From contig NZ_RYFF01000020.1 in the NCBI RefSeq assembly GCF_004138165.1, positions 1 to 33,607 of the forward strand: a stretch of 33,607 bases of DNA, in the 5' to 3' direction. A program made the translations under genes and the position numbers. Source of the DNA: Candidatus Chloroploca sp. Khr17. Its GTDB lineage: Bacteria; Chloroflexota; Chloroflexia; Chloroflexales; Chloroflexaceae. The notes beneath the pieces are model-generated. The model saw only the letters and a program-made list of their open reading frames with translations. It made no database searches and had not been told where the DNA came from. Below are positions 1 through 33,607 of the stretch, piece by piece (within the stretch, counting starts at the first letter, position 1; every line of letters begins with the position of its first letter).

Positions 1-1
1 C

Positions 2-70
2 CAGCTCTGTCGGGGGCAGTTGCTCGGCTGGCCCCCAGAGGGGCTGGCAGAAGTAGTCCCCAAGTCGTAA
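2..70 (+). CDS. Possible 3' end of an upstream gene (partial)
   Basis: From base 2 to the TAA at 68-70 one frame is open for 22 codons. It ends in GWPPEGLAEVVPKS, which is a plausible protein tail. The body of the gene lies outside the window, so no family can be assigned. It could be chance, because only 66 bases of open frame are visible. If real, it ends about 40 bases before the candidate promoter of the defence operon. Confidence 0.3.
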   Translation, partial: QLCRGQLLGWPPEGLAEVVPKS

Positions 71-108
71 CGGTCGCAATGTGGGTACTGCCAACGCTTG
101 CATTCACA

Positions 109-117
109 TGCTATAAT
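109..117 (+). promoter_or_regulatory. Extended -10 promoter for the defence operon
   Basis: The sequence TGCTATAAT is a consensus -10 hexamer (112-117) with the TG extension one base upstream. No convincing -35 hexamer lies 16-18 bases upstream, which is tolerated in extended -10 promoters. Transcription would start near base 124 and leave a leader of about 108 bases before the DUF499 gene. The surrounding stretch is AT-rich, unlike the flanks. Confidence 0.55.
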
Positions 118-143
118 TTTTATTAAATCATTTGTCAAGGTGC

Positions 144-182
144 TGTATGCTTGCTCGCGGCGTAGCCGTGAGCAAGCATACA
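144..182. repeat. Long leader hairpin with GTA loop
   Basis: Arms 144-161 and 165-182 are 18 bases each and complementary except for one G.T pair. They close on the triloop GTA within the tip GCGTAGC. A few more bases pair outside the arms (CAAG at 136-139 with CTTG at 187-190). The hairpin lies between the candidate promoter and the first defence gene, so it would form in the leader RNA. It has no T-tract directly after it. It shares loop architecture with the hairpins at 26176, 27041 and 30269. Confidence 0.7.
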
Positions 183-231
183 AACACTTGTACAAAACTC
201 TTTTTTGCTACCCATACTAAAGCAGAAGCCT

Positions 232-3200
232 ATGCAACCTCTCAGCCAACTCTGCCATCTTCGAAGCAGTGTCTTCGATGTCCAGCGTCGTGATACCGTG
301 CTGGATCTTACCGATCTCGTAAACGGATCGATTAATCCATTCGCTTTTTTTAGTGAAAACTACGTGACTGGTGGCATGAAAGTACTGCTAGAGCAGAGCT
401 TTCGTCGGCTTGAAGGTATCTCGGATCAGGGGGTGTTCAAGCTGAAGCAGGCGATGGGTGGTGGCAAGACCCATAATCTGCTTACGCTTGGTCTGCTTGC
501 GCGCCACCCTGAGTATCGAGAGGATGTGCTTGCGGGAATCTATGAGGCCAATCCAGCGCTTGGCGCAGTGAAGGTTGTCGCATTCTCTGGTCGTGAATCA
601 GATGCTCCTCTAGGGATCTGGGGTTCGATCGCCGAGCAGCTTGGCAAGCGCGAACATTTTCGCGATTGTTATGCTCCCCTTCAGGCACCTGGACAGAACG
701 CCTGGGTCAACTTGTTGGCCGGCGAAACAGTGCTCATTCTGCTCGACGAGCTGCCTCCATATTTTCAGAATGCCCGCTCACGCCCGATCGGGAATTCGGA
801 TCTCGCTCAGGTGACAGCGACGGCGCTTTCCAACCTGCTTGTCGCCATTGGCAAAGAACCTTGTCGGCGCGTCTGTCTGGTGATTTCCGATCTGGCCGCT
901 TCCTATCAGGAGGGAAGTGCTCAACTCGGTTCGGTACTGGCTGATTTTGAAAAGGAGACAAATCGCTCGGCGATGTCGTTGGAGCCAGTTCGGATTAACT
1001 CGGACGAGCTCTATCATATTTTGCGTACGCGCCTTTTTGCAACGCTGCCGAGTGAGGACGAGATTGCTGAGGTAGCCCAGGCCTATGCCCGTGCGTTCCG
1101 CGATGCTCGCCAGATGGGGATCACAAATGAGTCACCCGAGCAGTTTGCAAACCGGATTCAGGTTGCTTACCCCTTCCACCCCGCTATCCGCGATCTCTAT
1201 GCTCGGTTTCGCGAGAACCCTGGCTTTCAGCAAACCCGCGGCCTGATCCGGCTTATGCGGATCGTTGCTACGCGCCTCTGGAACTCGGGGGTTGCTGGCA
1301 AACGCTATCTGATTGCGGCTCACGATCTGGATCTCAATGATCGCGATACGTTGTCGGAGATCACGCAGATCAACAGTACCCTCGAGAATGCGATTGCCCA
1401 CGATATTGCCTCCGGCGGTAGTGCAGTGGCCGAGATCATGGATGCGAATCTGGGTGATTCCGATGCACAGGATGCGTGTCGGCTGCTGCTTGTCTCGTCC
1501 CTGGCGAATGTGCAGAATCCAGTGGTCGGTCTGGCAATACCCGAGCTTGTCGCTGCACTCTGTGCGCCTGGCCGCGATGTGTCGAAGCTCCGTGGTGAGG
1601 TGCTAGAGAAACTGGCGACCGCCGCCTGGTACCTCCACAGTACAAATGACGGGAAGCTCTACTTCCGCGATGTCCAGAACCTGAATGCGAAGCTCGAGTC
1701 GCTGGTACGCACCTACCTGCCTGAGCAGGCGCTGAAAGAGCTACGTTCGCGGCTTGAGGCAATCTTTAAACCCGTGAACGGTTGGTGCTACCAGAAGGTG
1801 TTGGCATTGCCGGCCATCGATGAGATCGAGTTGGAGCAGGATCGCGTAACGCTGGTGATCTCTGAGCCGCTCGTCGGCGGCGGTTTGCGGCCCGAGTTGC
1901 GCCAATTTTATGAACAGACTACATGGAAAAACCGGGTCGGTTTTATCACTGGGGCGCGTAATACCTATGATCAACTTGTCGAATCGGGGAAACGGTTGCG
2001 TGCAATTGCCCATATCATCGATGAACTCAAGCGTGACCGCGTGCCCGACAGCGACCCGCAAATGAAACAGGCGAATGAACTGGCTGACCGCATTCGCGTT
2101 CAGTTTTACTCGGCGGTGCGCGAAACTTTTACCATCCTCTGGTACCCCACCGAGAGCGGCCTCATGCAGGCTGATCTGCGGATGCGCTTCGAAGAGAATC
2201 GCTACAGCGGCGAGCAGCAGGTGGTCGAGGTCTTACGTGAAAAATCCAAGTATCTCGAAGAGGTGTCTGATGAGATGTTTCGCCGTAAGTGTGAGCAGCG
2301 GCTCTTCACGACCCAGGTGCTGCCCTGGAGCGAAGTAAAGCGTCGGGCGGGCATGAATTCGAAGTGGCAGTGGCACCATACCGATGCGCTCGATCGGCTC
2401 AAAGCTGAGTGCATCCAGCGCGATATCTGGCGCGAAGACGGTGGCTTCATTGATAAAGGACCCTTCCCACAACCAAAGACCAATGTGCTCGTCCAGGAGC
2501 AGAAGCGCGATGATACGACTGGTGAGGTTATTCTGCGCGTAACACCAGTGCATGGCGAACTCATCTACTGGGAGATCGGCGGGACTGCGACGACGGCTTC
2601 GGCCCCTCTCGAGGGTTCAACCCTGTGTACTGGCCACCTCAGGCTCTCGTTTCTCGCGATCGATCCACGCGGTGTGCATGAGGCAGGTGTGCCCTACACC
2701 TGGACGGGACGCATTACCTTGAAGCATCGTTTCTTTCAACGCGGCGCTGACAAGCTGTGTGAGTTGCAGGCGGCCCCACCAATCGCTGCAATCCGCTACA
2801 CGACCAATGGTGCCAACCCTCGGGTAGCAGGAGCAGCCTATGATGGGAGCGCCTTTGTTGTTCCGCATGGCGCACCGTTTGTGCTGGCCTATGCGGTTCA
2901 CGATGGCATTGAAGCTGACGTCGAGCGTTTCGAGGTTGTCTGGGAGCCGGGCGAAGATCGGGTCAAGCTTGACCCACGACGACCGGCGTTCTGGCGTCGT
3001 CGCCACACCTTCGACAATACACGTGACTCGTACGAGTTTCTTGAGCGTATGAAGCGCTGGCAGGTAAAGGCGCGTGGCCCGATCATCCGCATTGCTGGCG
3101 AAGGCGCTGGCCGCGAGTGGCTTGAACTGGCGATGTTCGAAGAAAAACAGGTTGAGCCCGAGTTGATCGAAGAGGCCCTTCAGGTTCTTCGGCGCATCCA

Positions 3201-3318
3201 GACCAATGGTCAGGTTCAGTTCGAAGTCGCATCGCTCTGGTTCCCGACCGGCCAGAGTCTGGAAGATTGGGCCGAAGAGGTGCGTACGACGTTACGGCAA
3301 GACGATATTCGTCAGTAG
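232..3318 (+). CDS. DUF499 family anti-phage-associated ATPase
   Basis: Large P-loop ATPase of the DUF499 (COG1483) family, 1028 residues. Proteins of this family sit beside DUF1156 methyltransferases and DUF3780 proteins in predicted phage-defence operons; the biochemical role is not established. The Walker A motif GGGKTH is at about residues 76-81 and a Walker B stretch VLILLDE at about 167-173. Near residues 845-905 there is a small beta-sandwich-like segment (IRYTTNGANPRV) resembling the C-terminal domain of beta-hexosaminidases, possibly a binding module. I chose the ATG at 232 over an in-frame TTG at 205, which lacks a ribosome binding site; the site before the ATG is also weak. It is the first gene of the operon, 130 bases before the DUF3780 gene. 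No transmembrane segment is visible, so it should be cytosolic. The family call is firm; the function rests on association. Confidence 0.9.
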   Translation: MQPLSQLCHLRSSVFDVQRRDTVLDLTDLVNGSINPFAFFSENYVTGGMKVLLEQSFRRLEGISDQGVFKLKQAMGGGKTHNLLTLGLLARHPEYREDVLAGIYEANPALGAVKVVAFSGRESDAPLGIWGSIAEQLGKREHFRDCYAPLQAPGQNAWVNLLAGETVLILLDELPPYFQNARSRPIGNSDLAQVTATALSNLLVAIGKEPCRRVCLVISDLAASYQEGSAQLGSVLADFEKETNRSAMSLEPVRINSDELYHILRTRLFATLPSEDEIAEVAQAYARAFRDARQMGITNESPEQFANRIQVAYPFHPAIRDLYARFRENPGFQQTRGLIRLMRIVATRLWNSGVAGKRYLIAAHDLDLNDRDTLSEITQINSTLENAIAHDIASGGSAVAEIMDANLGDSDAQDACRLLLVSSLANVQNPVVGLAIPELVAALCAPGRDVSKLRGEVLEKLATAAWYLHSTNDGKLYFRDVQNLNAKLESLVRTYLPEQALKELRSRLEAIFKPVNGWCYQKVLALPAIDEIELEQDRVTLVISEPLVGGGLRPELRQFYEQTTWKNRVGFITGARNTYDQLVESGKRLRAIAHIIDELKRDRVPDSDPQMKQANELADRIRVQFYSAVRETFTILWYPTESGLMQADLRMRFEENRYSGEQQVVEVLREKSKYLEEVSDEMFRRKCEQRLFTTQVLPWSEVKRRAGMNSKWQWHHTDALDRLKAECIQRDIWREDGGFIDKGPFPQPKTNVLVQEQKRDDTTGEVILRVTPVHGELIYWEIGGTATTASAPLEGSTLCTGHLRLSFLAIDPRGVHEAGVPYTWTGRITLKHRFFQRGADKLCELQAAPPIAAIRYTTNGANPRVAGAAYDGSAFVVPHGAPFVLAYAVHDGIEADVERFEVVWEPGEDRVKLDPRRPAFWRRRHTFDNTRDSYEFLERMKRWQVKARGPIIRIAGEGAGREWLELAMFEEKQVEPELIEEALQVLRRIQTNGQVQFEVASLWFPTGQSLEDWAEEVRTTLRQDDIRQ

Positions 3319-3448
3319 TGCGCCTTCGCTTGAGGCTGTCAGCAGACGTGAGGTTGTTTGTCATATCTCGTCTGGCGCGGTATCATGCAAGGACTATCTT
3401 TTCCTAACACGATGCTGCCCATCAACCCTGGGTTGCTGAGGCTCTCTC

Positions 3449-4132
3449 ATGACCAAACGACAGCTTGCCGTACCGTCTGGCTCGTTCGGCTTTGTTCCGC
3501 ACGAGAGCACCCACCATTTTGTGGTTCATATTCCGCGTGGCGCTGCGGGAAACATTGATATGAGCGAGCACTTCGCGTGGGACGAGCAGCATGGTTCCGG
3601 TGAGGTTTCCTATGGCTCGCGCCTCGATGGTCAGATCCGGGTGGTGCTGCCAAGGCTCAAGTGGGATATGATCGCCGACCCGGTACGCAGCCACTTTGCG
3701 CTACGGCTTCGCCATATGGGTTTGCGCTCGGGTTCCTGGCGTGCCGGCCAGAATCTGCTGCGACGCGAACTGGGCAAGGAGTTGGTGCTGCTGGCCTGGG
3801 CCATCGAAGATGCCGACCCGTCCTTCATCCCGACGGCCATTGCCAACTGGAGTGGCCTCTCGCCCGAGGAGCGTTGGTGGCTCTATACCCAGACGGCCGC
3901 AGCGACCGGCCACGGCATCGCCGATCGCGGGCGCGGCTGGCGCAAGGCCGTTCGCTATGCGCTTACCGAGAACCCGGTTACAAGCCGGGCCAGTGATGAG
4001 GCTGTTGTTCCAGCCTTTTTTCGCCTGGCAAATGCGGGACCGATGTTTGCGCATGAACCTGAGACGATGGTGGTGCATGAGCAGCACATGCCCGATGAGG
4101 AACACGAGGATACGACATCTTCTCCCGATTAG
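3449..4132 (+). CDS. DUF3780 anti-phage-associated protein
   Basis: Protein of 227 residues recognised as DUF3780, a small family found almost only between DUF499 and DUF1156 genes. Its N-terminus (FGFVPHESTHHFVVHIP) and a central Trp-rich segment (EERWWLYTQTAAATGHG, about residues 142-158) fit the family. No catalytic motif, membrane segment or signal peptide is visible. The last 30 residues are acidic and probably disordered. The start is supported by TGAGG 7 bases upstream of the ATG. The 130 bases before it contain no other gene. It may be a structural or adaptor subunit of the methyltransferase-ATPase complex; that is inference from gene order only. Confidence 0.85.
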   Translation: MTKRQLAVPSGSFGFVPHESTHHFVVHIPRGAAGNIDMSEHFAWDEQHGSGEVSYGSRLDGQIRVVLPRLKWDMIADPVRSHFALRLRHMGLRSGSWRAGQNLLRRELGKELVLLAWAIEDADPSFIPTAIANWSGLSPEERWWLYTQTAAATGHGIADRGRGWRKAVRYALTENPVTSRASDEAVVPAFFRLANAGPMFAHEPETMVVHEQHMPDEEHEDTTSSPD

Positions 4133-4198
4133 GGCTGAGCATTGCATTGTGTTGAGCTCGTGCTACGCCACCAGCTTTGAAAGTGATTGACCTCTTCT

Positions 4199-7123
4199 AT
4201 GTCTAAGCCTACCCAGCAAGCGCTCTTCGATGCCGCACCGCCGCTCGCCGGTGCGCCCGCTTTCATCGAGCAGCAGTTTCCGGTTGCAAAACTATCAGCA
4301 GAGAGCTTCAAGGAGCGAAAGGCTAATAATGGACAGACACTAAATAGTTTAGGGCGCTGGTGGGGGCGCAAGCCGCTTATTCTGGTGCGCGCCGCTCTTT
4401 TAGGCTTGTTGATGCCCGCGAGTGATGATCCGGTGCGTGACCGCGAGATATTCCTCAAGTTGCTGACAATGGACGAGCAGGGCCTGCAGCGGCGTCGCTC
4501 TAAGTCTATCCCTGGAGCGCGTTTGTTGGCTGAGCTCCCCCTCACGCCGCCCAACGTGCGTCGTCGTTTTCTCGACCCCGACGCTCCTGCTGATGCGCCA
4601 CGTTTGCGCCCCAGGCTCAGCCGTGAAGACCGGGCCGAGTTGCAAGCGCTGGTCTTTGAACGCATGCCTTATGCCGAGAAGATCGAGTACTGCGATCGTC
4701 CCGAGCAGATCGCCGGGCCTTCGGTTGACGCTTGGGCTGAGATCAATGCGCATCTTGGCACTGAAGCAACGAACCTCCCGGAACTTGCCACCCAGCTAGG
4801 GCTTCTTCGCTTCGGCCACGTGCCTCGCGTTGGCGACGCCTTCTGCGGCGGCGGCTCTGTCCCCTTCGAGGCCGCGAGAATTGGGTGTGATGCATATGGT
4901 TCAGATCTGAATCCTGTGGCGGCCCTGCTGACGTGGGCTGGAATGAATATCGTCGGCGGCGGGCCAGCGATAGTTACTGAAGTTGAGCAGGCCCAGCGCA
5001 CCGTCTTTGCCGCTGTGGACGAGCAGATCAAGGCGTGGGGTATCGAACAGAACGAGCAGGGCTGGCGCGCAGACACATATTTCTATTGCTTAGAGGTTAA
5101 GGATCCTGAAACCGGTTGGTTGGTTCCGTTAGCCGCTACTTGGGTTCTTGGAGAAAGATCTCGCACTATTGCCAAGTTAGTGCCTGACTATACAGGGAAA
5201 TGCTATGATATCGAGATTCTACAAGGAGCATCAAGTGAGGAGATGGCTGAAGCAAAAGAATTAGCCACCGTCAAAAATTCGCGTATTACACACAAAAGCG
5301 GTAATCAGCCCATACCAATCGATGTTATTAGAAGAAATATGAGACTTTGGGAGAAGAGCAACGTTTCACCACATGATAATGACGCATTACAAGAGCGGCT
5401 TTTCTGTATTCGATGGGTAGAGTCTGTCTATGATGAGTCAGGAAAAGTTATTAGTGAGCGACGTCATTATCGAGCACCTACGAGCGCCGACTTTCAAAGA
5501 GAAAAACTAATCCTTGGATTACTAGAGGAACGTCTTTCGAAGTGGCAAGCCGAAGGCTATATTCCAGATCTGCGCATTGAACCGGGAGTGAAGACCAATG
5601 AACTTATTAGGACTAGAGGCTGGACATATTGGCATCACCTTTTTACACCACGACAATTACTTGTAGCAGGATTCTTAGCTGCAAAAGCAGATCAGTTAGC
5701 TGTATCCACTCCAGCAAGAGTTGAATTAATACTGGCATTAGGTCGCTGTGTGGCCTATATGTCACGTCTTTCAATGTGGCATAAAGCGGCAGCAAACGAA
5801 AATGTTGAGCGAGCACTGACAAGCCAAGCCCTAAATCCTCTATTTGTATTTGCATCGCGTGGTTGGACTGCACTTCGAGACAACTTTTGTCTTCAGCATA
5901 ACTTCAGTTTTGTGACGGGAGAGTCTTACATTACGACTGCTAATGCGAGTCAAATTACAAACACGCTTGATTGTTGGATTACGGATCCTCCTTATGCAGA
6001 CGCTGTAAGTTATGAAGAGATATCTGAATTTTTTCTTTCATGGTATGCAAAAAGAATCGGTAGAATTTTCCCAGACTGGAGCCTAGACTCTTGTCGAGCA
6101 TTAGCAGTTAAAAGAAACGACCAGCGCTTCCGCCAGTCTATGGTCGAGTGTTACCGTAATTTGACAGAGCACATGCCCGATGATGGTTTCCAGGTTGTAA
6201 TGTTTACACACCAGGATACCGAAGTGTGGGCTGATCTGACCATGATCCTCTGGGCTGCGGGATTGCGTGTCTCAGTTGCATGGTGCATAGCGACAGAGAC
6301 AGAATCCTCGCTGAAGCAAGGCAACTATGTGCAAGGCACCGTCCTGCTCGTGCTGCGCAAACGAACCGAGGCCGAGCCGGTCTTTTTGGACGAGATCACG
6401 CACCGCGTCGAGCTTGAGGTACGGTGCCAGCTCGACGAAATGCTGCGCATTGAGGATGCCAGCGAACCAAACTTCGCCGACGCCGACTACCAACTCGCCG
6501 CCTACGCCGCAGCGCTGCGCGTGCTCACCGAGCGTCCGATCGCGGAGATCGACCCGGCCCGCGAGATCGCCCGCGAGCGCAAGCGTGGCGAAGTAAGTCC
6601 GGTCGAGCAACTCATCCGCAGCGCAGTGAAGATCGCCTGCGATCACCTGGTTCCTGGCGGCCTCGACCGCGAACTGTGGAAGAGCCTGACGCCAATGGAG
6701 CGCTTCTATCTCAAGGGTCTGGAGGTCGAGAGCCACGGCGAGCACCGTAGTGGCGTCTACCAGGAACTAGCCCGCGGCTTTGGTGCCGCCGAGTACACCG
6801 AACTCTTCGCCAGCACCAGGGCCAACGAAACCCGGCTGATGAACGCCAGCGAGCTCAAGCGGCGACAGCGCGGCGTGTTCGGCACCTCACTGGTGCGTCA
6901 GGCGCTCTATGCGATCTCCCTCACGGTTGAGCGTGAAGATGCGCGTGATGGACTGAATTGGCTGAAGACCGAGCTACCCGACTACTGGCCTAACCGCGAG
7001 AAGCTGATCCATATCCTGGAGTATCTGGCCGTGTTGGGCAATGTCAGTACAATGCCGCACTGGTGCGCTGACGCGGCAGCGGCGGCGGTAGTGGCGGGGG
7101 CAGTGCGGAATGATCATATTTGA
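4199..7123 (+). CDS. DUF1156 adenine-specific DNA methyltransferase
   Basis: Large DNA methyltransferase of the DUF1156/COG1743 family, 974 residues, expected to methylate adenine N6 using S-adenosylmethionine and so mark host DNA. The N-terminal DUF1156 region contains GRWWGRKPL (about residue 45). The AdoMet-binding motif FCGGGSVPFEAARIGC starts near residue 214. The catalytic motif IV is DPPY at residues 596-599. The YFYCLEVKDPETGW segment (near residue 295) replaces the zinc-ribbon seen in some relatives, and I see no full set of paired cysteines. The ATG at 4199 is preferred to a TTG at 4187; neither has a strong ribosome binding site. Base composition is odd: about 5075-6290 is AT-rich with AT-ending codons, while both flanks are GC-rich. 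The frame is intact throughout. The AAA ATPase gene follows after 19 bases. Confidence 0.9.
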   Translation: MSKPTQQALFDAAPPLAGAPAFIEQQFPVAKLSAESFKERKANNGQTLNSLGRWWGRKPLILVRAALLGLLMPASDDPVRDREIFLKLLTMDEQGLQRRRSKSIPGARLLAELPLTPPNVRRRFLDPDAPADAPRLRPRLSREDRAELQALVFERMPYAEKIEYCDRPEQIAGPSVDAWAEINAHLGTEATNLPELATQLGLLRFGHVPRVGDAFCGGGSVPFEAARIGCDAYGSDLNPVAALLTWAGMNIVGGGPAIVTEVEQAQRTVFAAVDEQIKAWGIEQNEQGWRADTYFYCLEVKDPETGWLVPLAATWVLGERSRTIAKLVPDYTGKCYDIEILQGASSEEMAEAKELATVKNSRITHKSGNQPIPIDVIRRNMRLWEKSNVSPHDNDALQERLFCIRWVESVYDESGKVISERRHYRAPTSADFQREKLILGLLEERLSKWQAEGYIPDLRIEPGVKTNELIRTRGWTYWHHLFTPRQLLVAGFLAAKADQLAVSTPARVELILALGRCVAYMSRLSMWHKAAANENVERALTSQALNPLFVFASRGWTALRDNFCLQHNFSFVTGESYITTANASQITNTLDCWITDPPYADAVSYEEISEFFLSWYAKRIGRIFPDWSLDSCRALAVKRNDQRFRQSMVECYRNLTEHMPDDGFQVVMFTHQDTEVWADLTMILWAAGLRVSVAWCIATETESSLKQGNYVQGTVLLVLRKRTEAEPVFLDEITHRVELEVRCQLDEMLRIEDASEPNFADADYQLAAYAAALRVLTERPIAEIDPAREIARERKRGEVSPVEQLIRSAVKIACDHLVPGGLDRELWKSLTPMERFYLKGLEVESHGEHRSGVYQELARGFGAAEYTELFASTRANETRLMNASELKRRQRGVFGTSLVRQALYAISLTVEREDARDGLNWLKTELPDYWPNREKLIHILEYLAVLGNVSTMPHWCADAAAAAVVAGAVRNDHI

Positions 7124-7142
7124 TACCGCATAAGGATGATGC

Positions 7143-8411
7143 ATGATTACAAGATTGACGGGCAGAGGATTTAAAGGTTTACGCGAATTTGACATTCAGC
7201 CGAGCAAGATCAATGTCCTTATCGGTGCGAATGGAACTGGCAAGACCAACTTTGCCGACTTGATCGACTTCTTCTCGCTGATCGCCCGACGCGGGCTTGT
7301 CGAAGCGTTTGGCGAGTATGGCGGTCTTGAACAAGTTCGCACACGAACGCCTCGTGGTGCCTTCACGATGCGCTTTCGTCTTGAATTAGGCGAAGATAAA
7401 GATAGGGGGATTAAGCGGGTAAGCTATGGCTTCGAGTTGAGTCGTGCGGCAAACATTCAAATTAAGCATGAAGTTTTAGATGCAGTTGTCTATGAACGGC
7501 CTATCCGTCGCGATGATAAGGGTATAGTTCGCCCCAGCCCAAACTTGGAAGAGATAACCATTGGTTTTGAGCGCGATGGCACAACGATCAAGAGTTGGCA
7601 TGACCCCCAAAATACGATTGAGGCTCAAAATATCGAGGCTCTCTTTCTGGATGAGAGCGGTGAAGATGAGTTGCTGCTTTTTTCACGCTATATGCGTGGT
7701 GCGCGTTTGATTAGTAACTATATTGCTTCGTGGCGCGTCTACAATATTGAGCCAGGAGCCGTACGGCGCTCCATTATCAATGACGATCAGGAATTGCGCC
7801 GTAATGGTGAAAACATTGTTCCCTATGTAGCGCGCTTACTACAAAAAACTGATCAATCAGAGCAGTTACTTGCTGCATTGCAAGAGGTTGTGCCCTATAT
7901 TGACGAAATCAAGCCCGATCGGCTGCTTAACCTGAAGACCCTACGCTTCACTGAGCGTGATACCCGCGTAGACTTTCAGTTACCTGAAATGTCTGATGGA
8001 ACGATTCGTCTTTTAGGACTCTTTGCGGTACTGCTTCAAGCGACGCCGCCCCCAGTTATTGTGATTGAAGAACCAGAGAATGCACTCCATCTCTATGCCA
8101 TCCAACGCTTTCTTCAGCGTGTTCGCGACACAGCTACCCGCCGACGGAATCCTTCGCAAATCTTTTTGACAACGCACTCGCCAATCGTCTTGGATGAGGC
8201 CTTAGGTCTAGACTCTCAGCATGATGTCGAGGGCGGAATTGCCTGCTTTGTCACCCAAAGGAAGGGGGCAAAAGCAATTATCCCAGCGCCAAGAGCGGCA
8301 ATGATCGGCATAGCAAAAAACCTCGGACGACCGAGTGACTTCCAACGGGAGGGTGGCTTCGGGGACGAACCGCAGCCAATTGCACCAGAATTGATGGATA
8401 GCGAAGTATGA
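7143..8411 (+). CDS. AAA family ATPase, OLD/RecF-like (AAA_21 type)
   Basis: ATP-binding protein of 422 residues with an ABC/SMC-type head built from the two ends of the chain. Walker A is GANGTGKT at residues 28-35. A signature-like MSDGTIRLLGL lies near 282, Walker B VIVIEEPENALH near 304, and the switch histidine region FLTTHSPIVLDEA near 340. The middle is too short for an SMC coiled coil. This is the architecture of the ATPase partner in AbiL, PARIS and OLD-type defence pairs, where it senses phage and controls a TOPRIM protein. The start is supported by AAGGA 6 bases upstream. Its stop overlaps the start of the TOPRIM gene by ATGA, so the two are translationally coupled. The gene is AT-richer than its neighbours, which suggests it arrived separately. 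It lacks its own TOPRIM domain, so it is not a classic OLD or GajA protein. Confidence 0.85.
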   Translation: MITRLTGRGFKGLREFDIQPSKINVLIGANGTGKTNFADLIDFFSLIARRGLVEAFGEYGGLEQVRTRTPRGAFTMRFRLELGEDKDRGIKRVSYGFELSRAANIQIKHEVLDAVVYERPIRRDDKGIVRPSPNLEEITIGFERDGTTIKSWHDPQNTIEAQNIEALFLDESGEDELLLFSRYMRGARLISNYIASWRVYNIEPGAVRRSIINDDQELRRNGENIVPYVARLLQKTDQSEQLLAALQEVVPYIDEIKPDRLLNLKTLRFTERDTRVDFQLPEMSDGTIRLLGLFAVLLQATPPPVIVIEEPENALHLYAIQRFLQRVRDTATRRRNPSQIFLTTHSPIVLDEALGLDSQHDVEGGIACFVTQRKGAKAIIPAPRAAMIGIAKNLGRPSDFQREGGFGDEPQPIAPELMDSEV

Positions 8412-8968
8412 TCACGGTAATAGTCGAAGGTCCTGGTGAACAAGCTATCATCCCGATCCTGGCGCGACGTACTTTGGCTGAGTCAGTCAGAATTAAATGC
8501 GTCAACGCAAGCGGGAAGGCAAATATCATCCGGCGCGTACGTGGCTTTGAGGATACGCTTAGGCGTCTTCACGCGCTTGGCGAGCAACGCTTTATCATTC
8601 TCATGGACGGTGACACCACCTTTGAGCCGTATCAAAGTTTGACGCAAGAGTATCTTGATATGCCAAGGCGAGCTACCGTGATTGCTAACGAGTTAAGGGT
8701 CAGCGTTGTTGTATGCTGGGCAAAGATCGAGACCGAGTCCTGGCTGATTGCTGGCTTAGCACCAGGCTGCACCTACTGCAGACTCGCAAGAGTTCCGGCA
8801 GGATCTGCAAACACCGAGCATACGCCCCCTGATCCCAAGAGATGGCTCAAGGCCCAACTTCGACAGAATTACACCGAACACGTGCAACAATGCCTGGCAA
8901 CGCATGTTGATCTCGAATTAGCACGGCAGCGTAACGCTTCGTTCGCTACATTCTGCACACATTTATGA
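8408..8968 (+). CDS. DUF4276-like TOPRIM protein, ATPase partner
   Basis: Protein of 186 residues resembling DUF4276, a single-domain TOPRIM fold. The first strand carries the metal-binding glutamate (VEGPGE, E7), and the second acidic pair is DGD at 67-69 in FIILMDGDTTF. The following KIETESWLIAGL (106-117) matches the family's conserved Glu-Thr-Trp-Leu block. TOPRIM proteins paired with such ATPases (AbiLii, AriB, OLD-type) act as nucleases on DNA or tRNA; which applies here cannot be told. The ATG overlaps the upstream stop as ATGA, and its own stop overlaps the next start the same way, so it is coupled on both sides and has no strong ribosome binding site of its own. A CxxC pair at 121-124 may be structural. 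Family confidence is moderate, TOPRIM fold confidence good. Confidence 0.75.
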   Translation: MITVIVEGPGEQAIIPILARRTLAESVRIKCVNASGKANIIRRVRGFEDTLRRLHALGEQRFIILMDGDTTFEPYQSLTQEYLDMPRRATVIANELRVSVVVCWAKIETESWLIAGLAPGCTYCRLARVPAGSANTEHTPPDPKRWLKAQLRQNYTEHVQQCLATHVDLELARQRNASFATFCTHL

Positions 8969-11721
8969 TTACCCGCTACTCATCACGTCGCCAGCGGCTT
9001 GACCGCTCCTTCCTCACCGAGCGCCTGCGCGGTGCTCTGCGCTATGACCGCATCGCTGGCTATTTCAGTTCATCACTTTTGGAAGTCGCAGGCGAGGAAC
9101 TCGAACACGTCGCTGGACAAATCCGGGTGGTGTGCAACTCTGATCTGCACCCTCACGATGTTCGTACGGCCCGAGCCGCAGAGGCGGCCCTGCGCCGCGC
9201 ATGGTGTGGCACACGACCCGAGGCCTTGCTTCAGGGCGAGGGCGAACCACAGGTACGTAATCGCTTCCAACGCCTCTACGACATGCTGACCAGCGGAAAA
9301 CTCGTTGTTAAGGTGCTCCCCGACAGCGTGTTTGGTCTTATCCACGGCAAAGCTGGCGTGATCACGTGTGCGGATGGCAGCGCCACAAGCTTCATAGGCA
9401 GTGTGAACGAGTCGAAATTCGGCTGGCAGATTAACTATGAGTTGCTGTGGGAAGACTCGTCGTCTGAGGCGGTCACCTGGGTACAGGAAGAGTTTGATGC
9501 GCTCTGGAGCTCACCATACGCCGTGCCTCTTGCCGAGGCAGTCATCCAGGATCTCGAGCGCCTGGCCAGGCGGCAGGTCATCAGCACCGTCGAGGCGTGG
9601 ACTGATGAGGCACCAGCGCATACGCCGCCTGATCCTGCGTCTGCGCTGGTCGAGACGCCTGTCTATCGTCGTGAGGCCGGCCTCTGGGAGCATCAGAAGT
9701 ACTTTGTGAAGACCGTCATTGATGCCCATCACGGGCCGCAGGGCAAAGCGCGCTACATCCTCGCCGACCAGGTTGGCCTTGGCAAGACGCTCCAGCTTGC
9801 CATGGCCGCGAAGCTGATTGCCTTAGCAGGAACGAAACCGGTGCTTGTGATCTGTCCAAAGACCTTAGTTTGGCAGTGGCAGACCGAGCTTGCCGACCTG
9901 CTTGACATGCCGTCGGCTGGATGGAACGGCAAGCAGTGGGTCGATGAGCGTGGCTTTGAGTATCCTGCCGCTGGGCCAGAAGCGATCCGGCGCTGCCCAA
10001 GACGCGTTGGCATTATTTCTGGGGGATTGATCAGCCACCGCTCAGCCGCCGTAGAGCATCTCTTAAAGGTTGAGTATGACTGTGTCATTCTCGACGAGGC
10101 TCACCGTGCTCGCCGACAGAATCTTGGCGATCGACGCGATGGCGAGAAGCCTGATCCCAATAACCTTCTGGATTTCATGTACAAGATCGCCGAGCGTACA
10201 CGTAGCCTCCTCCTCGCGACGGCCACCCCTGTACAGTTGCGACCGATTGAGGCATGGGATCTGCTGAGTGTATTGGGCTACGGCGACGAATCTGTCCTTG
10301 GCAATGCTCATAGCCGTTGGCGACAGCCGATAGAAGCGCTGAACCTTATCATGGGGCGGCGCGAACTGCCGCGAGATGAGAACGAGCAGTGGGAGTGGTT
10401 GCGCAACCCGCTTCCCCTTAAAGCAGAAGGGCCATTTTATGAGCGGCTACGTCGTGAGCTGCAGCTCAATGACGATGTTGCCGTAGCCAACGGCAGTCGG
10501 CTCATGGATCTCAATGTTAGTGTGCGCTCGCGTCTCCGTGCCCAATTCGGCGATTTTATCACAAGCCGCAATCCCTTCATCTGCCGCATTATCCGACGCA
10601 CACGGAAACAATTAGAGGAGCAGATTCACCCCGAGAGTGGTGAGCCGCTCCTTGATCCCATCCACGTCGACGTGCTCGGAGAGCGTGATGAAGAGGCCAT
10701 AAGCGTACCGGTCTATCTCCAGACGGCCTACGAGCGAGCCGAGCAATTCTGCAAACAGATCAGCGTGCGTATGCGTGGGGCTGGCTTTCTCAAAACCTTG
10801 CTGCTGCGGCGCGTCGGCAGCACCGTCTATGCAGGCAAGATCACTGCAGAGCGCATGCTCGGAGACTGGGCAAATATAGAGGAGCCCGAGCAAGACGACG
10901 ATGAGTTTGATGGTGAGCCTCAACTGCACAGTACAGACGAAGCAATGCCGCGCACGCTGACACCAACCGAGCGCGACCTGCTCGAGTGCTTTGTCGATGC
11001 TTTGGTCGCTAATCAGGGCCGCGACCCGAAATACGAGAAGGTGCGCGAGCTCTTGATTGATCACGGCTGGCTACAGCTTGGTTGCATCGTCTTCAGCCAG
11101 TACCGCGACTCGATTCAGTGGCTCGCTGAACGACTTACCGAGGAGTTGCCAGACGAACCGATCGCCCTCTACTCGGGATCGAGCAACTCAGGGATTATTC
11201 AGGGCGGTGAGTGGCACCGGCAGACACGCGATGAGTTGAAGAACATGGTTCGACTCGGTCAACTGCGGTTGCTCCTGGGGACTGATGCTGCATCCGAGGG
11301 GCTAAACTTGCAGATGCTCGCCCGGCTGATCAACCTGGACCTGCCTTGGAACCCAACGCGGCTTGAGCAGCGCAAGGGCCGCATCCAGCGGATCGGTCAG
11401 ACCCACAATAAGGTCGCGATCTATAATCTGCGTTACCGTGGCTCGGTCGAAGATCGTGTCCATGAATTGCTTTCGAGTCGGCTTCAGGGTATCTTTCAGC
11501 TCTTTGGCCAGATCCCTGACATACTCGAAGATGCCTGGGTGGCCGTAGCATTAGGCGAGCAGGAACGGGCGCGCAAGATTATCGACGAGATACCTCGCGC
11601 CCACCCATTCGAGATACGCTACGCAAAAGTCGAACCAGTTGATTGGGAGTCCTGTGCGACTGTGCTTGACGCAGCCGAGCAACGGCGGGTGCTCAGCCAG
11701 GGATGGTATAATAATTCCTGA
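8965..11721 (+). CDS. PLD-nuclease/SNF2 helicase fusion, anti-phage-associated
   Basis: Protein of 918 residues joining an N-terminal phospholipase D-like nuclease domain to a superfamily 2 SNF2-type helicase. The PLD domain (about 1-190) has the half-site HGK (H127, K129) followed by SFIGSVNES. The helicase part has Walker A VGLGKT (near 268), DEAH at about 377-380 and the C-terminal motif VI QRKGRIQRIGQ near 800, with SQYRDS and GTDAASEGLNLQ marking the second RecA domain. A single HKD half-site suggests it cuts as a dimer, as in other PLD nucleases. It is the obvious restriction effector of the island: it would translocate on and cut unmodified DNA, while the DUF1156 enzyme protects the host. 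Its start overlaps the TOPRIM stop (ATGA) without its own ribosome binding site. The final codons contain the candidate gnd promoter. No DrmA/DrmB partners are present, so this is not DISARM. Confidence 0.9.
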   Translation: MITRYSSRRQRLDRSFLTERLRGALRYDRIAGYFSSSLLEVAGEELEHVAGQIRVVCNSDLHPHDVRTARAAEAALRRAWCGTRPEALLQGEGEPQVRNRFQRLYDMLTSGKLVVKVLPDSVFGLIHGKAGVITCADGSATSFIGSVNESKFGWQINYELLWEDSSSEAVTWVQEEFDALWSSPYAVPLAEAVIQDLERLARRQVISTVEAWTDEAPAHTPPDPASALVETPVYRREAGLWEHQKYFVKTVIDAHHGPQGKARYILADQVGLGKTLQLAMAAKLIALAGTKPVLVICPKTLVWQWQTELADLLDMPSAGWNGKQWVDERGFEYPAAGPEAIRRCPRRVGIISGGLISHRSAAVEHLLKVEYDCVILDEAHRARRQNLGDRRDGEKPDPNNLLDFMYKIAERTRSLLLATATPVQLRPIEAWDLLSVLGYGDESVLGNAHSRWRQPIEALNLIMGRRELPRDENEQWEWLRNPLPLKAEGPFYERLRRELQLNDDVAVANGSRLMDLNVSVRSRLRAQFGDFITSRNPFICRIIRRTRKQLEEQIHPESGEPLLDPIHVDVLGERDEEAISVPVYLQTAYERAEQFCKQISVRMRGAGFLKTLLLRRVGSTVYAGKITAERMLGDWANIEEPEQDDDEFDGEPQLHSTDEAMPRTLTPTERDLLECFVDALVANQGRDPKYEKVRELLIDHGWLQLGCIVFSQYRDSIQWLAERLTEELPDEPIALYSGSSNSGIIQGGEWHRQTRDELKNMVRLGQLRLLLGTDAASEGLNLQMLARLINLDLPWNPTRLEQRKGRIQRIGQTHNKVAIYNLRYRGSVEDRVHELLSSRLQGIFQLFGQIPDILEDAWVAVALGEQERARKIIDEIPRAHPFEIRYAKVEPVDWESCATVLDAAEQRRVLSQGWYNNS
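11704..11712 (+). promoter_or_regulatory. Extended -10 promoter for gnd-zwf-opcA
   Basis: TGGTATAAT, an extended -10 with a perfect TATAAT (11707-11712), lies in the last codons of the helicase gene. It would start transcription near 11719, about 30 bases before the gnd ATG. No good -35 is visible. It separates the metabolic cluster from the defence operon upstream. Confidence 0.5.
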
Positions 11722-11749
11722 GCACCAAACAGAACATGGAGAGACTGCA

Positions 11750-12655
11750 ATGGAGATTGGATTGATCGGCCTGGGCCGTATGGGGGCCAATATGGCGATC
11801 CGCTTGCTTCAGGGTGGGCATCGTGTGGTTGTCTATAATCGAACCGTGGCGAAGGCTGAAGAGCTTGCGGCTGAACACGGCGCAATTGCGGCGTTAACGC
11901 TGGAGCAACTGGTCGAAGCCCTCCCTTCGCCGCGGATCGTCTGGTTGATGTTGCCCGCTGGCGAGGCAACCGATGAGCATCTTGCCCAGGTGACGCCCTT
12001 GCTGAGTCCAGGTGATATTGTGATCGATGGGGCCAATAATAATTATAAAGCGAGCATTGCCCACGGTGAGCAACTTGCTGCGCAGGGTCTGCGCTTTATG
12101 GATGCGGGTGTCTCCGGTGGCATCTGGGGGCTTCAGGTTGGCTACTGCACCATGGTTGGCGGCGATCCTGAGACCTTTGCCTCTGTCGAGCCGATCTTGC
12201 AGACGCTGGCTCCGCCCGAGGGCTATCTGCTCTGCGGGCCGGTGGGCGCGGGTCACTTCGTCAAGATGATCCACAATGGCATCGAATATGGCATGATGCA
12301 GGCCTACGCCGAGGGTTTTGAGATCTTGGAGAAGTCGCGCTACGAGTTTGACTTGCAAAAGATTAGCCATCTCTGGAACCAGGGGAGTGTGGTGCGGTCG
12401 TGGTTGCTTGAGTTGGCCGAGCGGGCGTTTGCCGATGATGCGGATCTCAGCAAGATCCGGGGGTATGTGCAGGATAGCGGCGAAGGTCGCTGGACGGTGC
12501 AAGAGGCGATTGATCTTGATGTGCCTGCGCCAATCATTACGCTCTCGCTACAGACACGCTTTCGGTCACGGCAGGACGATAGCTTTAGCGCGAAGGTGCT
12601 GGCGGCCCTCCGCAATCAGTTTGGTGGTCACGCGGTCAAGCAGTCAGATAGGTAA
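11750..12655 (+). CDS. gnd: 6-phosphogluconate dehydrogenase, short decarboxylating form
   Basis: Oxidises 6-phosphogluconate to ribulose 5-phosphate and CO2 with NAD(P)+, the third step of the oxidative pentose phosphate pathway in the cytosol. The protein is 301 residues, the short class (about 300) rather than the canonical 470-residue enzyme. The Rossmann motif GLGRMG is at residues 7-12, the substrate-binding SGG at 122-124, and the catalytic Lys172 and Asn176 lie in HFVKMIHNG. The ATG at 11750 is chosen because it begins exactly at the Rossmann strand and has GGAG upstream; the frame is open further upstream inside the helicase gene. The zwf gene starts 2 bases after its stop, so they form an operon. 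Short-form enzymes are often NAD-preferring; I cannot read cofactor preference with certainty here. Confidence 0.92.
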   Translation: MEIGLIGLGRMGANMAIRLLQGGHRVVVYNRTVAKAEELAAEHGAIAALTLEQLVEALPSPRIVWLMLPAGEATDEHLAQVTPLLSPGDIVIDGANNNYKASIAHGEQLAAQGLRFMDAGVSGGIWGLQVGYCTMVGGDPETFASVEPILQTLAPPEGYLLCGPVGAGHFVKMIHNGIEYGMMQAYAEGFEILEKSRYEFDLQKISHLWNQGSVVRSWLLELAERAFADDADLSKIRGYVQDSGEGRWTVQEAIDLDVPAPIITLSLQTRFRSRQDDSFSAKVLAALRNQFGGHAVKQSDR

Positions 12656-12657
12656 CT

Positions 12658-14190
12658 ATGTCAGATCTGCCCAATCCTTTGCGGCACGGGTTGCGTATTG
12701 GGCGTACCCCTGAACCATGCACGGTTGTTATTTTTGGGGCCAGTGGCGATTTGACGAGCCGCAAACTCGTGCCGGCGCTCTATAACCTCGCCCACGAGCG
12801 CCGTTTGCCGGGTGGTTTCTCGGTGGTGGGCTTTGCGCGTCGCCCCTGGGATGATGCGCAGTTTCGCCAGGTGCTGCTCGATGGCGTCAATGCCAATTCG
12901 CGGAGTGGTGCGGTTGAAGCTGAACTCTGGGCCAGTTTCGCCGAGGGTATCCACTATCAGCCCGGCAACTTTGATGATCCGTCTGCGTATGCGCGCCTGG
13001 TCGAACGCCTGGCCGAGCTTGATCTGCGCCGCGGTACCGGGGGCAATCGCGTCTTTTACCTCGCGACGCCCCCCGAAGCCTACCCCGACATTATTCGTCA
13101 ACTTGGTGCCCACGGGCTCCATCAGTCGCCGCATGGTGGCTGGACGCGCATCATTATCGAGAAGCCCTTTGGCCGCGATCTCGCCAGTGCCCAGGCCCTC
13201 AATCAGCAGGTGCTCGCCGTCTTTGCGGAACCGCAGGTCTACCGTATTGATCACTATTTAGGCAAAGAGACGGTGCAAAATATCATGGTTTTTCGTTTTG
13301 CCAATGGTATTTTCGAGCCGCTCTGGGATCGTCGTTCGGTGGATCATGTGCAAATTACGGTGGCCGAGAATCTGGGGGTTGAAGACCGGGGCGGCTATTA
13401 TGACCATTCCGGGGCCTTGCGCGATATGATCCAGAACCATCTGATGCAACTGCTGGCGCTGGTCGCGATGGAGCCGCCGGTTTCGTATGATGCCGATGCC
13501 GTCCGCGATGAAAAGGTCAAGGTGCTACGGGCGGTTCGGCGGATCAGGCCCGAAGAGGTGGCAACGTATACCGTGCGTGGTCAGTATGACGCCGGGAGCC
13601 TGAGCGGTCGTCCGTTGGCTGGCTATCGTGATGAGCGTGGCGTCGATCCGGCCTCGCAGACCGAGACCTACGTCGGGCTGAAGCTCTTTGTCGAGAACTG
13701 GCGCTGGGCGGGCGTGCCTTTTTATCTGCGGAGTGGCAAAGCGCTCCCGCGCCGGGTGAGTGAGATTGCGATTCAGTTCAAGACGGTGCCGACGATGCTC
13801 TTTGCCGAGACGCCGATGCACGATATCGAGCCAAATGTGCTGGCGATCAAGCTCCAGCCCGACGAAGGCATTACGCTCAAGTTTGGCTCGAAAGTACCGG
13901 GTCAGCCGCAGATTCGCCCGGTGACGATGGATTTTCGCTATGGCACCTCGTTTGGGGTGGCTTCACCCGAAGCCTACGAGCGCTTGCTGCTCGATTGCAT
14001 GCTTGGCGACAGCACGCTCTTTACGCGGCGTGACGAAGTTGAGGCGAGTTGGTCGCTGATCACGCCGATCCACCAGGGTTGGTTGGCGTCACCTGCGCAG
14101 TCCTTCCCCAATTACGAGGCCGGGAGTTGGGGGCCAAACAGTGCCGACGAGTTCATGGCCCGTGATGGGCGTACCTGGCGGCGCTTGTGA
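12658..14190 (+). CDS. zwf: Glucose-6-phosphate 1-dehydrogenase
   Basis: Catalyses the first step of the oxidative pentose phosphate pathway, glucose 6-phosphate to 6-phosphogluconolactone, with NADP+ as the usual acceptor. The length of 510 residues is normal. The nucleotide-binding motif GASGDLTSRKL is at residues 27-37, EKPFGRD near 168, and the active-site block RIDHYLGKE at 196-204 with His199 and Lys203. A second conserved block, IQNHLMQLL, lies near 260. It starts 2 bases after gnd without a clear ribosome binding site, so it may be translated by coupling. OpcA, needed for its assembly in cyanobacteria, follows after 82 bases. Confidence 0.97.
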   Translation: MSDLPNPLRHGLRIGRTPEPCTVVIFGASGDLTSRKLVPALYNLAHERRLPGGFSVVGFARRPWDDAQFRQVLLDGVNANSRSGAVEAELWASFAEGIHYQPGNFDDPSAYARLVERLAELDLRRGTGGNRVFYLATPPEAYPDIIRQLGAHGLHQSPHGGWTRIIIEKPFGRDLASAQALNQQVLAVFAEPQVYRIDHYLGKETVQNIMVFRFANGIFEPLWDRRSVDHVQITVAENLGVEDRGGYYDHSGALRDMIQNHLMQLLALVAMEPPVSYDADAVRDEKVKVLRAVRRIRPEEVATYTVRGQYDAGSLSGRPLAGYRDERGVDPASQTETYVGLKLFVENWRWAGVPFYLRSGKALPRRVSEIAIQFKTVPTMLFAETPMHDIEPNVLAIKLQPDEGITLKFGSKVPGQPQIRPVTMDFRYGTSFGVASPEAYERLLLDCMLGDSTLFTRRDEVEASWSLITPIHQGWLASPAQSFPNYEAGSWGPNSADEFMARDGRTWRRL

Positions 14191-14226
14191 ATACGCAACG
14201 AGTTTCTGCCCCCTGGGAGCGAGCGC

Positions 14227-14259
14227 GTCCCGCCTTCGAACGCACGCCGAGCGCGGGAC
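14227..14259. other. Small hairpin between zwf and opcA
   Basis: GTCCCGC (14227-14233) pairs with GCGGGAC (14253-14259) around a 19-base loop in the 82-base gap. The stem is short and there is no T-tract, so a role in termination is doubtful. The ribosome binding site GAGGTG of opcA (14261-14266) begins just after it, so the hairpin could affect access to it. Confidence 0.3.
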
Positions 14260-14272
14260 TGAGGTGTGACCA

Positions 14273-15445
14273 ATGACCAGTATGACTATGGTTGAGATCG
14301 GGGCCATCGAACGCGAATTGCGTCAACTCTGGAGCGAGAGCGCCGAGAAGTCGCCTGATGGTCAGGCGGTGATCCGTGCCCTGACGCTGAATCTGATTGC
14401 CTGTACGCACGATGCCGAGCATGCCGACCGCATGACCGACGCAATTCAGCAGTTGACGGCGAGCCATCCAAGTCGGGCGATCCTTGCCCTCTTGCAGCCG
14501 GATGCACCTGAACCGCGGCTGGACGGCTTTGTGCAAGCCAATTGCCTCTTGAGTAGGCGCGGGACGCCCCAGGTCTGTGGAGAACAGATCACGCTTGATG
14601 CGCGTGGCTCGGCGGTGCAACAGGTTGCCTCGCTGATCCTGGCGCTGCTCGTGCCCGACCTGCCCGTTGTGCTCTGGCTCAGCCACCCTGATCCTTTTGA
14701 TGCCCCGTTACTCGCCCGTTTGCGCAGCGTCGTTGACCGGGTGATGGTCAATTCACAGGCTTTTGCCCAGCCAACGAAGGAACTCGTGCGCATGGCCGAG
14801 CTTGAGCGTACGGTGTCGTCGGGCGGGTTGGCCTTGCATACCTTTGCGATTAGCGATCTCACCTGGGCCTCGCTGACGGCGTGGCGCGAACTGACGGCCC
14901 AGTTTTTTGATACACGCCCCCTGTTGCCACATTTGCGGCGGATCGATCATGTGACGATCACGTATCAAGCGCCAAACGGTGCCAACAACCCGGTGGCAGG
15001 CCTATTGTTGGCGGGATGGCTTGCGTCGTGTCTCGCCTGGGTTCCCTTGGAGGATGCCGTTAGCATCGAAGCCGCTCAGATCCGCTTTCATCTGCGTCGC
15101 CCGGCGGTTGGGGTGGGAACTGGTGCGATCCGCCTGGTCACCATTGATCTCTGCCCGGTGGAGGCTGGCATCGGGGCGATGCCTGGCCTCCTTGCGCTGC
15201 ATCTCGAAGCGCTCGACGGGATCACCGCGAGTTTCCGCGTTGAACGCGCCGAGACCCCAGGATATGCGTTGACCACAGCGACCATCGCCGGGATGGAGCC
15301 GATCAGCCGCCTCGCCCGCTGTGAAGAACCGAGCCTCGCCGACCTGCTCGCCGCCGAACTCCGCCTACGGCATCGCGATCAGACCTTCAGCGACGCCCTG
15401 CGGGTGGCTGGTCTGCTGGCTGCCCGTTTAGGACGGGATATTTGA
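14273..15445 (+). CDS. opcA: Glucose-6-phosphate dehydrogenase assembly protein OpcA
   Basis: Protein of 390 residues of the OpcA family, which in cyanobacteria is required for oligomerisation and redox-sensitive activation of glucose-6-phosphate dehydrogenase. The N-terminal part has the family pattern (LNLIACTHDAEHADRM) and the core contains QVASLILALLVPDLPVVLWL (about residues 117-136). There are no enzyme motifs. The ATG at 14273 has GAGGTG 6 bases upstream; a second ATG four codons on (ATGACTATG) is less likely. It is the last gene of the pentose phosphate operon. Its TGA stop lies inside the left arm of the inverted repeat at 15442-15518. Confidence 0.9.
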   Translation: MTSMTMVEIGAIERELRQLWSESAEKSPDGQAVIRALTLNLIACTHDAEHADRMTDAIQQLTASHPSRAILALLQPDAPEPRLDGFVQANCLLSRRGTPQVCGEQITLDARGSAVQQVASLILALLVPDLPVVLWLSHPDPFDAPLLARLRSVVDRVMVNSQAFAQPTKELVRMAELERTVSSGGLALHTFAISDLTWASLTAWRELTAQFFDTRPLLPHLRRIDHVTITYQAPNGANNPVAGLLLAGWLASCLAWVPLEDAVSIEAAQIRFHLRRPAVGVGTGAIRLVTIDLCPVEAGIGAMPGLLALHLEALDGITASFRVERAETPGYALTTATIAGMEPISRLARCEEPSLADLLAAELRLRHRDQTFSDALRVAGLLAARLGRDI

Positions 15446-15518
15446 CGCAAAGGCGCAGAGGCGCGAAGATTTGATCGATCTCTATGCGCAGCTTTGCGCC
15501 TTTGCGCCTTTGCGTCAA
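15442..15518. repeat. 27-bp inverted repeat between convergent opcA and secA
   Basis: Arms 15442-15468 and 15492-15518 are inverted copies of TTGACGCAAAGGCGCAAAGG continued, 27 bases each with three mismatches, around a 23-base loop. Each arm is itself a tandem array of the 8-mer GCAAAGGC. The left arm overlaps the opcA stop. It may fold into a bidirectional terminator hairpin, although there is no T-tract. Sequences of this GCGCCTTTGCG type recur widely in bacterial genomes from my general knowledge. Confidence 0.8.
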
Positions 15519-15536
15519 CCCGAGTCAACCTTTTCC

Positions 15537-18488
15537 TTAACGCTTTTTGCCGCGGGGCACACCAGAGGGCACCTGGCGTCCGCGTCGCGCCTCGGCCTGG
15601 GTTCCGGCTGGCACAGCCTGGGGCTTGCTTGCCTGCGCAACGGCGGCATGGACGGGTTCTGCTCCCTGGCCCTGAGCAGCGAGCAGATGGACAAGCTCTT
15701 CTTCGCGGCCTTTGTGGCAATGCTTGAACTTCTTGCCACTGCCACAGGGGCAACGTTCGTTGGCCCCAATATTCGTGAGCTTCCGCTGGGGTTTGGCCGC
15801 CAGATTCTGCATCTCGCTGCTGCCACCCGCCGCCCGTGCCGTGGCGAGACGGCTCTTCTGCTCAAGCTCAAGCTGGCGCAGGTAGCGTTCGTAGGCAAAA
15901 GACTGTGCAATAATCTGATAGACGATATCGCGGGTGATATTAACTTTCAATTGATCGAACATCGCAAAGGATTGTTTGCGAAACTCGATCAACGGATCAC
16001 GCTGGGCAAACGCCTGCAACATAATGTTCTGGCGCAACTCGTCCATTGCGGTCAGATAATCGATCCACTGGCGGTCAATCGTGCCGAGCATCATCCGGCG
16101 TTCGACAAAGCGGATTGTCTCGGCCCCCATCGCCTCTTCGCGCTCGGCATAGGCGGCCTCGATTTGCTCAACGAGCCAGATCTCGATCTCATCACGGCTT
16201 TTTGTGCTGAGGGTTGCGGGGGTAATCGCCTCAGGCAGGGTCGGATTGATCTGGCGATACTGGCGCAGCAGGGACTCGAGATCCCAGCCTGCGGGCCCCT
16301 CATCGGGCAGATGCTCATCCACAAGGGCCGCGATCTCTTCGCCGATCATCTGCAGGATCTGGTCACGGACATCTTTGCCATCAAGGATATCGCGGCGATC
16401 CTGATAAATAATCTGGCGCTGCTTATTCATCACATCGTCGAACTCGACCGTATGTTTGCGCAGATCGAAGTTATAGCCTTCGACGCGGGTCTGGGCGCTT
16501 TCGATCGTCCGATCAAGCAGGCCAGCTTCAAGGGGCAGATCCTCATCAAGGAAGCGATTCATCAGGCCCTTGATGCGATCAACCGGCCCAAAGCGACGCA
16601 TCAGTTCATCTTCGAGGGACAGGAAGAAGCGTGACGAGCCAGGATCACCCTGACGACCAGCGCGACCACGAAGCTGGTTATCAATGCGGCGCGCCTCGTG
16701 GCGTTCGGTACCGATAATATGGAGGCCCCCAAGCTCACGCACCTGATCACCCTCGGTCGCCGTCAGGCGCCGAGCCTCTTCGGTTGCCACCCGAACCTGT
16801 TCAGGGGTAGCCTCTTCAAACACGATCCCTTGGGCGGCCAGCAACTCTTCTACCAGGCCATCGGGGTTGCCACCGAGCAGAATGTCAGTCCCACGACCAG
16901 CCATATTGGTTGCCACGGTGACCGACCCCTTGCGGCCAGCCTGGGCGACAATGGTCGCCTCTTTCGCGTGGAACTTGGCATTGAGCACGCTATGGTCAAT
17001 GCCGCGTCGCTTGAGCAACTCACTCACCTTCTCTGAGGTCTCGACCGAGGTTGTACCAATCAGCACGGGGCGGCCCAGTTCATTCAACTCGGCCACCTGA
17101 CTGACCACGGCATTGAACTTGGCGACTTCGCTGCGATAGATCTGATCGGGCAGATCATCGCGTACGGAAGACCGATTGGTGGGGATGATCACCACCTCAA
17201 GATTGTAGATCTTGGCGAACTCTTCGCGTTCGGTATAGGCCGTACCGGTCATCCCGGCTAGCTTGCCATACATACGAAAATAGTTCTGAAAAGTGATCGT
17301 CGCCAGGGTGACATTCTCATTTTTGACGAGCACGCCCTCTTTGGCTTCAACGGCCTGATGCAGCCCATCAGACCAGCGACGACCGGGCATCGAGCGACCG
17401 GTAAACTCATCAATGATAATAACTTCACCTTCAGAAGTGACCATATAATCGCGGTCACGTTGGAAGATGAACTGAGCTTTCAGCGCATTCTCGACAAAAT
17501 GGGTCTTTTCAAAATGCAGCGGGTCATACAGACTCTCGCCATCAGGGATTTTCAAGAGGCGTTCGACATGCTCAATGCCCTGTTCGGTGAGCGTAATGCT
17601 TTTGGTGCGTTCTTCAATAAAGAAGTCGCCATCGGGCTCCATGCCCTCTTCCTTGATCTGCTTGGGCGTCACGCTTGAACGGCGCAGATGCTTGACCACG
17701 CCGGTCATCTGACGATAGAGATCCGAGGATTTCTGCGCCGGCCCCGAAATAATGAGCGGGGTACGCGCTTCGTCAATGAGAATATTGTCAACTTCGTCAA
17801 CAATGGCAAAATGCAGCTCGCGCTGCACCATCTGTTCTTTCTCATAGGCCATGTTGTCGCGCAGGAAATCGAAGCCAAATTCGTTATTGGTACCGTACGT
17901 AATATCAGCCGCATACGCCTCACGCCGGGGCACCGGCCGCCAGTGAATGAGGCGCGTATCTTCGGCATTGGCATTGGGATCAACATACGTCGGGTCAAAG
18001 ATCGCGCTCTGATCGTGCGCAATGAAGCCCACCTTGAGGCCGAGGAAGTGATAGATCGGCCCCATCCAGCCGGCTCCAACGCGGGCCAAATAGTCGTTGA
18101 CCGTCACCAGATGAGACCCTTTGCCTTCGAGGGCATTGAGATAGAGCGGCAGCGTCGCGACGAGCGTCTTGCCTTCACCGGTCTTCATCTCGGCAATTTT
18201 GCCATCGTGCAGCACAATGCCACCGATCAACTGCACATCATAGTGGCGCAGGCCAATCGTCCGCTGGGCCGTCTCGCGCACTGTGGCAAAGGCCTCGGGC
18301 AGGATATCATCAAGCGTTTCGCCGTCGGCAAGCCGTGCCTTAAACTCGGCTGTCTTCCCGGCCAGAGCCTCATCAGACAGCGCCTGATACTCAGATCCAA
18401 GGTCATTTATCTCTTCAACCAGTGGTTGGAGCTCACGGATGGCTTTCTCGTTGGTATCACCAACGAGCTTTTTGAGCCATTTGAACAT
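15537..18488 (-). CDS. secA: Preprotein translocase ATPase SecA
   Basis: ATP-driven motor that pushes unfolded preproteins through SecYEG at the cytoplasmic membrane. The protein has 983 residues, somewhat long for SecA. Walker A is MKTGEGKT near residue 100; the Walker B/DEAD region is FAIVDEVDNILIDEARTPL near 223. RAGRQGDPG near 640 is the helicase arginine-finger motif. The C-terminus carries the SEC-C zinc motif CPCGSGKKFKHCH (C-x-C-x8-C-H), which binds SecB or ribosomes in relatives. Unusually, about 55 residues rich in Ala, Gln and Arg follow the zinc motif, ending in RGKKR; most SecA proteins stop soon after it. The start is supported by AAGGAG 5 bases before the ATG. It lies downstream of the histidine kinase but has its own 203-base leader. 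Confidence 0.98.
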   Translation of the reverse strand: MFKWLKKLVGDTNEKAIRELQPLVEEINDLGSEYQALSDEALAGKTAEFKARLADGETLDDILPEAFATVRETAQRTIGLRHYDVQLIGGIVLHDGKIAEMKTGEGKTLVATLPLYLNALEGKGSHLVTVNDYLARVGAGWMGPIYHFLGLKVGFIAHDQSAIFDPTYVDPNANAEDTRLIHWRPVPRREAYAADITYGTNNEFGFDFLRDNMAYEKEQMVQRELHFAIVDEVDNILIDEARTPLIISGPAQKSSDLYRQMTGVVKHLRRSSVTPKQIKEEGMEPDGDFFIEERTKSITLTEQGIEHVERLLKIPDGESLYDPLHFEKTHFVENALKAQFIFQRDRDYMVTSEGEVIIIDEFTGRSMPGRRWSDGLHQAVEAKEGVLVKNENVTLATITFQNYFRMYGKLAGMTGTAYTEREEFAKIYNLEVVIIPTNRSSVRDDLPDQIYRSEVAKFNAVVSQVAELNELGRPVLIGTTSVETSEKVSELLKRRGIDHSVLNAKFHAKEATIVAQAGRKGSVTVATNMAGRGTDILLGGNPDGLVEELLAAQGIVFEEATPEQVRVATEEARRLTATEGDQVRELGGLHIIGTERHEARRIDNQLRGRAGRQGDPGSSRFFLSLEDELMRRFGPVDRIKGLMNRFLDEDLPLEAGLLDRTIESAQTRVEGYNFDLRKHTVEFDDVMNKQRQIIYQDRRDILDGKDVRDQILQMIGEEIAALVDEHLPDEGPAGWDLESLLRQYRQINPTLPEAITPATLSTKSRDEIEIWLVEQIEAAYAEREEAMGAETIRFVERRMMLGTIDRQWIDYLTAMDELRQNIMLQAFAQRDPLIEFRKQSFAMFDQLKVNITRDIVYQIIAQSFAYERYLRQLELEQKSRLATARAAGGSSEMQNLAAKPQRKLTNIGANERCPCGSGKKFKHCHKGREEELVHLLAAQGQGAEPVHAAVAQASKPQAVPAGTQAEARRGRQVPSGVPRGKKR

Positions 18489-18543
18489 ACTTTCTCCTTG
18501 ATAGAGGGGCAGATCCCCGGGACGCTTGTTCTACGCGGTCACA

Positions 18544-18562
18544 AAACTAGCTATGCTGGTTT
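18544..18562. repeat. Decayed hairpin-family tip in the secA leader
   Basis: AAACTAGC (18544-18551) pairs with GCTGGTTT (18555-18562) around the triloop TAT. Both arms are base-for-base identical to the tip of the hairpin at 27041-27089, which differs only in its loop (GTA). Beyond the tip the outer arms no longer pair cleanly, so this looks like a degenerate member of the family. It lies about 55 bases upstream of the secA start. Confidence 0.6.
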
Positions 18563-18634
18563 CTGGCCCGACGAGGCAACAAAAGCTTTCATCCGTTAGG
18601 CCAGGTTTCAGGTTATTTTACAATGCGGAGGCTT

Positions 18635-18656
18635 CGAGCGCGTCAGGACGCGCTCG
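18635..18656. other. GC-rich hairpin after the histidine kinase gene
   Basis: CGAGCGCGTC (18635-18644) pairs perfectly with GACGCGCTCG (18647-18656) around two bases, so the real loop is larger. It lies 36 bases beyond the histidine kinase stop on the - strand. No T-tract follows in that direction, so a terminator or 3' stabilising role is only possible. Confidence 0.45.
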
Positions 18657-18657
18657 G

Positions 18658-18680
18658 CTATTTCCTATTTCCTATTTCCT
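18658..18680. repeat. Heptamer tandem repeat (CTATTTC)x3.3
   Basis: Three perfect copies of CTATTTC plus a partial fourth lie between the histidine kinase stop and the GC hairpin. Such heptamer arrays arise by replication slippage and copy number may vary between strains. It is not in a coding frame. Confidence 0.8.
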
Positions 18681-18691
18681 CGCCTTAGGCA

Positions 18692-21600
18692 TTATACCTG
18701 AGTAGCCGAGGCCGGTGCAAGCCTTTCCGCCACCATCGTGTGCAGAGCCTGGGCGAGTTCATCGGCGGTGAAGGGCTTCTGCAAGTAGCAAATCGCCTGG
18801 TCGGCCAGCGCTTGCTGGCGCAGAGCCGTGTCACTATAGCCAGACATATAGATGGTGCGGATGGTGGGGCAGAGTTGTTGGACGGCAACGCCGAGTTGAA
18901 ACCCGTTCAGCTCGCCAGGCATCACAACATCGGTGAGCAGCAGATCAATCGGGGTAGGATGGCTCCGCATGATGACCAGCGCCGCCTCGGCATCACTCGC
19001 TTCGACCACCGCCATGCCCATCCGGTATAACAACTGGCGCGTCAATTCACGTACATTCGCATCATCCTCAACCAGCAGAATCGTACGGGGTTCGGTTTGC
19101 TTTGCCTTCGGCGTAGGACCGGGTGACGTCTTGTGCGGTCTTTCTGCTGTAGCAACGACGGGAAGGTAGATCGTAAATTGTGTTCCCTGACCGGGTTGGC
19201 TCGCAAACAAAATTTTGCCCTCACTCTGCCGGATAATGCCATGCACCGTTGCCAGCCCCAGACCAGTCCCTTTGCCGCGTGGTTTAGTGGTGAAAAAAGG
19301 CTCAAAAATATGATCGCGAATCTGCTCGTCCATGCCCTGGCCGGTATCACGTACGGTCAACACCGCATAGGTGCCTGCCTCTACAGGGGCATACTCGGCC
19401 TCCATTGTGGGGGTAATCGAGCGTTGCGCGGTTGTCAGCGCAATGATGCCTCCGTCGGGCATGGCATCGCGTGCATTGATCACCAGGTTCATCACGACCT
19501 GCGTCATCTGCCCAGGGTCGGCCCGTACCACGGGAAGGTCAGGATCCAAGCTGATCTGAAGTTGAATCCGTTCGCCGATCAAACGCCTCAAGAGTTGTTC
19601 GATATCAGTCAGGACTTCGTTGAGACTAATTGTTTCCGTCTGGAGCACCTGGCGACGGCTGAAGGCAAGCAACTGGCGGGTAAGCGCGGCGGCCCGTTCG
19701 CCTGACTGACGGATTTGGGTGATCGAGGTGCAGAGATCCTCATCGTCAGGTGGGTCACTCAGGATCAGATCGGCCTCACCCATAATGACCGTCAACAGAT
19801 TGTTGAAATCGTGGGCCACCCCGCCGGCCAGGCGGCCCAGGGCCTCCATCTTTTGGCTTTCGCGCAGTTGTTCTTCGGCGCGAATACGCTCACGCATATC
19901 GTGGGCAATCGTTGAAATAAACTCGGTCTGACCATCGGGGGTGCGATGCGCGAGGATCACCTGCTCCACGGGAATTTCGGTACCATCGCGGGCATAGATG
20001 CTCGACTCGCCTGACCAGATCCCCTCGCGCATCACCGCAGGGATCGCCTCGGTACGCAGCCAGGTCAAACGTGAAGGCGGATAGAGATCGGCCACGCGAA
20101 GGGTGGCAAGGTCTTCATCGGGTAAAAGGCCGAGCACTTGACGCCCAGCGGCATTGAGGAAGAGGATCTCGCCATTGGGATAAGCCATGCCAACAAGGTC
20201 GTTGGTTGATTCGATAATCGCGGCGAGCCGGGCATACGCGGCCTCGGCGCGGCGGCGATCGGCCAGTTCACGCGAGACTTCTTCGTAGAGGCGGGCATGT
20301 TCCATCGCAATCGCGGCCTGGGTCGCAAAGACGGCCACGAGGCGGGCATGTTCCACGGTATAGAAGCCGGGTTCGTACTTGTCGAGCGTGATGATGCCGA
20401 GCACCCGCTCACCCATCAGCATCGGGACACCCATCCAGGCGCGGACAAGATTATTGACCGGCGGATCGTCGTTGAAGCGTGGGTAGCTCTGGATGGCATC
20501 GTTGAGGATCAACGGTGTGCGGCTACGGGCAACTTCGGCGTTGGGGGTCGTGCCCGCTTGCAGGCTGAATCCTATGCCGATCAGTGTCTCGGCATAGGCG
20601 AGGCCATAACAGCCGATGATCACCGAGGTGTCGCCCTGAATCGCTTGCACCGACGCACTATCATAGGGCACAACCTTGCGCAGTTCGCTAAAAATCAGCC
20701 CCAGCACCTCTTCGCGGTTGAGGCTCGCACTCAACATCTGCATCGCCGAGGCCAGGGCTTCGGCCTCGTGGCGACGTTGTTCCGCTGTCGTCAGGGCTGT
20801 CTGCAGGCGGCTCACCGTTTGATCGAGGGTCTGGCCAAGCGCACGGATCTCGGCGGGGCCAGTCTGCGGAATAGGAATGGCAAGATTGCCGGCCCCAATC
20901 TGTTCGGCGGCGGCTGCCAGGTGTTGGATGGGGCGGACAATGGTTATGGAGAGCAGATAGGCGGCGATCAGGGCCACAAGGATGCTGAGGCCGGTGATCA
21001 ACCCGATGACCAGATACGTTTCGGTGACCCCGCCGAGCAGTTGGTTGAGGGGTTGTTCGTAGATCAGCGTCCATTGCAACAGACTCCGGCTTGATGGTGA
21101 GAAGCGGGCAAAGGAGAGTAGTTTCCCCGGGGCATCAACGGGGTTGACAAGGTTGCCTGAGCCTGCCTGGAGGATCGTGGCGGCACTATGAGGATACACC
21201 TGTTCAAGGCGTCGGCTCTGCTCGGGTGCGGCTGTGATCTGGTTCTGGTCGAAGAGATAGGTGCCATCCTGTTCGATGACCGAAATCGTGAGGTCTGATG
21301 CATCGGCCTGCAGGCTTGCCAACAAGGTTTCCAGCGGAACTTCGAGGATGAGCACGGCAATTGGCGCATTCGACGCATCGAAATACGGAGTAGCAAAATC
21401 GAGGCGAGGGGGCGGCCCGGCGCCAAGCGGCGTCCGGGTAATGCTCATGAGCCACTCACTGTCTGATCTGATTTCGTTCCAAGTGCGTTGAAAACTACGT
21501 TCATTGGCCCGATTGCGAAGGGCGGCCTGAGGAACGGGCAGATACGTACCCTCCGCACCTCGCACACAGAACTCTTCGTTGCCCGCGCTATCGACCAAGC

Positions 21601-21931
21601 AGAGACCAAGATACTGGCCCTGTGCCTGTTGCAAGAAGTTCGTAAAACGCTTGATCACAGGTTCAGGATCGTCGCGTTGCGCGAGATACTGTTGTAGTTC
21701 AGCCGCCTTGAGCGCAATAATCAGGCTTCGTCCACTGCTGATCAGTTGACCGTTGAGCAGCGTCGTCTGGTTTTCAACGAGGCGCAACTGATCGGTACTA
21801 ACCTGTTGCACAATCATCGTGCGCACGCGCGCCAGCACATAGCCCGAGAGCACAACAATCGGAATGAGCATCACCAGGACAAAGGCGAGGAACAGTTTGC
21901 GTTGCAGGGTCAGGTGGGTTCTGTGGCTCAT
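18692..21931 (-). CDS. Hybrid sensor histidine kinase/response regulator
   Basis: Membrane sensor of 1079 residues. Transmembrane helices at about 12-34 and 300-325 bracket an extracellular CACHE-like sensor domain. A HAMP linker follows (about 325-380), then a GAF domain (about 395-550), a PAS domain (about 565-690), and the HisKA domain with phospho-acceptor His707 in [13 protein letters not shown]. The HATPase domain has [15 protein letters not shown] (N box) and [14 protein letters not shown]. The C-terminal receiver domain (about 955-1075) has Asp1001 in [11 protein letters not shown]. It therefore autophosphorylates and passes phosphate to its own receiver; no output partner is encoded here. 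The start has AAGG upstream of the ATG. It follows the WD40 kinase after 66 bases in the same direction. The signal is unknown. Confidence 0.95.
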
Positions 21932-21997
21932 AGTTGTGCCTTATCACACCGGCATTCCACCTTACCGTGCAGTTGCACCATGGTGACACTCAAACAC

Positions 21998-23935
21998 CTA
22001 CCCTACTGTCCAGAGATACAGACGCCCGTCGTGGCATCCTGTGGCCAGGAGCTTGCCATCGGGGCTATAGGCGAGCGAGGCGATGCCCGCACGATGTTCT
22101 AGCGCAACAGGGATGCGAATGCCATCGCTGAGGCGCCAGAAAAAGACCTTTTTATCTTCGCTTCCTGTGACCAGCAACTGGCTATTAGGACTAAACGCGA
22201 TGGCGTGCACAGGCCCACGATGTTCTTGAAAAAACTCGATTGGCTTCTGGTCGCTCATACGCCAGACCTGGACACTCGTATTGCTACTGGCGGCGAGGTA
22301 GGCGCTATCGGGACTAAAAGCAACACGAAGAATAAAGGTAGGAAAGCCGCTCAACGAAGGCAACGGCGACGTATCGCTCACCTGCCAGAGATAGACCGCC
22401 CCATCGTAGCCTCCGGCCGCAATCAGGGTGCCATCGGGGCTAAACGCGACACTATGGACAAACGGGCAGACAAGGGTCTTGATGATCCGCACATACTCGT
22501 GATCTACCTCACAGAGGGCGAGCGAACCACCCCAGCCACCAATGACCAGTTTTGTCCCATCGGGGCTAAACGCAATGCTCTCGACCGGGCACCCGGGCAA
22601 GCGCAACTCACGGATGAAGGCACCATCATTGGCCTGCCAGAGGCGCACCGTCTCATCATCGCTGCCGGTCGCCAGCAGATTGCCATAGGGCGCAAAGGCG
22701 ACACTCCGCACACTGCTGACATGGCCTTTGAGGGTAGCGAGAGGGCTATAGCTATTGACCTGCCAGAGCCCGGCGGTATGATCGTCATAACCAGCCGCAA
22801 GCAGATCACCCGCCGGATTGAAGGCCACTGAACGGATGGCGCTACCGGTGGTCAGCATATGCAAGAGGGTTGCTTGAGGATCGAGACTTGATCCGGTGAT
22901 CGCCTGACTCCCGTTTGTCCCAGTCTGCGAAGCAAGCGGATTGCCTGCCGTTACTTCGCCTGGCACCAGGCCGGCGATTGGTTCGGGCGCGGCCTCAACC
23001 GGGAGTTCTTGCTCGGGGGGGGCCGGTTCAACATTCTCCTGGCGTGCGTGCGGACGTTCTCGTGAGCCGCCCTGGTTGCGCGCACGGGCCAATGCGGTGC
23101 GCATCTCGCGGGCCGAGGCCGGGCGTTCATCGATCATCACGGCCAGGGCGTGTTCGAGCACCCGGGCAACCGGTTCTGCCACATGGGGGGCAAGCGTGCG
23201 GATTGGCTTGAGTGGATCGGCTTGCCCACTGATCATGCGCGTCATACGCGTCATCGCATCAACGGGAAGGGTTCCGGTCAACAATTGATACATAGTAGCC
23301 GCGAGCGAATAGAGATCGCTGCGTGGGTCAGCCTCGCCATCGCGCATCTGCTCGATTGGTGCATAGGGTGGCGTGAAGCCATAGATCTTGCGGGCATTGG
23401 CCGATGCATCGGCTACTTCTTCAAGATCGATTGCCACCGTCACCCCGCCGCGGGCAAGACCAAAGTCAAGCAGAATAATATCGTAACTCTGGGTGAGTTT
23501 CAGGTTTTTGGGTTTAATATCACGGTGAAAGACCGGGACGGGGCGGGTATGGAGATAATTCAGCGCATCAAGCAATTGATCGGTCCACCGCAGGATCATG
23601 GGCATCGCTTGCGGCGACGCAAAACGGCGTCCGAGGCGATTGATCTGATTACCCAGATCTTCGCCGTGAATAAACTCCATCACCAGAAACTGGCCCTGGC
23701 CCTCGTTGAAATGGTCAATGACCCGTGGGAGGGCCTGATGGCGGAGGCGGGCAAGCACCTGCGCTTCATGTTCAAACGCCCGTCGGTAGACGGCATCCTG
23801 AAAAAAAGTCTCTTTGAGCGCTACATCGGTACGCAGACGAAGATCACGGGCGTGATAGACGGCACCCATCCCGCCTTTGCCGATCTGCTCAACAACTTTA
23901 TAACGATCCTGGAGAATGGCCCCCGGCTCAAGCAT
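21998..23935 (-). CDS. Ser/Thr protein kinase with C-terminal WD40 propeller
   Basis: Hanks-type kinase of 645 residues. The glycine loop GKGGMGAVY is at 19-27, catalytic Lys41 in VALKE, the catalytic loop HRDIKPKN at 137-144 with Asp139, and DFG at 157-159. The activation segment ends at PPYAPIEQ. A Pro/Glu/Ala-rich linker (about 290-350) leads to seven WD40 repeats (about 355-645), each with a SVAFSPDG-like block and a closing LW pair, enough for a complete seven-bladed propeller. No transmembrane helix lies between the two parts, so unlike PknB-type receptors it should be soluble. The propeller probably recruits substrates or partners. It is the first gene of the - strand run with the histidine kinase. 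Kinase-WD40 fusions are common in large-genome Chloroflexota, cyanobacteria and Planctomycetes. Confidence 0.95.
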   Translation of the reverse strand: MLEPGAILQDRYKVVEQIGKGGMGAVYHARDLRLRTDVALKETFFQDAVYRRAFEHEAQVLARLRHQALPRVIDHFNEGQGQFLVMEFIHGEDLGNQINRLGRRFASPQAMPMILRWTDQLLDALNYLHTRPVPVFHRDIKPKNLKLTQSYDIILLDFGLARGGVTVAIDLEEVADASANARKIYGFTPPYAPIEQMRDGEADPRSDLYSLAATMYQLLTGTLPVDAMTRMTRMISGQADPLKPIRTLAPHVAEPVARVLEHALAVMIDERPASAREMRTALARARNQGGSRERPHARQENVEPAPPEQELPVEAAPEPIAGLVPGEVTAGNPLASQTGTNGSQAITGSSLDPQATLLHMLTTGSAIRSVAFNPAGDLLAAGYDDHTAGLWQVNSYSPLATLKGHVSSVRSVAFAPYGNLLATGSDDETVRLWQANDGAFIRELRLPGCPVESIAFSPDGTKLVIGGWGGSLALCEVDHEYVRIIKTLVCPFVHSVAFSPDGTLIAAGGYDGAVYLWQVSDTSPLPSLSGFPTFILRVAFSPDSAYLAASSNTSVQVWRMSDQKPIEFFQEHRGPVHAIAFSPNSQLLVTGSEDKKVFFWRLSDGIRIPVALEHRAGIASLAYSPDGKLLATGCHDGRLYLWTVG

Positions 23936-23972
23936 TGCGGTGCTTTCCCTACTCTTCTTTTACCGTGCCCTT

Positions 23973-23978
23973 AGTATA
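23973..23978 (-). promoter_or_regulatory. Candidate -10 for the WD40 kinase gene
   Basis: Read on the - strand, TATACT lies about 38 bases upstream of the kinase ATG in the divergent intergenic region. The -35 is weak (TTCATT at 16 bases), so support is modest. Confidence 0.35.
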
Positions 23979-24049
23979 CCGCGAAACTGCTACCAATGAA
24001 TTACCTGGTGGGTGCAATGGCAGGGCTGATGCATATGCGGACGAAGTGC

Positions 24050-24077
24050 TTGGGGTTCCATGGCAATATGGTATACT
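24050..24077 (+). promoter_or_regulatory. Candidate promoter for the acyl reductase-like gene
   Basis: TTGGGG (24050-24055) and TATACT (24072-24077) are 16 bases apart, and the -10 has the TG extension (TGGTATACT). Transcription would start near 24084, 45 bases before the ATG. Confidence 0.55.
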
Positions 24078-24128
24078 TCGTGCATAGCAACAGGGTGACC
24101 CTCTAAATAATGTCGGAGGCATTGTGCG

Positions 24129-26174
24129 ATGAAGCGCATTGTAAGCATCAGTCTGGGTTCCTCAGCCCGTGATTATCGTGTAACAACGTCCATTCTTGGC
24201 CAGACGATTGAACTTGAGCGACTTGGGGTAGACGGCAATACGGCGCGTGCTGCCGAGTTGATCCGAGCCTTCGATGGGCGGGTTGACGCGATCGGGCTTG
24301 GTGGTTTGACGCCGGTTTTTCGGGTTGGCCGGGCGCGTTATCCACATCACGAGGCGATCCAGATTGCGGCTGAGGCGCGTCGCACGCCGGTTGTTGATGG
24401 TGGTGTCGTCAAGGCGACGCTCGAGCGTTGGGCAATTGCGCAGGCAGTGCGCAAGATTCCGTCGCTGTTGCGCTATCGGCGCGTGTTGATGACCAGTGGC
24501 ATTGAACGCTATCAGCTTGCGGCGGCGATCAGTCAGTATGAGCCTGAGTTGCGTTTTGCCGATCCGTTGATCCATAGTGGGCTCCCCTTTCTCCCCGTGC
24601 CACGCTCGCTCGAACAGCTTGAACTCTACGCGGCCACTACGCTTCCGGTGACGGCGCTTTTGCCGTACCGCATCTTGCACCCGGTCGCGCTTGGCCAGGA
24701 GGGGCACGACCGTCGGGCAACAGGGCTTTTTGCATGGGCCCAGGTGATTGCCGGTGATTTTGCGTTTATTCGCCGCTTTGCGCCCGTCGATCTGACGGGC
24801 AAGACGATTATTACCGATGATCCTTCGCCGGCGGAGATCGAGGAGTTGCGCGAGCGGGGGGTGATGACGCTGGTGACAATGACCCCGCCCATCAGTACCG
24901 AGCGACCTTTCCTCGCCGCCGATGCGATCGAGGCGATCATGGTGGCTCTGCAAGAGACCGATGGGCAACCAGGCGAGGCCGATGCGCTCGATTTCATTGC
25001 TGCCGCCGGGTGGACGCCGACGGTGCAAGATTTGAATCCGCGCCCGCTGCCGAAATTTGCGTTCGTGATCCACCCGTTGCGCACCAACCTGATTGCCAAT
25101 GACCCCCGGTTTAGCTGGACACGTTTTTTGCCCGAGCGCCTTGTGGAGCGGATCGCCGCCCATATGCCACCGCTCTACCTTTCGCGCATCAGGGGCATTC
25201 GCTCGATTGCGACCGGCCAGGAGGCGGAAGGTATTCTCTTGAGCCTGGGCACGACGCCCCGCGAGATGATGCGCCGTCCCCCGAGTTTTACCTATCGGCG
25301 GCTTATCCGTGCTGCCCGGATGTCCGAGCGGATGGGCGCACAACTCATGGGCCTCGGGGCCTTTACCTCGGTGGTTGGCGATGCGGGCATTACGGTGGCG
25401 CAGAAAGCCGATATTGGCATTACCTCGGGCAATTCGTTGACCGTTGCCGCGACGCTCGAAGCGGCCAAGCAGGCGGTTTATTTGATGAAGGGCGGTCGGC
25501 CCGACAAGGTGCGTGCCGTTGTCATTGGTGCGACCGGCTCGATTGGCGCAGTCTGTGCACGGTTGCTGGCCCAGGCGGTGCGCGATGTTGTCTTGATTGC
25601 GCCGCGCCCCGAGCGCTTGCTGTTGCTCAAGCAGCAGATCGAGCAAGAGACGCCAGGGGCACGGGTGATTGCGGCAACGCACCCTGATGCGTATGTTGGC
25701 GACGCTGACCTGATCATTACGACGACCAGTGCGCTGACGGGCAAGGTGATCAATGTTGACAAGCTCAAACCAGGGGCCGTGATCTGCGATGTTGCACGCC
25801 CGCCTGATGTCAAAGAAGCCGACGCTGCCCGCCGCCCCGACGTGCTGATCGTCGAGAGTGGCGAAATTGTCCTGCCAGGCGAGCCAGACTTTGGCTTTGA
25901 TATCGATATGCCTCCCGGCACGGCATACGCATGTCTTTCCGAGACGGCATTGCTGGCGATGGATGGCAAATTCGAGGACTACACCCTTGGGCGGACGATT
26001 GAGATCGACCGGGTCAAAGAGATGTACCGGCTCTGGCAGAAGCATGGCTTAAAACTGGCTGGCCTGCGTTCCTTTGGGGTCTATGTCACCGACGAAATGA
26101 TCGCCGAGAAACGACGGCTCGCCGAGGAACTGCGCCGCGAGCGGGGGTTACCACAGGAGATTGGCTCGGCATAA
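24129..26174 (+). CDS. Long-chain acyl-ACP reductase-like fusion protein
   Basis: Protein of 681 residues in two parts. The C-terminal half (about 380-660) resembles cyanobacterial acyl-[acyl-carrier-protein] reductase (AAR): LGAFTSVVGDAG, an NAD(P)-binding VVIGATGSIGAVCARLL near 463-480, and YACLSETALLAMDG, whose Cys602 aligns with the cysteine that holds the acyl thioester in AAR. AAR reduces fatty acyl-ACP to fatty aldehyde. The N-terminal 350 residues (VDAIGLGGLTPVFRVG) are unfamiliar to me and about double the usual AAR length. No aldehyde-deformylating oxygenase lies nearby, so alkane synthesis is not implied; an aldehyde or alcohol for wax esters, known in Chloroflexus relatives, is a possible use. 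The ATG has GGAGG 9 bases upstream. Automatic annotation may call it shikimate dehydrogenase-like from the Rossmann fold alone. Confidence 0.7.
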   Translation: MKRIVSISLGSSARDYRVTTSILGQTIELERLGVDGNTARAAELIRAFDGRVDAIGLGGLTPVFRVGRARYPHHEAIQIAAEARRTPVVDGGVVKATLERWAIAQAVRKIPSLLRYRRVLMTSGIERYQLAAAISQYEPELRFADPLIHSGLPFLPVPRSLEQLELYAATTLPVTALLPYRILHPVALGQEGHDRRATGLFAWAQVIAGDFAFIRRFAPVDLTGKTIITDDPSPAEIEELRERGVMTLVTMTPPISTERPFLAADAIEAIMVALQETDGQPGEADALDFIAAAGWTPTVQDLNPRPLPKFAFVIHPLRTNLIANDPRFSWTRFLPERLVERIAAHMPPLYLSRIRGIRSIATGQEAEGILLSLGTTPREMMRRPPSFTYRRLIRAARMSERMGAQLMGLGAFTSVVGDAGITVAQKADIGITSGNSLTVAATLEAAKQAVYLMKGGRPDKVRAVVIGATGSIGAVCARLLAQAVRDVVLIAPRPERLLLLKQQIEQETPGARVIAATHPDAYVGDADLIITTTSALTGKVINVDKLKPGAVICDVARPPDVKEADAARRPDVLIVESGEIVLPGEPDFGFDIDMPPGTAYACLSETALLAMDGKFEDYTLGRTIEIDRVKEMYRLWQKHGLKLAGLRSFGVYVTDEMIAEKRRLAEELRRERGLPQEIGSA

Positions 26175-26175
26175 G

Positions 26176-26230
26176 GTTTGGTCACGTCCCCAAAAACCAG
26201 CAAAGCTGGTTTTTGGGGACGTGACCAGAC
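26176..26230. terminator. 26-bp hairpin with AAA loop, likely bidirectional terminator
   Basis: Arms 26176-26201 and 26205-26230 pair along 26 positions with a single T.G wobble and close on AAA. The inner part, CCAGC-AAA-GCTGG followed by TTTTT, is a small terminator hairpin on either strand; the outer arms then pair on beyond the T-tract. It begins 2 bases after the stop of the preceding gene. Confidence 0.8.
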
Positions 26231-26251
26231 TGTGTTTGTGGGCTGCCATCT

Positions 26252-27031
26252 ATGAACACGCTAGAACACATCTGTATTCAACCTGAAGTTCAGCGCTATG
26301 CTGCGCCGCTGCTGCTGTTGCACGGGGCGTGGCATGGGGCGTGGTGCTGGCACGAGGCGATGCGTGACCTGGCGGCGCGGGGTTTTGTCGTGCATGCTTT
26401 TAGCACACGGGGGCATGGGGCGAGTGATCGCCCGCGGCGCCACTGGCTCACGACGGCGTCTGATTATGGGCGCGATCTGATCAGTGTGGTGCGGGCGCTG
26501 CCGAAACCGCCGATCCTCGTTGGGCATAGTTCGGGTGGGTATCTGGCGCAACTGTATATGACGGGACGCTTTGGGCCAGTGCCGCCCCTGGCGGGCGTTG
26601 TGTTGCTCGGCAGTTCGCCGGTTGACAGCGTGCGCTATTTCCTTACCCGTACAACGCCCCCCGAAGCAGCGATCGATCCGCGGGCGATGCTGCGCCGCGA
26701 ACCCGAGACGATGCGCAAGCTGCTCTTCCGCCGCGACATTGCCCCCGAAGCGTTGCATGGCTATGTTGCGCAGATGGTTGCCGAGCCGCCCCTGGTGACG
26801 ATGCAGAGCATGGTGTTGCGCCCGCGACCGGCGCGCAACGCCACGCCTGTCGTCGTCATTGCCGCCGGGCGCGATATGGTCTTTGGCCTTGAAGCGCAAC
26901 AAGTCACCGCAGCGACGTATGGGGCCGAACTGATTGTGGTGCCTGAGGCTGCACACGACCTGATGCTCGACCCAGACTGGCCGCAGGCGGCGGCGGCGAT
27001 CGAGCGGTTTGCGCAGATGCTAACGCTCTGA
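26252..27031 (+). CDS. Alpha/beta hydrolase
   Basis: Single-domain alpha/beta hydrolase of 259 residues. The oxyanion region is LLLHGAWHGAWCW (21-33), the nucleophile Ser93 is in GHSSGG, and the late histidine is in EAAHDLMLD near residue 238. No signal peptide is visible, so it should be cytosolic. The substrate cannot be assigned; esterases, lipases and haloperoxidase-like enzymes share these motifs. The start follows the terminator hairpin, with no strong ribosome binding site. It sits directly after the acyl reductase-like gene but is separated from it by that hairpin, so a shared pathway in lipid metabolism is possible but unproven. Confidence 0.85.
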   Translation: MNTLEHICIQPEVQRYAAPLLLLHGAWHGAWCWHEAMRDLAARGFVVHAFSTRGHGASDRPRRHWLTTASDYGRDLISVVRALPKPPILVGHSSGGYLAQLYMTGRFGPVPPLAGVVLLGSSPVDSVRYFLTRTTPPEAAIDPRAMLRREPETMRKLLFRRDIAPEALHGYVAQMVAEPPLVTMQSMVLRPRPARNATPVVVIAAGRDMVFGLEAQQVTAATYGAELIVVPEAAHDLMLDPDWPQAAAAIERFAQMLTL

Positions 27032-27040
27032 ACACTTGCT

Positions 27041-27089
27041 TCTTCCCGCACAAAAAAACTAGCGTAGCTGGTTTTTTTGTGCGGGAAGA
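27041..27089. terminator. 23-bp hairpin with GTA loop, likely bidirectional terminator
   Basis: Arms 27041-27063 and 27067-27089 pair fully with one T.G wobble around GTA. The inner hairpin AACTAGC-GTA-GCTGGTT runs into a seven-T tract on both strands. It starts 9 bases after the hydrolase stop and ends one base before the TetR operator. Confidence 0.8.
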
Positions 27090-27090
27090 G

Positions 27091-27110
27091 TTGATTGACT
27101 GGTCAATCAA
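27091..27110. promoter_or_regulatory. TetR operator 1
   Basis: The palindrome TTGATTGACTGGTCAATCAA has 9-base arms around TG. It covers the -35 element of the tetR promoter (27095-27100). An identical copy lies 34 bases downstream. The length and symmetry fit TetR-family operators. Confidence 0.85.
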
Positions 27111-27123
27111 CTTGTGCTACAAT
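27095..27123 (+). promoter_or_regulatory. tetR promoter (TTGACT-17-TACAAT)
   Basis: The -35 TTGACT (27095-27100) and -10 TACAAT (27118-27123) are separated by the optimal 17 bases. Operator 1 overlaps the -35 and operator 2 covers the start point, so the repressor would block its own transcription. Confidence 0.85.
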
Positions 27124-27124
27124 C

Positions 27125-27144
27125 TTGATTGACTGGTCAATCAA
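27125..27144. promoter_or_regulatory. TetR operator 2
   Basis: This is an identical 20-base copy of operator 1, extended by further symmetry to AATCTT/AAGATT (27121-27148), giving 13-base arms. It lies over the predicted transcription start and ends just before the ribosome binding site of the TetR gene. Confidence 0.85.
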
Positions 27145-27161
27145 GATTGAGGAGAAGCGTT

Positions 27162-27776
27162 ATGCCCCCGCGTGATCAGGATGAATTTGAGCAGCGGCGC
27201 AGGCAAATCCTTGATGGTGCGCTCGAAGTCTTTGCCGCAAAGGGTTTTGAGAAGGCAACGAATAAAGATATTGCTACCGCAGCGGGGATCAACTCGCCAG
27301 GTTTAATTTATCACTATTTTGCCGATAAAGCCGATCTGTTTCGCCATGTGGTTCAGCATTTTGTGCCGATGATCAGCTTGCTCGATCATCCCGATGATCT
27401 GATGCAACGCCCAGCGCGTGAGGTTTTGACGCTCTTTGCCGCGACGGTGTTGAAAGCGACGGAGAATCGTCAACTCTTTGCGGCCTACAAACTTGTGGTG
27501 AGCGAGGCTTTTCGCCGCCCTGCTATTGCCGAGCTCGTGAATAAGATTGGGCCACAACGGGGCGTCCGCTTTCTCTGGCTCTACCTCGCTCAAGAGATTG
27601 CGTCTGGGCGGATGCGCCAGATTGATCCTGGCATTGCGGTGCGGTTGTTTATTGGCCCTTTGCTGGCTTTTGTGATCATGCGCGAGCTCTTTCCCCAACC
27701 CGATGCGGCAACAATCAGTGCCGAGACGATGGTGGAGCAGACGGTCGAGGCTTTTTTGCGGACGATGGCGGTCTAG
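27162..27776 (+). CDS. TetR/AcrR family transcriptional repressor
   Basis: Dimeric one-component regulator of 204 residues. The N-terminal helix-turn-helix is at about 12-58, with TNKDIATAAGINSPGLIYHY the recognition part. The C-terminal ligand-binding domain is divergent, as is normal. I chose the ATG at 27162, which has GAGGAG upstream; the open frame reaches further back, but only through the operator. Two identical operators cover its own promoter, so it is autoregulated. The exporter genes follow in the same direction after 107 bases that contain an inverted repeat; control of the exporter by read-through from the same promoter is likely. The inducer is unknown and probably an export substrate. 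Confidence 0.95.
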   Translation: MPPRDQDEFEQRRRQILDGALEVFAAKGFEKATNKDIATAAGINSPGLIYHYFADKADLFRHVVQHFVPMISLLDHPDDLMQRPAREVLTLFAATVLKATENRQLFAAYKLVVSEAFRRPAIAELVNKIGPQRGVRFLWLYLAQEIASGRMRQIDPGIAVRLFIGPLLAFVIMRELFPQPDAATISAETMVEQTVEAFLRTMAV

Positions 27777-27805
27777 GGGCAACACCTTTCAGATACGACG
27801 AGAAG

Positions 27806-27863
27806 AGACCTCACAGGTCTTGATGATGGCGTCCCAATGCCGACGAGCAGACCTGTGAGGTCT
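27806..27863. repeat. 15-bp inverted repeat between tetR and the permease gene
   Basis: AGACCTCACAGGTCT (27806-27820) and its exact inverse AGACCTGTGAGGTCT (27849-27863) flank 28 bases. Each arm is itself nearly self-complementary, so several folds compete. Elements built on AGACCTGTGAGGTCT occur in many copies in Chloroflexota and other genomes, as far as I know. It lies 29 bases after the TetR stop and ends 20 bases before the permease start. Confidence 0.75.
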
Positions 27864-27883
27864 TCTTTGAAATAGAGGTTTGT

Positions 27884-30271
27884 ATGGCTCCACGCTGGTC
27901 AAAAGTAATCCGGGATCTCTTTGCCCATCGCACGCGTACGCTGTTGGTGGTGCTTTCGATTGCGATTGGCGTGGCGGCCTTCGGGGCAATTCTGACGGGC
28001 CTGACGATTATTCGCGCTGAGTTGCAGTCAAGTTATCTTGCGGTCAATCCGGCGAGTGCGCTGATCACCACGCAGCCTTTTGATGAGGTGTTGCTCGAGA
28101 GCATTCGGCGGGTGCCGGGTGTTGCCGATGCGCAGGGGCAGCGTGCGGTGGCGGCGCGGGCGCAGGTTGGCCCTGACGAATGGGTCGATCTGCAATTGTT
28201 TGTGGTGCCCGATGATGGGGTGATGACGATCAATCTTGTGCGCCCCGAGACGGGACCGTGGCCGCCGCCTGATCGCACTGTCTTGATCGAGCGGGCTTCG
28301 TTGGATATGACGCGTGCGTCGGTCGGCGATGTGTTGGCTCTGCAACTGGCTGATGGGCCGACACGATCAATGCCTCTGGTGGGGCTTACCCATGATTTGA
28401 GTTTGCCTCCGGCCGCCATTGCGGGTCAGGCGTTTGGCTATGTGACTGCCGACACGTTGATCTGGCTCGGTGGCCCTGCCGATGATAATCAGGTGCTGAT
28501 GACGACGAGCACGGGGCGCGATGATGCCGAGCATATTCAGCGCGTTGCCAGCGAGGTCGAACAGTTGATTGAGCGGAGTGGCCGTGAGGTGCTGGTGATT
28601 GATGTGCCAACGCCGTTGCAACATCCTGTTGAACTGGTGCTCGGTACGATTGTTGCGATTCTGACGACCTTGGGGTTGCTGGCGTTGTTGATCAGCGGCT
28701 TTTTGATTATTAATACGATCACGGCAATTTTGACCCAACAAACACGCCAGATCGGGATTATGAAGGCCATTGGGGCACGTACCAGCCAGATCATGGGGCT
28801 CTATTTTGTGCTCGCGGCGGGTTTTGGTCTGCTTGCGTTGCTGCTGGCTGTCCCGCTTGGCATGTTCGGCGGGTATGGCGTGGCTTTGTTTGTTGCTTCG
28901 CAACTCAATGTCACGCTGGAAGGGATACGCTGGCCCCTGGAAATTATGGCTTTGCAGGGTGTCGCGGCAGTGCTGGTACCGATACTTTCGGCGGCAGTGC
29001 CGATTCGGTCTACCGCACGGATGACGGTGCGCGAGGCGCTGAGTGGTGATACGACACCGCCGCCAGCCCGGATGAGCCTCTTGAGTCGGTTGTTGGGGGC
29101 GGTCGCCTTCATCACCCGCCCGACGATCCTCGCGCTGCGCAATACGTTTCGGCGGCGCGGGCGGCTTGTGCGTACCCTCATTGCGCTGTCGCTCGGCGGG
29201 GCCGTCTTTGTGAGCGTGATGACGCTGCGCGTCTCGCTCTTTACGACGCTCGACGACAGCATCGCGGCGCAGCAGTATGACCTGGAAGTCCAGCTAGCGC
29301 GTCCTTACCGTGGCGAACGGATCATGCAGGAAGTGGCATCGCTGCCCGAGGTAACGCATCTCGAAGCGCTGGTGCGGGCGCAGGCGTTTCCGGTGCAGCC
29401 CGATGGCACAACCGCCGAGATGGTGAGCCTGCGGGCGTTGCCTGCCGAAACGAGTCTGCTTACCCCGCGCATGGCGGCTGGGCACTGGCTTGATCCGGTC
29501 GAAGAGCGGAGTATTGTGCTCAGTACGAACTATCGAACCAAAGATCCGACCGTACAGGTCGGCGATACCATCACGTTGCGGATCAATAATCGTGATACCA
29601 CCTGGCAGATTACCGGCTTTGTCGAAGAATTTTTGCCGCCCACAACCCCGGCGCTGGGCTATGTCAATCTTGCGTCCTACACGCGGGCCTATGGCGGGAC
29701 GGGGCGGGTTGATGCCCTGCGGATCGCGACGACCGGCCACGACGCAGCCGCGCACGCCGCAGCCACCACGGCGGTCGAGCAGCGTTTGAACGAGCGTGGC
29801 TACGAGGTACGCCTGATTCGCTCGCGTACCGAAGATCGCGACATTCTCAGCGAGCGGTTCAATGTACTGACCGGCGTGCTGTCGCTGATGGCAGCGATTA
29901 TTGGTACGGTAGGTGGCCTGGGCCTGGCTGGCACGATGAGCATCAACGTGCTCGAGCGTACCCGCGAGCTTGGCATTATGCGAGCCGTCGGTGCTGCTGA
30001 TCGTGCCGTGCAGCAGATGGTCTTTGTCGAAGGTATCACCATCGGCCTGCTGGCCTGGCTCATTGGCACGCTGCTCTCGTTCCCGATGAGCTATGCCATG
30101 AGCTATCAACTCGGCATGAGTCTGCTCAATTTGCCGCTTACCTGGACGTATGCCCCGCTTGCGGTTGTCGCGTGGCTGTTCATTGTCCTGTTGATCGCAA
30201 GCGTTGCCAGCTATCTTCCCGCCCGCAATGCCACGCGCCTAACGGTCCGCGAGGTACTGGCGTATGAATGA
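27884..30271 (+). CDS. MacB/FtsX-type ABC transporter permease
   Basis: Membrane component of 795 residues with two FtsX-like halves. A first transmembrane helix (about 17-40) leads to an extracellular MacB_PCD domain, then three helices (about 245-375), a linker, another helix (about 430-450), a second extracellular domain and three final helices (about 665-790). The conserved end of each half is visible (PIRSTARMTVREALSGD, PARNATRLTVREVLAYE). Such permeases work as mechanotransmitters for lipoproteins, peptides or drugs rather than as classic importers. The ATG has GAGG 5 bases upstream. The TGA stop forms the foot of the hairpin at 30269-30313. The ATPase and adaptor genes follow. Confidence 0.93.
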   Translation: MAPRWSKVIRDLFAHRTRTLLVVLSIAIGVAAFGAILTGLTIIRAELQSSYLAVNPASALITTQPFDEVLLESIRRVPGVADAQGQRAVAARAQVGPDEWVDLQLFVVPDDGVMTINLVRPETGPWPPPDRTVLIERASLDMTRASVGDVLALQLADGPTRSMPLVGLTHDLSLPPAAIAGQAFGYVTADTLIWLGGPADDNQVLMTTSTGRDDAEHIQRVASEVEQLIERSGREVLVIDVPTPLQHPVELVLGTIVAILTTLGLLALLISGFLIINTITAILTQQTRQIGIMKAIGARTSQIMGLYFVLAAGFGLLALLLAVPLGMFGGYGVALFVASQLNVTLEGIRWPLEIMALQGVAAVLVPILSAAVPIRSTARMTVREALSGDTTPPPARMSLLSRLLGAVAFITRPTILALRNTFRRRGRLVRTLIALSLGGAVFVSVMTLRVSLFTTLDDSIAAQQYDLEVQLARPYRGERIMQEVASLPEVTHLEALVRAQAFPVQPDGTTAEMVSLRALPAETSLLTPRMAAGHWLDPVEERSIVLSTNYRTKDPTVQVGDTITLRINNRDTTWQITGFVEEFLPPTTPALGYVNLASYTRAYGGTGRVDALRIATTGHDAAAHAAATTAVEQRLNERGYEVRLIRSRTEDRDILSERFNVLTGVLSLMAAIIGTVGGLGLAGTMSINVLERTRELGIMRAVGAADRAVQQMVFVEGITIGLLAWLIGTLLSFPMSYAMSYQLGMSLLNLPLTWTYAPLAVVAWLFIVLLIASVASYLPARNATRLTVREVLAYE

Positions 30272-30313
30272 GTGCTGGAAAAAGCTAGCGAAGCTAGCTT
30301 TTTCCAGCACTCA
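30269..30313. terminator. Perfect 21-bp hairpin with GAA loop inside the exporter operon
   Basis: Arms 30269-30289 and 30293-30313 are perfectly complementary and close on GAA in the tip GCGAAGC, a sequence known to form an unusually stable DNA mini-hairpin. The inner part ends in a five-T tract on both strands. The left arm begins with the permease stop codon itself. Placed between permease and ATPase genes, it would attenuate or process the operon transcript. Confidence 0.75.
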
Positions 30314-30333
30314 CAAGAAGGTAATAAGAAGCA

Positions 30334-31011
30334 GTGATCCAGCTAACCAGGGTGATCAAAGAATATCCCACTGCGGCAGGCCCCTATCGGGCGCTCAAGG
30401 GAATTGACATAACTATTGAGCCGGGCGAGTTTGTGGCGGTGGTGGGCAAATCGGGGAGTGGCAAGAGCACGTTGATCAACATGATCACTGGCATTGACCG
30501 TTCGACCAGTGGCACCGTTTGTGTTGCAGGCACCGATCTGGGGCGTTTGAGTGAAGGGCAACTGGCGATCTGGCGGGGGCGCACGGTCGGCATTATCTTT
30601 CAGTTCTTTCAACTCTTGCCGACGCTGACGGTCGCCGAGAATATTATGCTGCCGATGGATTTTGGCAACATCGGGCGGCCCCGTGAGCGACGGCAACGGG
30701 CGATGACGTTGCTTGAGCAGATGGAGATCAGTGAGCACGCCGATAAGCTGCCAGGTGCGCTCTCGGGCGGACAGCAGCAACGGGTGGCGATTGCGCGTTC
30801 GCTTGCCAACGATCCCCCTTTGCTCGTCGCCGACGAGCCAACGGGCAACCTCGACTCGCGGACAGCGGACGCGATCTTCCATCTCTTCGAGCACCTCGTC
30901 GAGATGGGCAAAACAATTGTGATGGTGACGCACGATACCGATCTGGCGCAGCGGGCCGGACGGTCAATCACGGTGACTGATGGCTTGATTGTTGCGCCTG
31001 ATGGATTATAG
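30334..31011 (+). CDS. ABC transporter ATP-binding protein, LolD/MacB type
   Basis: Nucleotide-binding subunit of 225 residues that drives the upstream permease. Walker A is GKSGSGKST (about 38-46), the Q-loop [11 protein letters not shown] follows, the signature is [15 protein letters not shown] near 143, Walker [13 protein letters not shown] near 165, and the switch histidine is in MVTHD. The start is GTG at 30334, directly before the family's [10 protein letters not shown] opening. The hairpin at 30269-30313 lies just upstream. The adaptor gene follows after 12 bases. Confidence 0.96.
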
Positions 31012-31023
31012 AGGAAGACGAAG

Positions 31024-32523
31024 ATGCGTAAGCTTGTGATTGGGTTGATCGTGATCGTGGTTCTGCTTGGTGGTGGCATCGTCGTGGCGCAAACGGGTTG
31101 GTTGAACCCTGCTCCTTCCACGACTTCAACGACAACTCCGGTCGCTGATCAGTCCACCGCGCCACTCGCCGTGATCGCTGATGCACGGGTTGTTCCGGTG
31201 GCCGAGGCGCACCTTGCGTTTGAACGCAGTGGCACGGTTGCCACCGTCCTGGTGGCCGAAGGCGATCTGGTCACGGAAGGGCAGGCGCTGGCTCGCCTCG
31301 ATACCCGCGAATTGGAGTTACGGATTGCGCGTGCGCGGATCAACCTCGAACGGGCGCAGGCGCATTACAACCAGGTCGCGTCTGGCGCGGCCCCCGAGGC
31401 GATCGCTGCGGCCGAGGCGAGCATTGCGCAGGCGGCGGCGCAGCGTTCACAGGTCGTTAGTTCGGTCTCGCGCCAGGATCTGGCGGCAGCGCAGGCTCAA
31501 CTCGCCGAGGCACGAGCGGCGCTGGCGGCGTTGCTCGATGGCCCGCAAACGAGCGAGCTTGACCAGGCACAGGCAGCGGTTGATCAGGCGCGCACGGCAC
31601 TTGATCAGCAACAGACCGCGCTCTCGGCAGCCAGAACCAATGCCGAACTGGCGCTGGAGCAGACGGCGAATGCGTTACGCAATGCTCAGGATAGTTACAG
31701 CCGGATCTACTGGGAAAATATTGAACTTGCCGATCGCCTGGATGACGAAGATCTGCCGCAAGCGCGCATTGATCAAGAGGCGGCGGCGTTGCGGGCGGTC
31801 GAGAATGCCGAGCACGCCTTGGCGCAAGCCCAGGTCGCTGTTGAGCAGGCCCAGCAGAACGAGCGTGACGGCCTGGCGAATGCGGAAGCCCGGCTCCGCG
31901 AAGCCGAAGCGCGTCAGGCGCTGTTGGTGGCGGCCCCCACTAATGACCGCATCGCGGCGGCGCGCACCCGCATTGCGCAGGCCGAAGCGAATCTTGCCCG
32001 TCTCCAGGGCGAGCAGCGCACCAGCCAGATTGCCGTTGCTGCGGCAGGCATTGACCTTGCCGAGGCCAACCGTGATCAGGTGAGTGCCGCGCCCCGCGAG
32101 GTCGATCTTGTTGCCGCCCAGGTAGAAATCAATGCCGCCCAGGTTGATTTGGATCAAGCAGAGCTTGACCTCGAACGCGCCACGCTCGTTGCCCCGATGG
32201 ATGGCAGTGTTGCGCAACTCAATCTGACCATTGGCGAAGTGGCTGGCCCTGGCATCCCTGCGCTGATCCTGGCCGATCTTCAGGCCTGGCAGATCGAAAC
32301 CGACGACCTCAGCGAGCTTGATGTGGTGCGTCTACGCGAAGGTAACGCCGTGACGCTCACCTTTGATGCCCTGCCCGATCTAGAACTGCCTGGTCACATC
32401 ATCCAGATCAAGCCAATCGGCAGCAACCGCCAGGGTGACATTGTCTACACCGTTGTGATCGAACCCGACCGGTTTGAACCGCGTCTGCGGTGGAACATGA
32501 CGGCGGTGATGACTGCTACGTAA
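31024..32523 (+). CDS. HlyD/MacA-like membrane fusion (adaptor) protein
   Basis: Adaptor of 499 residues, longer than the usual 350-420. It has an N-terminal membrane anchor (about 4-24) and a first lipoyl half (VLVAEGDLVTEGQALARLDT, about 75-94). A very long Ala/Gln/Glu-rich heptad region runs from about 95 to 375 and should form a coiled-coil hairpin. The second lipoyl half (ATLVAPMDGSVAQLNLTIGE) and a beta-barrel domain follow. It would work outside the membrane with the permease and ATPase, as MacA does with MacB. No outer-membrane channel gene is present; Chloroflexota generally lack a typical outer membrane. GAGGAAG lies upstream of the ATG. A strong terminator follows the stop. Confidence 0.92.
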   Translation: MRKLVIGLIVIVVLLGGGIVVAQTGWLNPAPSTTSTTTPVADQSTAPLAVIADARVVPVAEAHLAFERSGTVATVLVAEGDLVTEGQALARLDTRELELRIARARINLERAQAHYNQVASGAAPEAIAAAEASIAQAAAQRSQVVSSVSRQDLAAAQAQLAEARAALAALLDGPQTSELDQAQAAVDQARTALDQQQTALSAARTNAELALEQTANALRNAQDSYSRIYWENIELADRLDDEDLPQARIDQEAAALRAVENAEHALAQAQVAVEQAQQNERDGLANAEARLREAEARQALLVAAPTNDRIAAARTRIAQAEANLARLQGEQRTSQIAVAAAGIDLAEANRDQVSAAPREVDLVAAQVEINAAQVDLDQAELDLERATLVAPMDGSVAQLNLTIGEVAGPGIPALILADLQAWQIETDDLSELDVVRLREGNAVTLTFDALPDLELPGHIIQIKPIGSNRQGDIVYTVVIEPDRFEPRLRWNMTAVMTAT

Positions 32524-32536
32524 GCAGTGTGCTTCA

Positions 32537-32581
32537 CGGGGAGGCCAACCCAACTACCCTGGGTTGGCCTCCCCGTTTTTT
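32537..32581 (+). terminator. Intrinsic terminator of the exporter operon
   Basis: CGGGGAGGCCAACCCA (32537-32552) pairs perfectly with 32560-32575 around ACTACCC and is followed by six T (32576-32581). It lies 14 bases after the adaptor stop. This is a textbook rho-independent terminator. Confidence 0.95.
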
Positions 32582-32773
32582 CTTGCAGCACGCGAAAAAG
32601 TTAATTGTGAATAACCATACAAAAAAAGACCTCTCCCAATAGTCACTTTTTCTCCACCAATGCGCTCTCTTGCTTGTGCTATGCTCTGGCTGACATCCCC
32701 CTTCTGCGTTTTTACCGTGCGGTGCCGAGCGAGTCAACGTAGTGGTCTGTGAATGAAGTATTCTGGCGTCGTT

Positions 32774-32861
32774 CGCCGTCCACGAATGGGGGCACGAATA
32801 CACGAATACCGCACCGCAACGCCCCTATTCGTTTATTCGTGATCAGTATTCGTGGACGGCG
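32774..32861. repeat. Imperfect inverted repeat in the 393-base intergenic region
   Basis: The left arm (from 32774, CGCCGTCCACGAAT and then CACGAATACACGAATA) matches the reverse complement of the right arm (32822-32861) with a few mismatches and a small gap. ACGAATA units are repeated within the arms. It looks like a non-coding palindromic repeat of the REP/MITE kind. The rest of 32582-32773 shows an AT-rich stretch and no gene I can support. Confidence 0.65.
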
Positions 32862-32878
32862 GTGCTGGCAGAAACCTT

Positions 32879-32887
32879 TGGTATAAG
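32879..32887 (+). promoter_or_regulatory. Candidate extended -10 for the beta-helix protein gene
   Basis: TGGTATAAG has the TG extension and five of six -10 bases, 30 bases before the ATG. No good -35 is visible; the inverted repeat occupies that position. Confidence 0.4.
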
Positions 32888-32916
32888 TACAACTGGTTAC
32901 GCCCAAGGAGGCGACG

Positions 32917-33607
32917 ATGAAGCGGAGCGCTTGGCTACGATGGCTGATTGGTGGTCTCTTCGTACTCGTCTGTGCGTTTGTCCTGCCTGTTGTTGCAACA
33001 GGCTTTCGTTTTGTGACTGCGGCTCAAAGTGCGCAATCGCTTCCCATCATCGCCCCGCAGAGCATCGTGCTGGTCAATGGCACGCTCAGCACGGATACCA
33101 CCTGGACAGCGAATAATGTCTATGTCTTGCAGAGCGTCACGATCGCCCAGGGCGTGACTGTAACGGTGCAGCCGGGCACGGTGCTGAAGTTCGCCGACAG
33201 CACCGGTTTGGACGTAAACGGGACGCTGCTGGCGGTGGGAACCGAAGCCCAACCGATCATCTTCACCTCGCTGCGAGATGATGCCTATGGCGGGGATACG
33301 AATGGCAACGGCAATGCGACGAGTCCGGCGGCGGGGAACTGGGTCTGGATTCGCTTCATGCCGGAGAGTGCGGGGAGTCATCTGCGGTATGTGCGGGTGA
33401 GTTATGGCGGGAATACCTACGGGCGCAGTCTGGACGTGCAGACAAGCGCCCTGCTGGTGGAAGAGAGCACGATTGGCTGGACGGGGGGCCACGCGATCCA
33501 CAACGCGGGCGTGACGCCGTCGCTCTCGAACAATACGCTGCGTGAGAATAGTGGCTACGGCATCTACTACCAGGGCGTGGGCACGCGCAGCAGCCTGGGG
33601 GTGACGA
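32917..33607 (+). CDS. Secreted right-handed beta-helix protein (5' part, runs off the window)
   Basis: An open frame of 230 codons continues past the window end. The ATG has an excellent ribosome binding site (AAGGAGG, 5 bases upstream). The protein begins with a basic stretch (MKRSAWLRW) and a hydrophobic core (about 10-30), a signal peptide or anchor. The mature part opens with VNGTLSTDTTWTANNVYVL, then VTIAQGVTVTVQPGTVLKF and a low-complexity DTNGNGNA segment. LLVEESTIGWTGGHAIHNAG and LSNNTLRENSGYGIYY are typical rungs of right-handed parallel beta-helix proteins. Such proteins are exported and act as surface or polysaccharide-binding proteins; no catalytic residues are recognisable in the visible part. 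Reverse-strand frames over this region are shadows. Confidence 0.88.
   Translation, partial: MKRSAWLRWLIGGLFVLVCAFVLPVVATGFRFVTAAQSAQSLPIIAPQSIVLVNGTLSTDTTWTANNVYVLQSVTIAQGVTVTVQPGTVLKFADSTGLDVNGTLLAVGTEAQPIIFTSLRDDAYGGDTNGNGNATSPAAGNWVWIRFMPESAGSHLRYVRVSYGGNTYGRSLDVQTSALLVEESTIGWTGGHAIHNAGVTPSLSNNTLRENSGYGIYYQGVGTRSSLGVT

Follow-up and report, generated by a model that had tools for sequence, protein, structure and literature searches.

A probable tandem of two acyl-ACP reductase-like modules in a protein of Candidatus Chloroploca sp. Khr17

In a 33,607-nucleotide stretch of DNA from Candidatus Chloroploca sp. Khr17 (the window), one gene encodes a protein whose C-terminal half was noticed to share several blocks with cyanobacterial acyl-ACP reductase (AAR) and whose N-terminal part was described as unfamiliar, which raises the question of what such a fusion is and what it could do in a filamentous anoxygenic phototroph. 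We lean towards reading it as a two-module acyl-thioester reductase, in which the C-terminal module (C module) would carry out the reduction and the N-terminal module (N module) would be its non-reducing companion.

The gene and its occurrence

24115..24119, + strand: GGAGG, likely ribosome-binding site, 9 nt ahead of the ATG; read from the sequence
24129..26174, + strand: whole gene with ATG start, 681 aa, probable tandem AAR-fold protein; open reading frame and genome search

The open reading frame at 24129-26174 is a real gene and not a chance reading frame. Matches to the full-length 681-aa protein (E <= 0.001) were detected in 53 of 61 genomes, counting the window's own genome (G000), and three of these matches (G037, G043 and G058) are short and weak, covering only the nucleotide-binding region; therefore, 50 are good. 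Most other matches are full length, besides two genomes that have the C module alone (G016 and G026) and one with a divergent C module (G025). By family, good matches were found in 35/37 genomes of f1, to which the window's genome belongs, in 9/9 of f3 (one of them in pieces) and in 6/9 of f4. They were absent from all six f2 genomes, three f4 genomes and two f1 genomes, and this patchiness among close genomes counts against the two-module reading.

The window's genome carries a second copy, 51% identical (G000:C1:86592-88586), which lies about 7 kb from two reaction-centre genes (stretch G000:C1:78091-88586). Split or broken copies were observed at L043 5265-7339 (G017) and G059:C8:26903-28928, and may reflect frameshift, assembly error or decay. 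A search of the open literature for AAR together with Chloroflexi or Chloroflexus returned no title on this protein among the matches listed.

The C-terminal reductase module

25050..26114, + strand: C-terminal module, residues 308-662, AAR/thioester-reductase domain; family and PDB sequence/profile searches
25527..25547, + strand: GATGSIG, residues 467-473, NAD(P)-binding loop, equivalent to AAR 162-168; alignment, AAR numbering from the available part of PMC7089970
25932..25934, + strand: Cys602, equivalent to AAR Cys294; alignment, Cys in 23/23 Chloroflexota rows, AAR and PigE

The 681-aa protein matched the NCBIfam model of cyanobacterial AAR (TIGR04058) with E 5e-14 and 52.3 bits, missing the cut-off of 449.7, and the PigE model (NF053554), over its reductase part only, with E 3e-53 and 181 bits, missing the cut-off of 850. 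Among PDB entries, the single sequence found PigE (E 1.5e-28) and AAR (E 6e-10), and a profile of the C module reached 2e-47 for PigE (4ppm) and 3e-30 for AAR (6jzq), spanning positions 37-334 or more of 353. The same profile matched the carmabin TAD at 1.5e-12 over positions 82-275, and glutamyl-tRNA reductase at 2e-4 over a part of the domain only, far below AAR and PigE. On sequence grounds, residues ~308-662 belong to the AAR superfamily, and given the distance between the TIGR04058 score and its cut-off they are placed in the superfamily and not in the cyanobacterial AAR family itself.

The general Rossmann families of Pfam stayed below threshold (Shikimate_DH, 23.4 against 24.3 bits); besides being too general, this label was rejected because AAR and PigE score far better. 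The SDR-type fatty acyl reductase family PF07993 has ten matches in the genome and none at this gene.

The C module was aligned in 25 rows (11 of A2, 12 further Chloroflexota hits, AAR and PigE). The Cys602 column is Cys and the Glu605 column is Glu in every row. According to the available text of PMC7089970, AAR forms an acyl-enzyme on Cys294 that is then reduced with NADPH, Arg189, Arg193 and Arg314 contact the NADPH phosphate, and an Ala variant of Tyr247 loses stearoyl-CoA binding. In the C module, AAR Arg193 corresponds to Arg496 and Arg314 to Arg622, Arg189 is replaced by Pro492 (with Arg493 adjoining) and Tyr247 by Arg557. The C module thus likely shares the reaction mechanism of AAR, and may differ from it in substrate and cofactor preference.

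In a full-length model, the C half, for which no alignment was used, is poor except for a Rossmann core at about residues 430-583. This core came closest to dipicolinate synthase and glutamyl-tRNA reductase (Z 14.6-15.0), not to AAR, and many dehydrogenases matched as well; where AAR chains could be superposed on this model, it was on the N half.

Several known systems can be set beside this protein. Cyanobacterial AAR (6JZQ, TIGR04058) shares with the C module a significant sequence match, the catalytic Cys, the GATGxIG loop and two of three phosphate arginines, and it is also the closest solved fold to our model of the N module (VIA-align). The window protein differs in scoring below the family cut-off, in lacking Arg189 and Tyr247 and in being fused to what is probably a second AAR-fold module; ADO, moreover, is absent in 19/19 genomes tested here. 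PigE, the best sequence match, whose domain acts in prodigiosin synthesis, and TamH are described as thioester reductases in the accessible parts of PMC8341465 and PMC9594044; they resemble our protein in the conserved Cys and in having the reductase fused to another domain, but the window protein has no aminotransferase and its partner is a predicted AAR-fold module. The carmabin TAD (PDB 9E4S-9E56) matches the C module by sequence and the N module by fold, but belongs to a larger synthase (the entry is named amino acid adenylation domain protein). Glutamyl-tRNA reductase likewise works through a Cys thioester and NADPH, as outlined in the portion of PMC8341465 available to us, its profile match being weak and partial.

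The significant matches in TIGR04058, PigE and the PDB thus bear out the AAR-like nature assigned to the C-terminal half by the initial annotation, and the alignment agrees with its placing of the acyl-binding Cys602 and of the dinucleotide loop. Its statement that AAR-like enzymes outside cyanobacteria are poorly described finds no support in that form, as relatives beyond cyanobacterial AAR, namely PigE, TamH and the carmabin TAD, are described at least in part.

In another Chloroflexota genome (G190), an 849-aa protein (L114 5018-7564) has a class III aminotransferase ahead of an AAR-type domain, a fusion like that of PigE and TamH; the order aminotransferase-then-reductase is reported for TamH in the accessible part of PMC9594044. 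Weaker C-module matches occur within reading frames of about 4100 residues at G053:C1:2487792-2488514 and G038:C29:21650-22303, perhaps as reductase domains of megasynthases.

The N-terminal module and alternative readings of the protein

24129..25031, + strand: N-terminal module, residues 1-301, predicted AAR fold; AlphaFold2 model, stand-alone ~300-aa homologues in Anaerolineae
24492..24518, + strand: TSGIERYQL, residues 122-130, apparently replacing the dinucleotide loop; equivalence to GATGSIG inferred from chain order
24921..24923, + strand: Asp265, putative equivalent of the catalytic Cys; alignment, 3 residues ahead of an invariant Glu

The fusion does have an extra N-terminal part, as initially noted, and because AAR homology starts near residue 308 and not 350, this part is about 300 and not 350 residues long. 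By sequence it is as unfamiliar as had been stated, with no Pfam match even at E 10 and no PDB sequence match (best E 0.78), but the model described below, which is closest to AAR, indicates that its fold is probably not an unrelated one.

In a sample of 301 genomes of the phylum, apparently the identical set for both counts, the N module was found in 47 (E <= 0.001) and the C module in 52 (E <= 1e-15); both modules occur in 45 genomes, the N module only in two and the C module only in seven, a co-occurrence inflated by relatedness. Some families have the two modules in one fused protein and others have them as separate proteins, and in several families the N module is a stand-alone protein of about 300 residues. 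Among at least 445 confirmed relatives on contigs, 80 loci with the N module were all of Chloroflexota type by title (Anaerolineae, Anaerolineales, Thermoflexales, Promineifilum, Ardenticatenia and similar), and among open reading frames of at least 200 aa in these loci (about 6 kb or less per side) no C module was present. A physical link of the stand-alone N module to AAR was likewise rejected, the C module being absent in 18/18 stand-alone loci (from 20 fetched, two being fused; about 6 kb or less per side). The N module was not found in plasmids, and neither module was confirmed in viral contigs. N-module-type proteins in other phyla presumably go by the name 'quinate 5-dehydrogenase'.

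In a tree of 30 C modules, the stand-alone C modules of G016 and G026 group with the fused proteins (100/100), the branches to AAR and PigE being long and unsure; these two cases imply that a C module need not be accompanied by an N module. The tree of N modules is weak, and its Chloroflexus row is only 12% filled.

An AlphaFold2 model of the N module, calculated with 55 stand-alone rows from contigs, reached a pLDDT of 90.1 and a pTM of 0.89. In VIA-align its top matches were four AAR entries (Z 14.8-15.1), the best being 6jzq_C (Z 15.1, 244 aligned residues, rmsd 4.5, spanning AAR residues 1-344), followed by four carmabin TAD entries (Z 13.6-14.0); the best unrelated chain, a sugar-binding protein, reached Z 10.7. 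Residues 3-304 of the full-length model matched AAR at Z 15.3, a result that is not independent since that model was built from largely identical rows. By Foldseek E-value AAR came ninth, after sugar-binding proteins and malic enzyme, and by TM-score over the query AAR and TAD reached 0.47-0.50 and the other top-20 rows 0.32-0.39, with phosphinothricin dehydrogenase, below the top 20, similar to AAR at 0.47. Because the model of the N module matches AAR best, the protein as modelled probably consists of two AAR-fold modules in tandem, and the first of them lacks Cys and GxGxxG. The column proposed to correspond to the catalytic Cys is Asn in 62/73 N modules, Ala in 6/73, Asp in 5/73 and Cys in none, and stand-alone rows have mostly V/A-D-R-W/Y-G at the position of TSGIERYQL.

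A direct comparison of the N and C profiles is no proof of homology: hhalign gave probabilities of 0.4 and 0.2, and of 1.9 with deeper profiles (73 and 25 rows), none of them significant. The best local match pairs EAIMVAL with the C-module stretch directly after Cys602, that is, in the expected register. It scored 22.5, against 16.8 for the reversed N profile and a mean of 15.9 for 200 shuffles, one of which reached 24.1; 11 of 500 column shuffles reached the real score, two of these in register.

The lack of a significant match between the two profiles suits the idea that the N-terminal domain is a common two-lobed alpha/beta arrangement, AAR-like by convergence and no second AAR-type module, as do the identity of 10%, the Foldseek E-values favouring other folds and the presence of sugar-binding proteins, malic enzyme and glutamate dehydrogenases at Z 9-10.7. 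However, AAR and carmabin TAD fill the first eight places, with a lead in Z of about 3 (TAD) to 4 (AAR) over the others, the AAR match spans nearly the whole AAR chain and the best sequence match lies in the expected register, so we regard convergence as improbable and homology of the N module with AAR and the C module as likely. If homologous, the N module might still be an enzyme with other chemistry, using the Asn or Asp at the Cys position and the D-R-x-G motif, and the fusion would then be bifunctional, acting for example on the aldehyde. The stand-alone proteins speak for this, since 38 polar columns are near-invariant in them (95% or more of 55 rows, e.g., TNTTT, GRSFGTN and DRxG), but among fused forms only 16/38 persist in 90% or more of the 32 main proteins and 8/38 in the seven-row paralogue set, and Asn at position 265 is found in 0/32 and 0/7, respectively. 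This erosion, with the loss of the Asn, makes it more likely that the N module of the fusion has a role other than an enzymatic one, which is left with little probability. Mean conservation between the window protein and the 31 other main fused proteins is 72% in the N module and 85% in the C module.

A further alternative concerns the substrate, which could be a thioester of another kind than those of common long-chain fatty acids, as for PigE, with an intermediate of special metabolism as the product. The PigE domain outscores AAR as a match to the C module, which lacks the equivalent of AAR Tyr247, and an aminotransferase is carried by PigE and annotated (as class III) in 13 of the 17 plasmid records in which the C module was detected, all of which would agree with such a role. 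Yet neither an aminotransferase nor a carrier protein is present among the six neighbouring proteins searched (21998-32520), and the gene occurs in most sampled genomes of f1, f3 and f4, which a general lipid role suits better; we therefore hold the special-metabolite alternative to be rather unlikely, if less so than the two preceding ones.

Genomic setting and possible role in lipid metabolism

21998..23935, - strand: fusion of a protein kinase domain and WD40 repeats, transcribed divergently to the reductase gene
26175..26231, no strand assigned: inverted repeat with 27-bp stem and 3-nt loop, in the gap separating the reductase gene from the hydrolase gene; fold z -10
26252..27031, + strand: alpha/beta hydrolase (Abhydrolase_6), candidate partner; family search, next gene in 18/24 f1 loci

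The hydrolase lies next to the reductase in 18 of 30 orthologous loci (the best-scoring of the 53 matching genomes; 1.5 kb flank), all of them in f1, and in two of the 18 the hydrolase is a fragment, cut by the contig end in L015 and a 128-aa ORF in L023. A separate ORF-based count gave 13/20 loci and missed some found in the larger count; ABC-transporter genes follow the hydrolase in only 6/20 loci. No defined lipid operon was found and the hydrolase is absent in 6/6 f4 loci, and both facts count against the two-module reading.

The 16-base core of the inverted repeat occurs nowhere else in the genome but in its two arms; its loop is AAA in the window and TTT in the sister genome G002, and the inverted-repeat motifs tried in G001 were not found. 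Around stand-alone AAR genes of Anaerolineae a recurring set was observed (DUF4388, small GTPase, alpha/beta hydrolase, V4R, hexapeptide, AAR, response regulator and kinase; L106, L107, L116, L117 and L118, not every gene in every locus), its families having been searched for L106 and L107 only and the response regulator and kinase judged by eye. After the stand-alone N module, a MobA-like nucleotidyltransferase followed by mostly a PAP2-like gene was seen in 6/13 loci (L086 by family search; L087, L089, L094, L097 and L098 by eye).

Wax esters are reported in Chloroflexus and Roseiflexus in the available part of PMC4400912. WS/DGAT (PF03007) was detected in none of six f1 genomes, G000 included, and in two of four f4 genomes (G042 and G048, two copies each); these two were taken as positives, since none of 14 controls matched PF03007. 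An AAR-ADO alkane pathway was rejected for the 19 genomes tested, as ADO was found in none of them, with the S. elongatus control above the cut-off. LuxC-type reductases matched in 4/19 genomes (G053, G038, G065 and, weakly, G039), so other routes exist there, and were absent in G000, G029, G033, G042 and G048, which makes the AAR-type protein the best acyl-reductase candidate in these five; SDR-type reductases may be an alternative in the same genomes. The FAR C-terminal domain PF03015 had no match in any of the 19 genomes, the controls being equally without one. A role in forming fatty aldehydes or alcohols, perhaps for wax esters, is plausible.

The window's genome is that of a phototroph by two reaction-centre matches, as the initial annotation supposed, but a phototroph-only role was discarded, since the fused gene occurs in G053, G189 and G227 and a reaction-centre gene was not found in any of them.

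If the protein is the two-module acyl-thioester reductase that we favour, an acyl group would be moved from ACP or CoA to Cys602 of the C module, and the thioester would be reduced by NAD(P)H bound at GATGSIG with release of an aldehyde, as in cyanobacterial AAR. The N module, with the same overall predicted fold and neither the Cys nor the canonical dinucleotide loop, would most likely be a non-reducing companion, either pairing with the C module as an intramolecular pseudo-dimer and so shaping the acyl tunnel, or offering a docking site to the carrier or to the enzyme that comes next. The product, an aldehyde that is probably long-chain, would then be handed on to alcohol and ester lipids, and the adjoining hydrolase is a candidate downstream enzyme.

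A wider proposal joins these points and is possible, if doubtful. The N domain and its stand-alone relatives would form a so far unrecognised branch within the AAR superfamily, with a near-invariant Asn in place of the acyl-binding Cys and D-R-[WY]-G in place of the nucleotide loop. This branch would be paired with a separate AAR on one pathway in Anaerolineae, and in Chloroflexales it would be fused, with the N module decayed to a non-reducing companion. The fusion would be the missing acyl reductase for the fatty alcohols and wax esters of filamentous anoxygenic phototrophs, and in genomes that lack WS/DGAT the neighbouring hydrolase might form the esters in an unconventional way.

The fatty alcohols and wax esters of Chloroflexus-type phototrophs are used as biomarkers in hot-spring work, and the protein described here is a specific candidate for the acyl reductase from which they derive. 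For a family of unassigned proteins of about 300 residues, the model suggests an AAR fold without the Cys, and with it a testable pairing of a reductase with a non-reducing copy. Genomes in which the ADO partner was not found may also supply AAR-type reductases for enzyme engineering.
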